Shown: one piece after another, positions 1-64,000 of the stretch | Layout: each line of letters starts with the position of its first letter | Position numbering within the stretch: the first letter of the stretch is position 1 | Assembly: GCF_029167375.1 (NCBI RefSeq) | Contig: NZ_JARFTP010000006.1 | Span: 147,320 to 211,319 of the forward strand | Source: Tsukamurella sp. 8F | Lineage (GTDB): Bacteria > Actinomycetota > Actinomycetes > Mycobacteriales > Mycobacteriaceae | Direction of reading: 5' to 3' | DNA length: 64,000 bases | Program-made: the position numbers and the translations under genes | The notes under the pieces: generated by a model | Seen by the model: only the letters and a program-made list of their open reading frames with translations | Told to the model about the DNA's origin: nothing | Databases searched by the model: none

Positions 1-1271
1 CCGAATCCGGCCGGCTTCCGAGCGGCCACTTCGCAGCGTTGGACGAACGGCTCGATTTCTCCTGCCTGGACACGGATTTCCCGTTCACGCTCACCATTCC
101 ACAGGCACGCACCACGCGACTGCTCGAGCAGCGTGCCCGAGGCCACGGTGCCGCGATCAGGCGCGGACACCGGGTGATCGGCCTCGCCGACGACGGGGAC
201 GCGGTGCGGGTGTCCGCCGAGGGGCCGGACGGCCGCTATTGCATGGCCGCCGAGTACGTGGTGGGCTGCGACGGCACCCGCAGCACGGTGCGCGAGCACG
301 CTGGGATCCCCTTCGTCGGCACCGATTTCAGCACCATCGGATGGCTCGGCGACGTCACGCTGGCCGATCCCCCGTCCGCGCCGGTGGTGAGCGTCTGGAG
401 CCGCAACGGCGCCGTCATGTGCGTGGCCCTGCCCGACGGCCAGTACCGCTTCGTCGGGAACGCCCCCGAGGACAACCGTACCGACTGGCCGGGTGAGCCG
501 ACGTTCGACGAGTTGCGCTCCCTGGTCGTCCGCGTGCTGGGCACCGACTTCGGAATGCACACTCCGACATGGCTGTCGCGATTCGGCGACACCAGTCGCC
601 TCGCCTCGACGTACCGGAAGGGCCGCGTCCTGCTCGCAGGGGACGCCGCGCACCAGCACATGCCCAACGGCGGCGTGGGACTGAATGTGGGAGTGCAGGA
701 TGCAATGAACCTGGGCTGGAAACTCGCGGCCACCGTCAGCGGACGGGCGCCCGACGGTCTGCTGGACACGTATCACGCGGAACGGCATCCCGTCGGTGCG
801 GACACTATCGAACACACTCAGGCACAGACCGCCCTCATGACGAACTTCTCCGAGCAGGGCGTGGCTCTGCGAAAACTGCTCGGCGGGCTCATCTCGGAGT
901 GCCCCCAGCTCCGGGACGCGCTTGCCGAGCGCCTGTCCGGCCTGTCCGTGCGCTACCCACCGCGGGCCTCCGCACACCCGCTGGTCGGCCAACGCGCTCC
1001 GGATCTCCGACTGTCCGAAGATGTCTCACTCTTCGGCCTGTTGACCCGGGGAGACTTCGCGGTCGTCGACTTCACCGGCGGCGTCCCGGCCGCCCCAGGG
1101 CCGAAACTCGTCTGGCACCGCGCGGCGCTACCGCAGGAGCGCCAGACGTGGTCCGGGATCGGCGCCGCCCTGATCCGGCCCGACGGTTACGTCGGTTGGG
1201 CCAGCGACGAGTCCGACCCCACGACACTCGCAAGGGAGTTGGAGAGGGCGGTCGCGGCCACTCGGACCTGA
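1..1271 (+). CDS. FAD-dependent monooxygenase, PheA/TfdB family (5' truncated by window edge)
   Basis: This is the C-terminal part of a class A flavoprotein hydroxylase that would use NAD(P)H and O2 to hydroxylate an aromatic or polyketide-like substrate. The frame is open from base 3 and has no stop before the edge, so the TTG at 39 is an internal Leu codon and the N-terminal GxGxxG is missing. Visible signatures are the second FAD motif GDAAHQHMPNGGVGLN, the following QDAMNLGWKLA, and a C-terminal thioredoxin-like tail typical of phenol hydroxylase and rifampicin monooxygenase relatives. It ends 20 nt from the convergent SDR gene. The substrate cannot be inferred. Confidence 0.85.
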   Translation, partial: ESGRLPSGHFAALDERLDFSCLDTDFPFTLTIPQARTTRLLEQRARGHGAAIRRGHRVIGLADDGDAVRVSAEGPDGRYCMAAEYVVGCDGTRSTVREHAGIPFVGTDFSTIGWLGDVTLADPPSAPVVSVWSRNGAVMCVALPDGQYRFVGNAPEDNRTDWPGEPTFDELRSLVVRVLGTDFGMHTPTWLSRFGDTSRLASTYRKGRVLLAGDAAHQHMPNGGVGLNVGVQDAMNLGWKLAATVSGRAPDGLLDTYHAERHPVGADTIEHTQAQTALMTNFSEQGVALRKLLGGLISECPQLRDALAERLSGLSVRYPPRASAHPLVGQRAPDLRLSEDVSLFGLLTRGDFAVVDFTGGVPAAPGPKLVWHRAALPQERQTWSGIGAALIRPDGYVGWASDESDPTTLARELERAVAATRT

Positions 1272-1291
1272 GCTCGCGGCTGCGACCGGTT

Positions 1292-2176
1292 TCAGGCCTG
1301 GATGTGCTCGAGATCGTCGATGAGGTTCGGGTGGGTCGGCTGCCACCCGAGCGTTGCGCGGGTGTACGCGCTGGACGCCGGTTGGTCCATCGCGAAGATG
1401 GGGCCGAACGAGCCGAACGCGTCGTCGGGCAGAGACTGCACCCGCAGCCCCAGACGGCGGCCGATGACCGCGGCGATATCGACCACGGCATCACCCTCGT
1501 CGGCGACCGCGTGCCATGCCGTACCCGCCGGTGCCGACTCCAGGACCAGACGGAAGAGCGCGGCCGCATCGAGTGCGTGAACGGCCGGCCATCTTTGTGA
1601 GCCGTCGCCCGGGTAGCCCGCGACACCGCTTCGACGCGCCCGGGCGACCAGGAGTCCGGCGAAACCGCCTCGGCCGTCGTTGTGGACAGTGCGCGGCATG
1701 CGCACGGCCGTCGCCCGCACCCCGTGCTCGGAGAGGCCGAGTAGCGCATCGACGGAGCGCGCCCGGCCCGCGACCGGTCCTTCGAGAGGTAGCGGGTCCG
1801 CCTCCGTGGACGCCCTGCCCGAAACCCACGGCGTGCCGGATACGGTCACGATCGGCCGATCGCTGCCGATCAGCGACTCGCCGAGGACGGCCATGGCCGC
1901 CGCCTCCTCTGCGACGGCCTGCTCGAGCCCGTCGCTCCCTCCCATGCCGTTGTCGCCGAAGGCCAAGCTGATCACGCCGTCGGCCTGGTCGGCTCCGCGA
2001 TGCAGCACGTCGAGGTCTGCGAGGCCGCCTCGCAGCACCTCAGCGCCGGCGCTTCTCAGTGCCGCCTCCGACCTGTCGGAGCGAGCCAGCGCGAGCACGG
2101 TGTGGTCGCTCTCGAGCAGTTCGGCGACGACCGCTGAACCGATTGTGCCGGTACCGCCTGTAACGAAGACGCGCAT
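1292..2176 (-). CDS. Extended SDR / NAD-dependent epimerase-like oxidoreductase
   Basis: A 294-residue protein with an N-terminal Rossmann fold (VTGGTGTIGSAV, matching TGxxGxxG) of the atypical extended short-chain dehydrogenase type that resembles NAD-dependent epimerases. The ATG follows a strong GGAGGA ribosome-binding site. It is transcribed divergently from a TetR gene, with two operator-like half-palindromes between them, so induction by a TetR ligand is likely. It is clearly related to the SDR at 8890-9795: both have a VFVTG start, a middle section on a singly charged active-site loop, and a C-terminal GWQP motif. The substrate is unknown. Confidence 0.85.
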   Translation of the reverse strand: MRVFVTGGTGTIGSAVVAELLESDHTVLALARSDRSEAALRSAGAEVLRGGLADLDVLHRGADQADGVISLAFGDNGMGGSDGLEQAVAEEAAAMAVLGESLIGSDRPIVTVSGTPWVSGRASTEADPLPLEGPVAGRARSVDALLGLSEHGVRATAVRMPRTVHNDGRGGFAGLLVARARRSGVAGYPGDGSQRWPAVHALDAAALFRLVLESAPAGTAWHAVADEGDAVVDIAAVIGRRLGLRVQSLPDDAFGSFGPIFAMDQPASSAYTRATLGWQPTHPNLIDDLEHIQA

Positions 2177-2197
2177 GAGGACTCCTCCACGTGATGA

Positions 2198-2238
2198 GAC
2201 ATCTGTCGCATCACTATAGCCGTGATGCGACAGATGTC
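2198..2238. promoter_or_regulatory. Perfect 17-bp inverted repeat, probable TetR operator
   Basis: Arms at 2198-2214 and 2222-2238 are exact reverse complements separated by 7 nt. Each arm lies within a smaller dyad of the form ATGMGACA-N2-TGTC, so the element may hold two dimer sites. It lies between the divergent SDR (1292-2176) and TetR (2259-2837) genes and just upstream of the TetR -10 hexamer, as expected for an autorepressor operator. Confidence 0.7.
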
Positions 2239-2246
2239 CCGTCGCC

Positions 2247-2252
2247 TACGAT
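2247..2252 (+). promoter_or_regulatory. -10 hexamer TACGAT of the TetR gene
   Basis: TACGAT ends 6 nt before the ATG at 2259, and no Shine-Dalgarno is visible. Transcription would start at or next to the start codon, giving a leaderless mRNA. The palindrome at 2198-2238 would cover the -35 region. Confidence 0.5.
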
Positions 2253-2258
2253 GAACGC

Positions 2259-2837
2259 ATGGGCAGATGGGAACCGGGAGCGCGCGAGCGGCTCGTCGTG
2301 GCGGCGGTGGACCTGTTCACGGAACAGGGATATGACGCGACCACGGTCGCCCAGATCGCGGAACGCGGGGGCGTCACGAGAAGTACGTTCTTCCGGCACT
2401 TCTCCGACAAGCGAGAAGTGCTCGCGGCCGGACAGGAGACGTTGAGCCGACTACTCGCCGACGGAATCGCGGAAGCGCCGACGGACGTGAGCCCGCTCAG
2501 CGCGGTCGGCTCCGGTCTCGAGCGGGCCTCGACGGCGATGGGGCCCGTCAATCGCGAACTCGGCCCCCGGATCAGGGCTGCGATAGCGGCGAGCGCCGAG
2601 CTCCAGGAGCGGGACGCACTCAAGAACATCGGACTCGCCGCTGCCATGACCACTGCACTCGTCGCCCGAGGCACCCCCGAGCCCACCGCTCACGTGGCGG
2701 CCGAATTGGGCGCCCTCGCGTTCAAACGCGGCTTCGCTCGGTGGGTCGAGGACGATCGGGAGCCCTCCGGGCCCCTCAGCCCCTACGTCATTGCGGCCCT
2801 GACCGAACTTCGCGAAGCCGCCAGATCACTGAGCTGA
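2259..2837 (+). CDS. TetR/AcrR-family transcriptional regulator
   Basis: A 192-residue regulator with an N-terminal helix-turn-helix (residues about 8-55; core VTRSTFFRHFSDKREVL) and an alpha-helical ligand-binding C-terminal domain. It is divergent from the SDR at 1292-2176, and the shared 82-nt spacer holds a perfect inverted repeat, so it probably represses that gene and itself. The ATG at 2259 is preferred because a TACGAT -10 element ends 6 nt upstream. Confidence 0.88.
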   Translation: MGRWEPGARERLVVAAVDLFTEQGYDATTVAQIAERGGVTRSTFFRHFSDKREVLAAGQETLSRLLADGIAEAPTDVSPLSAVGSGLERASTAMGPVNRELGPRIRAAIAASAELQERDALKNIGLAAAMTTALVARGTPEPTAHVAAELGALAFKRGFARWVEDDREPSGPLSPYVIAALTELREAARSLS

Positions 2838-2858
2838 TCGCGCCGATTCGGCACGGAG

Positions 2859-3200
2859 ATGCGAGGACTCGCCGTCCTCCGCGAGCGCATCCGCCGCGTC
2901 GCGCAAGCGGGCCGTCTGCGCATATCGGAGGCACGCGCCACTGCCCTCGTCCGCACCGTGGGTATCGGTCTCACACTCAGCATCCTCGAGACTCCGGCGG
3001 ACGAGCGCGACCCCGAGTTCGCGGAAGCCGCGTGGGACATGCTCGCGGCCACGGTGCTGACGGGGGCCCATGAACCGGGCGACGACGGCGCGCGGGCGGC
3101 GGCGGTGTGGCTCCGCGCCGACGACCAGGCACTGGGCTCACTCAGCCCCGGAGAAGGGACACTCATGAGGGAGTGGCTCGACCGCATCGCCCGCCGTTAG
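2859..3200 (+). pseudogene. C-terminal remnant of a TetR-family regulator
   Basis: The 113-residue product looks like the ligand-binding half of a TetR protein (helical, with GRLRISEARATALVRTVGIG) but has no helix-turn-helix. It lies directly behind an intact TetR gene in the same frame, separated only by that gene's stop at 2837. The possible ATG at 2859 has a GGAG directly against it, which is too close to act as a ribosome-binding site. I infer a deleted regulator whose DNA-binding half is lost. A small stand-alone ligand-binding protein is the alternative. Confidence 0.5.
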
Positions 3201-3321
3201 ACGCGTGTAGGGTCGGAGCATCGGGGTAGAAACGCGTTCCCGGCGCCGGCGCCAGCCGAATCGGAGCGCGCACACACGCGGTATCGGACGTTCCGGCACT
3301 CCTCCTTCGGAAGGGTGCGCC

Positions 3322-4224
3322 ATGAAGGCAGTGCGATTCAACAGGTTCGGCGGTCCGGACGTACTAGAGATCGTCGAACTCAGCGATCCCCATCCCGGTC
3401 CCGGGGAGATCCGCATCGCGGTCCGGGCCGCCGGAGTGAATCCAAGCGACTGGCGGAAGCGGGCGGGCGAGATGGACCCTGGCCTCCCGCAGACCCTGGG
3501 CTACGAAGCCGCAGGCGTCGTCGACGAGATCGGTGGAGACGTGCGCGACGTCGCGATCGGCGACCGCGTCTTCGGGGTGTCGCCTTACGGGGCCGCGCAG
3601 GCCGAACTGGCGATACTGTCGGAATGGGCCACGATCCCGCAGACGCTCGACTTCGCAGGAGCGGCAGTGATTCCCGCGGTCGTCGAGACCGCGGCACGCA
3701 CACTCGATCGACTCGGCGTGACGTCGGGTAGCACCCTCCTGGTGTACGGGGCTTCCGGCAGCGTCGGGAGCGCCGCAGTACAGCTGGCTGCCGAGCGCGG
3801 TGCCCGTGTCATCGGTACGGGCAGTCCCGGAACGCACGCTGCTCTGCGCTCTCTCGGAGCCGAGCCGGTGGCATACGGCGACGGGATGTCCGAACGGGTG
3901 AAGGCGATCGCACCGTCGGGGGTGGACCTCGCGCTCGACGCGGCCGGCGGCGGGGCACTCCCCCGACTCGTCGAGCTCGCCGGGGCGCCCGAGCGCGTGG
4001 TCACCGTCGCCGACCCCCTCGGTGCCCGGAAGACGGGTGTCTACTTCAGTCGCGGGGACGCGGGCCGCGCGACTTACGCGCTCGCCCATGCAGCCCGGAT
4101 GGCCGCCCAGGGCCGCTTCTCCATCGCGGTCGGGGGGACCTTCCCGCTAGCCGACGTGGCGCGCGCACACTCGGTCGGCGAATCCGGCTCTCTGCGAGGG
4201 AAGATCGCGTTGGTGATCGACTGA
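3322..4224 (+). CDS. NADP-dependent quinone oxidoreductase / zinc-independent medium-chain dehydrogenase
   Basis: A 300-residue MDR-superfamily enzyme of the quinone oxidoreductase type. The N-terminal GroES-like domain carries AAGVNPSDWRKRAG and a GYEAAGVV loop. The Rossmann domain has VYGASGSVGSAAVQLA (residues about 140-155). The structural-zinc Cys cluster is absent, as is usual in this branch. The ATG at 3322 is preceded by a GGAAGG ribosome-binding site. It is monocistronic, with 254 nt to the convergent aldo-keto reductase gene. It probably reduces quinones or enones; the exact substrate is unknown. Confidence 0.85.
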   Translation: MKAVRFNRFGGPDVLEIVELSDPHPGPGEIRIAVRAAGVNPSDWRKRAGEMDPGLPQTLGYEAAGVVDEIGGDVRDVAIGDRVFGVSPYGAAQAELAILSEWATIPQTLDFAGAAVIPAVVETAARTLDRLGVTSGSTLLVYGASGSVGSAAVQLAAERGARVIGTGSPGTHAALRSLGAEPVAYGDGMSERVKAIAPSGVDLALDAAGGGALPRLVELAGAPERVVTVADPLGARKTGVYFSRGDAGRATYALAHAARMAAQGRFSIAVGGTFPLADVARAHSVGESGSLRGKIALVID

Positions 4225-4478
4225 CCCGGCACTCGCGAACGGCGTGCCGCCCGGACCGGGCGCCGAAGGTGTGCCGGGCAAGGTGGTCCGCCATGAGCCG
4301 GCTGCGCGGGGGGCGCCGAGGAGTAGCCGCGCGGCCGGCCAGGATTCCGGCGCTCACCGGAGGACCAGGCAAGCCTGGATCGACTGCCCGCCAGGGGATT
4401 CGAGGGCATCGTCGGCGGCCTCACCGCCCTCGTCGGAACGCAGTCCCCCGCCTCGACCTACGCTCGGGTCGGCCGGCG

Positions 4479-5360
4479 TCACTTCCCCACCCGGTCGAGT
4501 TCCGCAAGCGCATCCGCGGGCAGGTCGAGGTCCGCGGCAGCCAGGTTCTCACGTAAATGGGCGACGCTCGACGTCCCGGGGATGACGACTATATTCGGCG
4601 CACGATGCAACAGCCACGACAGGGCGACAGCCTTCGTTGTGGCACCCAGCCTTTGGGCCACACCGTCGAGGACGCCCGATTGCAGCGGGCTGAATCCACC
4701 CAGGGGCCAGAACGCCGTATACGCGATGCCCTGCTCGCCCAACACGGCTATCAGGCCCTCGTCGCCGCGGTGAGCGACGTTGTACCAGTTCTGCACGGTG
4801 ACGAGGGGAGCGATCGAGCGGGCCTCCGCAACCTGGTCCCCGTCGACGACGGAGAGGCCGAGGTGCTTGATCTTGCCCTGCTCCCGCAAATCGGCGAGAG
4901 CGCCGAAAGGCTCAGCGATGGATCCTGATACGGCGGAGTGGCCGTCGGGGCCGCCGCCGACCCGGAGGTTGACGACGTCCAGGGCCTCGACGCCGAGGGT
5001 GCGCAGGTTCGACTCGACCTGATCCCGCAGTTGCTCGGGAGCGCGTGCCGCGGGCCACCCGCCGTCGGCGTCGCGGACCGATCCCACCTTGGTGACGATG
5101 CGGACCCCGTCGTAGGGGGCGAGCGCCTCGCGGATCAGCTCGTTGGTTACATGTGGGCCGTAGAAGTCGGCCGTGTCGACGTGGTTCACGCCGGCATCGA
5201 CGGCCGCGCGCAGAACTCGAATCGCCTCGCCGCGGTCGGCCGGCGGCCCCCAGACGCGACGAGCACCGTCGCTACCGGCCAACTGCATCGCACCATAGCC
5301 GGATCGCGTGAAGGAGACGCCCTCCGCAGTGGCGAAGGTTCCTCCGAGTGTGTTGGTCAT
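4479..5360 (-). CDS. Aldo/keto reductase
   Basis: A 293-residue TIM-barrel oxidoreductase that would use NADPH. Three of the four usual catalytic residues are recognisable: Asp and Tyr in VDTADFYGPH and Lys in VRIVTKVG. The strand that normally supplies His (LxLHxP) reads LDVVNLRVGG, so His is replaced by Arg. The C-terminal cofactor region with VVIPGTSSVAHLREN is intact. It lies 22 nt downstream of the SDR at 5383-6120 on the same strand, so the two are probably co-transcribed. Confidence 0.87.
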   Translation of the reverse strand: MTNTLGGTFATAEGVSFTRSGYGAMQLAGSDGARRVWGPPADRGEAIRVLRAAVDAGVNHVDTADFYGPHVTNELIREALAPYDGVRIVTKVGSVRDADGGWPAARAPEQLRDQVESNLRTLGVEALDVVNLRVGGGPDGHSAVSGSIAEPFGALADLREQGKIKHLGLSVVDGDQVAEARSIAPLVTVQNWYNVAHRGDEGLIAVLGEQGIAYTAFWPLGGFSPLQSGVLDGVAQRLGATTKAVALSWLLHRAPNIVVIPGTSSVAHLRENLAAADLDLPADALAELDRVGK

Positions 5361-5382
5361 ACCGCTTGTGATCCTTTCGTTT

Positions 5383-6120
5383 TCAGCGTTCCGGCAGGGT
5401 ATTCAGCACCTGGGAACGACGCTCCAGTAGGTCCGAGTACGTGCCGTCCCGTTCGGCCCACCGCAGCCGTTGGGCGCGCTCGACCACTACCTGCGGCGGC
5501 GCGGGGTCCGCCGTGAGGAGCCGCAGGGCCTCGTCCAGGTAGTCGTCGAGGGACAACGCTGCGGGGTTGAGCTCGAGCTGCGCAGGAGTGGTCGCCACCG
5601 CCGGCGGGATCAGCTCCGTGACAGCGATCCCCGTGCCCGTCAGCTGCGCACGAAGCGATTCCGTGTACGAATGCACTCCCGCCTTCGAGGCGCCGTAGGT
5701 GGGCATCAACGGAAACGGCACGAAGGCGATACCCGAACCGACGGTGACGATCTCCCCGGAGCCGCGCGCCATCAGGTGGGGCGTGAACGCATCGATCACA
5801 CGGATGGTGCCGAGCAGGTTCACGGCGACGGTCGTCTCTGCCGACTCGATGTGGCTCGGATCGCGGAGGTCCTCGGTGAGCATGACTCCCGACATCGTGA
5901 CCACGACATCGAGATCAGGGTGGCTCGCAAGTACCTCGTCGCGCGCACGCACCACGGAGTCCTGATCTGTGACATCGACGTACACGCTCTCGAGCCCCTC
6001 AACGGTCGTCCTGCCACCGACGACTACGGTGCTCCCCGCATCCACGAGCCGCCTCGCGAGCCCGTGGCCTATGCCCGAGGTGCCTCCGACCACGATCACG
6101 GTGTGTCCATCGAGTTCCAT
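5383..6120 (-). CDS. SDR-family oxidoreductase
   Basis: A 245-residue classical short-chain dehydrogenase. The dinucleotide motif is GGTSGIGHGLA near the N-terminus, the catalytic Tyr-x-x-x-Lys is YGASK, and the Ser region is VTVGSGIAF. I take the ATG at 6120 (MELDGHTVIVVGG) because the 62 in-frame residues before it do not resemble an SDR and run into the divergent regulator's promoter. It is transcribed away from the XRE/MmyB regulator at 6224 and is followed by the aldo-keto reductase, giving a two-gene reductase operon. Confidence 0.85.
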   Translation of the reverse strand: MELDGHTVIVVGGTSGIGHGLARRLVDAGSTVVVGGRTTVEGLESVYVDVTDQDSVVRARDEVLASHPDLDVVVTMSGVMLTEDLRDPSHIESAETTVAVNLLGTIRVIDAFTPHLMARGSGEIVTVGSGIAFVPFPLMPTYGASKAGVHSYTESLRAQLTGTGIAVTELIPPAVATTPAQLELNPAALSLDDYLDEALRLLTADPAPPQVVVERAQRLRWAERDGTYSDLLERRSQVLNTLPER

Positions 6121-6210
6121 GGTCACAATCGTGATCCCGGAGCGTCCGGTCCGGAAGGTCCCCCGTGATCCGGGGAGTACCAGGGCCCCTCTCGGCAGGC
6201 CGGATCCAAC

Positions 6211-6216
6211 TACCGT
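6211..6216 (+). promoter_or_regulatory. -10 hexamer TACCGT of the XRE regulator gene
   Basis: TACCGT ends 7 nt before the GTG at 6224, which has no Shine-Dalgarno. This supports a leaderless transcript and helps decide the start of the regulator. Confidence 0.45.
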
Positions 6217-6223
6217 GGATCCC

Positions 6224-7042
6224 GTGACTGAGACCGAGAATCGGCTGGGCGAATACTTGCGCGCGCGGCGCGCGCTGGTCACGCCGGACCGGGCGGGTCT
6301 ACCCACCGGGCGCGGACGACGGGTTCCGGGCCTGCGCCGCGAGGAGGTCGCGTTGCTCGCCGGGATCAGCGCCGACTACTACCTCCGACTCGAACGCGGT
6401 CGCGACAAGAACCCGTCGGCGCAGGTGCTGGAGTCCCTCGCGCGGGTCCTGCAACTGGACGACGTGGAGACGGAGCACCTGCTCGGCCTGGTGGGCCCAC
6501 GCCCGCTGAAGCGCCGCCGGAAGCGCACCGAACGCGTTCCTGCCCGGCTGTACCACCTCCTCGCCGCGCTCGATGTACCTGCGTTCGTGGAGGGCAGGTA
6601 CTTCGACGTCCTGGCGTCTAATCGCCTTGCTGTGGCACTCAATCCGCGGCTGCAGCCCGGGCACAACCGACTGCGGTCGCTGATCCTCGACGCCGAGGAG
6701 CGGGCCCTCCACGACGACTGGGACGCCGCCGTCGAGGAGTTCGTCGCGGCATTCCGCCACACACTCGGGGACGATACGAACGATCCTCGCGTCGTCGAAC
6801 TCGTCGGTGAATTATCCCTCGCCAGCGGCAGATTCCGAACCTTATGGGCGCGCCATGACATCCGCCGACTCGAAGGCGGCACCACCGTCGTCAATCACCC
6901 GGAGGTCGGCGTACTTCGTCTGCACCGGGACAAGCTCCCCGTGGGGGACGTGATCCTGACCGTCTACTACGCGGACGAACACAGCGAGAGCGCCGAGAAG
7001 CTGGGCCTGCTCGCCGTCATCGCTTCCGACACTCCGGCCTGA
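6224..7042 (+). CDS. XRE-family regulator with MmyB-like ligand-binding domain
   Basis: A 272-residue regulator. Residues about 1-80 are a helix-turn-helix domain (VPGLRREEVALLAGISADYY, LERGRDKNPSAQVL). The rest is the MmyB-type domain, which is PAS-like and thought to bind a fatty acid in family members. I chose the GTG at 6224: the frame is open far upstream, but that part is antisense to the SDR gene, and a TACCGT -10 element lies 7 nt before this codon. In actinobacteria such regulators usually control the divergent SDR, here the gene at 5383-6120. Confidence 0.87.
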   Translation: MTETENRLGEYLRARRALVTPDRAGLPTGRGRRVPGLRREEVALLAGISADYYLRLERGRDKNPSAQVLESLARVLQLDDVETEHLLGLVGPRPLKRRRKRTERVPARLYHLLAALDVPAFVEGRYFDVLASNRLAVALNPRLQPGHNRLRSLILDAEERALHDDWDAAVEEFVAAFRHTLGDDTNDPRVVELVGELSLASGRFRTLWARHDIRRLEGGTTVVNHPEVGVLRLHRDKLPVGDVILTVYYADEHSESAEKLGLLAVIASDTPA

Positions 7043-7045
7043 ACG

Positions 7046-7408
7046 TCACGAGCGGTCGCCGCGCGAAGCGCGGGCACGCTCGATCTCGGGGACATGCAAC
7101 TCCGCCCAGTCACGGAGTGCCCCCAGGGGCACCAGAAGGGATCGGCCCAGGGGCGCAAGGGCGTACTCGACACGCGGCGGCGTGCCACCGATCTCGGTGC
7201 GCGACACCAGGCCGTCGGCCTCCATCATCCGCAGCGTCTCGGTCAACGCCTTCGGTGTGATCCCCTGGATGTAGGCCTTCAGTTCGGTGAATCGCATCGG
7301 TCCGGATTCGAGCGCGGTCACGACGAAGACGGTCCACCGCGCCCCGATCCGGTGCAGCACTGTTCGGCTCGGACACGTCGCCGCCATCACGTCGTAGGCC
7401 TTCGCCAC
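7046..7408 (-). CDS. HxlR-family winged-helix regulator
   Basis: A 120-residue MarR-like regulator of the HxlR/DUF24 type: an N-terminal Cys (MAATCPSRTVLHRIG), a winged helix with MRFTELKAYIQGITPKALT, and a wing with SRTEIGGTPPRVEYAL. The single N-terminal Cys is the redox- or electrophile-sensing position in characterised members such as YodB and HypR. It is divergent from the SDR at 7464, with a palindrome GATAC-TG-GTATC between them, so it probably represses that gene and itself. The regulator ends 3 nt from the convergent XRE gene. Confidence 0.88.
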   Translation of the reverse strand: MAKAYDVMAATCPSRTVLHRIGARWTVFVVTALESGPMRFTELKAYIQGITPKALTETLRMMEADGLVSRTEIGGTPPRVEYALAPLGRSLLVPLGALRDWAELHVPEIERARASRGDRS

Positions 7409-7431
7409 AGGTCACCTCCGGTAGCGTTGAA

Positions 7432-7443
7432 GATACTGGTATC
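7432..7443. promoter_or_regulatory. 12-bp palindrome GATACTGGTATC, likely HxlR operator
   Basis: It is a perfect dyad (GATAC-TG-GTATC) followed by an AT-rich stretch, centred in the 55-nt spacer between the divergent HxlR and SDR genes. HxlR proteins bind short GTAT/ATAC-type dyads, which fits. Confidence 0.55.
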
Positions 7444-7463
7444 AAAACTATATCGTGCCGCTC

Positions 7464-8144
7464 ATGACCAACGCGTTAGAGAACAAGCGAATCCTCATCG
7501 TCGGCGGCGGCCGGGGCATCGGCGCACATATCGCACGTCGCGCGACGGATGGCGGTGCAGACGTCGTAGTCGCCACGCGCGGCGGCGAGGGTCCTCGTCT
7601 CGATGTACTGGACGAGGCGTCGATCGCCTCGGCCGCGCAGGAGATAGGCCCACTGGACCACGTGGTGACCACCGCGTCGGCGCACCACGACGTGCCGGTC
7701 GCAGATCTGGAACACGACAAGACGATCGACGCTTTCGGCGCCAAGGTCACCGGCGCTCTCCTGCTCGCCAAGCACTTCGCGCCGCAGGTGCGGCCCGGCG
7801 GCTCGTTCCTGCTGTTCTCCGGCGTCGTGGGTTGGAAACCGGCGCCGGGCACCATCGTCAAGGGGATCGCGAACGGCGCACTCGAGTATGTCGCGGCGCA
7901 CCTCGCGGTCGAGCTCGCGCCCATCAGGGTGAACGCGATCGCGCCCGGGATCATCGACAGCGGCACATGGGATCGCCTGGGCGAGGAGCGTAAGCACGCA
8001 CTGCTGGAGAGCGCCGCCGACGGAGGCCTGGTCGGCCGGCACGGCACTCTCGACGACATCGCAGATGCCGCACTGTGGCTCCTGGGCGCAGGGTACGTCA
8101 GCGGCGAGGTGATCCATGTCGACGGCGGCGCGCGACACCGGTGA
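7464..8144 (+). CDS. SDR-family oxidoreductase controlled by HxlR
   Basis: A short-chain dehydrogenase of 226 residues. It has the cofactor motif VGGGRGIGAHIA, a reduced central region with LLFSGVVGWKPAPG, and a C-terminal YVSGEVIHVDGGARH. The usual catalytic YxxxK is not clear: the position reads ...PGTIVKGIANGALEY, with Lys but no Tyr four residues before. This is typical of a divergent SDR subgroup often paired with HxlR regulators. I prefer the ATG at 7464 over the GTG three codons earlier because it starts at the family's usual length. Confidence 0.82.
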   Translation: MTNALENKRILIVGGGRGIGAHIARRATDGGADVVVATRGGEGPRLDVLDEASIASAAQEIGPLDHVVTTASAHHDVPVADLEHDKTIDAFGAKVTGALLLAKHFAPQVRPGGSFLLFSGVVGWKPAPGTIVKGIANGALEYVAAHLAVELAPIRVNAIAPGIIDSGTWDRLGEERKHALLESAADGGLVGRHGTLDDIADAALWLLGAGYVSGEVIHVDGGARHR

Positions 8145-8170
8145 CCGGGGGCGCCCGTCGCATCGGAGTA

Positions 8171-8755
8171 CTAACCGACGTCTAGCTGTCCCAGGAAGCG
8201 CTCGGCGGATCTCGCCACATCGAGCTCCGATCCGTTCTGGCCGGACAGGATCCAGTAGAAGACGGGACCGACGAGCAGCGCACTCGCCTGATCGACGGGG
8301 ATGGCATGTCCGCCCGGGCCCACGACTCGTTCGATCACGACTCTTGCGCTGTCCCCCAACAGATCCCGAGACCCCAGCAGTTGCGCGACCGCCGGGTCGT
8401 GCTGCGCCTCACCGAGTAGAGCGCGGTAGGCGGCGCCGGCGTCCGAGCGCGAGAGGAAGCGCACCAGCGCCTCGAGATACGAGGTCACCTCGGCCAGCGG
8501 CGTCCGTCCCGGGGGGACCGACAACTCCTGAGCTGCGTCGATCCAGGACGCCTCGAACAGGATCTCGGCCTTAGTCGACCACCAGCGGTAGATGGTCTGC
8601 CGCGACACCCCGGCACGTTCGGCGATGCCCTTGAGGGTCATCGCCGCGTACCCCTGCTCGACGAGCAGGTCGTCGACCGCGTACAGCACTGCCGCGCGCG
8701 CTGCCTCGCTGCGCGGGCGTCCGGTCCGGGGGGCGTTCGTGTTCATCGCGCTCAT
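8171..8755 (-). CDS. TetR/AcrR-family transcriptional regulator
   Basis: A 194-residue regulator with a helix-turn-helix of residues about 15-60 (core VSRQTIYRWWSTKAEILFE) and a TetR C-terminal domain. An ATG three codons downstream (8746) is an alternative start; the one at 8755 has a GAAGGG purine stretch upstream. It is divergent from the SDR-MFS-propeller operon beginning at 8890, and the AT-rich 134-nt spacer presumably holds its operator, though I could not define a convincing dyad there. It probably represses that operon. Confidence 0.87.
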   Translation of the reverse strand: MSAMNTNAPRTGRPRSEAARAAVLYAVDDLLVEQGYAAMTLKGIAERAGVSRQTIYRWWSTKAEILFEASWIDAAQELSVPPGRTPLAEVTSYLEALVRFLSRSDAGAAYRALLGEAQHDPAVAQLLGSRDLLGDSARVVIERVVGPGGHAIPVDQASALLVGPVFYWILSGQNGSELDVARSAERFLGQLDVG

Positions 8756-8889
8756 TATCTACGCATCCCTTCCCTGACGTCCGCATGTCCGCCCACACAC
8801 TTTCTAGACACCGCGCACCGTTTAATCTACAGTTACGTTACACGCTGTCTCGTAATTAATCGGGCGGCACATCGGACTAGGAGAAGCAC

Positions 8890-9795
8890 ATGCACGTATT
8901 CGTCACGGGCGCAACGGGATGGATAGGTTCGGCCGCTGTCGACGAGCTCCTCGCCGCAGGCCACCATGTGGTCGGCCTCGCGCGCACAGCGCAATCGGCC
9001 GAGGCGCTGCGGGCCAAGGGCGCGACCGCCCTGCGCGGCGACCTCGACGACCTGGCATCGCTGCGGGCCGGTGCCCGTACGGCCGACGCAGTGGTCCACC
9101 TGGCCAACAAGCACGACTGGGGTGATCCGGAAGAGACGGACCGCGCGGAACGGGCGGCCGTGCAGGCGATGCTGGAGACACTCGAGGGGACGGACAGGCC
9201 GTTCTTGATCGCCAACGGACTGTCGGGCCTCGTCGAAGGCCGTGCAGCCGTCGAGACCGACCCGTCCCCCGCCGTCGGTCCCGGCTCCGATCGCGGAGGC
9301 AGCGAGAACCTCTCCCTGGACTACGCCGACCGCGGAGTCCGGACGATGGCGGTACGCTTCGCGCCGTCCGTGCACGGGCGCGGAGACTGGGGGTTCGTGA
9401 ACTGGCTGGTAGCCGCCGCACGCAAGCGTGGCGTCTCCGGCTACGTCGGCGACGGGACCGACGCGTGGTCGGCCGTCCACCGCGGCGACGCCGCGCGGCT
9501 GATCCGTCTCGGCCTCGAGGAGGCCCCTGCGGGAAGCAGACTGCACGCCGTCGCCGAGGAGTCGATCCCCACACACACCATCGCGGAAGCGATCGGGGAG
9601 ACGCTGGGGCTGCCCGTGCAGTCCGTCGACCCCGACGAGACCGATGAGCATTTCGGCGTCGTCGGTCGGTTCTTCGGCCGCACCATGACCGGCTCCAGCG
9701 ATCTGACCCGCTCGACGGTGGGCTGGCAACCCGTAGGACCGGGCCTCGTCGCCGATATCCGTTCCGGCGCATACACGGACGGGATCGACCGATGA
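8890..9795 (+). CDS. Extended SDR / NAD-dependent epimerase-like oxidoreductase
   Basis: A 301-residue enzyme with a Rossmann start VFVTGATGWIGSAAV, and a paralogue of the SDR at 1292-2176 by its N-terminal motif and C-terminal VGWQPVGPGL. The start is supported by an AGGAGAAG ribosome-binding site 5 nt before the ATG. Its last four bases overlap the MFS gene (ATGA), so it is the first gene of a three-gene operon driven away from the TetR at 8171-8755. The substrate is unknown; the exporter downstream suggests modification or detoxification of a small molecule. Confidence 0.87.
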   Translation: MHVFVTGATGWIGSAAVDELLAAGHHVVGLARTAQSAEALRAKGATALRGDLDDLASLRAGARTADAVVHLANKHDWGDPEETDRAERAAVQAMLETLEGTDRPFLIANGLSGLVEGRAAVETDPSPAVGPGSDRGGSENLSLDYADRGVRTMAVRFAPSVHGRGDWGFVNWLVAAARKRGVSGYVGDGTDAWSAVHRGDAARLIRLGLEEAPAGSRLHAVAEESIPTHTIAEAIGETLGLPVQSVDPDETDEHFGVVGRFFGRTMTGSSDLTRSTVGWQPVGPGLVADIRSGAYTDGIDR

Positions 9796-11312
9796 CCGCG
9801 GGCCTTCGCGAGCGCGACGGTGTCACCACGCACCAGACCGCGGTGCTCGCCTGCATCTGCGTCTGCACCGTCCTGGTGACAGGCTTCGTGGCGTCCATCA
9901 ACCTGGCTGTCCCGAAACTCGCCGCGAGCACCCTGCATCCGAGCGCATCCCAGCTGCTGTGGATCGTCGACGCATACGTCATCATCTTCGCGTGCCTGGT
10001 CATTCCCGCAGGGGCACTGGGGGATCGGATCGGGCGCAAGGGCGTCTTGCTTTCCGGGCTGCTGATCTTCGCAGCCGGGGCCGTCGTCTCGGCGTCGGCC
10101 GCCGACGTAGCGGTCATGCTCGTCGGGCGCGCGGTCACGGGTCTCGGGGCGGCATGCGTGCTGCCCAACGCCCTTGCCGTACTCATCCACGCGACCGCGC
10201 CAGAGCGGCGCCCGCACGCCATCGCGGTGTGGGCGAGCGCGTCGGGAATCGGTGGCGTGGTAGGCAACCTCGGCGGGGGCGCAATCCTGACGGCCGGGTC
10301 CTGGCGGTGGTTGTTCGCCGCCGTCGCCCCGATCGCCGCCCTGTGTGCCCTGTGGGTGGCCCTCGGGACTCCGCGTAGTTCCCGGCACGACCGCAGCCTG
10401 CGGGTCACCGCGGTGCTGCTGCTCACTGCGGCGACGTTCGCCCTGCTCATCGGCATCACTCAGGGGCCCGAGAACGGTTGGGGCAGTGCACTCGTCGTCG
10501 GATCTTTCGTATCATCGGCAGTGCTGTCCGCCGCCTGGGTGAGCACCGAGCTGAAGGCTGAGCACCCGCTTCTAGATCCACACCTCTTCACGATCCCGGC
10601 TCTGCGTGCAGCGAGTCTGGGCATGCTCATCGTCTTCTTCGGCATGTTCGGCTTCTTCTATCTCAATGCCTCGCTGCTCCAGTACGGCCGCGGGTTCTCC
10701 GTCCTGCAGACCGGTCTGGCCATCATGCCGATGACGTTGCCGCTCGTGGTCGGCACACGGTACATTCCCGGCCTCGTCAAACGATTCGGCGGAAGGACCG
10801 TCATCGGCGTCGCGTTCCTCCTCATCTCCATCGGCCTCTACGGCCTGGCTCTGGGACTGCATCAGAGTTACCTCGTCTACGCCGTGTGGCTGGTGGTCAT
10901 CGGAATAGGCGTCACGCTCGCTCTCCCCACCCTGACAGCCGAGATCTCCGGGGCGTTGCCCCGCGAACAGGCCGGCGTGGCCGGCGGCCTGCAGTCGACC
11001 ACTCGCGAGCTCGGCAGCGCGCTGGGGGTCGCCGTCATCGGTACCATCCTGACGTCGCAATTCGCCCATCACCTCGACCGTGGCGTAGGCACGGACCCCG
11101 CGGCGCACACCGTCGCCGAGGCACTGGCGGCTGCACCGATGCGCCACGACACGGTCATCGCCGCCTACGTCTCCGGCGCGGAGACGGCGCTGAAGATCGT
11201 GGCGGCGCTGGTCCTGGTCGTTGGCGCACTGATCGTGACCGAGATGACCTGGTCCACAAGATGTTTCGAACGCATTCGCAATGCCGGAGCGGAGGGACAG
11301 CGGAACCGATGA
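9792..11312 (+). CDS. MFS exporter, DHA2 (14-TM) drug:H+ antiporter family
   Basis: A 506-residue integral membrane protein with about 14 predicted hydrophobic segments, the DHA2 length and layout. Motif A is visible in the loop between TM2 and TM3 (GALGDRIGRKG), and TM4-TM5 carries GRAVTGLGAACVLPNALA and an antiporter-like GGVVGNLGGG. It overlaps both neighbours by 4 nt (ATGA at each end), so translation is coupled to the SDR before it and the beta-propeller protein after it. It probably exports a toxic or signalling compound out of the cytoplasm. Confidence 0.9.
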   Translation: MTAGLRERDGVTTHQTAVLACICVCTVLVTGFVASINLAVPKLAASTLHPSASQLLWIVDAYVIIFACLVIPAGALGDRIGRKGVLLSGLLIFAAGAVVSASAADVAVMLVGRAVTGLGAACVLPNALAVLIHATAPERRPHAIAVWASASGIGGVVGNLGGGAILTAGSWRWLFAAVAPIAALCALWVALGTPRSSRHDRSLRVTAVLLLTAATFALLIGITQGPENGWGSALVVGSFVSSAVLSAAWVSTELKAEHPLLDPHLFTIPALRAASLGMLIVFFGMFGFFYLNASLLQYGRGFSVLQTGLAIMPMTLPLVVGTRYIPGLVKRFGGRTVIGVAFLLISIGLYGLALGLHQSYLVYAVWLVVIGIGVTLALPTLTAEISGALPREQAGVAGGLQSTTRELGSALGVAVIGTILTSQFAHHLDRGVGTDPAAHTVAEALAAAPMRHDTVIAAYVSGAETALKIVAALVLVVGALIVTEMTWSTRCFERIRNAGAEGQRNR

Positions 11313-12400
11313 GCACAGAGTTTCCCTGCGGAGCGCAGCTCGCGGTCGTGAGCCAGAGCGGGTGCGCCCTGCACTTCTTCGATCTGCCGTCGTGTCAGCG
11401 CAGCGCGATCGTACCGATGCTGGCGGAACCCCACGAGGTCCGCTTCGATCCCGTCCGGCGTCTCCTTCTGGTGAGTCACACCTATCGGTCGGGATACTTC
11501 GCCGATCACGATGAGAAGAGTCACGAGGTGACGGTGGTCGATGTCGACACGCACGAGATAGTGCGCGTGATCGACATCGCGCCGGAACACGCGCCACATG
11601 CGCTCGCACTCGCGGGTGACCTGATCTACGTCAGTGTCGAGGAAGGGCCCAACGGTCCGGGCGGTCTGATAGCAGTGGACCCGGTCGGCGGCGAAGTGAC
11701 TTCCCGCCATTCCGCCGATGCCTCGGTACCGCACTGGGCGGTGGTCGCGCCCGACGGCCGCACCGCGTACACCACGAACAAGACCGCACCTTACGTCTCG
11801 GTGGTCGACCTGACCGGCGGGCGAGCGGTTCGGCGCATCCCTGTCGTCGGCAGTGAGGAACTCGCGCTCTCACCCTCGGGGCACCGCCTGTACGTCGCCA
11901 CGCCTACGACGGGCACCGCCCCCATCGCCTCGGCGCGATGCGCTGTGAAAGTGATCGACACGCAGACGCTCGAGGAGGTCGCGAGCATTCCCGTCCCGGA
12001 AATGCCCAGTGCGGTGCACGTGACGGACGACGGCATGCTCCTGGTGGGGTCCTGGCCGGTGAAGTCCGAACCGGACCGAATCCCGTTCGACGACGGCTTC
12101 CTCTCGGTTTTCGACACCCGCACGACCGTGCTTTCGGGCCGGCTTCGGGTAGGCGTCTGCCCGATCGACATCGCCTCCGTTCCAGGCGGCGGCGTGGCGT
12201 TCGTCGCCAACCTGATCTCGGGCACCGTCACCGTCGTCGACCTCGCGGCTCTCGCGGTCAGCACCACAGTCGTCGTCGATGTGGCTCGGGCAGGTGGCGA
12301 CCTGTTCCAGGGCACTCACAATCAGGGCGCTCACGGGCTCGCCTACATACCACCTATCGCATCCTCGACGCCGGATCGGAAGGATGGCGCAGATCGGTGA
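11309..12400 (+). CDS. YncE-like beta-propeller protein
   Basis: A 363-residue protein built of repeated blades with the YVTN-type pattern (for example HRLYVATP, VTVVDLAALAV, TVYT-like strands), as in YncE and cytochrome d1-type seven-bladed propellers. No signal peptide or membrane segment is visible, so it is probably cytoplasmic unless the start is wrong. The ATG at 11309 overlaps the MFS stop (ATGA). Its last 47 bases overlap the 3' end of the convergent serine hydrolase. A propeller after an exporter could bind the transported ligand, but this is inference. Confidence 0.82.
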   Translation: MSTEFPCGAQLAVVSQSGCALHFFDLPSCQRSAIVPMLAEPHEVRFDPVRRLLLVSHTYRSGYFADHDEKSHEVTVVDVDTHEIVRVIDIAPEHAPHALALAGDLIYVSVEEGPNGPGGLIAVDPVGGEVTSRHSADASVPHWAVVAPDGRTAYTTNKTAPYVSVVDLTGGRAVRRIPVVGSEELALSPSGHRLYVATPTTGTAPIASARCAVKVIDTQTLEEVASIPVPEMPSAVHVTDDGMLLVGSWPVKSEPDRIPFDDGFLSVFDTRTTVLSGRLRVGVCPIDIASVPGGGVAFVANLISGTVTVVDLAALAVSTTVVVDVARAGGDLFQGTHNQGAHGLAYIPPIASSTPDRKDGADR

Positions 12401-13271
12401 CGGCTAGGCGCGCGACGGTGCCGATCGCGCGATCCACCTCCGGCAACGACGGCGTCGAGCGCGCACTCATCGTGAACACCGCGACGGACACCGGGTGCTC
12501 GCCGGGGAACTCGACCACCGCGATCTCGTTGCGGATCGCCGCCAGCGTGCCGGTCTTGCCCGCGACGACGGTCGTCCGGGTAGGGAATCCGGAGGCGATC
12601 CGCGAGCGAGAGACTTGGCGGCGCATGGTGTCCCGGATGAGTGCACACGCGGCGGGTGACGCCGCACGGTCGGTCCAGACCGCAGCCAGCAACGCGGTGC
12701 AGTCACGCGCCGTGCCCGCGCTGTTGTACGCCGCGTCGTAAGCCGTCGGCGACGTGCCGCGTTCGGGGTCCGAGAGCGCCGCGAAAGCCTCTTCCACCGT
12801 GGTGGTCCCGGTCTCGGCCCGGAGCCGCGCATGCAGCTCGGCCACTCCCCCGACGATGCGCGTCTGCCGCAGGCCCAACTCGCCGAGATCGTCCAGTACC
12901 CGATCTATCCCCACTCGTGCGAGGATCACGTCGGCCGCCGCGTTGTCCGATACCGTCATCATCGAATGCGCGAGGTCGCGCCAACTCATCACCACCGGGT
13001 CGGCGAGCGCGGAGACGCCGGTCGGGCCCTCCGCACACCGGGCCGGATCGACCCGAACGGTCGCGGTCAGGTCGATCTCGTTCCGGTCCGCGAGTCGATA
13101 CAGCGAGATCATCAGCGGCAGCTTGTACACCGACGCCAAGACCACGGGAGTATCCGCACCGTAGTCGAATTCGGCACGCGACCCACCTATCCGAGCAGCG
13201 TGGACCCAGCCGGAGCAACCGGCATCGACGAGGATCGCGCGGACTCGACGCTCGAGTGTGTCGGCGGTCAT
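12354..13271 (-). CDS. Class A beta-lactamase-fold serine hydrolase, no signal peptide
   Basis: A 305-residue serine hydrolase of the beta-lactamase/transpeptidase fold. The three family motifs are present: SVYK (residues 47-50, nucleophile Ser47), SDN (108-110) and KTG (239-241). A clear omega-loop ExxLN, which supplies the deacylating Glu of true class A enzymes, is not seen. I use the ATG at 13271, which overlaps the LysR stop (ATGA); upstream in-frame sequence is antisense to LysR. No signal peptide is visible, so it is predicted to be cytoplasmic. It is co-transcribed with the LysR gene. Confidence 0.82.
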   Translation of the reverse strand: MTADTLERRVRAILVDAGCSGWVHAARIGGSRAEFDYGADTPVVLASVYKLPLMISLYRLADRNEIDLTATVRVDPARCAEGPTGVSALADPVVMSWRDLAHSMMTVSDNAAADVILARVGIDRVLDDLGELGLRQTRIVGGVAELHARLRAETGTTTVEEAFAALSDPERGTSPTAYDAAYNSAGTARDCTALLAAVWTDRAASPAACALIRDTMRRQVSRSRIASGFPTRTTVVAGKTGTLAAIRNEIAVVEFPGEHPVSVAVFTMSARSTPSLPEVDRAIGTVARLAVTDLRHPSDPASRMR

Positions 13272-14140
13272 CGGCTGCTGCTCCACAGCGCATCGGTGAG
13301 CGCCTCCGCCGCCTCGCGGACTTCCGGGGACCGGTACACCACTCGCACGCGCAGAGCGGTCGCATCGGCATTCATGGCGATGCAACGCACCGCTCCAACC
13401 GACTCGAATGCCGCCGGTACAGTGCTCAATCCGAATGCCACGCCTGCGGCCACGGCCGCGACGAGCTCGGTATCACTGCCGATCGGCATGGGCTCGGGGT
13501 CGAGCCCGGCGCCACGAAGGTTGTCGATGATCTCGTCGAAAGCCGGCGGATTCGCCGCGCGCGGTGGATGGGCGAAGCGCAGCCCGGTCAATGCGCGCAT
13601 GCGCGGCCGGGACGCCGCCACGACCGCATGGGCGGCCGGGACCAGAACCGCACGTTCGTAACGAACGACGGGTCCGGCGGGAAGTCCGCCCACAACGCAC
13701 GGCTGATCGACGATCGCGAGGTCGAGGGCGCCTGCCGCCACCCGATCGACCAGTGCCACGGCGCCCGCGACCGATACATCGTGGGAGGCAGAGGATCTGG
13801 TCAGGCGTTCCGAGCACGAGGCGGTGATCGAGGGCCCCAGATGCGGGATCACGCCCCAGCGGAGGGCATCCGCCGCAACACCGAGGCGGCGCGCCTCCAC
13901 GATGAAGAGCTCCGCATCGTCGACGAGAAGTCTTGCGCGCGGTAGTAGTTCGCGCCCGGCCACCGTGAGCTCCGCCCCCCTCGAGGTACGCCGGAGCAGA
14001 GTCACGCCGAGTTCCGCCTCGAGCCGACGTAGGCCCTGGGACACGGGCGGCTGCGTCATGTGCAGGCGCGCCGCCGCATCGCCGAACCGGCCCTCCTCGG
14101 CGACCGCGACGAAGAAGCGCAGATGTCTGACCAGATCCAC
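13268..14140 (-). CDS. LysR-family transcriptional regulator
   Basis: A 290-residue LTTR: an N-terminal winged helix (residues 1-60, with AARLHMTQPPVSQGLRRLEAELG) and a C-terminal periplasmic-binding-like effector domain. It is divergent from the class A beta-lactamase gene at 14298 and overlaps the downstream serine hydrolase by 4 nt. The arrangement resembles AmpR/AmpC-type loci, where the LysR protein controls the lactamase from the shared intergenic region. A dyad with T-N11-A geometry lies there (14224-14238). Confidence 0.87.
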   Translation of the reverse strand: MDLVRHLRFFVAVAEEGRFGDAAARLHMTQPPVSQGLRRLEAELGVTLLRRTSRGAELTVAGRELLPRARLLVDDAELFIVEARRLGVAADALRWGVIPHLGPSITASCSERLTRSSASHDVSVAGAVALVDRVAAGALDLAIVDQPCVVGGLPAGPVVRYERAVLVPAAHAVVAASRPRMRALTGLRFAHPPRAANPPAFDEIIDNLRGAGLDPEPMPIGSDTELVAAVAAGVAFGLSTVPAAFESVGAVRCIAMNADATALRVRVVYRSPEVREAAEALTDALWSSSR

Positions 14141-14223
14141 GGCCCCAGCATCGCACGTCCGCTGCGGCGTATTCGGCGGCCGCGGTCGTGTTCACCGGTT
14201 CGAGGGCACTCTCACCTGCGGCG

Positions 14224-14238
14224 ATAGCGATCCGCTAT
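14224..14238. promoter_or_regulatory. LysR-type binding-site candidate (ATAGCG-ATC-CGCTAT)
   Basis: A perfect 6-bp dyad with a 3-nt centre that contains the T-N11-A pattern of LTTR boxes. It sits in the 157-nt region between the divergent LysR and beta-lactamase genes, 60 nt before the lactamase ATG. Confidence 0.5.
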
Positions 14239-14297
14239 GCGCCGCGCCGCCGCGGCGACCTGGACCGGGTCACCGGGGGCGTGTTCGGCTATGCCAC

Positions 14298-15209
14298 ATG
14301 AGGATCACCGATCGGCAAGCCCTGCGACTCGCGGCCGCGGCGAGCGTCGCCGCACTGACCGCCACGGGATGCCACGTGGAACAACATGCTGCCCCGCCCG
14401 CGGCTTCGTCGTCGTCCGTTGCCCGGCTGGCCCTGGCCGACTCCGTGCACCGCTCCGCCGCGCCGTACCACGCGCAAGCAGGTGTGGTCGCGGTCGACCT
14501 GTCCTCCGGCGAAACCGAGACCGCGGACGCCGATGAACGCTTCTCGATCCTTTCGACGTTCAAGACCTACGCGGTCGCGGCGATCCTCGCTCGCACAGTC
14601 ACACAGCCGCACCTACTGGACGAGACCGAATCGGTCGCAGCCGACGACATCGTCACCAACTCCCCGGTCCTGCAGGGGCGGGTCGGAGATCTCGTCAGCG
14701 TGCGCGAGCTGTGCCAGGCGGCCTTACAGCGCAGTGACAACACGGCGGGGAACCTGTTGCTGCGCAGACTCGGAGGGCCGGCGGCGATAACAGCTCTGGC
14801 GCGGCGACTCGGCGACACCGCGACGCGCCTGGACCGGTGGGAGCCCGATCTCAATGAGTCCGCCCCCGGCGACCCGAGGGATACGACAACGGCGCGTGGC
14901 CTCGCGACCGGCTACCGGGCGATCCTGGACGGCGACTTCCTACCGCAGGCACAACGAGACACCTTGGTGCAGTGGATGCGCGGCACGCAGACCTCGCAGA
15001 CGAGGTTCCGCGCGCAGCTGCCGCGGGGGTGGTCGACGGCCGACAAGACGGGAGGCGGCTACTACCAGACGACGAATGACGCCGGAATCCTTTTCGGCCC
15101 TGCCGGACAACGCATCCTGCTCGTCGTCCTGACCCGCGGACAACAGAAGGACGGCCCGTACCTCGGCGACCTGGTCGCTTCGATCGCGGCCGTCGTCGCC
15201 CGACGCTGA
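14298..15209 (+). CDS. Class A beta-lactamase, lipoprotein (BlaC-like)
   Basis: A 303-residue enzyme that hydrolyses beta-lactams outside the membrane. The signal peptide ends in a lipobox TATGC (Cys25), so it should be a membrane-anchored lipoprotein. All catalytic motifs are present: STFK (86-89, Ser86), SDN (146-148), EPDLN (182-186, omega-loop Glu) and KTG (250-252). The WEPDLN...PGDPRDTTT stretch closely resembles mycobacterial BlaC, although BlaC has SDG in place of SDN. The ATG at 14298 gives a complete signal peptide. It is divergent from LysR and ends 8 nt from the convergent TetR gene. Confidence 0.92.
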   Translation: MRITDRQALRLAAAASVAALTATGCHVEQHAAPPAASSSSVARLALADSVHRSAAPYHAQAGVVAVDLSSGETETADADERFSILSTFKTYAVAAILARTVTQPHLLDETESVAADDIVTNSPVLQGRVGDLVSVRELCQAALQRSDNTAGNLLLRRLGGPAAITALARRLGDTATRLDRWEPDLNESAPGDPRDTTTARGLATGYRAILDGDFLPQAQRDTLVQWMRGTQTSQTRFRAQLPRGWSTADKTGGGYYQTTNDAGILFGPAGQRILLVVLTRGQQKDGPYLGDLVASIAAVVARR

Positions 15210-15217
15210 CGGCGCGC

Positions 15218-15805
15218 CTACCGAGCTCGGAGGCCGTCGACGAGGATATCGAGGACGCGGGCGCGCTGCTCCGCACTCACACCCGCACCTGCGGTACCGA
15301 GAACGGCGCTCAGGAGAGCGGTGGTGGCGTCGTCGCCATCGACGTCGGCGCGGAGGACGCCCGACTCGGCTCCCGCGGCTAGGAACGACTCCACAGTTTC
15401 GCGAATCCGCTCGCGGGTCCGCGGAGCGGCGATCGCACCGCTGGCCACAGCCTGCTGAAATGCTTGCGCCATACCGCGTTTGGTGGTGACGAACGTGGCA
15501 TAGCGATCGATCCAGCGACGTAGGGCCACATCCGCTGGATACTCGGCGAGCAGGGCGTCCGCATGCTCGACCACATCGTCGAGTTCCGCCCGGTACACCG
15601 CCTCGACGAGCGCCTGCCGGTCCGCGAAGTTCCGGTACAGCGTCCCGATCCCGACGCCGGCGCGACGCGCCAACGCCTCGAACGTCAGATCGCCCTCTCC
15701 CGCGGAGAACGCGCTCGTGGCGGCGGCCAGGATCTTCTCGCGGTTGCGAACGGCGTCCGCGCGGGGGCGAGGCGCCGGCGAGGGTTGCTCGAAGGGCAAG
15801 GTCAC
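15218..15805 (-). CDS. TetR/AcrR-family transcriptional regulator
   Basis: A 195-residue regulator with a helix-turn-helix at residues about 20-65 (RAGVGIGTLYRNFADRQALVE) and a TetR C-terminal domain. A 36-bp near-perfect palindrome starts 21 nt upstream of its ATG (15826-15861), which points to autoregulation. It has no obvious target gene next to it other than the GGDEF-EAL gene upstream on the same strand. It is convergent with the lactamase gene. Confidence 0.86.
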   Translation of the reverse strand: MTLPFEQPSPAPRPRADAVRNREKILAAATSAFSAGEGDLTFEALARRAGVGIGTLYRNFADRQALVEAVYRAELDDVVEHADALLAEYPADVALRRWIDRYATFVTTKRGMAQAFQQAVASGAIAAPRTRERIRETVESFLAAGAESGVLRADVDGDDATTALLSAVLGTAGAGVSAEQRARVLDILVDGLRAR

Positions 15806-15825
15806 GAACTCCGTTCCATACTCGT

Positions 15826-15861
15826 CTCGGCGGTAGCGGAGGATCCTCCACTACCACCGAG
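15826..15861. repeat. 36-bp near-perfect palindrome upstream of a TetR gene
   Basis: Each arm is 18 nt (CTCGGCGGTAGCGGAGGA and its reverse complement) with only two mismatched pairs, centred on GGATCC. A second outer dyad ATACTCG (15818-15824) / CGAGTAT (15858-15864) overlaps it. It lies between the stop of the GGDEF-EAL gene and the TetR start. A dimeric-regulator operator is the best explanation. A transcription terminator for the upstream gene is possible, but there is no T run. Confidence 0.65.
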
Positions 15862-15918
15862 TATCGCACGCGGTCGGTCGAACGAGTCCGCGGCGACGGC
15901 GCAGCGGAGCGGACGCGA

Positions 15919-17880
15919 TCAGCCCGTGACCGCCGCTGTGAAGTCGGCGGAGGGCATGGCGCGCGCGAAGAACCAGCCCTGCGCGTGGTCGCAGCGCAGT
16001 CCGCGCAGCCTCGCGGCCTGAGCCCGGTTGGCGACCTGCTCGGCCGTCACCGTCTGGCCGAGCCCGTGGGCGATGTTGATCAGGCCGCGAACGATGTGCT
16101 CGTCAGCCGGTTGCTCGCGCATCGGATCGCCGAGGTCCTCTATGAACGGACCCGCGAGCTTGAGGACGTCGACCGGCAGTCGACGCAGGTATGCCATATT
16201 GCTGAATCCGGTCCCGAAGTCGTCTATCGCTATCCGTGCGCCGGCCGCCGACAGTGCCGTGAGCGCCGTGACGGACGAGTCCGAGGTCCCGATGAATGCG
16301 CTCTCGGTGATCTCGAACTGCACCCTGTGGGGCATGATCCCGGTCGCCGAGAGAGTGCGTTCGACGCTGCGGAGGAAGTCCGGGTCGCGCAGCTGGAGCG
16401 GCGAGACGTTGATCGAGACGAACAGGTCCTCGCCACTCGCGGCGCGCCACTCCACTGCGTCCCGGCATGCCTGATCCAACACGCGGGTCCCCAGCGGCAG
16501 AATGAGGCCGTTGTCCTCCGCCAGGTCGATGAAGCGGTCCGGGGCCAGCAGCCCGAGGGTCGGGTGCTGCCACCGCACGAGCGCTTCGGCTCCGACGATC
16601 CGGCCCGAGTCGCCCGCGAGGTCGACGATCGGCTGATAGAGCACGACGAACTCGCCCCGGTCGAGTGCCTCTCGCATCCGCGCCGACAGGTCGTACCGGG
16701 TGGCCTCGCGCGAGCTGCGGTCCGCGTCATACGCGGCCCACCGCGCGCGACCGTCCTCCTTGGCCCAGTGCAGTGTGGTGTCGGCGTCCTTCATCAGTTC
16801 CTCGGGGCTGCTGCAGCATGCCCTGGTGCTGATCACGCCGATACTCGCGGACACGGACAGGCGATGGCCGTCGACATCGATGGGCGAGTCGAGCACCTTC
16901 AGCATCGTGTCGGCGAGGGCCGCCATCTGGTCGCTGCCGGTGGTACGGGGAACGAGTAGGACGAACTCGTCGCCCCCGATGCGGCTGATGATCTGGTCCG
17001 GGCCGGTCAGACACGTCCGCAGCCGCTCGGCCACCTGCGCGAGCAGGCGGTCGCCGACCGTGTGCCCGAGGGAGTCGTTGATCGTCTTGAAACGGTCGAG
17101 GTCGATCTGGCACACGCCGACCTCAGCGGACGGGTCTTGGAAAGCCGCCGTCAGACGGTCGTAGAACTGGGCCCGGTTGGCCAGCCCGGTGAGATCGTCG
17201 TGCGACGCCTGGTATCGCAGGCGCTCCTGCATCCGGTGCCGGTCGCTGATGTCCTCGAACAGCGCGACCGTGTACGCGGGCGCGCCCGCACCGTCGCGGA
17301 TGAGGGACATATTGATGTTGATCCACACGGTCGAACCCGACTTGTGCACGTGGGGCTTCTCCAGCCGCACCCACTCCACGCGGCCTCCGACCAGGTCCTC
17401 GTACTGAGGCCACACCGCGTCCGGGTCGTCCGGGTAGGTGATGTCGGTGGGCGAAAGGGTCATGAACTCGTCGAGGTCGTACCCCAGCATCGCTGCGAAC
17501 GCGGTGTTCGCGGCGAGCATCCGTCCGGACACGTCCGAGATACCCACTCCGACACCGCTTTGGGCGAAAACCGCGCGCAGCAGGCGTCCGTATTCGGCCA
17601 TCGGATCGTCGTCGGCGGCGGATCGTCCGGCCTCCCGGACGTCGTCGCGACCCGCCGCGCTCTCCAGCAAGCCGGCGACCATCTCGCGGAACGCCTGGAC
17701 GGTTCCCGGATGAGGACGCTCCGATCCCTCCGCCGACGAGACGTCCACACCCCACGCGCGCGCCGGGGCGAGGAACCGGCGCACGATGCGCGGGACCGAG
17801 GTGGTCGCGAGACGCCACGGCACACCGTCACCCGAGTTCGAGGCCTCCGGGTCCGAACCCTCGTCACCCACGATCGGCAC
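15919..17880 (-). CDS. PAS-GGDEF-EAL c-di-GMP signalling protein
   Basis: A 653-residue cytoplasmic sensor: an unassigned N-terminus (1-100), PAS (about 100-213), GGDEF (225-385; GGDEF at 302-306) and EAL (395-650; EALVRW at 432-437). The diguanylate cyclase signature is intact, but the inhibitory RxxD I-site is absent (TGPD at that place). In the EAL domain the motifs with Asn, Glu and the DDFG Asp pair are present. However, the LKID segment reads LKLA and AEGVE reads AEQVA, so phosphodiesterase activity may be impaired. The start is GTG with an AGAAGGGA ribosome-binding site. No membrane segment is seen. Confidence 0.88.
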   Translation of the reverse strand: MPIVGDEGSDPEASNSGDGVPWRLATTSVPRIVRRFLAPARAWGVDVSSAEGSERPHPGTVQAFREMVAGLLESAAGRDDVREAGRSAADDDPMAEYGRLLRAVFAQSGVGVGISDVSGRMLAANTAFAAMLGYDLDEFMTLSPTDITYPDDPDAVWPQYEDLVGGRVEWVRLEKPHVHKSGSTVWININMSLIRDGAGAPAYTVALFEDISDRHRMQERLRYQASHDDLTGLANRAQFYDRLTAAFQDPSAEVGVCQIDLDRFKTINDSLGHTVGDRLLAQVAERLRTCLTGPDQIISRIGGDEFVLLVPRTTGSDQMAALADTMLKVLDSPIDVDGHRLSVSASIGVISTRACCSSPEELMKDADTTLHWAKEDGRARWAAYDADRSSREATRYDLSARMREALDRGEFVVLYQPIVDLAGDSGRIVGAEALVRWQHPTLGLLAPDRFIDLAEDNGLILPLGTRVLDQACRDAVEWRAASGEDLFVSINVSPLQLRDPDFLRSVERTLSATGIMPHRVQFEITESAFIGTSDSSVTALTALSAAGARIAIDDFGTGFSNMAYLRRLPVDVLKLAGPFIEDLGDPMREQPADEHIVRGLINIAHGLGQTVTAEQVANRAQAARLRGLRCDHAQGWFFARAMPSADFTAAVTG

Positions 17881-18292
17881 GACGCAGTCCCTTCTGCGGG
17901 CGGATCGGTGAACCCATCGTCGACCGAGGCAAACCCACCATCCGTAATCTACGGTTTAATTGCGCGGATGTCGCCCCATCGGTGCCGCCGTTTCTCCCAG
18001 CACGCCCGGCGGGAATGTCCGGCGCATCGCAGGCCACTACGAATCCAGCCCTGTCCCACAACGTCTTTCGCACTGGACGATCATCCCTCGAGACGAAGAG
18101 TCTCACGTACTGATCCATTCTCCGAATCGCCCTCGGTCGGCGGCACGTGCGATGATTCGGGCGAGATCTCGGGGCCGGCGGCGGGGCATGGTCGTCAGCT
18201 GCGCCGCCGCGCCGGAGACGAAGACCTCCGATCCGGCTTCGGAACCCGACGGAACCGGGGACAACGAGACGCAGCGGTCGTACGGTCGAGTC
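17881..18292. other. 412-bp non-coding stretch between divergent genes
   Basis: No gene is convincing here: possible frames have poor codon pattern and no family likeness. It contains the start-region promoters of the GGDEF-EAL gene and of the receiver-domain gene at 18293. An AT-rich patch at 17942-17960 includes the small dyad CCGTA-ATC-TACGG (17942-17954). A TACGGT -10 hexamer lies at 18281-18286. Confidence 0.5.
18281..18286 (+). promoter_or_regulatory. -10 hexamer TACGGT of the receiver-domain gene
   Basis: TACGGT ends 6 nt before the ATG at 18293, and no Shine-Dalgarno precedes that ATG. A leaderless transcript is expected. Confidence 0.45.
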
Positions 18293-18718
18293 ATGCCCTC
18301 GCTCGACGATGACGACGGCGCGCTGCCCGTCCTCGTATACAGCTCGCACGCGGGACATCGCGCGGAGATCATGCGCGCGCTGGGTACGCGCCCTGCGCCG
18401 GACGTGACGGTGCACGCCGACGAGGCGGCGACCGCGGACACCGTCGTCGAGCGTCTGGCGGGGCCCGACGGGCGCGGGGGGAGGTACGCGCTCGCGATCC
18501 TCGACGGCGAGGCCGCCCCCTCGGGCGGAATGGGACTGGCGCGCCGTTTGCGCGACGAGATCCCCGGGTGCCCGCCACTGCTCGTCGTCACCGCCCGCGC
18601 CGCCGACGCGTGGCTCGCGCGCTGGTCACGGGCCGACGCGTCACTCGCGCGACCGCTCGATCCCTTCGAACTCGCGGCCACGGTGACCGGTCTGCTGAAA
18701 CGCCGGATCGCGCGATAG
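18293..18718 (+). CDS. Atypical response-regulator receiver protein upstream of nuo (Rv3143-like)
   Basis: A 141-residue stand-alone CheY-like domain with no output domain. The probable phosphoacceptor is Asp71 (YALAILDGEA). The Thr of strand 4 (VVTAR) is kept, but the acidic pair after strand 1 is replaced by VYSSHA and the conserved Lys by Arg (LARPLDP), so it may be a pseudo-receiver. Mycobacterium has a similar gene (Rv3143) just before its nuo operon. The ATG at 18293 follows a TACGGT -10 hexamer. It probably signals to or regulates complex I expression, but the mechanism is unknown. Confidence 0.75.
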   Translation: MPSLDDDDGALPVLVYSSHAGHRAEIMRALGTRPAPDVTVHADEAATADTVVERLAGPDGRGGRYALAILDGEAAPSGGMGLARRLRDEIPGCPPLLVVTARAADAWLARWSRADASLARPLDPFELAATVTGLLKRRIAR

Positions 18719-18747
18719 GCGGCACGATCGCACCAATCGACCTATGA

Positions 18748-18763
18748 TGTGAGGCAGCTCACA
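18748..18763. promoter_or_regulatory. CRP/GlxR-type site TGTGA-GGCAGC-TCACA upstream of nuoA
   Basis: The 16-mer matches the consensus TGTGA-N6-TCACA of cAMP-receptor-family regulators (Crp/Rv3676, GlxR) at every consensus position. It lies 111 nt before nuoA and 29 nt after the receiver gene stop. A TATGAT hexamer (18743-18748) overlaps its left edge. If that is the -10 element, binding would repress. Confidence 0.75.
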
Positions 18764-18873
18764 AGTAAGCCGGGCGGAGCCGAATCGGTTCCGCCCGTCC
18801 GGGATTCCCGCCACCGGCGGTCCCGCAGCCCACGGGCCGCGGCGACGGGATGCGTCGCGAAGGAGCGTGTCCG

Positions 18874-19233
18874 GTGAACCCGTACGTGCCCATCCTGATA
18901 CTCGGTGCGATCGCGACTGCCTTCGCCGTCTTCTCAGCCGGAATCGCGCAGTTCATCGGCCCGCGTCGGTACAACCGTGCCAAGTTGAGCGCATACGAGT
19001 GCGGCATCGACCCGACGCCCCATCCCGAGGGAGGCGGCCGCTTCCCCGTGAAGTTCTACCTCACGGCGATGCTGTTCATCGTCTTCGACATCGAGATCGT
19101 CTTCCTCTACCCGTGGGCGGTGCACCTCGACGCGCTCGGCACGTACGGCCTCGTCGCGATGGCGCTGTTCCTCGTCAATGCGACGGTCGCCTACGTCTAC
19201 GAGTGGCGGCGGGGAGGACTGACATGGGACTAG
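18874..19233 (+). CDS. nuoA: NADH-quinone oxidoreductase subunit A
   Basis: This is a 119-residue membrane subunit of complex I with three transmembrane segments. The conserved loop [12 protein letters not shown] and the segment [16 protein letters not shown] identify NuoA (ND3 homologue). I use the GTG at 18874, 10 nt after an AAGGAG ribosome-binding site, because it gives the family start VNPYVPIL; the earlier ATG adds unrelated residues. It is the first gene of the nuo operon and overlaps nuoB by 10 nt. Confidence 0.93.
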
Positions 19234-19778
19234 AGGAGAAGGTTCCCGGCGGTTTCCTGCTGACCACCCTCGAGTACGCGGCCGGCTACGCGCGCAAGGG
19301 CTCGCTGTGGCCCGCCACGTTCGGCCTCGCGTGCTGCGCCATCGAGATGATGGCCACGACCGGCCCCCGCTTCGACATCGCTCGATTCGGCATGGAGGCG
19401 TTCCGCGCGTCACCGCGGCAGGCGGATCTGATGATCGTCGCGGGCCGCGTCAGCCAGAAGATGGCACCCGTACTCCGGCAGGTGTACGACCAGATGGTCG
19501 AGCCCAAATGGGTCCTCGCGATGGGCGTGTGCGCCAGTTCGGGAGGCATGTTCAACAACTACGCGGTCGTGCAGGGGGTCGACCACGTGGTTCCCGTCGA
19601 CATCTACCTGCCCGGCTGCCCGCCGCGGCCGGAGATGCTGCTCAACGCGGTGATGGCTCTCCACGAGAAGATCGCGCACATGCCCCTGGGCGTGCACCGC
19701 GAGGAGGCCGTGCGCGCTGCGGAGGAGGCCGCACTATCCGCCCGCCCCACCATCGAGTTCAAGGGGCTGCTGCGATGA
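19224..19778 (+). CDS. nuoB: NADH-quinone oxidoreductase subunit B
   Basis: A 184-residue peripheral-arm subunit that binds the terminal Fe-S cluster N2 and passes electrons to quinone. The cluster ligands are visible in [23 protein letters not shown] and LPGCPPRPE. The ATG at 19224 lies within the end of nuoA behind a GGAGG ribosome-binding site. Its stop overlaps nuoC (ATGA). Confidence 0.95.
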
Positions 19779-20461
19779 CGGAGGAGAACGGGACGAACGT
19801 ACCGGCGACCGCGTCCACGCCGGAGGTCGTCGGCGAGCGACGCGGCATGTTCGGCTCGAGCGGTAGCGGCGACACGTCGGGCTACGGGAGGCTGCGGCGC
19901 CCCGTCGCCCTGCCGGGGCCCGGGTCCGAGCCCCTCCCGCCCGGTTACGACGGTGTGCTGGCACGCCTCGCGGAGACGGCCGGGCCGGACGGGGTCTCGG
20001 CCGTCGTCGTGTACCGGGGCGAGGTCACACTGCGCGTGCCGCGCGACCACCTCGTGGGCGTCGCACGGCGGCTACGGGACGAACCGGATCTCCGGTTCGA
20101 GTTGTGCCTGGGCGTGAGCGGTGTGCACTATCCGGACGACGACGGTGCCGAGCTCCGCTCCATCACGCACCTGATGTCGATCACGCACAACCGCCGGCTT
20201 CGTCTCGAGACGTCTTGCCCGGACTCCGATCCGCACGTCCCGTCGCTGTTCGACGTGTACCCGACCGTCGACTGGCATGAGCGCGAGACGTACGACTTCT
20301 TCGGGATCGTCTACGACGGCCACCCGTCGCTCACTCGGATCGAGATGCCCGACGACTGGGAGGGCCACCCGCAACGCAAGGACTACCCGCTCGGCGGGAT
20401 CGGGGTCGAGTTCCACGGAGCACAGATCGCGCCGCCCGATACGAGGAGGTCGTACTCGTGA
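19775..20461 (+). CDS. nuoC: NADH-quinone oxidoreductase subunit C
   Basis: A 228-residue, 30-kDa-type subunit of the complex I connecting fragment. The family signature is [19 protein letters not shown], followed by RKDYPLGG. The first roughly 55 residues are a low-complexity, Gly/Pro-rich extension seen in actinobacterial NuoC. It is separate from NuoD, unlike the fused E. coli protein, and overlaps nuoD by 4 nt (GTGA). Confidence 0.94.
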
Positions 20462-21735
20462 CCACCTACACAGCGGTCGGAAACGACTGGGACACTCTGG
20501 CTGAGGAGGCCGCGGGGCACGAGCGCATCGTCGTCAACATGGGACCGCAGCACCCATCGACGCACGGCGTCATGCGCCTCATCCTCGAACTCGACGGCGA
20601 GACGGTCACCGAGGCCCGCGTCGGAATCGGATTCCTGCACACCGGAATCGAGAAGAACCTCGAGTTCCGCACGTGGACGCAGGGCACGACGTTCGTCACC
20701 CGGATGGACTACCTGGCACCGCTGTTCAACGAGACCGGCTACTGCCTCGCGGTCGAGAAGCTGCTCGGAATAACCGATCGTGTTCCGCAGCGCGCCAACG
20801 TCATCCGCGTGATGCTCATGGAGCTGAACCGCATCACGAGCCACCTCGTCTGCCTCGCCACCGGGGGAATGGAGCTGGGTGCCGTATCACCCATGCTGTT
20901 CGGCTTCGAAGCGCGCGAGATGATCCTCGAGGTCTTCGAGCTCATCACAGGCCTGCGCATGAACCACGCCTACATGCGTCCGGGTGGCGTCGCTGCGGAC
21001 CTGCCCGACGAAGCCGTGCCGGCCGTTCAGAACCTGCTCAGGACGCTACCGCCCAAGCTGCGTGAGTTGTCGGACCTGTTGACCGACAACCCGATCTGGA
21101 TCGGTCGCACCAAGGACATCGGCTACCTCGATCTCACGGGGTCGATGGCCCTCGGCATAACCGGGCCGTGCCTGCGGTCCACCGGCCTGCCGCACGACCT
21201 ACGGCGCAGCGAACCCTACTGCGGGTACGAGGACTACGAGTTCGATGTCGTCACCGAGACCGGATGCGACTGCTACGCGAGATATCTGGTGCGGGTGCGA
21301 GAGATGTGGGAGTCGCTGAGAATCGTCGAACAGTGCCTCGGAAGGCTCGAGCCCGGCCCCGTGATGGTCGACGGCGCCGAGCTCGGCTGGCCCGCCGATC
21401 TCACGACCGGACCCGATGGAATCGGCAACTCCCGCAAGCACATCGCCGAGATAATGGGCTCCGATATGGAGTCGCTGATCCACCATTTCAAGCTGGTCAC
21501 CGAGGGCTTCCGGGTTCCCGCCGGCCAGGTCACGACTTCGATCGAGTGCCCGCGTGGCGAGCTCGCGGTGCACGCTGTGTCCGACGGCGGGACCCGGCCC
21601 TACCGCGTGCACTTCCGCGATCCCTCGTTCACGAATCTGCAGGCTGTGGCGGCGATGTGCGAGGGCGGCATGGTCTCCGACGTGATCGCCGCGGTGGCGA
21701 GTATCGATCCTGTGATGGGAGGTGTGGACCGGTGA
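20458..21735 (+). CDS. nuoD: NADH-quinone oxidoreductase subunit D
   Basis: A 425-residue, 49-kDa-type subunit that forms the quinone pocket with NuoB. Visible family motifs are [21 protein letters not shown] near the N-terminus and the C-terminal [15 protein letters not shown]. The usual hydrogenase-like Cys ligands are absent, as expected for complex I. The GTG start overlaps the nuoC stop. Confidence 0.95.
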
Positions 21736-22454
21736 CGAGCGTGGATCTGCAGCTGGGCGCACGGCCGACGGAGAAGGTGCAGTTGTACAAGCCCGGAGCG
21801 CCCCTGACGTACCCGGACGACGTCGCCGCGCGGCTCGCGGCCGACGCAGCGGTACTCGTCGCCCGCTATCCCGAGGCGCGGTCGGCGCTACTCCCGCTGC
21901 TGCACCTGGTGCAGTCCGAGGATGGCTACATCACACCGGCCGGCATCGAGTTCTGTGCCTCGACACTCGCTCTCACCGCGGCGGAGGTCACCGCGGTCGC
22001 GACCTTCTACTCGATGTACCGCCGTGGGCCGACCGGCGAGTATCTGGTGGGCGTGTGCACGACAACGCTGTGTGCGGTACTCGGCGGCGACGAGATCCTC
22101 GCCTCCCTATGCGATCACCTGGGCATCGAACCCGGCGGCACGACCGCGGACGGCAAGGTCACCGTGGAGCATGTCGAGTGCAACGCGGCCTGCGACTACG
22201 CGCCCGTCGTGATGGTCAACTGGGAGTTCTTCGACGACCAGACACCACAGCGCGCGCGGGACCTCGTCGATGCCCTACGCTCGGGCTCGCCGCCCGCGCC
22301 GACCCGAGGCGCCCCGCTATGCGGGTTCCGCGAGACCGCCCGACTGCTGGCGGGTTTCGACGACGAGCGGCCCGGCGCCGTGGACGCGTCCGGAGCAGGC
22401 GGCGAGCCCACGATGGCCGGCCTGAGGCTCGCGCGAGGCGAGGCCGGCTCATGA
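21732..22454 (+). CDS. nuoE: NADH-quinone oxidoreductase subunit E
   Basis: A 240-residue, 24-kDa-type subunit with a thioredoxin-like fold carrying the 2Fe-2S cluster N1a. The ligands are in [13 protein letters not shown] and [10 protein letters not shown]. It is about 70 residues longer than the E. coli protein owing to an Ala/Gly-rich C-terminal tail, common in actinobacteria. The GTG at 21732 overlaps the nuoD stop. Confidence 0.94.
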
Positions 22455-23815
22455 CCCGCGCGAGCGGCGGCCCTCTGTCACGGCTGGCGCCGGTGCTGTC
22501 GGCCCAGTGGGACTCGGACCGGCCGTGGACGCTCGAGGCCTATCGCGAGGCCGGCGGCTACCGCGGGCTGCAGAAGGCGCTCGCGATGACGCCGGACGAG
22601 GTGATCGAGACCGTCAAGGCCGCTGGGCTGCGGGGCCGCGGCGGCGCGGGGTTCCCGACGGGGCTGAAGTGGAGCTTCATCCCGCAGGTGCGCGAGGGCG
22701 AGGATCCGAAACCGGGTGCGGACAAACCGCATTACCTCGTGGTGAACGCCGACGAATCGGAACCGGGAACGTGCAAGGACATGCCGCTGATGTTCGCGAC
22801 GCCCCACACGCTGCTCGAGGGCGTTCTCATCGCCTCGTACGCGATCCGCGCCCACCACGCATTCATCTACGTACGCGGTGAGGTCCTGGGCGTGCAGCGT
22901 CGACTACGCGCTGCTGCGGCGGAGGCATACGCCGCCGGATACTTCGGTGAACCGCTGGGAGACACCGGTTTCGCAGTGGACTTGACGGTGCACGGCGGCG
23001 CGGGCGCGTATATCTGCGGCGAGGAGACGGCGCTGCTCGACTCCCTCGAGGGTCGCCGCGGGCAGCCCCGTCTGCGGCCGCCGTTCCCCGCCGTCGCGGG
23101 CCTCTACGCCTCCCCGACATGCGTGAACAACGTCGAATCCATCGCCTCGGTGCCCGCTGTGCTCGACCGCGGCGTCGACTGGTTCCGGTCGATGGGCAGC
23201 GAGAAGTCGCCGGGTTTCACGCTGTACTCGGTGTCCGGTCACGTCGCCCGTCCGGGGCAATACGAGGCTCCGCTGGGGGTGACGCTCCGCGAGATGCTGG
23301 AGCTCGCGGGCGGCGTGCGACCCGGGCACGAGCTCAAGTTCTGGACGCCGGGCGGATCCTCGACACCCCTGCTCACCGCCGAACACCTGGACGTACCACT
23401 CGATTACGAGGGCGTGGCCGCAGCGGGATCGATGCTCGGCACCAAAGCGCTACAGATATTCGACGACACCACGTGCGTGGTCCGGGCGGTCACGCGATGG
23501 CTGGAGTTCTACGCGCACGAGTCGTGCGGCAAATGCACCCCGTGCCGCGAGGGCACGTACTGGCTCGTCCGGCTGCTGCGCCGACTCGAGGCGGGTGAGG
23601 GCACCGAGGGCGATCTCGACACGCTCTCCGAGGTAGCCGACGGGATCCTCGGCAAGGCGTTCTGCGCCCTCGGCGACGGCGCGGCGAGCCCGATCATGTC
23701 GTCTCTGAAGTACTTCCGCGAAGAATACGTCCGTCATGTCCGTGAGGGCGGCTGCCCCTTCGACCCCGTCGCCGCGACCCGATTCGCGCCCGTCCCGGCC
23801 GGGGGTGGCGCATGA
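22451..23815 (+). CDS. nuoF: NADH-quinone oxidoreductase subunit F
   Basis: A 454-residue, 51-kDa-type subunit that binds NADH and FMN and holds 4Fe-4S cluster N3. The NADH loop is [13 protein letters not shown], the FMN region [15 protein letters not shown], and the N3 ligands [12 protein letters not shown] plus a later Cys (KAFCALGDG). It is the electron input site of the complex. It overlaps nuoE and nuoG by 4 nt each. Confidence 0.96.
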
Positions 23816-26208
23816 CGACGACGCCCGAGGCCCCGGCCACCGTCCATGCCACGATCGACGGGACGCCGATCGACGTCGCGCCCGGCACTCTCGTCATCCG
23901 CGCCGCCGAGGAACTGGGTATCGCGATCCCACGGTTCTGCGATCACCCGCTGCTTCCGCCGGCCGGCGCGTGCCGGCAGTGCCTCGTCGATGTCGAGGGT
24001 CAGCGCAAACCCCTCGCGTCCTGCACGACGACGGTGACCGACGGCATGGTCGTGCACACGCAGTTCACCTCCGACGCCGCAGCGAAGGCCCAGCGTGGAG
24101 TAATGGAGCTGCTACTGGTCAACCACCCGCTCGACTGCCCGGTATGCGATAAGGGCGGCGAGTGCCCGCTGCAGAACCAGGCGATGACCACCGGCCGCGA
24201 TCGGACGCGCTTCCCCGCGGCCGACAAGCGCACCTATCCCAAGCCGATCCCGCTGTCCGCCGAGATCATCCTGGACCGCGAACGCTGTGTGCTGTGTGCG
24301 CGGTGCACGCGGTTCTCGAAGGACATCGCCGGCGATCCGTTCGTGGAGCTGATGGATCGCGGTGCGCTGCAACAGGTCGGTGTTGCGGGCGAGCCACTCG
24401 ACTCCTACTTCTCCGGCAACACGGTGCAGATCTGCCCCGTGGGCGCACTCACCTCCACCGCATACCGGTTCCGCGCCCGGCCGTTCGATCTCACATCGAC
24501 GCCGTCCGCATGCGAGCACTGTGCGAGCGGCTGCGCACTGCGCGTCGACCATCGCCGCGGCGCGGTCCTGCGGCGGCTTGCCGGCGACGATCCCGATGTC
24601 AACGAGGAATGGACCTGCGACAAGGGACGTTTCGCATTCGTCTACGGGACCTCCCGGGAGCGGATCACCACGCCGCTGGTGCGCGGTGCCGACGGCGAAC
24701 TCGCGGAGGCGTCCTGGCCCGAGGCCGTCGCGGCAGCCGCACACGGTATGGCACGCGGTGCGACCGGCGTGCTGCCGGGCGGACGCGGATCGGTCGAGGA
24801 TCTCTATGCATACTCCGCATTCGCACGAATAGCGCTCGGCACCAATGATATCGACTTCCGTAGCCGCGCCTCCGCCCCCGAGGAGGAATCGTTCCTGACA
24901 ACGCGCGTCGCAGGCGTGCGGGACGTGACCTACGCCGACGTCGAGGGCGCGCCCGTGGTACTGCTCGCCGGGCTCGAGCCCGAGGAGGAGTCGCCGATCC
25001 TGCACCTGCGGCTGCGTAAGGCCGTCGGCAAGGGCACGCGCGTGATCTCCGTGGCGCCGTTCGCCTCCCGCGGATTGGGGCGGCTGTCGGGCGAGTTGCT
25101 GGCGTGCCCACCGGGCGACGAGGCCTCGGCACTCGCCGATCCCGCACTGGCACGGCGACTGACTCCGGGATCGCTGATCCTGGTAGGCGAGCGCCTGTGC
25201 GAGGCGCGCGGGGGCCTCGCGGCCGGCGCCGCGCTCGCCGATTCCACGGGCGCGCGTCTGGCCTGGATCCCGCGCCGCGCGGGCGACCGCGGCGCGGTCG
25301 AGGCGGGCGCACTGCCGGGGCTTCTACCGGGCGGCCGTCGCGCCGACGACGGTGCAGACGTCGAACGGTTCTGGGGCACGGTCCTTCCCACGCTCCCGGG
25401 GCGCGACGCCGCCGGGATCCTCGCTGCGGCGACCCGCGGCGAGGTGCATGCGCTGCTGTGCGGCGCGGTCGACGTCTCCGACCTGCCCGACCCCGTCGCC
25501 ACGCGGCACGCGCTGGACGTCGCCGGTTTCGTGGTGTCTCTCGAGCAGCGCAGGTCGGAGGTCACCGACCGCGCCGACGTCGTACTGCCCGTCGCCTCGG
25601 TCGCCGAGAAGGCCGGCACGTTCCTCGATTGGGAAGGCCGCGAGCGCCCGTTCGGCGCGGCGCTGCCGGACCCGGGCGCGCTGTCGGACGCCCGTGTGCT
25701 CTCGGTCCTCGCGAACGCTATGGGGGCGGATCTCGGTTTCGCCGATGTCGACAGTGCCCAGGACGCCCTGCGGCGCCTCGGCGTGCGGCGCTCCGAACCT
25801 GCAGCTGCGCGCGGTGGTCAGCGGGCGCGCACGGATCCGGCCGGCCCTGGGCAGCCCGGCCCCGCAGGATCCCGCCCGGTAGCCGGCGCCGGGCAGGCGC
25901 GGCTCGCCAGCTGGCGGCAGCTACTGGACCTGGGGCGCATGCAGGACGGCGAGCGGCAACTCGCCGCCACCGCCCGCCCGCCCGTGGCACGGATGTCGGC
26001 TGCGACGGCGGCGGAGATCGGTGCCGTGGAGGGCAGCCCCGTCGTCGTCAGCACCGACCACGGCGCGATCACGCTCCCACTCGCGGTCACGGACATGCCG
26101 GACCGGGTCGTGTGGGTGCCGCGGAATTCGCCCGGCAGCAGCGTGTTCGATCATCTGGCCGCGGCCACCGGCGACGTAGTCGCCATCCACTACGGGGGCG
26201 CGTCGTGA
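23812..26208 (+). CDS. nuoG: NADH-quinone oxidoreductase subunit G
   Basis: A 798-residue, 75-kDa-type subunit with the ferredoxin-like N-terminus. The ligand sets are [15 protein letters not shown] (2Fe-2S), [16 protein letters not shown] (His-ligated N5) and [11 protein letters not shown] (N4). The extra N7 set CEHCASGC with a later Cys (EWTCDKG) is present, as in E. coli and Thermus. A Pro/Gly-rich spacer at residues about 665-695 precedes the molybdopterin-type C-terminal domain, which is shortened relative to E. coli. Confidence 0.95.
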
Positions 26209-27491
26209 AACCCGATCTCAGCGCATTCGGCCGGGACCCGCTGTGGCTCGTCGTCGCCAAGTGCATCCTCATCTTCGGCTTCCTCGTCGTCACGGTGCTG
26301 GTCGCGATCCTCGCCGAGCGGAAGGTCATGGCGCGCATGCAGGGCCGGCTCGGCCCGAACCGCGTCGGGCCGTTCGGGGCGCTGCAGTCGCTGGCGGACG
26401 GCATCAAGCTGGCGCTCAAGGAGGGCATCACGCCTGCCGGCGTGGACCGCCTCGTCTACACCCTCGCGCCGATCATCGCGACGATCCCCGCGTTCCTGGC
26501 GTTCGCGGTCATCCCGTTCGGCCCTGAGGTGTCGGTGTTCGGCACGCGGACACCGTTGCAGCTCACCGACTTCCCCGTCGCGGTGTTGTATGTGCTCGCG
26601 GTGACGTCCATCGGCGTGTATGGGATCGTCCTCGCCGGATGGAGCTCGGGCTCCACGTACCCGCTGCTCGGCGGACTGCGCTCGACCGCGCAGGTGATCA
26701 GCTACGAGGTCGCGATGGGACTGTCGTTCGCAGCGGTCTTCCTGTACGCGCGCACCATGTCTACGTCGGGCATCGTTGCGGCACAGCAGCATCGGTGGTT
26801 CATCGTACTGCTCCTCCCCTCGTTCCTCGTATACGTGGTCTCGATGGTGGGCGAGACGAACCGCGCGCCGTTCGACCTCCCTGAGGCCGAGGGAGAGCTG
26901 GTCGGTGGCTTCCACACCGAGTACAGCTCGCTCAAGTTCGCGATGTTCATGCTCGCCGAGTACGTGAACATGACAACGGTGTCCGCGCTGGCCACCACGA
27001 TGTTCCTGGGCGGTTGGCGCGCCCCGTTCCCGATCAGTCTGTGGGCGGGCGCCAACAGCGGCTGGTGGCCGGTGCTGTGGTTCGTCGTCAAGGTGTGGGC
27101 GTTCCTGTTCTTCTTCATCCTGCTCCGTACCACGCTGCCCCGCCTGCGCTACGACCAGTTCATGCGGTTCGGCTGGCAGGTCCTCATCCCCACCGCGCTG
27201 CTCTGGATAGTCGTCACCGGGGTGGTGGAGACGTTGTCCGCGGGCGGGACCGACACCGCGTGGATCGCCCCGATCGTGTCGCTCGTGTTCACGCTCGCGC
27301 TGCTCGGGATCATGGCGTGGCGCCACCGGCGTCAGCAGGAACCGTCTGAGCGTCCGGACCCAGGACGATTCTCGGTCCCGTTCGATCCCATGGCCGGGGG
27401 ATTCCCTGTGCCGCCGCTGCCGGGTCAACACCTGCCCGGCGACACCGCGCCCGATGCGGTAGGCGCGATCCCGGCCGGAAAGGAGAAATGA
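26205..27491 (+). CDS. nuoH: NADH-quinone oxidoreductase subunit H
   Basis: A 428-residue membrane subunit that forms the base of the quinone channel with about eight transmembrane helices. Family motifs include [20 protein letters not shown] and the acidic loop [21 protein letters not shown] hydrophilic Pro-rich tail of about 60 residues follows the last helix, as in other actinobacteria. The GTG at 26205 overlaps the nuoG stop. Confidence 0.95.
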
Positions 27492-28009
27492 CGATGCCGG
27501 ATCCACTCGGTCTCGCCGGATTCGGCGTGACGCTCGGGACGATGTTCCGCAAACCGGTCACGACGCAGTATCCGGAGCAGCGACAGCCGACCGCGCCGCG
27601 GTTCCACGGCCGTCATCAGCTCAACCGGTATGCCGACGGCCTGGAGAAGTGCATCGGCTGCGAGTTGTGCGCGTGGTCCTGCCCGGCCGACGCGATCTAC
27701 GTCGAGGGCGACGACAATCCCTCGCCGGACGCCGGGGGTGAGCACTACTCCCCCGGTGAGCGCTACGGTCGCGTGTACCAGATCAACTATCTCCGCTGCA
27801 TCGGTTGCGGCCTGTGCGTCGAGGCCTGCCCGACGCGCGCCCTCACGATGACCGACGATTACCAGCTGGTCGACGACAACCGCTCAGACCTCATCTACGA
27901 CAAGGACGACCTACTCGCCCCGCTCGAGCATGGACAGGAGGCGCCGCCGCACGCGATGCGGCCCGGCACGACCGCGGGAGACTACTACCGCGGCGAGGTC
28001 GACTCGTGA
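27488..28009 (+). CDS. nuoI: NADH-quinone oxidoreductase subunit I
   Basis: A 173-residue, TYKY-type ferredoxin subunit holding clusters N6a and N6b. Its two 4Fe-4S motifs are [15 protein letters not shown] and [15 protein letters not shown]. It links NuoG to NuoB in the electron path. It overlaps nuoH and nuoJ by 4 nt. Confidence 0.95.
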
Positions 28010-28740
28010 GCGGCGGCGAGCAGGCCGTGTTCTGGGTGGTGGCCGTGCTCGGTGTGACGTGCGCGATCGGTGTGGTCGCTGCATCGAAGGCCGTCTACTC
28101 CGCACTGTGCCTGGCCGCCACCATGATCCTGCTCGCCGCCGCGTACCTCGCACAGGGCGCCATGTTCCTCGGCGTCGTGCAGATAGTCGTCTACACGGGC
28201 GCCGTGATGATGCTCTTCCTGTTCGTGGTCATGCTGGTAGGCGTCTCGCAGGACGAGACCGACGGTGCGGGGCATTTGACGGAGGCACTACGCGGGCATC
28301 GTGTATCGGCGTCTGTCGTCGGTATCGCGTTGGGGTTGCTGCTGATCGGCCTCATCGCGCGGGCGACGGTGCACCCGGAGCCGCGAGGTCGCGATGTGGG
28401 AGGCGTCGAGTCGCTCGCCGAGCTGGTGTTCGTGCGGTACGTGTGGGCGTTCGAGCTGACGGCCGCGCTCCTCATCACCGCCACCGTCGGCGCCATGGCG
28501 CTCGCGCACCGCGAGAAGCTCACTGCTGCACTGAGTCAGCGGGAGCGCTCGATCCTGCGCTTCCGAGAGGGTCACCGCGCGACCCCGCTCCCCAACCCGG
28601 GCGTGTACGCGCTGGGCAACTCCGTCGATCTGCCCGGCCGCCTGCCCGACGGAGCCCCAGCGCCGGACTCGGTCAACCGCACGCTCACACCGCGAGAGCC
28701 GGGGCGACCTGTGGAGCCGGTCAGGAAGGAGCTCACGTGA
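28006..28740 (+). CDS. nuoJ: NADH-quinone oxidoreductase subunit J
   Basis: A 244-residue membrane subunit (ND6 homologue) with five transmembrane helices and the pi-bulge helix [20 protein letters not shown] hydrophilic C-terminal tail of about 70 residues extends beyond the E. coli length. The GTG at 28006 overlaps the nuoI stop. Confidence 0.93.
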
Positions 28741-29036
28741 ATCCCGAGGCCTACTTGTACGTCTCCGCGCTGCTCTTCGCGATCGGCGCCGCCGGGGTGC
28801 TCTTGCGCCGCAACGCCATCGTGGTCTTCATGTGCGTCGAGCTGATGCTCAACGCGACCAATCTCGCGCTGGTCACATTCGGCCGCATCCACGCCGACGC
28901 CACGGGCCAGGTGCTCGCGTTCTTCACGATGGTCGTCGCTGCCGCCGAGGTGGTGGTGGGGCTGGCGATCATCGTCGCGATCTTCCGTGCCCGGCAGACG
29001 GTCTCGATCGACGACGGCGCCGAGATGCGGCACTGA
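28737..29036 (+). CDS. nuoK: NADH-quinone oxidoreductase subunit K
   Basis: A 99-residue, three-helix membrane subunit (ND4L homologue). The proton-path Glu is in [15 protein letters not shown], and a second acidic residue lies in [11 protein letters not shown]. The GTG at 28737 overlaps the nuoJ stop. The 13-nt gap to nuoL is one of the few non-overlapping joints of the operon. Confidence 0.94.
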
Positions 29037-29049
29037 GAGGGGTCTACAC

Positions 29050-30927
29050 ATGAGCGCTCCCGTACTGCTGCCGCTGATCCCGTTGTGCGGTGCGGCGATC
29101 CTGCTGCTCGCCGGGCGTCGCACCGACCGGTGGGGTCACTGGCTCGGCCTGCTCGCGGCCGCGGCGTCGTTCGTCGTGGCAGCGGTCGCGTTCGCCCAGA
29201 TGCTGGGGCGGTCGGGGAGCGCCCGCGGCGTCACGTCCGTCGCGTACACGTGGTTCTCCGGCTCCCGGATCCACGTCGAACCGGCGCTGCGACTGGATCA
29301 GCTGTCGATCTGCTTCGCACTGTTGATCACCGGCGTCGGGACACTCATCCACGTGTACTCGGTGGGCTACATGGCCCACGATCCGGGGCGACGTCGGTTC
29401 TTCGGGTACCTCAACCTGTTCCTCGCCGCGATGCTGGTTCTGGTGCTGGCGGACGACCTCGTAGCGCTCTACCTCGGTTGGGAGGGAGTGGGTCTCGCGT
29501 CCTATCTGCTGATCGGCTTCTGGCAGCGCAAGCCGTCCGCCGCGACAGCGGCCAAGAAGGCGTTCGTCGTCAACCGCGTGGGAGACATGGGGCTCGCACT
29601 CGCCGTCGCACTGGTGGTGGCGACGTTCGGCACCACCCGATTCGGCGAGTTCCTGCCACGCGTGGGTGAGGTGGGAGGCGGCACCGCCACCGCCCTCGGG
29701 CTCCTGTTGCTGCTCGCCGCTTGCGCGAAATCCGCGCAGGTGCCGCTGCAATCGTGGCTGGGCGATGCTATGGAGGGGCCTACCCCCGTATCCGCGCTCA
29801 TCCACGCCGCCACCATGGTCACGGCCGGCGTCTACCTCGTGGTGCGGTGCGGGCCGGTATACGAGGCGGCGCCCGTGGCCCGCGCCTTCGTGGTCGTCGT
29901 CGGCACGGTGACACTGCTGTACGGCGCGATCGTCGGCTGCGCCAAGGACGACATCAAGAAGGCGCTCGCGGCCTCCACCATGAGCCAGATCGGATACATG
30001 ATCCTCGCGGCGGGGCTCGGCCCGGCAGGATATGCGCTCGCGATCGCACATCTGTTGGCGCACGGGTGTTTCAAAGCCGGACTGTTCCTCGGTGCGGGAT
30101 CGGTCATGCACGGTATGAACGACGGTGTGGACATGCGGCGGTTCGGCGGCCTGCGGGCGTTCATGCCCGTCACCGCGATCACATTCGGGCTGGGTTATCT
30201 CGCGATCATCGGAGTGCCCCCGCTATCCGGCTACTTCACCAAGGACGGGATCATCGAGGCCGCAATGGATTCGAGAGGAGGCTCGGGCATCGTCCTCGCG
30301 GCGGCCGCCATCCTGGGTGCCGGGATCACCGCCTTCTACATGACGCGTGTCATGGCGATGACCTTCTTCGGCGCGCGGCGCTGGGAGCCGGACGTCCACC
30401 CACACGAGTCGCCGTTCTCCATGACACTCCCGATGATCGTGCTCGCGGTGGGCAGCGTCGGAGCCGGTGCATTCATGATGCTGGGCGGGCGCCTCGAGCA
30501 CTTCCTCGCGCCCGTCGTGGGCTCGCCCGGCGAGCACGGCGAGGCGGTCGCACCCGCGTGGGTTGTGACGGCGATCGTGCTGGTGACCGTCGTGGTCGGC
30601 ATCGCGATCGCACTACTCGCCACGCGCAGCGTCCCCGAGACACCCCCGGCCCGTGTCGGTCCGCTCACTGCCGCCGCCCGCGCGGACCTCTACCAGGAGT
30701 CTCTGAACCACAACGTCTTCGAGCGGGGCGGGCTCGCCCTCACGTCGGCGCTCACATTCGCGGACCGCACGATCATCGGCGGCGCCGTCGACGCCGTGCC
30801 CGTCGCGGTGCACGCCGCCTCGGACGGCGTCCGACGCTGGCAGACCGGCTATGTCCGCGGGTACGCGGCGACGATGGTGGTCGGCATCGTGCTGCTCGCC
30901 GGCGCCGTCGCGATCGGGGTCGCATGA
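29050..30927 (+). CDS. nuoL: NADH-quinone oxidoreductase subunit L
   Basis: A 625-residue antiporter-like proton-pumping subunit (ND5 homologue) with about 16 transmembrane segments and the C-terminal lateral helix. Family motifs include [15 protein letters not shown] and the Lys-bearing helix region [16 protein letters not shown]. It has its own GAGAGGG ribosome-binding site, and its stop overlaps nuoM (ATGA). Confidence 0.95.
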
Positions 30928-32429
30928 GCATGCCGTGGCTGACGCTGGTGTGGGCTGTCCCCGCGGTCGGTGCGGTGCTCGCTGCCGCCGTACCGCGTGC
31001 GGCGCGCGCCGTCGGCTACGTGGCGACAGTGGCGGCGCTCGCGATCTCCGTCGGGCTGGCGTGCGCGTTCGACGGTGGTTGGCAGTTCACCGAATCCCAC
31101 CGTTGGATGCCCGCCTTCGGAGCCGGCTACCGCCTGGGGCTCGACGGTGTCGGTCTCGTCCTGGTGGTCTTGACGGCCGCACTCACCCCGATCCTGCTGC
31201 TAGCCTCGACGCCCGAGAAGGGCCGTCGCACAGCGGTGTACACGGCCCTGACGCTCGCGACCGAGGCGATGGTGCTGCTGTCCTTCGTCACCACCGATGT
31301 ACTGGTCTTCTACCTCGTCTTCGAGGCCATGCTGATCCCCCTCTACTTCCTCATCAGCGGGTTCGGCGGCACCCCGAGCGACGAGACCGAGGAGCCCCGC
31401 GCCGCCGACGCCGAGCGCTCCCGCGCAGCGGTGCGGTTCCTGCTCTACAACCTGGCCGGCGGCCTCGTCATGCTCGCGGCGGTCGTCGGCCTGTACTCGA
31501 CGGCGCACACGTTCGACCTGCATGCGCTCGCGACGGGCGTGAACGCCGGTGCTGCGCAGGACCTGATGTTCCTCGGCTTCCTGTTCGCGTTCGCCGTGAA
31601 AGCGCCGCTGTGGCCGCTGCACTCGTGGCTGCCGCGCGCCGCCGTACAGTCGACGCCGCCGACCGCGGTGCTGATGATGGCGCTGGTGGACAAGGTCGGC
31701 ACGTTCGGCATGCTGCGCTACTGCCTGACGCTGTTCCCGGACGCGTCCGCGAGGTTCGCACCGTGGGTGGGCGCACTCGCTGTGATCGGGATCGTCTACG
31801 GCGCCGTCCTGGCGATCGCGCAGACGGACGTCATGGCGCTGATCGCCTATACCTCGATCTCCCACTTCGGCTTCATCATCCTCGGAGTCTTCGCAGGAAC
31901 CGGTGACGCGCAGGCCGGTTCGGTGCTGTACATGGTGAATCACGGCGTCGCCACGGCGGCGCTGTTCCTCGCCGCGGGCTATCTCGCCGGGAGACGTGGA
32001 AGCCGCCGCATCGCCGACTTCGGCGGCGTGTGGCAGCTGGCGCCCCGGTTCGGTGCCGTGTTCCTGATCGCCGGCCTGGCGACGCTGTCGCTACCCGGCC
32101 TGGGGCCCTTCGTATCCGAGCTCATGGTGGTCGTGGGCACCTACCAGCGCTGGGTCGTCGCGGCAGTGGTCGCAGTGAGCGCCCTCGTACTGTCGGCACT
32201 GTATGTGCTGTGGGTGTATCAGCGGATGTTCACGGGTGAACCGCCGGATCCCGTTCGGGACGATGTCACCGATGCGCGTCCACGTGAGCTCGTCGTGCTC
32301 GTCCCGCTGGTCGCCGCCGTCTTCGTGCTCGGCGTCTATCCCCGCCCCGCGCTGGACGTCATCAACCCGGCCGTCGTGTCGACGTCCACTCAGGGGTCGT
32401 CCACGCAGCCGCAGGCGGTGCACCGATGA
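30924..32429 (+). CDS. nuoM: NADH-quinone oxidoreductase subunit M
   Basis: A 501-residue antiporter-like proton-pumping subunit (ND4 homologue) with about 14 helices. Visible motifs are [16 protein letters not shown], with the essential Glu, and [20 protein letters not shown] start two codons on (30930) is possible; the ATG at 30924 overlaps the nuoL stop and fits the operon's pattern. Confidence 0.95.
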
Positions 32430-33847
32430 GCACCTCCATCGCCTACGGGCAACTCAGCCCCATGCTCATCGTGTTCGGCGCCGCCGTCGTCGGAATCCTG
32501 GTGGAGGCCTTCGCCCCCCGTAAGGCGCGGGCATCGGCGCACGCCGTACTGGCGGTGGCGGCGGTGGTCGCGGCCTTCATCGCGCTGCTACTCACCGACC
32601 ATCGATCGCCTGCCGCTGCGGTGGGCGGTTCCGTCGCCGTCGACGGCCTGGCCGCCGCGATCCAGGGCATCCTGCTGGTGTCCGCGCTACCCGCGCTCGC
32701 GCTCATGCTGCGTCGGGACGCGGATCTCACGCACACCGAGGTCGTGCCGCTCACGATGTTCGCGCTCGGCGGCATGATGGCATTCGCGTCGGCGCAAGAC
32801 CTCCTGACGCTGTTCGTTGCCCTCGAGGTGTTCTCCCTGCCGCTGTATCTGATGTGCGCACTCGCTGCGCGGCGGCGCAGGCTCTCCCAGGAGGCGGCGC
32901 TGAAGTACTTCCTGCTGGGCGCCTTCTCGTCGGCCGTGCTGCTGTTCGGCGTGGCACTGTGGTTCGGAGGCACCGGTTCGGTGTCGCTCACCGACCACGT
33001 CGTGCGCGAACCGATGGGCACTGCGGCCGCAGCGCTGATCGGCGTAGGACTCCTGTTCAAAGTCGGCGCGGTGCCGTTCCATTCGTGGGTGCCCGACGTG
33101 TACCAGGGTGCGCCGACGCCGGTGACGGCATTCATGGCCGCCGCGACCAAGGTCGCAGCGTTCGGGGCGCTGCTCCGCGTCACGATGGTCGGCCTCGAGG
33201 CGCTCGATTGGCGGCCCGTCATCGCGGTGGTGGCCGTGCTGACGCTCGCCGTCGGCTCCGTCGCCGCCGTGACCCAGACGGATGTCAAACGCCTGCTCGC
33301 GTATTCGGCCATCGCGCACAGCGGCTTCCTGCTCGTCGGCGTCTTCGCGGGCACCAGCCGCGGCATCGAGTCCGTGTGCTTCTACCTCGTCGTGTACTCA
33401 CTCTCGACGATCGGCGCGTTCGCGATCGCCTCCGTCGTGCGTGACTCCCGCGGCGAGGTCGGCGACCTGGACCGGTGGGCCGGGCTCGGACGCCGTAGCC
33501 CCTGGCTCGCCGCCGCGATGGCTCTGTTTCTTCTCGCATTCGCCGGGATCCCGCTCACCAGTGGGTTCGCGGCGAAGTTCGGCGTATTCGCAGCGGCGGC
33601 CGAACACGGTGGCGTGTGGCTGGTCGTGATCGGCGTGGTCGCGAGCGCGGTCGCCGCGGTCTTCTACATCCGCGTCGTCGTCACGATGTACTTCTCCCCG
33701 GAACCGGAGTTCGCCCCCGACCGGCCGGACGTGGGCCGCTGGGCGGGGTTCGCGATCGTCCTGGGGGCGGCGTCCGTCGTCGTGCTCGGCCTGTACCCGC
33801 AACCCCTCATCGATCTCTTCAGCGGTCTATCCCTCGTCGGCCGCTGA
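32426..33847 (+). CDS. nuoN: NADH-quinone oxidoreductase subunit N
   Basis: A 473-residue antiporter-like proton-pumping subunit (ND2 homologue) with about 14 helices. It shows LFVALEVFSLPLYLM, with the conserved Glu, and VPFHSWVPDVYQGAPTPVT. It is the last gene of the nuo operon; the next gene, ndh, starts 125 nt later on the same strand. Confidence 0.95.
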   Translation: MSTSIAYGQLSPMLIVFGAAVVGILVEAFAPRKARASAHAVLAVAAVVAAFIALLLTDHRSPAAAVGGSVAVDGLAAAIQGILLVSALPALALMLRRDADLTHTEVVPLTMFALGGMMAFASAQDLLTLFVALEVFSLPLYLMCALAARRRRLSQEAALKYFLLGAFSSAVLLFGVALWFGGTGSVSLTDHVVREPMGTAAAALIGVGLLFKVGAVPFHSWVPDVYQGAPTPVTAFMAAATKVAAFGALLRVTMVGLEALDWRPVIAVVAVLTLAVGSVAAVTQTDVKRLLAYSAIAHSGFLLVGVFAGTSRGIESVCFYLVVYSLSTIGAFAIASVVRDSRGEVGDLDRWAGLGRRSPWLAAAMALFLLAFAGIPLTSGFAAKFGVFAAAAEHGGVWLVVIGVVASAVAAVFYIRVVVTMYFSPEPEFAPDRPDVGRWAGFAIVLGAASVVVLGLYPQPLIDLFSGLSLVGR

Positions 33848-33972
33848 CCGCACGCCGGGGGGTGGACCGCGGACGACCGGTACGTGACGTTTCGGCAGAT
33901 CCCCTACCCCACCGCTGGTTGGGCACGTATGTTCAATGCCGTCTGCGCCCTGTCGAGAGTGAAGGAAACCCG

Positions 33973-35367
33973 ATGACCGTTTCAGCATCGACCAACAAGC
34001 ACCGTGTCGTCGTCATCGGCTCGGGATTCGGCGGGCTCACCGCCGTGCAGTCGTTGAAGAAGGCGGACGTGCAGGTCACGATGGTGTCGCGGACCACCAC
34101 CCACCTGTTCCAGCCGCTGCTGTACCAGGTCGCGACCGGCATCCTGTCCGAGGGCGAGATCGCTCCCACCACCCGCCTCGTGCTGCGAAACCAGAAGAAC
34201 GCCGAGGTATTGCTGGGAGACGTCACCGCCATCGACCTCGAGGCCCAGACAGTCACGTCCAAGCTGATGAGCATGGAGACGGTGCTGCAGTACGACAGCC
34301 TGATCGTGGCCGCCGGAGCGCAGCAGTCCTACTTCGGCAACGACCAGTTCGCGACGTACGCACCAGGAATGAAGACGATCGACGACGCTCTCGAGCTGCG
34401 CGGGCGCATCCTCGGCGCGTTCGAGGCCGCCGAGGTCACGACCGATCCCGCCGAGCGCGAGCGGCGCCTCACCTTCGTCGTCATCGGCGCCGGCCCGACC
34501 GGCGTCGAGCTCGCCGGGCAGATCGCCGAGCTGGCCGAGCGCACGCTGCGTGGCGCGTTCCGCACCATCAAGCCGTCGGAATGCCGGGTGATCCTCATGG
34601 ATGCCGCGCCCGCGGTGCTGGCGCCGATGGGACCCAAGCTCGGTAAGGCGGCGCAGGAGCGGCTGGAGAAGCTCGGCGTGGAGATCCAGCTCAACGCCAT
34701 GGTCACGAACGTCGATTACCAGGGCATCACCGTCAAGGACTCCGGCGGCGACGAGCGTCGCATCGAGTGCGCCTGCAAGGTGTGGTCCGCCGGCGTGCAG
34801 GCCAACCCGCTCGGCAAGCTGGTCGCCGACCAGTCCGATGGCACCGAGGTGGACCGGGCCGGGCGCGTGGTAGTCGAGCCCGACTTGACGGTCAAGGGCC
34901 ATCCGAACGTGTTCGTCGTAGGCGATCTGATGGCCGTGAAGGGTGTGCCGGGTATGGCCCAGGGCGCCATCCAGGGCGCGAAGTATGCGACCGGCGTGAT
35001 CAAGAAGACGGTGGCCGGCGAGGACGATCCGCGCACACGCAAGCCGTTCAAGTACTTCGACAAGGGCAGCATGGCGACGGTGTCGCGGTTCGACGCCGTG
35101 ATGAAGGTCGGGAAGATCGAGATGTCCGGCTTCCTGGCCTGGCTGGGTTGGCTCCTGCTGCACCTCGTATACCTGGTCGGCTACAAGAACCGCGTGTCGA
35201 CGGTGCTGAACTGGCTGATCACGTTCTCCGGCTCCGGTCGCGGCCAGATGGCCATCACGAGCCAGATGATCTACGCCCGCACCGCGATGGAGCGCCTCGA
35301 ATCCCAGCGCCGCCAGGACGCGCTCGCAGCCGCCGAGGCCGCCGACGAGGGCGAGAAGCGGGCGTAG
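33973..35367 (+). CDS. ndh: Type II NADH:quinone oxidoreductase (NDH-2)
   Basis: A 464-residue single-subunit flavoenzyme that oxidises NADH and reduces menaquinone without proton pumping. The FAD motif is VIGSGFGGLTAV near residue 15, and the NADH motif is VIGAGPTGVELAGQ near residue 165. C-terminal segments with GFLAWLGWLLLHLVYLVGY anchor it at the membrane. The ATG at 33973 follows a GAAGGAAA ribosome-binding site. It sits just behind nuoN, so complex I and its non-pumping alternative are neighbours. It is convergent with lpqU, 3 nt apart. Confidence 0.93.
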   Translation: MTVSASTNKHRVVVIGSGFGGLTAVQSLKKADVQVTMVSRTTTHLFQPLLYQVATGILSEGEIAPTTRLVLRNQKNAEVLLGDVTAIDLEAQTVTSKLMSMETVLQYDSLIVAAGAQQSYFGNDQFATYAPGMKTIDDALELRGRILGAFEAAEVTTDPAERERRLTFVVIGAGPTGVELAGQIAELAERTLRGAFRTIKPSECRVILMDAAPAVLAPMGPKLGKAAQERLEKLGVEIQLNAMVTNVDYQGITVKDSGGDERRIECACKVWSAGVQANPLGKLVADQSDGTEVDRAGRVVVEPDLTVKGHPNVFVVGDLMAVKGVPGMAQGAIQGAKYATGVIKKTVAGEDDPRTRKPFKYFDKGSMATVSRFDAVMKVGKIEMSGFLAWLGWLLLHLVYLVGYKNRVSTVLNWLITFSGSGRGQMAITSQMIYARTAMERLESQRRQDALAAAEAADEGEKRA

Positions 35368-35370
35368 CCG

Positions 35371-36126
35371 CTACGGCTGCACGTTCACCGAGTACGCCGC
35401 GGCCCGGTCGCGGACGTCGAGGACGTAGCTCATCGAGTTGTTGTAGACCATGACAGCCTTCTCCCAGCCCTCGGCTGTGGTGAGATCGCCGCCGGAATAG
35501 CAGAGGTAGCGGGCGGCGGTGAGCGCGGCGTCGTCGATGTTGTCCGGGTTCGGCTTCTTGTCCCCGTTGGCGTCGACGCCGAAGCGCGCCCACGTCTCGG
35601 GTATGAACTGGAACGGCCCCATCGCGGTATCGAATTGCGGGTTCGGGTTGTGCGGATCGGTGCCCGACGACTCGATCTTGCGATTTCCGTTGGTGCCGTC
35701 GAGGGGGACGCCTCGGATCGGCGGTGACACGTCGCCGTTGGGTGCGATCTTCGCGCCGTGGTACGTGCCGTGCTTGCTCTCGACCGCAGCGATCCCCGCG
35801 AGGGTCGTCCACCCGATGCCGCAGCCCGGGTTGCTCTGCCGCATCGCCTCGGCGGCGTTGCCGTATGCCTCGAGCGCGAGAAGCGGGATACCCGTCGACT
35901 CGCTGATCGGAGTCGCCCACGTCCTCAGCAGATCGGCGGTGCGGCCCGGACCGTTGACATCGATGTACGGGACGGGCTTGCCGGGCCCGGGCGGGATGCC
36001 CTGCGGGATCTGCACTCTGGGCCCCATGACTCCGCAACCCGCGAGCGCCGCGACGAGCGCCGCGGAGGTCGCGACAACGAGGTGTCGCCCGGCGCGCGTA
36101 CGCCGGGCCCGAGGCTGCATCGTCAC
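35371..36126 (-). CDS. lpqU: Lipoprotein lytic transglycosylase, LpqU-like
   Basis: This is a 251-residue secreted lipoprotein that should cleave peptidoglycan. The signal peptide ends in a lipobox LAALAGCG (Cys near residue 31). The lytic transglycosylase core shows AAVESKHGTYHG, with the catalytic Glu, and AMGPFQFIPETWARFG. The GTG at 36126 overlaps the mazG stop; an ATG two codons later (36120) is equally plausible. It ends the mfd-mazG-lpqU operon, matching the M. tuberculosis Rv1020-Rv1022 order. Confidence 0.88.
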   Translation of the reverse strand: MTMQPRARRTRAGRHLVVATSAALVAALAGCGVMGPRVQIPQGIPPGPGKPVPYIDVNGPGRTADLLRTWATPISESTGIPLLALEAYGNAAEAMRQSNPGCGIGWTTLAGIAAVESKHGTYHGAKIAPNGDVSPPIRGVPLDGTNGNRKIESSGTDPHNPNPQFDTAMGPFQFIPETWARFGVDANGDKKPNPDNIDDAALTAARYLCYSGGDLTTAEGWEKAVMVYNNSMSYVLDVRDRAAAYSVNVQP

Positions 36127-37247
36127 TTCTTCTTCGAACTCTTCTTCTTCGAGCGGCCGTCCGTACGTTCGGCCGCGGTGTCGTCCGGACTGTCCGGGTC
36201 GCCGGTCTCGCTCATCGAGTCGTCGCCGGCGGACTCGGCGTTACCGGAATCAACGCCCGAACCGCCCTGCGAGGTTCCAGGCTCGGCTTGCGCACCGCCG
36301 GGGCCCGCCCACGCGGCCGCCCAGTCCTCGGCCACTCCGGACTGCATCAGCTGCTCGGCCGAGCGGACGCGGTCCATCAGCCGCAGCACCGCGGTGCGGT
36401 ACGTGACCTCGGGGAATGCGAACTCGTCGGCGGGATCGATGCGCAGGCTGCGGACGTCGTCCGGCACCAGCTCCGCGGGGAAGCCCGCGGTTCGCAGCCG
36501 CTCGAAGACCTTCTGCGCGAGCGCCAACGCGGGCTGGGCGACGACGATGCCGTCCAGGCACGACGGGGCCTCGTCCCCGCGGTCGGCGTCATGCTCGCGC
36601 TCGGCGGCCTTCTGCCGCTCCCAGTTGGCTGCCTGTGTGGCCACGTCGATGGTGGCGCCCGAGCCGAGGTGCGGGGTTCGGCGGCGCACCTTCTCGGTAA
36701 GAGTGCGCGCGACGTCGTCGACGTCGAACGGATGGTCGGGTTCGTCCTGTGCGATCCGGGTCTGGAACACGACCTGCAGTAGCAGGTCGCCGAGCTCGGA
36801 GCGCAGCCCGTCCTGCGCGGCGGCTGCCGCGGCCGAACCGGGCGCCGCGTCCCCGAGCCGCTGGACCGCGTCGACCAGTTCGTACGTCTCCTCGATGAGG
36901 AAGCGCAGCAGGCTGGCGTGCGTCTGCCGGGACTCCCACGGCCCCTCGGTACGCAGTCGGTCGATGAGCGCGACGGTGTCCAGAACCGCCAATCCCGCGG
37001 GCGCCGGCGCGGCCACGAGGCGGTGGCCGCCGCGCAGCAGCGCGGCGACGTCGGGATGGTCTACGTCGGTGGTGAGAACGGCCGCATCCGGCTCGACCGT
37101 AGGGCCGAAGAGCGGCTGTGCGCCCGGCATGTTCCAGGCGAGCCGCACCGGCAGCTCCTCGGTGTAGTACACGGCGCCGCCAAGATGCGGCAGGGCCTCC
37201 ACCGGGAGCAGCGTCGGCAGCGCTGCGTTGAGCCGGATCACCGTCAC
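36123..37247 (-). CDS. mazG: Nucleoside triphosphate pyrophosphohydrolase MazG
   Basis: A 374-residue house-cleaning hydrolase that converts dNTPs/NTPs to monophosphates. The metal-binding motif is [10 protein letters not shown], followed by [10 protein letters not shown] (ExxE...ExxD pattern). It has an N-terminal extension of about 100 residues before the MazG core, as in mycobacteria. The last roughly 70 residues are acidic and Ser-rich, ending in a Lys-rich KKKSSKKK tail. The GTG start overlaps the mfd stop (4 nt), and its stop overlaps lpqU. Confidence 0.9.
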
Positions 37248-40200
37248 GTCAGGTCACTCCCCTCGTATCCCGGCGGCACGTCGAGCCGGACGGTTCCCTT
37301 GGCCTTGCCGTCCATCGCGGACAGGAAGTCGGCGACCACCTGCAGCAGTTCTACATCGCGTACGCGCTCGCTGCCGACGCCGCCGTTCCCGACCCGCGGC
37401 AGCGGGAAGGTGACCACCCCTGTGGCGGCCCGGAACGTCGCGCCAGGATACAGGCGTTTCAACCGCATCTGCTGCGACTCGCGCAGCGCCAGGGGTGTGA
37501 TTCGGAGGCTTGTACCGGTCACGGTCAGCTCGGTGACACCGAACTCGCGGCACAGCGAGCGCAGCCGCGCGATAGCGGCGAGGCGCAGGACCTCGACGGG
37601 CGGCACCCCGTAGCGATCGGTGAGCTCGGTGAGGACCTCGGCGACGGCGGCGTCGTCGTGCGCCGCCGCCAGCTTGCGGTACGCCTCCAGGCGGAGCCGG
37701 TCGCTGGTCACGTAGTCGGGCGGGATGTGCGCGTCCACGGGGAGGTCGATGCGGACCTCCTTGGGAGCCTCGTCGACGGCGACGGGACGACCGTCGGCGG
37801 CCGCGCGGTACGCCTCGACCGCCTCGCCCACGAGCCGGACGTAGAGGTCGAAGCCGACGCCGGCGACGTGGCCGGACTGCTCGGCGCCGAGCACGTTGCC
37901 GGCGCCGCGCAGTTCGAGGTCCTTCATCGCGACCGCCATGCCGGCGCCGAGTTCGTTGTTCTGCGCAATGGTCGCGAGACGGTCGTACGCGGTCTCTGTG
38001 AGGGGCTTCTCCGGCGCGTACAGGAAGTACGCGTAGCCGCGCTCACGGGAACGTCCGACGCGACCGCGCAGCTGGTGCAGCTGGGACAGGCCGAGATTCT
38101 CGGCACGTTCGACGATGAGCGTGTTCGCATTGGAGATGTCCAGGCCCGTCTCGACGATGGTGGTGCAGACGAGCACGTCGAACTCGCGGTTCCAGAAGCC
38201 CTGCACCGTCTGCTCGAGTTGCTCCTCACCCATCTGGCCGTGCGCGACGACGACGCGCGCTTCGGGGACGAGTTCACGCAGCCGTGCCGCCGCCTTGTCG
38301 ATGGAGCTGACGCGGTTGTGTACGTAGAAGATCTGGCCGTCGCGCAGAAGCTCACGACGGACAGCGGCCGCGACCTGTCTGCTGTCGTAGGCGCCGACGT
38401 AGGTGAGGACGGGATGCCGGTCCTCCGGCGGAGTCAGGATGGTGGACATCTCGCGGATACCGGCCATCGACATCTCGAGGGTGCGCGGTATCGGGGTCGC
38501 GGACATGGTGAGCACGTCGACGTGCGTGCGCAGAGCCTTGATGTGTTCCTTGTGTTCCACGCCGAACCGCTGCTCCTCGTCGACCACCACGAGTCCCAGA
38601 TCCTTCCAACGGATCCCGGTCTGCAACAGCCGGTGCGTACCCACCACGATGTCGACGGACCCGTCCGCCATGCCCGACGTCACCGCGTCCGACTCGGCTC
38701 TGTCGGTGAAGCGCGACAGGCCCTTGACCGTGACGGGGAAGCCCTGCATACGGTCGGCGAAGGTCTGCAGATGCTGCCCCGCCAGAAGGGTCGTCGGCAC
38801 CAGGACGGCGACCTGCTTGCCGTCCTGCACCGCCTTGAACGCCGCGCGCACCGCGATCTCGGTCTTGCCGTAGCCGACGTCGCCGATCACGACGCGGTCC
38901 ATCGGCACCGCGCGCTCCATGTCGGACTTCACGTCGCCGATCACCGTCATCTGGTCGACGGTCTCGGTGAACGGGAACGCGTCCTCCATCTCACGCTGCC
39001 ACGGAGTGTCGGGGCCGAACGCGTGACCGGGCGCGGCATTGCGGGCCGCGTAGAGCTGCACCAGTTCGCCTGCGATCTCGCGGACGGCCTTGCGCGCCTT
39101 GCGCTTGGTGTTCTGCCAGTCGCTGCCGCCGAGCTTGCTGAGCGCCGGCATCTCGCCTCCGACGTAGCGGGAGAGTTGATCGAGCGAGTCCATCGGGACG
39201 AACAACTTGTCACCGGGCTGGCCCCGCTTGCCGGGCGCGTACTCGAGCACGAGGTACTCGCGGCGCGCGCCGGCGACGGTACGCTCGATCATCTCGACGA
39301 ATCTGCCGATACCGTGCTCGTCGTGCACCACGAGGTCGCCCGCGGTGAGTGCGAGCGGGTCGACCTGGTTGCGGCGCTTGGCCGGAAGGCGGCGGCCGTC
39401 GCCCGCGCCCGCGATCCGGTTGCCTGTCAGGTCCGGCTCCGCGAGCAACACGAGCCGCTGCGAGGGCACCGTCAGGCCGGCCTGCAGACTGCCGCGCAGG
39501 ACGCCGACGACGCCGTCCCGCGGCCCCTCTCCCGAATCGAGTTCCGCTGCGGGGACGTCGGATTCACGCAGGCGCTCCAGGATGCGACGGCGCGTACCGG
39601 ATCCGGCGACGACGATGACCGACCGTCCTCCGGTCGCGACGTGGGCGCGCAGACGCGCGAACAACTTCATCGCCTCCGCGTCCGAACCCCGCGGTGCCGG
39701 TGCGGGTTCCAGGTCCAGCACGACATGCGTGGCATCCGTCTCCGGACCCGATGCGAGCGGCGTGACCGTCCACCACGGCCGGCCCGCGGCGGCAACGGAT
39801 TCATGCACCTCGTCGAGCGAACGATAGGCGCTCGCACCGAGGTTCATGCCCGTCGGGTCGAGCGGCGCATCGCCGCCGAGCGCGGCGGCCGTCCACGACG
39901 CCTCGAGGAACTCCTGTCCCGTCTTGGCGAGATCCGCTGCGCGCGTGCGGACCTTCTCCGGGTCGAGCAGGAGGGTATGGGCACCGCCGGGTAGCAGATC
40001 CGTCAGGAGCTGTAGCTCGCCGGGCACGAGCGCCGGGATCAACGCCTCCATGCCCTCGACGGGAATGCCCTCGGCGAGCTTGTCGAGCATCTGGACCAGG
40101 GCGGCATCGTTCTCGTGCTCCGCGATGAGCGCGCGGGCGCGCTCGCGCACGTCGGCGGTGAGCAGGAGCTCACGGCAGGCGTGCACATGTACGACACTCG

Positions 40201-40894
40201 CGTCGATCTCGGGCTGGCTGCGCTGGTCGGCCACGGAGAACGCGCGCAGCTCCGTGATCTCGTCACCGAAGAACTCGGCGCGGACCGGGTGATCGGCGGT
40301 CGTGGGGAACACGTCCAGGATGCCGCCGCGCACTGCGAACTCGCCGCGTTTCCCCACCATGTCGACGCGGGCGTACGCGAGCTCGACCAGTGTCTCGATC
40401 AGGTCTTCGAAGTCGAGCTCGACGCCCTCACGCAGTGTCACCGTGGGCGCATCACCCAGGCCGGGTGCGAGGGGCTGTACCAGGGAACGCACCGTCGCCA
40501 CCACCACGCGCAGCGGCGGGCCGTAGGAGTCGTCGTCGGGATGCGCGAGGCGGCGCAGGACCGCCAGCCGGCGGCCGACGGTGTCGGCGCCCGGCGAGAG
40601 CCGCTCGTGCGGCAGGGTCTCCCACGACGGGAACTGGGCGAGTGCCTCGGGGCCGACGATCTCGGCGAGCTCCGCGGTGAGATCGTCCGCTTCGCGGCCG
40701 TTCGCGGTCACGACCAGCAGGGGCGCACGCTCGGCGAGGGCTCCGACCAGGAACGGCCGGACCGCGGGCAGCGCCGTGATCTCGAGATCCGGCTTACCGG
40801 CGTCGGACACCACCTGCGCGACGCCCGGATCGGACGCGACGACGGCGGCGAGACCGCTCAGAGGGCGTGGGGTTTCGCTGCCCGGTTTTTGCAC
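37244..40894 (-). CDS. mfd: Transcription-repair coupling factor
   Basis: A 1,216-residue DNA translocase that removes stalled RNA polymerase from lesions and recruits UvrA. The order is a UvrB-like N-terminus with the UvrA-binding region, an RNA polymerase-interacting domain, RecG-like helicase lobes, and a C-terminal TRCF domain. The helicase has Walker [19 protein letters not shown] box [10 protein letters not shown], and [15 protein letters not shown]. The GTG start lies 7 nt after a TACACT -10 hexamer (40902-40907, minus strand). It is the first gene of mfd-mazG-lpqU. Confidence 0.95.
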
Positions 40895-40901
40895 GTACCT
40901 C

Positions 40902-40907
40902 AGTGTA
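40902..40907 (-). promoter_or_regulatory. -10 hexamer TACACT of mfd
   Basis: On the minus strand TACACT ends 7 nt before the mfd GTG at 40894. Only a weak GAGG lies between, so the mRNA may be leaderless. Confidence 0.4.
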
Positions 40908-41063
40908 TGCGGGCGGGTACCCCGGACACGATTCGTACTCCGGTGGCCCCGAAGCAGCGAGGGCCGCGTCCGATTACGGCGAAAGATGCCGGACTGCGCC
41001 CGCTGCCGACTCTTGACATCCCGCTGACATACTGTTCACAGACTGCGGGAGCACCGTCGAATC

Positions 41064-41297
41064 ATGCCCAAGAAGATCTCGCTCCTCGCGGTTGCTGCAG
41101 CTACCGGCACCGCATTACTCATCCCCGCTGCGGCAGCCGACGCAGCACCCGCAGGCTCCGGCCAGCAGACGTGCCAGGCCCCCGACTACGACTGCATCAG
41201 CAACTCGACGCAGGACGACCACGAGTCCATGCCGGACTACCTGAACCTCGGCACCGACACGGTCGGCGGCAACTTCGCCGGGACCACGGCCCCGTAG
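41064..41297 (+). CDS. Small secreted protein of unknown function
   Basis: A 77-residue protein with a clear signal peptide (Lys-Lys then a hydrophobic core, cleavage near AADAAP). The mature part of about 45 residues is acidic and has two Cys six residues apart (CQAPDYDC), suggesting one disulfide. There is no recognised domain. A TTGACA -35-like element lies at 41013-41018. It is convergent with the TetR gene at 41308. A second small secreted protein (42550-42795) with a similar layout lies on the far side of that TetR unit. Confidence 0.65.
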   Translation: MPKKISLLAVAAATGTALLIPAAAADAAPAGSGQQTCQAPDYDCISNSTQDDHESMPDYLNLGTDTVGGNFAGTTAP

Positions 41298-41307
41298 TCG
41301 CGCGCGA

Positions 41308-41943
41308 TCATTCGTCGCGGCTCACCTGACTGAGCTCGATGGCGACGGGGTTCTCCTTGAGCCCCGTCAGCCCGTACCAGCACAGGTTGACGATGTGCGC
41401 GGCGACGACCTCCTTCGACGGCGCACGCACCTCCAGCCACCACTGCGCGGTCATCGCGACCATCCCGACCAGGGCCTGTGCGTACAGCGGCGCAAGCTCG
41501 GAGTCGAGACCGCGGCGGTCGAACTCCCCCTCCAGATTGACCTCCACCTGACTGACCAGATCGTTCAGCAGCGTCGAGTATCCGCTCTCGGGGTGTGCGG
41601 CCGAGCTGTTCCGGGTAAGGATGCGGAAGCCGTCGGACCGCTCGTCGACGTAGGTGAGCAGCGCCAATGCGATCTGCTCGATGCGCGACTTGCTGCGGTC
41701 CTCGAGCATCGCGCGGGTGAACACGTCGAGCACGGATTCCATCTCGCGATCCACCACCACCGCGTAGAGCCCCTCTTTGCCGCCGAAATGCTCGTACACC
41801 ACGGGCTTCGACACCTCTGCCCGGGCGGCTATCTCCTCGACGGTCGCCGCTTCGTAGCCGCGCTCGGCGAAGACGGAGCGCGCGATATCGACAAGCTGCG
41901 AGCGTCGCTGCGCGGCCGGCATCCGCTTACGGCGCTCCGTCAC
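41308..41943 (-). CDS. TetR-family transcriptional regulator, Rv1019-like position
   Basis: A 211-residue regulator with helix-turn-helix AEVSKPVVYEHFGGKEGLYA and a helical C-terminal domain with a conserved WWLEVR segment. I use the GTG at 41943, which overlaps the stop of the upstream membrane-protein gene (GTGA), because the 67 earlier in-frame residues are out of family. Its place between glmU and mfd is that of M. tuberculosis Rv1019. It is co-transcribed with the small membrane protein at 41940-42236. Confidence 0.85.
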   Translation of the reverse strand: MTERRKRMPAAQRRSQLVDIARSVFAERGYEAATVEEIAARAEVSKPVVYEHFGGKEGLYAVVVDREMESVLDVFTRAMLEDRSKSRIEQIALALLTYVDERSDGFRILTRNSSAAHPESGYSTLLNDLVSQVEVNLEGEFDRRGLDSELAPLYAQALVGMVAMTAQWWLEVRAPSKEVVAAHIVNLCWYGLTGLKENPVAIELSQVSRDE

Positions 41944-42236
41944 GGCCGTCCTCCGGCCTGGGCGCGACCCCCGCCCTCCGCATCGCCGTCGGACTCCCCC
42001 GACCGGGCGCTCTTCGCTTCCGCCGTCGCGTATTGATTCTTGATCTTGCGGCTGGCGAATACCAGACCACAGAAGAATAGGATCTCGAATACGATCGCTC
42101 CAGCGCAAAGCACCCGGAAAGTGGTATTCGGGACGGCGATCCACCGCCAGATCAGAACCGCCATGACGAGGACGAGGATCGCCCCCATCCGGCGCAGCGG
42201 GAGGCCGTTGCTGAAGGGCAGCGGTTGGTTACTCAT
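41940..42236 (-). CDS. Small two-TM membrane protein of unknown function
   Basis: A 98-residue protein with two hydrophobic segments (residues about 18-36 and 42-62), a short positively charged link, and a Gly/Glu-rich hydrophilic tail. There is no recognisable domain. Its stop overlaps the TetR start by 4 nt, so the two are translated together. This operon position is conserved in related genomes as far as I recall, but I cannot assign a function. Confidence 0.7.
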   Translation of the reverse strand: MSNQPLPFSNGLPLRRMGAILVLVMAVLIWRWIAVPNTTFRVLCAGAIVFEILFFCGLVFASRKIKNQYATAEAKSARSGESDGDAEGGGRAQAGGRP

Positions 42237-42549
42237 CCCCCGAGTCTATCGACGGGAGACCAGGCCACGGGCGTCGCATCGCAGAGCGCGGACGCGCCGC
42301 TGTCATGCATTTCGAACCGGCAGCATGCCAACTACTTTCGCCGAGCGCCGCAGTATCCGGCGTCAACCGTGACACCGCCACGCGTGGCGCACCATGCCCG
42401 GTGCCATCGCCGGACGACCGCCGGAACACCGGCGCGAAAGCGGAATAGGTGCCGGCTCGGGCATTTCGGGAAGCAATTCATAGCAATTGGCCGAAGGCAC
42501 CCAAGAAATCGGTATCGAATACACAGAAAAGGAGAGAATCGTCGTATTC
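42237..42549. other. 313-bp non-coding region
   Basis: No gene is supported. It contains the start region of the minus-strand membrane protein and the promoter of the secreted protein at 42550. Its right third is AT-rich for this genome. A perfect 14-bp palindrome CGCCACGCGTGGCG lies at 42376-42389, and a tandem GCAATT-containing repeat lies near 42474-42490. Confidence 0.5.
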
Positions 42550-42795
42550 ATGAACACACGAATCCGCGCAATAGCAGCCACCGCGTTCACCGGCGTCGCT
42601 CTGGTCATTCCCGCCGCGACCGCGCACGCCGCCGTACCCGCGCGAGACGACATCTGCGGGCAGGTGACCGCGAACCCGCAGACCTGCACCCCGGGCGCCA
42701 CCGACGAGGGCGGCGGCCACGGCGACTCCGACTATTCGGACGGAACATCCGGCTCCGTCGAAGGCGCCGGCGATTCGACCTACTCGTTCGGCTGA
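42550..42795 (+). CDS. Small secreted protein of unknown function
   Basis: An 81-residue protein with a signal peptide (MNTRIRAIAATAF..., cleavage near TAHAAV). The mature part of about 55 residues has two Cys nine residues apart (CGQVTANPQTC) followed by a low-complexity Gly/Ser/Asp tail. The ATG at 42550 is chosen because it gives a complete signal peptide. An AAAAGGAGAG stretch lies about 14 nt upstream, somewhat far for a ribosome-binding site. It has the same overall plan as the protein at 41064 but no clear sequence identity. Confidence 0.65.
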   Translation: MNTRIRAIAATAFTGVALVIPAATAHAAVPARDDICGQVTANPQTCTPGATDEGGGHGDSDYSDGTSGSVEGAGDSTYSFG

Positions 42796-42832
42796 GGCCG
42801 GCCGGCTCGACCCGGCGTCCGGGCCGCGGACG

Positions 42833-42907
42833 TGGCTCCCCCACCAGGACTCGAACCTGGAATGCATGAACCAAAATCACGAGTGTTGCCGATTACACCA
42901 TGGGGGA
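42833..42907 (-). tRNA. tRNA-Gln (anticodon TTG)
   Basis: Read on the minus strand, it folds as a complete 75-nt cloverleaf with an encoded CCA. The acceptor stem is TCCCCCA/TGGGGGA, the T-arm CCAGG-TTCGAGT-CCTGG, and the anticodon stem CGTGA/TCATG (one G-T pair) around the loop TTTTGGT with anticodon TTG. It lies next to glmU, as in mycobacteria. Confidence 0.95.
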
Positions 42908-42967
42908 TCGCAGGCGACTCGCATTGTGCCACGGTCGGGGTAGGTCCACGAAGTTCCACGTCCCTCG

Positions 42968-42973
42968 TAGGAT
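42968..42973 (+). promoter_or_regulatory. -10 hexamer TAGGAT of glmU
   Basis: TAGGAT ends 9 nt before the glmU ATG, and no Shine-Dalgarno lies between. A leaderless or nearly leaderless mRNA is likely. Confidence 0.45.
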
Positions 42974-42982
42974 CTATCCACG

Positions 42983-44455
42983 ATGGAGACAACGACGCCA
43001 GCCGACACGACGGGTACCGCGGTGATCATCCTCGCCGCCGGAGCGGGTACCCGGATGAAGTCCAAGACTCCCAAGGTGCTGCACAGCATCGGCGGCCGCA
43101 CGCTCCTCGGCCACGTGGTCCACGCGGCCGCCGACGTGTCCCCGGATCACCTGGTGGTCGTCGTCGGGCACGAGCGCGAGCGGGTGTCCGAGGCCGCGCT
43201 GGCCTCCGGGACGGACGCCGGCCGGGACGTCCTCATCGCTGTGCAGGAGCAGCCCAACGGCACGGGCGACGCGGTCCGCGCGGGACTCGACGCCCTCCCG
43301 GACGGTTTCGACGGCACGGTCGTCGTCACCGCGGCGGACGTGCCCCTGCTGGACAGCGACACCGTCGGGGGCCTGCTCGCGGCGCACACGCGCGAGCCGG
43401 CCGCGGCTGTGACCGTGCTGTCCTTCACCGCCCAGGATCCCAGCGGCTACGGCCGCGTGCTGCGCACCCAGGACGGGCACGTCACCGAGATCGTCGAGGA
43501 GGCCGACGCGACGCCCGAACAGAAGGCCGTCACCGAGGTCAACTCCGGTGTGTACGCCTTCGCCGCACCCGAGCTGCGCTCCGCACTCGCCCAGCTCACC
43601 TCCCGCAACAGCCAGGCCGAGCTGTATCTCACCGACGTGGTCGAGATCGCCAACCGCGACGGGCACACAGTCCGCAGCCTGCACTGCGACGACCCGCTTC
43701 TCGTCGCTGGATGCAACGACCGCGCACAGCTGTCGGAGCTCGGGGTCGAGCTGAACCGGCGCATCGTCCATGCGCACCAGATCGCGGGAGTCACGGTCGT
43801 CGACCCGGCGAGCACGTGGATCGAGGTGGGCGTGCGGATCGCGCAGGACGTCACCGTCGAGCCGGGAACGCACTTGAAGGGCGCGACGGTGTTGGACGAG
43901 GACGCCGTCGTCGGCCCGGACACGACGCTGGTGGATACGCACGTCCTCCCCGGGGCGCACGTGGTGCGCTCGCAGGTGCACGAGTCCGTGATCGGAGCGG
44001 GTGCGATCGTCGGCCCGTTCAGCTATCTGCGACCCGGCACGGACCTCGGCGCGAAGGGGAAGATCGGCGCGTTCGCCGAGACCAAGAACGCCTCCGTCGG
44101 CGAGGGCAGCAAGATCCCGCACTTGTCGTACGTCGGGGACGCGACGATCGGGCAGGGCACCAATATCGGGTGCGCGACGGTGTTCGTGAATTACGACGGG
44201 GTGAACAAGCATCGAACTGTCGTCGGCGATCATGTCCGCATCGGATCGGACACCATGCTCGTGGCCCCGCTGACCGTGGGCGACGGTGCCTACACGGCGG
44301 CAGGTACCGTACTCAAGGAAGACGTGCCGCCCGGAGCCCTGGCGGTGTCCTCCGGCAAGCAGCGCAACATCGAGGACTGGGTGGTGCGTCGGCGGCCCGG
44401 GACGGCTTCCGCGGACGCAGCCACCGACGCGATTGCGAGGATGAACGAGCAGTGA
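42983..44455 (+). CDS. glmU: Bifunctional UDP-GlcNAc pyrophosphorylase / glucosamine-1-P acetyltransferase
   Basis: A 490-residue cytoplasmic enzyme that makes UDP-N-acetylglucosamine for peptidoglycan and the arabinogalactan linker. The N-terminal uridyltransferase has LAAGAGTRMKSKTPKVLH. The C-terminal left-handed beta-helix acetyltransferase shows GKIGAFAETKNASVGEGSK and NIGCATVFVNYDGVNKH. The stop overlaps the prs start (GTGA), so GlcNAc and PRPP synthesis genes are coupled as in mycobacteria. Confidence 0.96.
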   Translation: METTTPADTTGTAVIILAAGAGTRMKSKTPKVLHSIGGRTLLGHVVHAAADVSPDHLVVVVGHERERVSEAALASGTDAGRDVLIAVQEQPNGTGDAVRAGLDALPDGFDGTVVVTAADVPLLDSDTVGGLLAAHTREPAAAVTVLSFTAQDPSGYGRVLRTQDGHVTEIVEEADATPEQKAVTEVNSGVYAFAAPELRSALAQLTSRNSQAELYLTDVVEIANRDGHTVRSLHCDDPLLVAGCNDRAQLSELGVELNRRIVHAHQIAGVTVVDPASTWIEVGVRIAQDVTVEPGTHLKGATVLDEDAVVGPDTTLVDTHVLPGAHVVRSQVHESVIGAGAIVGPFSYLRPGTDLGAKGKIGAFAETKNASVGEGSKIPHLSYVGDATIGQGTNIGCATVFVNYDGVNKHRTVVGDHVRIGSDTMLVAPLTVGDGAYTAAGTVLKEDVPPGALAVSSGKQRNIEDWVVRRRPGTASADAATDAIARMNEQ

Positions 44456-45429
44456 ACAACTGGACCGACAACCAGAAGAACCTGATGTTGTTCGCCGGTC
44501 GTGCGCACCCGGAGCTGTCCGAGCAGGTGGCGAAGGAGCTCGGCGTGGAGGTCACGCCGCAGACGGCCCGTGACTTCGCGAACGGCGAGATCTTCGTCCG
44601 GTTCGAGGAGTCGGTCCGCGGCTCCGACGCGTTCGTCCTGCAGAGCGCGCCTTACCCCGTCAATCAGTGGCTGATCGAGTCGCTGATCATGATCGACGCG
44701 CTCAAGCGGGGGTCGGCGAAGCGGATCACCGCCGTCCTGCCCTTCTACCCCTACGCCCGCCAGGACAAGAAGCACCGCGGCCGCGAGCCCATCTCGGCGC
44801 GCCTGGTCGCGGACCTGTTCAAGACCGCGGGCGCGGACCGCATCATCACGGTCGACCTGCACACGGATCAGATCCAGGGCTTCTTCGACGGCCCGGTCGA
44901 CCACATGCACGCCCAGACGATCCTGGCCGACTACGTGCGCACCCACTACGGCACGGAGAACATGGTCGTCGTGTCCCCCGACGCCGGCCGTGTCAAGGTG
45001 GGCGAGAAGTGGGCGGACGCCCTCGATGGTGCCCCGCTGGCCTTCGTGCACAAGACGCGCGACCCCAACGTGCCGAACCAGGTGAAGAGCAACCGAGTGG
45101 TCGGCGACGTGTCCGGACGTACCTGCGTCCTGATCGACGACATGATCGACACCGGCGGCACCATCGCCGGTGCCGTGGACGTCCTCAAGAACGCGGGCGC
45201 GAAGGACGTCGTCATCGCGACGACGCACGGTGTGTTCTCCGATCCCGCCGCCGAGCGGCTCGCGAGCTGCGGCGCCCGCGAGGTCATCGCGACCAACACT
45301 CTGCCGATCCCACCCGAGAAGCACTTCGAGAACCTGACCGTGCTGTCGATCGCGCCTCTGCTCGCCCGCACGATCCGCGAGGTCTTCGAGAACGGGTCCG
45401 TGACGAGCCTGTTCAACGGGAACGCGTAG
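44452..45429 (+). CDS. prs: Ribose-phosphate pyrophosphokinase
   Basis: A 325-residue enzyme that forms PRPP from ribose-5-phosphate and ATP. PRPP also feeds decaprenyl-phosphoribose for cell-wall arabinan in this order. Motifs include FYPYARQDKKHRGREPIS, VDLHTDQIQGFFDGPVDH and the PRPP loop CVLIDDMIDTGGTIAGA. The GTG at 44452 overlaps the glmU stop. Confidence 0.96.
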   Translation: MNNWTDNQKNLMLFAGRAHPELSEQVAKELGVEVTPQTARDFANGEIFVRFEESVRGSDAFVLQSAPYPVNQWLIESLIMIDALKRGSAKRITAVLPFYPYARQDKKHRGREPISARLVADLFKTAGADRIITVDLHTDQIQGFFDGPVDHMHAQTILADYVRTHYGTENMVVVSPDAGRVKVGEKWADALDGAPLAFVHKTRDPNVPNQVKSNRVVGDVSGRTCVLIDDMIDTGGTIAGAVDVLKNAGAKDVVIATTHGVFSDPAAERLASCGAREVIATNTLPIPPEKHFENLTVLSIAPLLARTIREVFENGSVTSLFNGNA

Positions 45430-45439
45430 GCCGGACGCC

Positions 45440-45787
45440 GTGGCCGTAGAAGCAACGATCTACCACAACCCGCGCTGCACCAAATCGCGCCAGGCGCTCG
45501 CGCGGCTCGAGGAGGCCGGGGCGGATGTCACCGTCGTCGAGTACCTGCGCACGCCGCCCACACGGGACGAGCTGGCGAGGCTCATCGCGGACGCCGGGCT
45601 GACGGTGCGCCAGGCGGTTCGCACGCGCGAGTCCGAATACAAGGAGCTCGGGCTAGCCGAGGCGGACGACGACGCTCTGCTCGACGCGATGGTCGCGCAT
45701 CCCCGACTGATCGAACGGCCGTTCGTCGTGACCGTGAAGGGCACGCGGATGGCGCGGCCGACCGAAGCCGTCGACGAGATCCTCTAG
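45440..45787 (+). CDS. arsC: ArsC-family (Spx/glutaredoxin-type) arsenate reductase
   Basis: A 115-residue thioredoxin-fold protein with the catalytic Cys in NPRCTKSRQAL and the Arg-bearing loop LIERPFVVT, the pattern of glutaredoxin-dependent ArsC. It starts at GTG, 10 nt after prs, so it is probably in the same operon. No arsenite pump or ArsR regulator is nearby, so a general redox role is possible. Confidence 0.85.
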   Translation: MAVEATIYHNPRCTKSRQALARLEEAGADVTVVEYLRTPPTRDELARLIADAGLTVRQAVRTRESEYKELGLAEADDDALLDAMVAHPRLIERPFVVTVKGTRMARPTEAVDEIL

Positions 45788-45810
45788 ACCGTCGTCTCGT
45801 GCGTCGTGCC

Positions 45811-45838
45811 CGCGCCCGATGGTGCGGCGACGGGCGCG
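45811..45838. terminator. GC-rich hairpin between convergent genes
   Basis: CGCGCCCG (45811-45818) pairs with CGGGCGCG (45831-45838) across a 12-nt loop. It lies in the 64-nt gap between the convergent arsC and FUSC genes and could stop transcription from both sides. No T run follows. Confidence 0.5.
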
Positions 45839-45851
45839 CCCGGCCCGCGAC

Positions 45852-46868
45852 TCAGCCGCCCGAGCGCCGTCCACGCACAAGAACCGCCACCGCGACACCC
45901 GCCGCTACGCCGATCAACGTGTCGAGCCCGCGATACCCCAGTAGCTGCAGCGGCGGGGTCGGGTCGACCAGCTCGGTCATCACCATCACGAGCGGCGTGA
46001 AGAAGCCGATCGCCACCGCGTAGTGCCGAGTCATGAACAGCTCTGTCGGGAAGACGAGCAAGATCGTCAGGCCCGCGAGCGCAGACGGACCGAACCCGTG
46101 CGCGAGTAGCGCGGCCGTCACCGCCAAGCCCGCGAGAGTCCCCACCGTGCGGTGCACCGCACGCGTGAGCACCAGCCTGACCTCGCCTTCCGAGGGACGT
46201 CCCGCGTCGATCGCCGCGAGCGGCACCGCCGCAGCCGCCATGGCCCAGTTCGCGTGGTCGAAGCCTAGGCACAGACCGATCCCGCCTCCCACGCCGACTG
46301 CCAGCGCGTAGCGTGCGGCATGCACTCGCGCCCCCGGCGGCAGACTCCGCGGCTCCCTCGGGCGGGGCCCGCGTGGCCCCCGCGTGCCGACCATCCCAAC
46401 GAGCACCGCCAGCGCAGCCGAGGCCGCGCATATCGCGACGCCGACGGCGGGAGCCACCAGGGCGCGTGGCACCGTCGCCGTAGCACCTAGCGCGAAGATG
46501 AAGAAGAAGGGTCCCGCCGGCCGCAGACGGAGGTGGTCGGCTGCCACGGAACCCACTGTGGCATAGGCAGTCTCGACCACCACGAGAACCCATCCGGGCG
46601 CCGACAGCTCGGACAGGGCCACCCCGAACGCCACCCCGACGGTGAGGAACAGCGCGGCCCGTCCCTGATGACGCAGCCGCGGTACGCCCGTCTCACCGCG
46701 CCCATACATGCCGGCGAACGACCCGAAAGCCGCGTACACCATCAGCTCCGGCCGCCCGACGGCGAGCAGGACCGCGCCGGGCAGGAGCAGTCCCACCGCG
46801 ACACGCAGCGCGTGCCGGTGATCCTCCGCATCCGGGCGCGCGGGCGGCCGCGTCGGTGCGCTCACCAT
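45852..46868 (-). CDS. FUSC-family integral membrane protein
   Basis: A 338-residue protein with about ten hydrophobic segments in two similar halves, the layout of the fusaric-acid-resistance/YccC family. Typical features are an early LMVYAAFGSFAGMYG and a late CLGFDHANWAMAAAAVPL followed by HRTVGTLAGL. It lacks the large cytoplasmic domain of plant and E. coli homologues. It is divergent from a LysR gene 88 nt away that probably controls it. It may be an aromatic-acid exporter. Confidence 0.8.
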   Translation of the reverse strand: MVSAPTRPPARPDAEDHRHALRVAVGLLLPGAVLLAVGRPELMVYAAFGSFAGMYGRGETGVPRLRHQGRAALFLTVGVAFGVALSELSAPGWVLVVVETAYATVGSVAADHLRLRPAGPFFFIFALGATATVPRALVAPAVGVAICAASAALAVLVGMVGTRGPRGPRPREPRSLPPGARVHAARYALAVGVGGGIGLCLGFDHANWAMAAAAVPLAAIDAGRPSEGEVRLVLTRAVHRTVGTLAGLAVTAALLAHGFGPSALAGLTILLVFPTELFMTRHYAVAIGFFTPLVMVMTELVDPTPPLQLLGYRGLDTLIGVAAGVAVAVLVRGRRSGG

Positions 46869-46956
46869 GGTGTCCTCTCGTCGAAGGTCGAAGATCGCTG
46901 GTCGGTCCCGCCGTGCGGGTTTCGGCGGTGGTAGAGGGCGGTGATAGAAAAGGTGA

Positions 46957-47847
46957 ATGCTGTTCCGCCAGCTCGAATACTTCGTCGCCCTCGCGCGCGA
47001 GCGGCACTTCGCCCGCGCGGCGCAGGCCTGTTACGTGTCCCAGCCCGCGCTGTCGGAGGCCGTCCGCAAGCTCGAGCGCGAGCTCGACGTACCGCTCGTG
47101 CGCCGGGGCTCGAGCTTCGAGGGCCTCACTCCCGAGGGAGAGCGGCTCGTCCTGTGGGCGCGCCGCATCCTCGCCGATCGCGACGCCCTCGAGCACGAGG
47201 TCACGGCGTTGCGCACCGGCCTCACCGGCGACCTGCGCCTGGGCGTGATCCCGGCGGCGACGATCAGCGTCGCCCGGCTGATCGACCCGTTCTGCGCCCT
47301 CCACCCCCTGGTGCGGGTAACAGTCGAGACCGGTCTGCGTTCAGCGGAGATCGTCGGGCGCTTACAGCGCTTCGAACTCGAGGCCGGTGTCGTGTTCACG
47401 GATGGTGTCGACACCGAGGGGCTCACGCTGACTCCTCTGTACCGCGAGCGGCACGTCCTCGTCGGGAGCGCCGAGCTACTGCCCGACGGTCCGCTCACAT
47501 GGGCCGACGCCGTCGGTCTTCCCCTCTGTCTCCTGCACTCGGGTATGCGCGGGCGGGATCGGATCGACGAGGCCGCCTCGCCGCACGGGTTGACCGTGGT
47601 CCCGCGCCTCGAATGTGACTCCGTCGCCACTCTGCTCGCCCTCGTCGACACTGGACACTGGGCCTCGATCGTGCCGCGCGCGTGGCTGTCCGGGCACCGC
47701 GCCCAGCCGGGCATGCGCATCGTGGAACTCGACGGTGCACCGCTCGGCGGCGACGTAGCGCTCGTGCGCCGCGCGGGCGAGCCCGCCTCGGTACTGGCCA
47801 CCGCACTGCAGGAGAGCCTGCGTTCGGAGCGCGCCGGCGCGCGGTGA
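46957..47847 (+). CDS. LysR-family transcriptional regulator
   Basis: A 296-residue LTTR with an N-terminal helix-turn-helix (ARAAQACYVSQPALSEAVRKL) and a substrate-binding domain. An AAAAGG ribosome-binding site precedes the ATG. The gene is divergent from the FUSC exporter, a common LysR/efflux pairing, and ends 3 nt from the convergent hypothetical gene at 47851. Confidence 0.88.
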   Translation: MLFRQLEYFVALARERHFARAAQACYVSQPALSEAVRKLERELDVPLVRRGSSFEGLTPEGERLVLWARRILADRDALEHEVTALRTGLTGDLRLGVIPAATISVARLIDPFCALHPLVRVTVETGLRSAEIVGRLQRFELEAGVVFTDGVDTEGLTLTPLYRERHVLVGSAELLPDGPLTWADAVGLPLCLLHSGMRGRDRIDEAASPHGLTVVPRLECDSVATLLALVDTGHWASIVPRAWLSGHRAQPGMRIVELDGAPLGGDVALVRRAGEPASVLATALQESLRSERAGAR

Positions 47848-47850
47848 ACG

Positions 47851-48513
47851 CTAGCGCCGCAGGACGGCGACCGTCTCCGTCTCGAGCCGCCCATCGTCCG
47901 CAGCACTGAGGTCGACGTCTGCCACCCCGGCGACCGCCTGCGCGAGCTCGCCGTGATGGGACCGCAGACGGTCGACGAATCCCGCGGCCACATCGGACTT
48001 TCCGTGACCGTGCCCGAGCACCACGAACGGCCGGCCGCCGAGATCGGCTCGGACGGCGTCGGCCAGCTCATCGAAGTAGCCGGTCAGATCCGCGACGTCG
48101 TCGCGTCCGGTACGGCGCTCGACGGTGCGTAGCCGGCGCGCCCGCGGGTCGGTGTCGCGGATCGTCTCGCTGCGGTCGACGACCTTCTGTGCGTCGAGAT
48201 CGAACACCAGGATCCGGGCCTTCTCGGCGTCGATCGCGACGGCGGCCACCGTACCGACGCCCTTCGGCTCCGGGTGCGACTTCAGCAGGTGCCGAGCGCG
48301 CTCGACGTCCTCGATGGACACCCTGCCGTCGTGCGGTCGACGGAACACCTCGCGATGGCCTTGGTACTGAACCGCGAGCCGGTCGCCGGACTCGTTCGAC
48401 ACGCTGTCCGCGAGGTCGCTCCACAGCGTGACGAAGCGGTCCCATTCGAGATCGCGGGGCGCGGGGGCGCCGAGGATCGCCTCATAGGTCTTGCGCGTGT
48501 GTGCGTTCACCAT
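47851..48513 (-). CDS. Conserved protein of unknown function
   Basis: A 220-residue soluble protein without a signal peptide. The first 80 residues (W...LWSDLADSV, then SGDRLAVQYQGHREVFRRPH) look to me like a HicA-type double-stranded-RNA-binding fold with a central Arg/His-rich turn. The rest, with FDLDAQKVVDRSE and VVLGHGHGKSD, resembles release-factor-like (baeRF) domains. Both are tentative readings by eye. A GGAG ribosome-binding site lies 5 nt before the ATG. It is monocistronic. Confidence 0.6.
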   Translation of the reverse strand: MVNAHTRKTYEAILGAPAPRDLEWDRFVTLWSDLADSVSNESGDRLAVQYQGHREVFRRPHDGRVSIEDVERARHLLKSHPEPKGVGTVAAVAIDAEKARILVFDLDAQKVVDRSETIRDTDPRARRLRTVERRTGRDDVADLTGYFDELADAVRADLGGRPFVVLGHGHGKSDVAAGFVDRLRSHHGELAQAVAGVADVDLSAADDGRLETETVAVLRR

Positions 48514-48713
48514 TCGTCTCCGTTCTCGGTGTCTTCGTCATCCGACGCTATGCGGTGCCGCGGGTGGCGCGCGACCCGCGACCGCGCGTCGACCCCCATT
48601 CGCGGCGCCACGACGCGGCGTCGAACCGCCGCCACCGGCGGTGATCGGTAGCGCCTATCAGCTGTTCGGAACCGGGTCTTGGACTTCGCGGCGTACCCGT
48701 TCGACACTGGAAT

Positions 48714-48731
48714 CACCTTGGAGACAAGGTG
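48714..48731. promoter_or_regulatory. 18-bp palindrome CACCTTG-GAGA-CAAGGTG upstream of fdh
   Basis: Perfect 7-bp arms with a 4-nt centre lie 53 nt before the formate dehydrogenase ATG, in a 271-nt region otherwise without a gene. It is an operator candidate for the block that begins with fdh. The regulator is not identified. Confidence 0.5.
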
Positions 48732-48784
48732 TTCGGCGGCCGTAGCGACCGCCTCGAGATCAATGACCGATCTAGGAGAATCTG

Positions 48785-49966
48785 ATGGCGAAGATCCTGT
48801 GCGTGCTCTACCCGGACCCCGTCACCGGCTACCCGCCGGTGTACGCCCGGGACTCGATCCCCAGCATCACCGGGTACCCGGGGGGCCAGACGGTGCCGGA
48901 TCCGGACGCGCTCGGCTTCACACCCGGCCAGCTGCTCGGGTGCGTCTCGGGCGAGCTCGGGCTCCGCGAATACCTCGAGGCCGCGGGCCACGAGCTGGTG
49001 GTCACGTCCGACAAGGACGGGCCCGATTCCGAGTTCGAGAAGCACCTGCCCGACGCCGAAGTGGTTATCTCCCAACCATTCTGGCCCGCATACCTCAGCG
49101 CGGAGCGAATTGCGAAGGCCCCCGAGCTGAAGCTGGCGCTGACGGCCGGCATCGGCTCGGATCACGTGGATCTGGACGCCGCGATCAAGGCCGGCATCAC
49201 GGTGGCCGAGGTGACGTACAGCAACAGCATCAGCGTCGCCGAGCACGCCGTCATGCAGATCCTCGCGCTGGTACGCAACTACCTACCGTCCCATCAATGG
49301 GTGGTCGACGGAGGCTGGAACATCGCGGACTGCGTCGAGCGTGCCTACGACCTCGAGGGGTTCGACGTGGGCATCATCGCGGCAGGGCGGATCGGTCAGG
49401 CCGTCCTGCGCCGCCTCGCCCCGTTCGACGTGAACCTGCACTACTTCGACACGCGCCGACTGCCCGAGGAGGTGGAGAAGGAGCTGAACCTCACGTACCA
49501 CCCGGACGTGCAGTCCTTGGTCAGCTCCGTCGACGTGGTCGATATCCACGCACCGTTGCACCCGCAGACCTATCACCTGTTCGATGCGAACCTCATAAAC
49601 TCGATGCGGCGCGGTTCCTACATCGTCAACACCGCACGCGCCGAGATCACTGTGCGCGACGACATCGTCGACGCCCTGCGCACCGGACAGCTCGCCGGCT
49701 ACGCGGGCGACGTCTGGTTCCCGCAGCCGCCGGCGCCGGACCACCCGTGGCGCACGATGCCGCACGAGGCCATGACGCCGCACGTGTCCGGTTCGACGCT
49801 CTCGGCGCAGGCGCGATACGCGGCCGGCACACGCGAGATACTGGAGGACTACTTCGCTTCCCAACCCATCCGGGACGAGTACCTCATCGTGGCGGGTGGC
49901 GCTCTCGCGGGTACCGGGGCCGCGTCCTACACAGCCGACGGCAAGGCGAGCCCCGGCGCCGAATAG
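48785..49966 (+). CDS. fdh: NAD-dependent formate dehydrogenase (D-2-hydroxyacid dehydrogenase type)
   Basis: A 393-residue, metal-free enzyme that oxidises formate to CO2 with NAD+. It closely follows the Pseudomonas sp. 101 enzyme: the start MAKILCVLYPDPVTGYP, the NAD motif AAGRIGQAVLRRL, YAGDVWFPQPPAPDHPWRT, and the active-site His/Ser segment MTPHVSGSTLSAQAR. An AGGAGAA ribosome-binding site precedes the ATG. It is the gene before dyp (56 nt gap). Formate-derived NADH would feed the nuo/ndh chain. Confidence 0.93.
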   Translation: MAKILCVLYPDPVTGYPPVYARDSIPSITGYPGGQTVPDPDALGFTPGQLLGCVSGELGLREYLEAAGHELVVTSDKDGPDSEFEKHLPDAEVVISQPFWPAYLSAERIAKAPELKLALTAGIGSDHVDLDAAIKAGITVAEVTYSNSISVAEHAVMQILALVRNYLPSHQWVVDGGWNIADCVERAYDLEGFDVGIIAAGRIGQAVLRRLAPFDVNLHYFDTRRLPEEVEKELNLTYHPDVQSLVSSVDVVDIHAPLHPQTYHLFDANLINSMRRGSYIVNTARAEITVRDDIVDALRTGQLAGYAGDVWFPQPPAPDHPWRTMPHEAMTPHVSGSTLSAQARYAAGTREILEDYFASQPIRDEYLIVAGGALAGTGAASYTADGKASPGAE

Positions 49967-50022
49967 GGTGCGGCGTATTCTTGGAATCTCGGCCACGACA
50001 CACCTGGCATACGGAAGGTACG

Positions 50023-51039
50023 GTGACGACTGTGGTCCAGCCTCAGCCGATCCTCAACCCTTTGTCCAACGCCGCGGTCTTCTTGGTGCTGACCGTCGAC
50101 GAGGGCGGCGAGGACGCTGTCAACGAGGCCGTCGGTAACCTGACCGGCCTGGTGCGATCCGTCGGATTCCGTTATCCCGACAAGGATCTGTCGCTGGTCG
50201 CGTCGTTCGGCTCCGCCGCCTGGGACCGGTTGTTCTCCGGTCCCAGGCCGGCGGAGCTGCACCCGTTCGTAGAGCTGAAAGGGCCGCAACACGCACCGTC
50301 TACACCGGGCGACATCCTGCTGCACATCCGCGCCGGGGCGATGGACGCGTGCTTCGAACTGGCGTGGCGGATCGTCGAATCGCTCGCGGGCGCGGTGACC
50401 GTGGTCGACGAGGTGCACGGCTTCCGGTTCTTCGACAATCGGGATCTGCTCGGCTTCGTGGACGGCACGGAGAACCCCGAGGGGCAGGCCGCGGGCCGGG
50501 CCGTGTGGGTCGGCGACGAGGACTCCGAGCTCGCCGGTGGCAGTTACGTGATCGTGCAGAAGTACGTGCACGATATGGCGGCGTGGCGCTCCCTCACCAC
50601 CGAGCAGCAGGAGCTGGTGATCGGCCGGTCCAAACTCGAGGACATCGAGATGGCGGACGAGGACAAGCCAGCGGACGCACACATCAAGCTCAACGTGATC
50701 AACGACGAGAACGGCGAGCAGTTGCAGATCCTCCGGGCGAACATGCCCTTCGGCGAGATCGGCGACGGCGAGTTCGGCACGTACTTCATCGGGTACAGCC
50801 GCACGCCGTCGGTCACGGAACAGATGCTGCGCAACATGTTCCTGGGCGACCCGCCCGGCACAACCGACCGAATCCTGGACTTCTCCACCGCAGTGACCGG
50901 CTGTCTGTTCTTCACGCCGGCCGTCGACTTCCTAGACGACCCTCCTCCCCCGCCCGCACCCGCGCCCGAAGAGGAGCCGGCGCCTTCGAACCACACCGTC
51001 GGATCTCTCGCAATAGGCAGCCTGAAAGGACTCCGCTGA
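50023..51039 (+). CDS. dyp: DyP-type heme peroxidase, encapsulin cargo
   Basis: A 338-residue peroxidase that uses H2O2. The DyP signature GFVDGTENP (from residue 144), the heme-ligand His in KPADAHIKLN, and the distal Arg in ILRANMPFGE are all present. After a Pro/Glu-rich linker (residues about 307-323) the C-terminus ends in GSLAIGSLKGLR, the known encapsulin-targeting peptide. I use the GTG at 50023 behind a GGAAGG ribosome-binding site. It overlaps the encapsulin start, as in Brevibacterium and M. tuberculosis (Rv0799c-Rv0798c). Confidence 0.94.
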   Translation: MTTVVQPQPILNPLSNAAVFLVLTVDEGGEDAVNEAVGNLTGLVRSVGFRYPDKDLSLVASFGSAAWDRLFSGPRPAELHPFVELKGPQHAPSTPGDILLHIRAGAMDACFELAWRIVESLAGAVTVVDEVHGFRFFDNRDLLGFVDGTENPEGQAAGRAVWVGDEDSELAGGSYVIVQKYVHDMAAWRSLTTEQQELVIGRSKLEDIEMADEDKPADAHIKLNVINDENGEQLQILRANMPFGEIGDGEFGTYFIGYSRTPSVTEQMLRNMFLGDPPGTTDRILDFSTAVTGCLFFTPAVDFLDDPPPPPAPAPEEEPAPSNHTVGSLAIGSLKGLR

Positions 51040-51836
51040 TGAACAACCTGCACCGCTCCCTCGCTCCCGTAACCGAGGCCGCATGGTCGGAGATCGAGGA
51101 GGAGGCGACACGAACGTTCAAGCGGCACATCGCAGGTCGCCGCGTCGTCGACGTCAGCGAACCCGGTGGCCCGGCGCTCGCCGCTGTCGGGACCGGGCGC
51201 CTGCTGGACGCAGCGGAGCCCGGGACGGGCGTGAGCGCCCATTTGCGCGAGTCCCAGCCGCTCGTCCGGCTGCGTGCGCCGTTCACCGTGAGCCGAGCGG
51301 CGATCGACTCGGTGGAGCGGGGCGCGCAGGACGCCGACTGGGACCCCGTCAAGGCGGCCGCGAAGAACCTGGCGTTCGCCGAGGACCGCGCCGTGTTCGA
51401 GGGCTACAAGGCCGCGGACATCGAGGGTATCCGCGCGTCGAGCTCCAACACCCCGCTCACGCTGCCCTCCGATCCCAAGGGCTACCCCGATGTGGTCTCG
51501 CAGGCGCTCTCGGAGCTGCGCCTCGCCGGAGTCGACGGCCCCTACTCCGTCCTGTTGTCGGCCGACGCCTACACCAAGGTCAGCGAGACCTCCGATCACG
51601 GCTATCCGATCCGCGAGCACCTGAGCCGCCTCGTGGGAGGCGATATCATCTGGGCACCCGCCATCGACGGCGCCTTCGTCCTCACCACCCGCGGAGGCGA
51701 CTACGAGCTGCGACTCGGCACCGACGTCGAGATCGGCTACACGACGCACGACGACCAGTCGGTGCAGCTCTACCTGCAGGAGACCCTGACCTTCCTGGCC
51801 TACACGGCCGAGGCGTCCGTCGCGCTGTCGGCTTGA
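51039..51836 (+). CDS. enc: Family 1 encapsulin shell protein
   Basis: A 265-residue HK97-fold protein that self-assembles into a protein nanocompartment (T=1 in close homologues) around DyP. Family features are the N-terminal LHRSLAPVTEAAWSEIEEEA, GRRVVDVSEPGG, and the C-terminal VEIGYTTHDDQSVQLYLQET. Its length and the adjacent targeting-tagged peroxidase match linocin M18/Cfp29. It overlaps dyp by 1 nt and is followed 25 nt later by the Clp-type ATPase. Confidence 0.95.
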   Translation: MNNLHRSLAPVTEAAWSEIEEEATRTFKRHIAGRRVVDVSEPGGPALAAVGTGRLLDAAEPGTGVSAHLRESQPLVRLRAPFTVSRAAIDSVERGAQDADWDPVKAAAKNLAFAEDRAVFEGYKAADIEGIRASSSNTPLTLPSDPKGYPDVVSQALSELRLAGVDGPYSVLLSADAYTKVSETSDHGYPIREHLSRLVGGDIIWAPAIDGAFVLTTRGGDYELRLGTDVEIGYTTHDDQSVQLYLQETLTFLAYTAEASVALSA

Positions 51837-51861
51837 CGCTCAACGAGATCGGAGTTCGACG

Positions 51862-54357
51862 ATGACGGAGTTCGACGGGGTATTCGACGACATCTTCAAT
51901 CGGTTCTTCGGCTCGGGCGGCCCCGCGCGGCCGCAGGTCCAGCGGGTGGACCTGAACCGCCTGCTCAACGATCAGGCCAAGAACCTCATCGCAGAAGCGC
52001 AGGTCGCGGCCCGGGACTGGGGATCGAACGAGATCACGCCCGAGACCCTCCTCTACGCCGCGGCCATGAACGAGCCGACGCGGGACGTGATCTCGCGCCT
52101 CGGCCTCGAGCCGGACAAGGTCGCCGCGCAGATGAAGCAGGCCGGGCAGGCCGTGGCCGGGGGAGACGGGCAGGTCACGCTGAGCCCGGCCGCGAAGCGG
52201 GCGCTGCGTGCCGCGCAGCAACACGCGGCGCAGGCCGGCCTGTCGTATGTGGGCCCCGAGCACATCCTCCTCGGTATCGCCGACAACCCGGATACCACAG
52301 CGGCGCAGGCGCTCTCGCGGGCCAGCGGACTCGACGCCCAGGCCGGCGGCACGGCCGGGCAGGAGCAGAGCTCGACACCCACACTCGACGAGTACGGCCG
52401 CGATCTCACGGCGGAGGCCCGGGCGGGCAAAGTGGACCCCGTCGTCGGTCGGGCCGAAGAGATCGAGCAGACCATCGAGATCCTCTCGCGCCGCCGCAAG
52501 AACAACCCGGTGCTCATCGGCGACCCCGGCGTCGGCAAGACCGCCATCGTCGAAGGCCTCGCGCAGCGGATCGTGAACGACGATGTGCCCAAGACCCTCG
52601 CCGGTCGCCGCGTGCTCGCGCTCGATCTCAGTTCGATGGTCGCGGGCAGCAAGTACCGCGGCGAGTTCGAGGAGCGCCTGACGAAGGTGCTGGACGAGGT
52701 GCGCGAGCACTCCGACGAGCTGGTGGTGTTCATCGACGAGTTGCACACCATCATCGGTGCCGGCGGTGGCGGCGAGGGTTCGATGGACGCAGGCAACATG
52801 CTCAAGCCGGCCCTCGCGCGCGGCGAGCTGCACGCCATCGGCGCGACGACCATCGACGAGTACCGCAAGTACATCGAGAAGGACGCGGCGCTCGAGCGCC
52901 GGTTCCAACCCGTGATGGTCGCGGAGCCGTCCGTAGCGGACACCATCGAGATCCTGCGCGGGCTCGTCGACGTGTACGAGGAGCACCACCAGGTGCGGTA
53001 CTCCGACGAGTCGCTGATCGCGGCGGCGGAACTCTCGGACCGCTACCTGACGGACCGGTTCATGCCCGACAAGGCGATCGACCTCGTCGATCAGGCCGGA
53101 GCGCGAGTCCGGCTGCGCACCAAGACTCCTGACGCGGACACCCGCTCGCTCGAGGATGAGATCGCACGGCTGAACCGCGAGAAGGACAGCGCCGTCGCGA
53201 ACGAGGACTACACGGCGGCGAGCGAGCTGAAGGAGAAGCTCGCCGACGCCGAGGAGCGGCTCGCGTCCGCCGACAAGACCGTCGAGCCCGAGGTCACCGT
53301 CGTCGACATCGCCGAGGTGATCTCACGCCGCACCGGCATCCCGGTCGCCGACCTGACGGCCGAGGAGCGCGACAAACTGCTGCGCCTCGAGGACGACCTG
53401 CACCAACGCGTCATCGGGCAGGAGGAGGCCGTCGTCGCGGTCGCCGAGGCCGTACGGCGCGCCCGCGCCGGCCTCAAGGACCCGAACCGCCCCATCGGCT
53501 CGTTCCTGTTCCTCGGTCCCACGGGCGTCGGCAAGACCGAGCTCGCGAAGGCGCTCGCGGCAGCGGTATTCGGTGACGAGGACCGCCTCATCCGCTTCGA
53601 CATGAGCGAGTTCCAGGAGAAGCACACCGTCTCCCGGCTCGTCGGTGCGCCCCCCGGATACGTCGGCTACGAGGAGGCCGGTCAGCTCACGGACAAGGTT
53701 CGGCGGCAACCGTATTCGGTGATCCTGTTCGACGAGATCGAGAAGGCCCACCCCGACGTCTTCAACATCCTGTTGCAGTTGCTCGACGACGGTCGTGTCA
53801 CGGACGCGCAGGGGCGCACCGTCGACTTCAAGAACACCATCGTCATCCTCACCAGCAACATCGGCTCGGATCTGATCCTGGGCGCGCCCGACGGCGATCT
53901 GCCCCAGGGTGTGATCGACAAGGTGATGGACCGGCTGCACCAGCACTTCCGGCCCGAGTTCCTCAACCGGATCGACGAGACGGTGGTGTTCCACCGCCTC
54001 GACAAGGCCCAGCTGCGCAACATAGTCGGGCTCATCCTGGACGGCACGCGACACCTGCTGCGCGCGCAGGACGTAGAGCTCGACGTCACCGATAGGGCCG
54101 AGGACTGGCTCGCGGACACGGGCTTCGACCCACAGTTCGGCGCGCGACCGTTGCGCCGCACCGTCCAGCGCGAGCTGGACAACCGGCTGTCGTCGCTGCT
54201 GCTGAGGGGCACGGTGGGTCCCGGAGACACCGTGCGCGTGGACGCCGACGACGACGGCCTCGTACTGGAGACCGTGCATCCATCCGAGGGTGGGCGCGAA
54301 GTGACCGAGGGCAGCGTGCCCACGGGCACAGGAACGAAGGAGGACGGCGATGTCTGA
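51862..54357 (+). CDS. Hsp100/Clp-type AAA+ unfoldase, ClpC/ClpB-like without ClpP loop
   Basis: An 831-residue two-ring ATPase with a divergent N-domain (1-150). AAA1 has [13 protein letters not shown] near residue 218 and [11 protein letters not shown] short coiled middle domain with a UVR-like stretch follows (about 423-480). AAA2 has [13 protein letters not shown] near 551 and [13 protein letters not shown]. The short middle domain is ClpC-like. The loop after TSNIGSD that carries the ClpP-binding [LIV]GF in ClpC/ClpA has no such motif, so it probably acts without ClpP, as ClpB does. It is the third gene after dyp and enc. Confidence 0.88.
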
Positions 54358-54520
54358 GAACAGCGACGGGGCGGCGCCGGCCGACCTCGACGAGACCGCG
54401 GCGGAGGCGAAAGCCGAAGAGACCGAGACCCAGGTGGAGGCCGAGGCGGCCATCGGGGGCGATCTCGAGGACGACGTGGAGCTCGAGCCCGGTGGGATCA
54501 CGGACGTCCCCGACGTCTGA
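54350..54520 (+). CDS. 56-residue very acidic protein, last gene of the encapsulin operon
   Basis: A start codon at 54350 overlaps the end of the unfoldase gene by 8 nt, behind a strong AAGGAGG ribosome-binding site with 6-nt spacing. The 56-residue product starts [20 protein letters not shown] and ends GGITDVPDV. It is rich in Glu, Asp and Ala with almost no basic residue, so it is probably disordered or helical. Third-position GC fits the neighbours. The stop lies inside a hairpin terminator. It could be an adaptor, substrate or regulator of the unfoldase; no homologue is recognised. Confidence 0.7.
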   Translation: MSENSDGAAPADLDETAAEAKAEETETQVEAEAAIGGDLEDDVELEPGGITDVPDV

Positions 54521-54527
54521 TCCCACC
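54491..54527 (+). terminator. Hairpin terminator at the end of the encapsulin operon
   Basis: GGTGGGATCA (54491-54500) pairs exactly with TGATCCCACC (54518-54527). After a 2-nt bulge, an inner GACGTC pairs with GACGTC across a CCC loop, giving about 16 bp of stem. It includes the stop codon of the 56-residue gene and can serve the convergent epoxide-hydrolase-like gene as well. No clear T run is present, as is usual for actinobacterial terminators. Confidence 0.65.
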
Positions 54528-54556
54528 GCCACGGCTCTGGTCGGCGCATCGTCGAT

Positions 54557-55012
54557 CTAGTCGGCGAGGCGCGGAAACGTGGGGCGCAGGCGCGGCACCG
54601 CTGCGCCCGCACCCGCCCGCGCCACCGCCTTGGCGACCTCGAAGTAGTCGAAGTAGTCCTGCCACACAGCGATTCGACCTTCGCGTACCTCGAATCGGCT
54701 GCATACCCAGAACTGGATGCGGAACCGGCCGTAGGTCAGGGCGTTCACCCGCTCGGTGAGCACCACACCATCGTCGTCCGCCGCCGCGTGCAGCAGGACC
54801 GCTTCGAGTCTCCCGCGGGAGGCCGTCCGCTTGACGAAGTGGCGGGACACCGCGGTGCGGCCACGCAGCGTCCGCCAGGACGTGCGGGTATACACGACGT
54901 CGGGCGCGAGCATCCGGCCGGCGACGTCCATGTCCCCGTTCCCCCAGGCGTCCACGAACCGGACCGCCACGTCGTGGGGCGACCACAGCAACGACCTGTT
55001 CACGCGCACCAT
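54557..55012 (-). CDS. Limonene-1,2-epoxide hydrolase-like / SnoaL-fold protein
   Basis: A 151-residue NTF2-like protein of the limonene epoxide hydrolase type (compare M. tuberculosis Rv2740). The catalytic region reads LTERVNAL, and the later strand reads RIAVWQDYFDYFE. The Arg and the second Asp of the usual Asp-Arg-Asp triad are present, but the first Asp (as in ERVD) appears as Asn. It may have lost hydrolase activity or act on another substrate. The gene is monocistronic and convergent with the encapsulin operon. Confidence 0.75.
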   Translation of the reverse strand: MVRVNRSLLWSPHDVAVRFVDAWGNGDMDVAGRMLAPDVVYTRTSWRTLRGRTAVSRHFVKRTASRGRLEAVLLHAAADDDGVVLTERVNALTYGRFRIQFWVCSRFEVREGRIAVWQDYFDYFEVAKAVARAGAGAAVPRLRPTFPRLAD

Positions 55013-55230
55013 CGTGTTCGTGCCCCGCGAATCCCCAGCGAACTGGACATGACCGTGAGGAGAAGGTTGAGCGGCACGATTTCGCGGTCGCGTGACCTGC
55101 TTGTTATCCTGGTCGGCGATATCTCGGCGAGGGCGGCCACCCGGCTTCCGTTATCGACGCGATTCCCACCGGCGCTCTGCCGCGTGCGGACGCCCGATTC
55201 GCCGGGCCCGCACCACCTGAGAGGCAGACG

Positions 55231-55842
55231 ATGACCGAGACCAACAAGATCGCCGCGGAGATCCGCACCGAGTTCGGCAAGGGCGCGTCGCGTCGCGCCC
55301 GCCGTGACTGGAAGGTGCCGACCGTCCTCTACGGCCACGGCACCGACCCGCAGCACTTCCTGCTCCACTCGCAGGAGTTCGCCGCGATCCTGCGTAAGGA
55401 CGGCACCAACGCCGTGCTCGACCTGCAGGTCGAGGGCAAGTCGCAGCTGGCGCTGGTCAAGCAGGTCGTGCTGCACCCGCTGCGCGACTACATCGAGCAT
55501 GCCGACCTGCTGGTCATCAAGAAGGGCGAGAAGGTCGTCGTCGACGTGCCGGTCGTGCTCGAGGACGAGGCTGCCGGCGGCACGCTGGTCACCCAGGAGG
55601 CGACCCACGTCGAGGTCGAGGCCGACGCCCTCAACATCCCCGAGCAGATCGTCCACTCGATCTTCAACCTGGAAGCGGGCACGCAGGTGACCGCGGCAGA
55701 CCTGACCGTCCCGGCCGGCGCCACCGTCGTCTCCGATCCCGAGACGCTGATCGTGAACGTCATCGAGGCGCCCCGCGAAGCCGACCTCGACGAGGGCACC
55801 GACGCCGAGGCTCCCGCCGAGGACGAGCCCGCCGCCGAGTAA
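55231..55842 (+). CDS. rplY: 50S ribosomal protein L25, CTC/Ctc form
   Basis: A 203-residue 5S-rRNA-binding protein with the L25 domain ([20 protein letters not shown]) and the extra beta C-terminal TL5/CTC domain. It ends in an acidic Asp/Glu/Ala tail. A GAGAGG ribosome-binding site precedes the ATG. It is followed by pth 21 nt later, as in mycobacteria. Confidence 0.95.
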
Positions 55843-55863
55843 CGACCGCTGAAGGGTATCGAC

Positions 55864-56442
55864 GTGACCGACGCACCGCTGATCGTGGTGGGCCTGGGCA
55901 ACCCCGGGGAGAAGTACGCCGCTACCCGTCACAACATCGGGTTCTGGGTCGCCGACGAGCTCGCCGGCCGCGCCCACACCACCTTCTCCCGGCACAAGAA
56001 GTCCGGGGCGGAGGTGGCGACGGCGCGGCTGGCGGGCCGCACGGTCTATCTCGCGAAACCACAGTCGTTCATGAACCTGTCCGGTCAGCCGACGGCCGCC
56101 CTTGCCCGGTTCTTCTCCGTGGCGCCCACCGACGTGATCGCCGTGCACGACGAACTCGACATCGCCTTCGGAGCGGTACGGCTCAAGCGCGGCGGCGGCG
56201 AAGGCGGCCACAACGGCCTGCGGTCCCTCACCCAGCACCTGGGGACCAAGGACTACCTGCGGGTCCGCGCGGGGATCGGCCGCCCGCCCGGCCGCATGGA
56301 CGCGGCCGACTACGTACTCAAGCCCTTTTCCGCGGCCGAGCGCAAAGAGGTTCCTCTGCTCGTGGCGGGCGCCGCCGACGCCGTGGAGCTGCTGATCTCC
56401 GGCGACCTGGAGACGGCGCAGAACACGGTGCACGCCTGGTGA
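55864..56442 (+). CDS. pth: Peptidyl-tRNA hydrolase
   Basis: A 192-residue enzyme that frees tRNA from prematurely released peptidyl-tRNA. Catalytic and binding residues are in TRHNIGFW (His), [10 protein letters not shown] (Asn), [11 protein letters not shown] (Asp) and GGHNGLRS (Asn). It starts at GTG. It overlaps the GNAT gene by 4 nt, so the two are co-translated. Confidence 0.95.
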
Positions 56443-56960
56443 TCTCGTTCCGCCGGGTCACGCGCGAGGACTTCCCGCTGCTGAGCGCCTGGCTGGCGGA
56501 ACCGCACAACCGGCGATGGTGGAACCACGATCCCGACACGGTCGAGGCGGACTTCGCCGCCGCGGTGGACGGACGCGAGCCGAGCGAGGACTGGCTCGCC
56601 CTCGATGACGGAGTGCCCTTCGGCCTCCTGCAACGCCAGCGCTGGGTGGACTACCCCGACGAGGCGCGAACGCTCGAACCGGTCGTGACCCCCGGTGCGC
56701 GCGATTACGGCATCGACTACCTGATCGGCAGGGCGTCCGCGACCGGCAGGGGCATGGGGACGGAGATGATCTCTGCGTTCTGCCTGCTGACCTTCGGCGA
56801 ACTCGATGCCGACGCGGTGATCGTCGCGGTGGCGGCCGGCAACCGCCGCTCATGGCGTGCCCTGGAGCGGGCGGGCTTCACCCGCGTAGGCGAGGTCGAC
56901 ATGAGCCCCGACAACCCCATCGATCCACCGGATCACGTGGTGGACCAGCTCAGGCGCTAG
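56439..56960 (+). CDS. GNAT acetyltransferase, AAC(6')-like
   Basis: A 173-residue acetyl-CoA-dependent N-acetyltransferase. The N-terminus ([11 protein letters not shown]) and the acetyl-CoA loop ([16 protein letters not shown]), with [19 protein letters not shown], follow the aminoglycoside 6'-N-acetyltransferase AAC(6') group. Related chromosomal proteins also act on siderophore or protein substrates, so drug resistance is not certain. The GTG at 56439 overlaps the pth stop. Confidence 0.82.
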
Positions 56961-57012
56961 AACTCGCGGTTTCGGGAGGTGGGCGACCAGGAACGACGCG
57001 CCGACCGACCGG

Positions 57013-57018
57013 TACGAT
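57013..57018 (+). promoter_or_regulatory. -10 hexamer TACGAT of prfC
   Basis: TACGAT ends 8 nt before the GTG at 57027, and no ribosome-binding site lies between, which supports this start and a leaderless mRNA. Confidence 0.45.
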
Positions 57019-57026
57019 GGACACCC

Positions 57027-58625
57027 GTGAGTTCTACCATCCCCGGCGAGGTCGCACGCCGCCGCACGTTCGCGATCATCAGCCACCCCGACGCCGGCAA
57101 GTCCACGATGACCGAGGCGTTGGCGCTGCACGCGCGGGTCATCAACGAGGCGGGCGCGATCCACGGCAAAGCGGGGCGCAAGTCCACCGTGTCCGACTGG
57201 ATGGAGATGGAGAAGGCACGCGGCATCTCCGTGAGCTCGACCGCGCTGCAGTTCGATTACGCACCGGAGAACGCGAGCGCGGCATCCGTCATCAACCTGG
57301 TGGACACTCCCGGTCACGCAGACTTCTCAGAGGACACGTATCGCGTGCTGACGGCCGTCGACGCCGCGGTCATGCTCATCGACGCCGCGAAGGGCCTGGA
57401 GCCGCAGACGCTCAAGCTCTTCCAGGTATGCCGGCACCGCGGCATCCCGGTCATCACCGTGATCAACAAATGGGACCGCCCGGGCCGCACGCCGCTCGAG
57501 CTGCTGGACGAGATCGCCGAGCGCATCGGCCTGACACCTACGCCCCTGTTCTGGCCCGTCGGCATCGCCGGCGACTTCCGCGGCCTGCGCGACGCGCGGA
57601 GCGGCGAGTACGTGAAGTTCACGCGCACCGCGGGCGGCGCGAAGATCGCCCCGGAGGAGCATCTCGGGCCAGATGCAGCGGCCAGCCGCGAGGGCGACGT
57701 CTGGACCGAGGCGGTCGAGGAGACCGAGTTGATGGCCGAGATGGGCCAGGTGCACGATCAGGAGTCGTTCCTCGCGGGCGAGACGTCGCCGGTGATCTTC
57801 TCGTCGGCGATACTGAATTTCGGTGTGCGCCAACTACTCGAGGCGCTCGTCGAGCTGGCGCCGGCGCCGCACGAGCGCGCCGGGGTGGACGGCACCGAGC
57901 GAGAGGTCACCGATCCGTTCAGCGCGGTCGTGTTCAAGGTGCAGGCGGGCATGGACTCCGCGCACCGCGACCGATTGGCGTTCATGCGCATCGTATCCGG
58001 CGAATTCGAACGCGGCATGGTCGTGACGCATGCGCAGACCGGGAAGCCTTTCGCCACCAAGTATGCGATGACGGTGGTGGGCCGCGAACGCGAGACCGTC
58101 GAGACCGCGTTCCCCGGCGACGTCGTCGGCCTGGTCAACGCCACGGCGCTCGCCCCGGGGGACACCCTGTACTCGGACAAGAAGATCCAGTTCCCGCCGA
58201 TCCCGTCGTTCGCACCCGAACACTTCGCCGTCGTGCGCGCCACCACCGCCGGGAAGTACAAGCAGTTCCGCAAGGGCATCGAGCAGCTGGGCACCGAGGG
58301 CGTGGTCCAGCTGCTGCGCAACGACATCCGTGGCGACGCCTCCCCTGTCATGGCGGCCGTGGGCCCCATGCAGTTCGAGGTGGTGGCAGCGCGCATGAAG
58401 ACGGAGTTCAACGTCGACGTCCAGCAGGAGCGCCTGGGCTACTCCGTCGCGCGGCGCACCGACGCCGCGAGCGTCGACGAGCTGAACCGGCAACGCGGCG
58501 TCGAGGTCTTCGAGCGCACCGACGGTGCCCTGCTCGCCCTCTTCTCCGACAAGTGGCGCCTGCAGTACATCCAGAAGGAGATGCCCGACCTGACACTCGA
58601 GCCACTCGTAGCCGCCGCCGACTGA
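57027..58625 (+). CDS. prfC: Peptide chain release factor 3
   Basis: A 532-residue translational GTPase that recycles RF1/RF2 after termination. G motifs are SHPDAGKST, DTPGHADF and NKWDRPG, followed by the RF3-specific region with TAGKYKQFRKGIEQLG and VGPMQFEVV. I use the GTG at 57027 (family length about 530); an in-frame start 16 codons upstream (56979) has no signals. A TACGAT -10 element lies 8 nt before this GTG. Confidence 0.94.
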   Translation: MSSTIPGEVARRRTFAIISHPDAGKSTMTEALALHARVINEAGAIHGKAGRKSTVSDWMEMEKARGISVSSTALQFDYAPENASAASVINLVDTPGHADFSEDTYRVLTAVDAAVMLIDAAKGLEPQTLKLFQVCRHRGIPVITVINKWDRPGRTPLELLDEIAERIGLTPTPLFWPVGIAGDFRGLRDARSGEYVKFTRTAGGAKIAPEEHLGPDAAASREGDVWTEAVEETELMAEMGQVHDQESFLAGETSPVIFSSAILNFGVRQLLEALVELAPAPHERAGVDGTEREVTDPFSAVVFKVQAGMDSAHRDRLAFMRIVSGEFERGMVVTHAQTGKPFATKYAMTVVGRERETVETAFPGDVVGLVNATALAPGDTLYSDKKIQFPPIPSFAPEHFAVVRATTAGKYKQFRKGIEQLGTEGVVQLLRNDIRGDASPVMAAVGPMQFEVVAARMKTEFNVDVQQERLGYSVARRTDAASVDELNRQRGVEVFERTDGALLALFSDKWRLQYIQKEMPDLTLEPLVAAAD

Positions 58626-58649
58626 CGCAGAGCGGCCGAAGCGCGCGAT

Positions 58650-58680
58650 CCGGACTCGGCGCACATCCGTCCGAGTTCGG
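58650..58680 (+). terminator. Hairpin after prfC
   Basis: CCGGACTCGG (58650-58659) pairs with CCGAGTTCGG (58671-58680), ten pairs with one G-T, across an 11-nt loop and 25 nt after the prfC stop. No T run follows. Confidence 0.5.
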
Positions 58681-58797
58681 CACGATGCACGTCAGTCACG
58701 ATATGGCGAGCCTTGTCGGACCGCGAAACACGCACGTCACGTCACGTGGCTACCTTGCTCCCCGGCGCAACCGGCGCACGACGGACGAGGAGCGAGC

Positions 58798-59088
58798 ATG
58801 AAGCGAGTAGCAGCAGCGATCTGCGCGGTGGCCGCGGTATCCGCCCTGGCGACGGGCTGCGGGAAGGGATCGTCGACGAGCCACAGTGCCGCCAAGCACA
58901 CGGCGTCGGCGGCGAAGAGCTCGGCAGCGAAGGGTTCCGCAGCGAAGACGGCGGCGGGCAGGAGTGGCACGGTGTACCCGGGCGCGTTCTGCAGCTCGGA
59001 CGGGGCGAAGGGTAAGGCAGCCAACGGCACTGCGTACGTGTGCAAGAAGGCCAAGGACGGACGCGACCACTGGGAGCACTCGGCCTGA
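58798..59088 (+). CDS. Small lipoprotein with SAAK repeats
   Basis: A 96-residue exported protein. The signal peptide ends in a lipobox ALATGC (Cys near residue 21). The mature part begins with a Lys/Ser/Ala-rich section with repeated SAAK units (residues about 30-55). It ends in a small folded tail with two Cys (PGAFCSSDG, TAYVCKKAKDG) and a DHW motif. A GAGGAG ribosome-binding site is present. The function is unknown. It precedes mqo, with a palindrome between. Confidence 0.75.
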   Translation: MKRVAAAICAVAAVSALATGCGKGSSTSHSAAKHTASAAKSSAAKGSAAKTAAGRSGTVYPGAFCSSDGAKGKAANGTAYVCKKAKDGRDHWEHSA

Positions 59089-59094
59089 CTCCAG

Positions 59095-59122
59095 ACGTGA
59101 TGTGCAATCGCGCACATCACGT
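59095..59122. promoter_or_regulatory. 28-bp palindrome with CRP-like core upstream of mqo
   Basis: Perfect 11-bp arms (ACGTGATGTGC / GCACATCACGT) flank AATCGC. The core reads TGTG-N8-CACA, the outer pattern of CRP/GlxR sites, although the inner A/T positions differ from the consensus. It lies 35 nt before the mqo ATG, centred near -49 from the predicted start of transcription. It could also end transcription of the lipoprotein gene. Confidence 0.6.
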
Positions 59123-59145
59123 TCCGCGTGGCTGCGCCCCGGGCG

Positions 59146-59151
59146 TAGCGT
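59146..59151 (+). promoter_or_regulatory. -10 hexamer TAGCGT of mqo
   Basis: TAGCGT ends 6 nt before the mqo ATG at 59158, and no Shine-Dalgarno is visible, so the mRNA is probably leaderless. Confidence 0.45.
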
Positions 59152-59157
59152 GGGCAC

Positions 59158-60627
59158 ATGAGCAGCCTGGAGACGGTCGATGTAGCCCTGATCGGCGGCG
59201 GGATCATGAGCGCCACGCTGGGCGCCTTCCTGCGCAACCTGGAGCCCGAGTGGACGATCCGCGTGTTCGAGCGACTACCGCAGGTCGCGGAGGAGTCCTC
59301 CGACGCGTGGAACAACGCGGGCACCGGGCACGCGGCTCTGTGCGAGCTCAACTACACGCCCGAGGGACCCGACGGGTCGATCGACATCACCAAGGCACTC
59401 GCGGTCAACGAGCAGTTCCAGCAGAGCCGGCAGTTCTGGTCCTATCTGCTCGCCGACGGACAGCTCGCCGACGCGTCGTTCATCAACCAGGTCCCGCACA
59501 TGACTCTGGTGCGCGGCGCCGACGACATCGACTACCTGCGCAGGCGTTTCGACGCCCTACGCACGTCCCCGCTGTTCTCGGCGATGCGCTACTCCACCGA
59601 CCGTGACGAGATCGCCGCATGGGCGCCGCTGATCGTCGACGGGCGTGCCGAGTCGGACACCGTCGCAGCGACATTCGACCCGTCCGGGACCGACGTGGAC
59701 TTCGGTTCGCTCACTCGGCAGTTACTCGCCCACCACGGTGACGTGCAGACCAACCGGGAGATCACGCGCCTGCGACCCGACGGCGGCGGCTGGCGCCTGA
59801 CGGTCCGGAACACCTTCACACGCAAGGACTCCGAGGTACGCGCGCGGTTCGTGTTCGTCGGCGCGGGGGGCCGGGCGCTGCAGTTGCTACAGGCTGCGCG
59901 CGCACCGGAGATCCACGGCTACTCGCTGCTGCCGATCAGCGGGCACTTCCTGCGCACCACCGATCCGGCCGTGGTGGAACGACACCATGCCAAGGTGTAC
60001 GGCAAGGCGCCCGTCGGCGCGCCCCCGATGTCCATGCCGCACCTCGATGCGCGCGTCATCGGCGGCGAGCGGTCGGTGCTGTTCGGGCCCTACGCTGGCG
60101 CGAATCCCAAGTTCCTCAAAGAGGGCTCGGTGCTGGACATGCCGCGCACCCTGCGGCCCGCCAACTTCGTGCCGTTCGTGCGAATGGGTCTCGACAACCT
60201 CAACCTGGTGGGCCTCCTCCTCGGCGATCTCACCGCCACGCCGGAGCAGAAGCTGCGCCAGCTCAAGGAATTCGCTCCGTCGGTCGGGGACGACCACTGG
60301 GAGATGTACGCGGCGGGGCAGCGGGCGCAGATCGTCAAGCCCGACCAGAAGCGCGGGGGTGCGCTGCAGTTCGGAACCGAGGTGATCTCGTCGGCAGGAG
60401 GCACACTCGCGGGGCTGCTGGGCGCCTCGCCCGGAGCCTCGACGGCGGTGCCGATCGCCCTCTCCGTTCTCGAACGCAGCTTCCCGAACCGGTTCACGGG
60501 TTCCTGGGCCGAGTCCCTGCGGACCATGGTGCCGACGTTCGGAACCGCTCTGAACGACGACGCCGACCTCGCCGCCTCTACTCAGGCGCGCACAGCGAAG
60601 GCGCTCGACATCGAGCCCACGCGCTAG
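59158..60627 (+). CDS. mqo: Malate:quinone oxidoreductase
   Basis: A 489-residue, FAD-dependent peripheral membrane enzyme of the TCA cycle that oxidises malate and reduces quinone. The N-terminus has VALIGGGIMSATLGAFL and the family motif SSDAWNNAGTGHAALCELNY. Later signatures are GGERSVLFGPYAGANPKFLK and LLGASPGASTAVPI. It is convergent with, and overlaps by 4 nt, the 3-hydroxyisobutyryl-CoA hydrolase gene. It would feed the same quinone pool as nuo and ndh. Confidence 0.95.
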   Translation: MSSLETVDVALIGGGIMSATLGAFLRNLEPEWTIRVFERLPQVAEESSDAWNNAGTGHAALCELNYTPEGPDGSIDITKALAVNEQFQQSRQFWSYLLADGQLADASFINQVPHMTLVRGADDIDYLRRRFDALRTSPLFSAMRYSTDRDEIAAWAPLIVDGRAESDTVAATFDPSGTDVDFGSLTRQLLAHHGDVQTNREITRLRPDGGGWRLTVRNTFTRKDSEVRARFVFVGAGGRALQLLQAARAPEIHGYSLLPISGHFLRTTDPAVVERHHAKVYGKAPVGAPPMSMPHLDARVIGGERSVLFGPYAGANPKFLKEGSVLDMPRTLRPANFVPFVRMGLDNLNLVGLLLGDLTATPEQKLRQLKEFAPSVGDDHWEMYAAGQRAQIVKPDQKRGGALQFGTEVISSAGGTLAGLLGASPGASTAVPIALSVLERSFPNRFTGSWAESLRTMVPTFGTALNDDADLAASTQARTAKALDIEPTR

Positions 60628-61613
60628 CCGACCAGCGCGGCTATCTCCGCATCGTCCACGTCCGCGATCGTTGCGGGCGAGAACTTCGGGTCACGGTCCT
60701 TGTCGATGAGGACCGCGCGCACGCCCTCGGCGAAGTCCGGCCGGCGGATGAGGCGGGCCCCCACCACGGCCTCCTCCGCGAGACACTGCGGCAGCGTTCG
60801 CCGCGCGGCCTGAGTCACGACGGCATGGGTCGCGAGGACCGACGTCGGGCAAGCTGCCCTCAGCTGATCGCGCGCGGTCTCCGCCCACGCGCCGGAGGCG
60901 CGCTCGACGGCCGCGATCGCCCCGCGCGCGGTACCGGAGAACGCCCGCTCGATCTCATCGAACGGCAGTGTGGCGGCGGGCTTCTCGTCCGCGACCGCGG
61001 CGAGGGCGGCCTCCAGATCGTCGCCGCGCAGCAGGGCCTCCGCGAGCTCGGCCATCCGCTCGCTAGGACAGAAGTGCGTCGCGAGTCCGACGGCGAGGGC
61101 ATCGCCCGCGCCCAGCCTGGCGCCCGTGAGGCCCATGAGCAGCCCGACGCGATGCGGCAGGCGCGCCAGGATGTGGGTCGAACCTACGTCGGGCAGGAAT
61201 CCGATCGCCGTCTCAGGCATTGCGAACAGCGCCTTCTCGGACACGACGCGGTGGCTACCGTGTACCGAGATCCCCACTCCGCCACCCATATCGACGCCGT
61301 CGATCAGCGCGATGACCGGTTTGGAGAACTCGGCGAGGCGGAGGTTCATGTCGTACTCCGCACCGAAGAACGCCGTGAAGTCCTCGCCGGCGACGACCTG
61401 GTCGCGGACCACACGGATGTCGCCACCCGCGCAGTACGCCTTCGGCGAGGCCGAGGTGATGAGGACGCGGGTCACAGCGTCGTCGTCAGACCAACTCTCG
61501 AGTGCCGTGTCGATGTCGCCGACCATCTGCTGTGTCAAGGCGTTCAGTGCCTTCGGCCGGTCGAGCAGGATGTGCCCGGTCCCACCGGAGACGGTCGTCA
61601 CGATGTAGCTCAC
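60624..61613 (-). CDS. 3-hydroxyisobutyryl-CoA hydrolase (enoyl-CoA hydratase superfamily)
   Basis: A 329-residue crotonase-fold thioesterase of valine breakdown. Typical features are ILLDRPKALNALT, the oxyanion loop DGVDMGGGVGIS, the catalytic segment MPETAIGFLPDVGSTH with Glu and Asp, and the diagnostic C-terminal RRPDFAEGVRAVLIDKDRDP. The GTG at 61613 lies 1 nt after the ABC-F stop, so it is the last gene of the ispE-ABC-F operon. Confidence 0.9.
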   Translation of the reverse strand: MSYIVTTVSGGTGHILLDRPKALNALTQQMVGDIDTALESWSDDDAVTRVLITSASPKAYCAGGDIRVVRDQVVAGEDFTAFFGAEYDMNLRLAEFSKPVIALIDGVDMGGGVGISVHGSHRVVSEKALFAMPETAIGFLPDVGSTHILARLPHRVGLLMGLTGARLGAGDALAVGLATHFCPSERMAELAEALLRGDDLEAALAAVADEKPAATLPFDEIERAFSGTARGAIAAVERASGAWAETARDQLRAACPTSVLATHAVVTQAARRTLPQCLAEEAVVGARLIRRPDFAEGVRAVLIDKDRDPKFSPATIADVDDAEIAALVG

Positions 61614-61614
61614 T

Positions 61615-63435
61615 TCAGCCCCATTCCTCCGCCAGTTCCAGCCACCGACTCTCGGTGACCTCCTTCTGATCGACCACCTCGCGCAGGCGGCCGTCCAGTT
61701 CGATCAGCTTGTCGGGTTCCGTCGCCGCCGCGGCGAGGTCGGCGTGCAGCTTCTCCTCCTCGGCGCTGAACTTCTCCAGCCGGCGCTCCAGCCGGTTCAT
61801 CTCCTTGCGGGCCTGCTGCTCGGCCTTCGCATCGCGCGGCACCTTCGCCTCACGCGGCTCGGCGTCCCGAACCGAGGCCGCAGCGGCCGGTGGAACCTCC
61901 TGCGCTGCGGCCTCGATCGCCGCGCGGCGGCGCAGATACTCCTCGATGCCGCCGGGAAGGTTGGTGAGCACACCGTCGCCGAACAGGGCCCACGTCGAGT
62001 CGCAGATGCGCTCGATGAGGTAGCGGTCGTGGCTGATCACGACCAGGGTGCCTCCCCACGAGTCGAGCAGGTCCTCGAGTTGCTGCAGGGTGTCGATGTC
62101 CAGATCGTTGGTGGGCTCGTCGAGAAGCAGGACGTTGGGCTCGGCCATCAACACCCGCGTGAGCTGCAGGCGCCGCCGCTCGCCACCGGAGAGGTCTCGC
62201 ACGGGCGTGCGCTGCCGTGCCGGGGTGAAGCCGAGCCGCTCCGCGAGCTGACCGGCCGACACCTCCCTGTCCCCCAGCTGGATCCGGCCCGCGACCTCCT
62301 CGACTGCGGCGAGCACCCGCATGTCGCCGTCGAGGTCGTCGAGTTCCTGGCGAAGCCAACCCAGGCGCACCGTCTGGCCCTGCACGCGCTTACCCGACGA
62401 GAGCGGGGCGTCACCCGCCAAGGCCCGCAGCAACGTCGTCTTCCCGGACCCGTTGACTCCGACCAGCCCCACACGCTCGCCCGGCGCAAGCCGCCACGTC
62501 AGATCGTCGACCAGGACCCGGCCGTCGGGAGCCTCCAGCCGCACGTCCTCGAGTTCGACGACCACACGGCCCAGGCGCCGTTGCGCGAAAGCGGCGAGAG
62601 CGACCGAGTCCCGAGGCTCGGGAACATCGGCGATGAGTGCCTCGGCGGACTCGATCCGGTAGCGCGGCTTGGACGTTCGCGCGGGCGCGCCGCGGCGCAG
62701 CCACGCGAGCTCCTTGCGGGCGAGGTTGCGGCGCCGCTCCTCGGACGCGTCGGCCTGACGGTCCCGCTCGGCGCGCGCGAAGACCCAGTCGTTGTAGCCG
62801 CCCTCGTACGAGTTGACCGCACCGCCGACGACCTCCCACGTGCGGGTCGCCACGGTGTCCAGGAACCACCTGTCGTGTGTCACGACCACGAGCGAACAGC
62901 GCCGCCGCACAAGGTGGTTCGCCAGCCACTGCACGCCCTCGACGTCCAGGTGGTTGGTCGGCTCGTCCAGGATCAGCAGGTCCAGCTCGCGCACCAGCGC
63001 GGCCGCGAGCGCGACGCGCCGCCGCTCGCCCCCGGACAGCCCCGACACATCCCGGTCGAGGCCCAGGGCGCCATCGGTGGCCAAATGGCCCGACCCGATC
63101 CCTATGCCGGACAGCACGTCCCGTATGCGAGCATCGCCGGCCCACTCGTGCTCCGCCAGTCCCAGAGGGCCCAGGACGACATCGGCGACGGTGCCCGGCG
63201 GCAGCTCGCCCCGCTGCGTCACGACCGCCATCCGCAGATCTGAGGTACGCGATACGCGTCCCGAGTCCGGCGGCTCGATTCCGGCGAGGATCTCCAGCAG
63301 CGTGGTCTTTCCGCCGCCGTTGAGGCCGACGACACCGATCCGCTCGCCGGTCTGCACGCCGAGGGATACCGAGTCGAGCAGCGGTGCGACGCCGAAACTC
63401 TTACTCACGGTCTCGAGGTTGACCAGGTTCGCCAC
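61615..63435 (-). CDS. ABC-F family ATPase, Uup-like
   Basis: A 606-residue soluble protein with two ABC domains and no membrane part. The first has GLNGGGKTTLLE, LSGGERRRVALA and LDEPTNHLD. The second has GVNGSGKTTLLR, LSGGERRRLQL and LDEPTNDLD. A C-terminal coiled coil (about 545-606) matches the DNA-binding tail of Uup. ABC-F proteins act on the ribosome. The GTG at 63435 shares one base with the ispE stop; the upstream in-frame part is antisense-free but out of family. Confidence 0.9.
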   Translation of the reverse strand: MANLVNLETVSKSFGVAPLLDSVSLGVQTGERIGVVGLNGGGKTTLLEILAGIEPPDSGRVSRTSDLRMAVVTQRGELPPGTVADVVLGPLGLAEHEWAGDARIRDVLSGIGIGSGHLATDGALGLDRDVSGLSGGERRRVALAAALVRELDLLILDEPTNHLDVEGVQWLANHLVRRRCSLVVVTHDRWFLDTVATRTWEVVGGAVNSYEGGYNDWVFARAERDRQADASEERRRNLARKELAWLRRGAPARTSKPRYRIESAEALIADVPEPRDSVALAAFAQRRLGRVVVELEDVRLEAPDGRVLVDDLTWRLAPGERVGLVGVNGSGKTTLLRALAGDAPLSSGKRVQGQTVRLGWLRQELDDLDGDMRVLAAVEEVAGRIQLGDREVSAGQLAERLGFTPARQRTPVRDLSGGERRRLQLTRVLMAEPNVLLLDEPTNDLDIDTLQQLEDLLDSWGGTLVVISHDRYLIERICDSTWALFGDGVLTNLPGGIEEYLRRRAAIEAAAQEVPPAAAASVRDAEPREAKVPRDAKAEQQARKEMNRLERRLEKFSAEEEKLHADLAAAATEPDKLIELDGRLREVVDQKEVTESRWLELAEEWG

Positions 63436-64000
63436 TACTCTCCTACCCCTGTGGTCAGATGGGCGCCGGATGCCGGGCCGTAGGCCACGCGTACCGTGCG
63501 GCACACACCGGCGCCCGCGATCTCCGAACCGACTGCAACAGCGGATGCCGCATCTGCGCACAGGAACGCGCACGTGGGACCCGATCCAGACACGACACCT
63601 GCGAGGGCGCCGGCCTCGATGCCCGCGCGCAGCGTCCGGCGCAGGCCCGGCTGCAGCGACAGCGCGGCCGCCTGGAGATCGTTGGTCAGGTGCGGCGCGA
63701 GCGCATTGGGGTCGCCCGCCGCGAGAGCCTGCAACAGCGCCTCAGGCGCGCACGCACGCGGCGGGTCGCCGATCTCGCGCAGGCGGTCCAGTTCGCGGAA
63801 GACGGCCGGCGTGCTCAGCCCCTCCTTCGCGAGCGCCAGCGTCCAGTGGAACTCGCCGCGCGTGAGGACCGGCACCAGGCGTTCGCCACGCCCGGTTCCG
63901 AGAGCGGTGCCGCCCTGCACGCAGAAGGGGACGTCCGACCCCACCTCGGCGGCGATCTCGGCCAGTTCGCCCCGGGTCGTGTCGAGACGCCACAGTGCCG
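63435..64000 (-). CDS. ispE: 4-diphosphocytidyl-2-C-methyl-D-erythritol kinase (5' end outside window)
   Basis: This is the C-terminal part, about 188 residues, of the GHMP kinase of the MEP isoprenoid pathway. Its frame is open to the edge. The ATP loop region has [18 protein letters not shown] and [11 protein letters not shown], and the C-terminal motif is [12 protein letters not shown]. The order ispE then ABC-F is known in Mycobacteriales. The N-terminus lies beyond position 64,000. Confidence 0.93.

Follow-up and report, generated by a model that had tools for sequence, protein, structure and literature searches.

The general function of DyP encapsulins is still described as speculative, with a role in oxidative stress resistance cited (PMC8346489). 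The main text of that paper contains neither "unfoldase" nor "formate", and its sole "Clp" abbreviates cargo-loading peptide. According to PMC10960027, a two-gene DyP-enc operon yields loaded shells in E. coli, and an enterobacterial transposon cluster of formate dehydrogenase (FDH), DyP, encapsulin (Enc) and RpoH has been published (PMC10960027, PMC12140327). The ClpI and ClpIb unfoldases of Actinomycetota were described as a class by Jiang and Schmitz in 2023 (PMC10149685); in its main text strongly conserved neighbours are lacking for ClpI, the enzymes are given no partner or tested task, and the word "encapsulin" is absent. Our literature searches returned no report of ClpI beside an encapsulin.

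The window analyzed here, a 64,000-nt stretch of the Tsukamurella sp. 8F genome, carries one run of genes encoding DyP, Enc, a double-ring Clp and a 56-residue acidic protein, with order, spacing and families as originally predicted (Table 1). As in the classical DyP family 1 encapsulin operon (PMC8346489), a C-terminally tagged DyP directly precedes the shell gene; its tag fits the targeting peptide GSLxIGSLK of family 1 DyP encapsulins, and family models assign the shell protein to Linocin_M18/encap_f1. FDH ends 56 nt before dyp, dyp and enc overlap by 1 nt, a 25-nt gap separates enc from the Clp gene, and the latter overlaps the acidic ORF by 8 nt, beyond which an epoxide-hydrolase-like gene follows. 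From the gap and overlaps, we infer that the run is probably read as one transcript. A consensus promoter scan returned one weak site against 0.4 expected. The strong hairpin proposed after the acidic ORF was confirmed by folding (region 54480-54560, −46.4 kcal/mol, z −5.2, matched by none of 200 shuffles), though it has no T tail, and no terminator-like site was found within 48700-54700. The FDH gene 5′ of dyp was not part of the original prediction. A LysR homologue lies near ClpI in 9 of 80 loci from four genera and recurs beside formate dehydrogenase/ClpI loci.

Table 1. Features of the gene run and its surroundings in the window.
Feature	Coordinates	Strand	Basis
LysR-family regulator	46957..47847	+	PF03466/PF00126
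NAD-dependent formate dehydrogenase (FDH), first gene of the co-directional run	48785..49966	+	NF005750, 685 bits (cut-off 329)
DyP peroxidase, encapsulin cargo, 338 aa, GTG start, C-terminal tag GSLAIGSLKGLR	50023..51039	+	Dyp_perox_N/C
Family 1 encapsulin shell protein (Enc), 265 aa	51039..51836	+	Linocin_M18 PF04454; encap_f1 NF041155, 340 bits
Double-ring AAA+ unfoldase fitting the ClpIb class, 831 aa	51862..54357	+	Two AAA modules, ClpB_D2-small, Clp_N
Small acidic protein, 56 aa, accessory	54350..54520	+	Conserved ORF; place variable in the genus
Long hairpin over the end of the acidic gene, possible transcript end, no T tail	54490..54529	+	Folding

Judged by its sequence, the Clp protein fits the ClpIb class of PMC10149685, with a short M-domain carrying Tyr at its tip (residues 430-467, LEDEIARL...EDYTAAS...EERL), an N-terminal extension (query residue 36 aligned with residue 6 of the ClpC1 chain), a short LGF-less loop and a branch apart from ClpB and ClpC. 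In the alignment, the loop following TSNIG spans 42 residues without LGF; it spans 51 residues with VGLGF in the ClpC of the same genome (L002) and 51 with LGF/IGF in three Streptomyces ClpIa proteins (L239-L241). Every enc-linked row has the short form. Both Walker A motifs are present, and the ATPase motifs are intact. The protein is nearer to ClpC than to ClpB, both among PDB chains (ClpC1 809 bits, ClpB 754 bits) and within its own genome (ClpC 774 bits, ClpB-like proteins 612-645 bits). The FastTree phylogeny, in which long branches were flagged, places ClpIb and ClpIa in a 118-row ClpI group (node value 99). ClpK, the genome's own ClpC and its two ClpB-like proteins (L003, L004) fall outside this group; the identities of L002, L003 and L004 were assigned in this analysis, and L143 and L067-L071, duplicates of other rows, were left out of the tree. 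The best NCBIfam model was ClpB (1008 bits, below its cut-off), followed by ClpG and ClpK (891 and 881 bits, under cut-offs of 1900).

Enc is present in all 16 Tsukamurella genomes, and all 16 DyPs read end in a tag-like tail. ClpIb stands directly 3′ of enc in 11 of the 16, at a distance of 25-66 nt in the ten measured, while the remaining five retain enc and a tagged DyP. A genome-wide search found NAD-type FDH in 12 of the 16 genomes: all 11 with ClpIb, plus G160, the genome closest to the window, which has no ClpIb at the locus. The same search found no FDH in the other four genomes without ClpIb (G150, G152, G155 and G161), in which enc remains open and DyP tagged. FDH and ClpIb, which flank dyp-enc on opposite sides, are therefore missing jointly while dyp-enc stays. 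The ten further Tsukamurella genomes that carry ClpIb place FDH 1.3-1.6 kb upstream and have one or two called genes on the reverse strand in the intervening stretch; gene calls here and at the loci come from our own codon-bias script, and those of small genes are provisional. A single clade for the four genomes lacking both genes is rejected by the dyp+enc tree (p-AU 0.005) and not rejected by the flanking-gene tree (p-AU 0.205). In the T. tyrosinosolvens record, Clp is present and the locus adjoins glmU, a ribose-phosphate diphosphokinase gene and pth.

According to the original prediction, the unfoldase would unfold, load or turn over cargo of the compartment. Gene order and tight spacing in Tsukamurella agree with such a role, which we nonetheless consider highly improbable. 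ClpIb has no ClpP-docking loop, five Tsukamurella genomes combine tagged DyP and enc without it, and the pores of a T=1 shell are too narrow for a threading hexamer. One Streptomyces locus, described below, pairs an untagged DyP with ClpI and has no enc near, and the two-gene operon loads its own shells in E. coli (PMC10960027). Since ClpIb lacks the protease-docking loop, it likely rescues stress-damaged proteins rather than loading or emptying the compartment.

Outside Tsukamurella, the unfoldase is found at least as often without enc as with it. Enc lies within 10 kb of ClpI in 2 of 75 loci, and none of the nine order-sample genomes with both genes links them among the copies listed (the second ClpI copies of G302 and G404 lie outside that list). 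In the first order sample, no Clp occurs within 1.5 kb of any of the 29 non-Tsukamurella dyp-enc loci read. Fourteen enc-positive phylum-sample genomes outside Streptomyces and the window's family gave no ClpI-level match at E 1e-250. Five of the 63 records with an encapsulin match were read as plasmid or record regions. A search for Clp near encapsulins in other phyla found none annotated in one E. coli, one Sphingobium and one Burkholderia plasmid region; none is annotated near the encapsulin of one Streptomyces plasmid region either, and the fifth record is that of T. tyrosinosolvens.

The proposed coupling does reach beyond one genus in Streptomyces, where 10 of the 36 genomes that have both enc and ClpI carry ClpI within 10 kb of dyp-enc, against about 0.08 expected at random placement. 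The linkage counts ignore kinship, and an independent-pairs test with too few pairs gave a median p of 1. All ten linked genomes fall in one 24-row ClpI subclade, compared with none in the 18 other Streptomyces rows. ClpI may be downstream of dyp-enc, upstream of it or convergent with it. One further genome (L250, G1102), with ClpI 14.5 kb from enc and FDH-type genes between, is in neither the linked nor the unlinked count. The DUF1345 accessory described in Streptomyces (PMC8346489) was also seen here.

These patterns bear on a neutral explanation, in which stress genes gather and rearrange so that ClpIb shares a transcript or region with dyp-enc and no joint task. It would accommodate the loss of ClpIb at least twice within Tsukamurella with dyp-enc retained, the lack of linkage in the nine order-sample genomes, the varying Streptomyces arrangements and the shifting place of the acidic gene. 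However, the excess of Streptomyces links over random placement, their confinement to one ClpI subclade and the joint absence of FDH and ClpIb from the same four Tsukamurella genomes argue against it, and we regard it as unlikely.

ClpIb might instead be a chaperone dedicated to DyP, maintaining or refolding the enzyme ahead of encapsulation or outside it. Streptomyces G1013 (L258) has ClpI 23 nt after a DyP that lacks the GSLxIGSLK tail, in an 18-kb stretch without enc, and in G1083 (L249) clpI directly precedes dyp-enc. Yet 38 of 48 enc-positive Streptomyces genomes have no ClpI within 10 kb, the 29 dyp-enc loci of the order sample have no Clp close by, and no DyP is present in the stretch read at 73 of 80 ClpI loci, which makes this chaperone role quite unlikely.

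Formate-dehydrogenase-type genes recur at the linked loci. They occur at 8 of the 10 linked Streptomyces loci versus 3 of 21 enc loci without ClpI near (p = 0.0007), the latter being the part read of the 38 unlinked genomes, and at none of the 20 enc loci read in the window's family, a part of its enc-positive genomes. In the ClpI tree, the Tsukamurella clade is sister (node value 96) to a group of Skermania and three Mycobacterium/Mycolicibacterium loci; an FDH-type gene lies within 10 kb at each of these four, and one of them has dyp-enc. In two related Mycobacterium loci, an Hsp20 gene stands upstream of ClpI (106 nt in L089, same place in L088). Of the 103 ClpI rows outside Tsukamurella, 84 lack both enc and an FDH-type gene in their neighbourhood, some of these loci being cut by contig ends; the flank tally covers 114 rows, L210 and three ClpIa rows being without wide-flank data.

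The dehydrogenases at ClpI loci belong to two unrelated families, an NAD type and a molybdopterin type, the Skermania molybdopterin enzyme scoring below the cut-off of the FDH model. FdhF/YdeP is a family name here, and formate oxidation by these enzymes is predicted. FDH tracks ClpIb better than dyp-enc does, both in Tsukamurella and in the sister clade (4 of 4), as would be expected if ClpIb folded or rescued formate dehydrogenases with dyp-enc as a bystander. We consider this very unlikely, since contact of one chaperone with two unrelated enzyme families is improbable and FDH-type genes are absent near most ClpI rows.

Three observations mark the acidic ORF as a real gene: relatives conserve it, the median pN/pS is 0.35, and the T. 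tyrosinosolvens record lists it as a hypothetical protein. Of 7990 candidates scored in a database search, 20 were relatives at E 0.01; those whose organism is named by the source are from Tsukamurella or Jongsikchunia. Fifteen of 16 Tsukamurella genomes carry the gene; 11 have it at the enc locus, three of them without ClpIb, and four have it elsewhere, before a miaB-like gene (L202-L204) or after a ribosomal operon (L205), names assigned by eye. In a likely Jongsikchunia genome it stands alone (L201). An obligate part in an encapsulin-Clp machine was rejected because the gene is at enc in just 11 of 16 genomes; its product would be a passenger or general accessory. The original prediction of a coupled set is partly supported: the linkage recurs for ClpIb in Tsukamurella and for ClpI in part of Streptomyces, and the acidic gene is not obligate.

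Taken together, Streptomyces and some Mycobacteriales repeatedly combine ClpI with DyP-enc and formate-dehydrogenase-type genes. The reading we prefer, at slightly less than an even chance, is that the five-gene run FDH-DyP-Enc-ClpIb-acidic includes in ClpIb a disaggregase that acts on its own, independently of ClpP, upon proteins that a shared stress has damaged. The disaggregase activity is suggested by the loop loss and by the Hsp20 gene at the two Mycobacterium loci, and we infer that the stress may be formate or acid plus peroxide. In such a cluster, the peroxidase compartment and FDH would answer the stress, and ClpIb would rescue the proteins it damages, working alongside a shell predicted to assemble and load without it. 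The recurrent linkage gives DyP encapsulins and ClpI a testable shared stress, with Streptomyces and Tsukamurella as hosts in which natural losses already offer comparisons.

Compared with the account of ClpI in PMC10149685, two ClpI subclades here do recur beside formate-dehydrogenase-type and DyP-enc genes. The window's Clp resembles the stand-alone disaggregases ClpG and ClpK in that their models rank next after ClpB, and on the plasmid read ClpK follows an Hsp20 gene, as ClpI does in the two Mycobacterium loci. It differs from them in scoring far under the family cut-offs; and because ClpK branches outside ClpI, a disaggregase function for ClpIb would hold by analogy. The enterobacterial FDH-DyP-Enc-RpoH cluster (PMC10960027, PMC12140327) is similar in having NAD FDH immediately upstream of DyP-Enc and a heat-shock function. 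In the E. coli plasmid region read, a short NAD(P)-dependent oxidoreductase CDS stands upstream of DyP-Enc-rpoH. There, the heat-shock component is the sigma factor RpoH, whereas in the window an Hsp100 unfoldase follows enc and no RpoH-like gene lies directly downstream of it; in the T. tyrosinosolvens record, 18.8 kb carry no annotated transposase gene of the kind that flanks that cluster. We tentatively propose, as a possible but somewhat doubtful generalization, a recurrent actinobacterial formate-peroxide defence island in which a dedicated ClpIb disaggregase would be the protein-rescue arm of a DyP nanocompartment and FDH module, with unrelated FDHs according to lineage. The shared insult may be formaldehyde or formate with hydrogen peroxide, and enterobacteria would have arrived at an equivalent three-part arrangement that uses the heat-shock sigma factor RpoH where actinobacteria use ClpIb.

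On re-reading, the originally predicted coordinates and spacings of dyp (dye-decolorizing peroxidase, DyP), enc (family 1 encapsulin), the double-ring Clp gene and the acidic open reading frame (ORF) were correct. The formate dehydrogenase (FDH) gene of the window, absent from the original prediction, proved informative. The genome holding the window is 4.68 Mb.

Gene run around the encapsulin locus
Feature	Position	Strand	Basis and remarks
LysR regulator	46957-47847	+	family match
220-aa protein	47851-48513	-	between LysR regulator and formate dehydrogenase; no Pfam or NCBIfam match
NAD formate dehydrogenase	48785-49966	+	family model match
DyP	50023-51039	+	ORF, family match
Encapsulin	51039-51836	+	ORF, family match
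Double-ring Clp	51862-54357	+	ORF, family match
Acidic ORF, 56 residues	54350-54520	+	ORF; followed by a strong hairpin

A homologue of the 220-aa protein (55-56%) is the gene immediately following ClpI at two Gordonia loci.

The window Clp combines a pair of Walker A motifs with a short, Tyr-containing M-domain, and it has no LGF loop. The interval from TSNIG to a ten-residue stretch is 42 residues, whereas ClpC of the same genome (assigned here) and three loop-bearing Streptomyces ClpIa proteins have 51. In the available text of Jiang and Schmitz (PMC10149685), these are traits of ClpIb, a class without a tested task for which the authors think ClpP-independent action likely. In a 122-row tree, the window Clp clustered with other ClpI and separately from ClpC, a pair of ClpB-like proteins and one ClpK. 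On one ClpIb criterion the fit is ambiguous, the protein being somewhat closer to ClpC than to ClpB. The ClpI of Georgenia ruanii shares 78% identity with that of the window and clusters with Mycobacteriales rows, which is suggestive of horizontal transfer.

In these samples from outside Tsukamurella, the predicted coupling of shell and unfoldase did not hold: the outcome named beforehand as refuting it, an unfoldase at least as often without enc as with it, was the one observed. The 80 best matches in named genomes included 75 ClpI loci from outside Tsukamurella, and two of these had enc within 10 kb. A first sample from the order comprised 150 genomes, 34 of which contained 36 enc places in all; the 29 non-Tsukamurella enc loci listed from it all had DyP, and none had Clp within 1.5 kb. 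A survey of 397 genomes of the order gave matches at ClpI level (E 1e-250) in 161 and enc in 82; linkage was found in none of the nine non-Tsukamurella genomes with both, among the copies listed.

Of 199 Streptomyces genomes, 48 carried enc, and 36 of these also had ClpI. The two genes lay within 10 kb in 10 of the 36, against about 0.08 expected under random placement, a crude figure that ignores kinship. ClpI stood upstream of dyp-enc in seven of the linked genomes, downstream of enc on the same strand in two and convergent with it in one. All ten linked ClpI belonged to one 24-row subclade (support 100), and none of 18 other Streptomyces rows was linked. At one further Streptomyces locus, ClpI lies 23 nt after an untagged DyP gene, and the stretch read contains no enc. 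A small charged protein (54-97 aa, HHKSN near its start) followed ClpI in five of 11 Streptomyces loci. A DUF308/HdeD-like membrane gene, named by eye, was seen close to ClpI in some Streptomyces as well as in Saccharopolyspora and Actinospica (7/80 loci by cluster, 8/80 by tblastn).

Within Tsukamurella, encapsulin was present in all 16 genomes. ClpIb directly followed enc in 11, with a gap of 25-66 nt in the ten measured; G155 retained only a C-terminal remnant after enc, and locus reading placed no ClpIb after enc in G150, G152, G160 and G161. A genome-wide search found formate dehydrogenase in 12 of the 16 genomes, namely all 11 with ClpIb and the single discordant genome, G160, where the gene is split over two contigs. 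G150, G152, G155 and G161 had neither gene intact. Since fdh and clpIb flank dyp-enc on opposite sides and are jointly absent while dyp-enc stays, with its DyP targeting tail, this pattern points to a dehydrogenase-unfoldase link at least as much as to a shell-unfoldase link. The number of independent losses is uncertain: the flanking-gene tree (G160 left out) was compatible with a single clade for the four genomes (p-AU 0.205), whereas the dyp+enc tree rejected it (p-AU 0.005). The matches to dyp and to enc in Tsukamurella sp. PLM1 (G159) each fall into two pieces, as if frameshifted, and the ClpIb and acidic genes of this genome have open reading frames.

The acidic protein defines a real family of small genes (median pN/pS 0.35, 11 aligned), with members in 15 of the 16 genomes. 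The gene lies at unrelated loci in G153, G157, G160 and G163, and beside enc without intact ClpIb in G150, G152 and G155. Judged by these positions, it changes place between genomes and is read as an independent accessory gene; of the order originally predicted, enc-ClpIb is conserved in most of the genus and the acidic gene is not a fixed part. Away from enc, family members sit ahead of a miaB-like gene, behind a ribosomal protein operon, or by themselves. In seven genomes, clp or its remnant is followed by a charged peptide of 34 residues.

The dehydrogenase theme recurred elsewhere. FDH-type genes here comprise NAD formate dehydrogenase, FdhF/YdeP oxidoreductases, FDH-N type subunits, a related molybdopterin enzyme and accessory fdhD; FdhF/YdeP is included by family, its formate oxidation being putative, and its relatives matched an acid-resistance oxidoreductase model below the cut-off. 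FdhF/YdeP and/or FdhD occurred at 8 of 10 linked Streptomyces ClpI loci versus 3 of 21 Streptomyces enc loci read without ClpI nearby (p = 0.0007); the 20 enc loci read from the window's own family had none. The clade sister to Tsukamurella ClpIb comprises four loci, and all of them had an FDH-type gene no more than 10 kb away. Skermania carries a fragment of the NAD type together with a molybdopterin enzyme that scores below the cut-off of the FDH model. Genes for FDH-N type subunits come directly after ClpI at two Mycobacterium loci, and in M. frederiksbergense FdhF/YdeP lies upstream at a distance of 44 nt. Among 103 ClpI rows outside Tsukamurella, nine had both enc and an FDH-type gene nearby, two enc only, eight FDH only and 84 neither (Fisher p = 4.5e-7, uncorrected; an independent-pairs test had too few pairs to decide).

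Several details accompany these loci. In the two Mycobacterium loci L088 and L089, gene calling split the FDH-N type alpha gene that follows ClpI into two frames (about 13116-13186), possibly through an in-frame TGA encoding selenocysteine. Immediately before ClpI, the Skermania locus (L084) has an NAD formate dehydrogenase frame that is shortened (8935-9480); farther downstream lie selB/selA-like genes recognized by eye only (18882-21543). On Sphingobium plasmid pDE2, the formaldehyde-metabolism gene fghA lies about 8 kb from DyP-enc.

That the unfoldase loads cargo, as first proposed, is not supported, on two counts: a two-gene DyP-enc operon yields loaded shells in E. coli, according to PMC10960027, and tagged DyP and enc persist in five Tsukamurella genomes that lack ClpIb. 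Loading is therefore predicted to need no unfoldase. Instead, ClpIb would unfold or disaggregate proteins and, because its motor lacks a protease dock, is predicted to release rather than degrade them. Judging from the neighbouring genes, the stress would be formate, acid or peroxide. The simplest account of the observed anatomy would be a three-armed stress cluster that combines removal of formate, a contained peroxidase and protein rescue, a physiology that we infer.

Literature searches of open-licence papers, one of them covering the top 20 of 512 entries, turned up no Clp unfoldase described near an encapsulin, nor did a term search within PMC10149685 and PMC8346489. The components are all of known kinds; their combination is new. 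An FDH-DyP-Enc-RpoH cluster is known in enterobacteria from PMC10960027 and PMC12140327. An Hsp20 gene stands right before ClpI in two Mycobacterium loci of the sister clade, just as one precedes ClpK on an Enterobacter plasmid.
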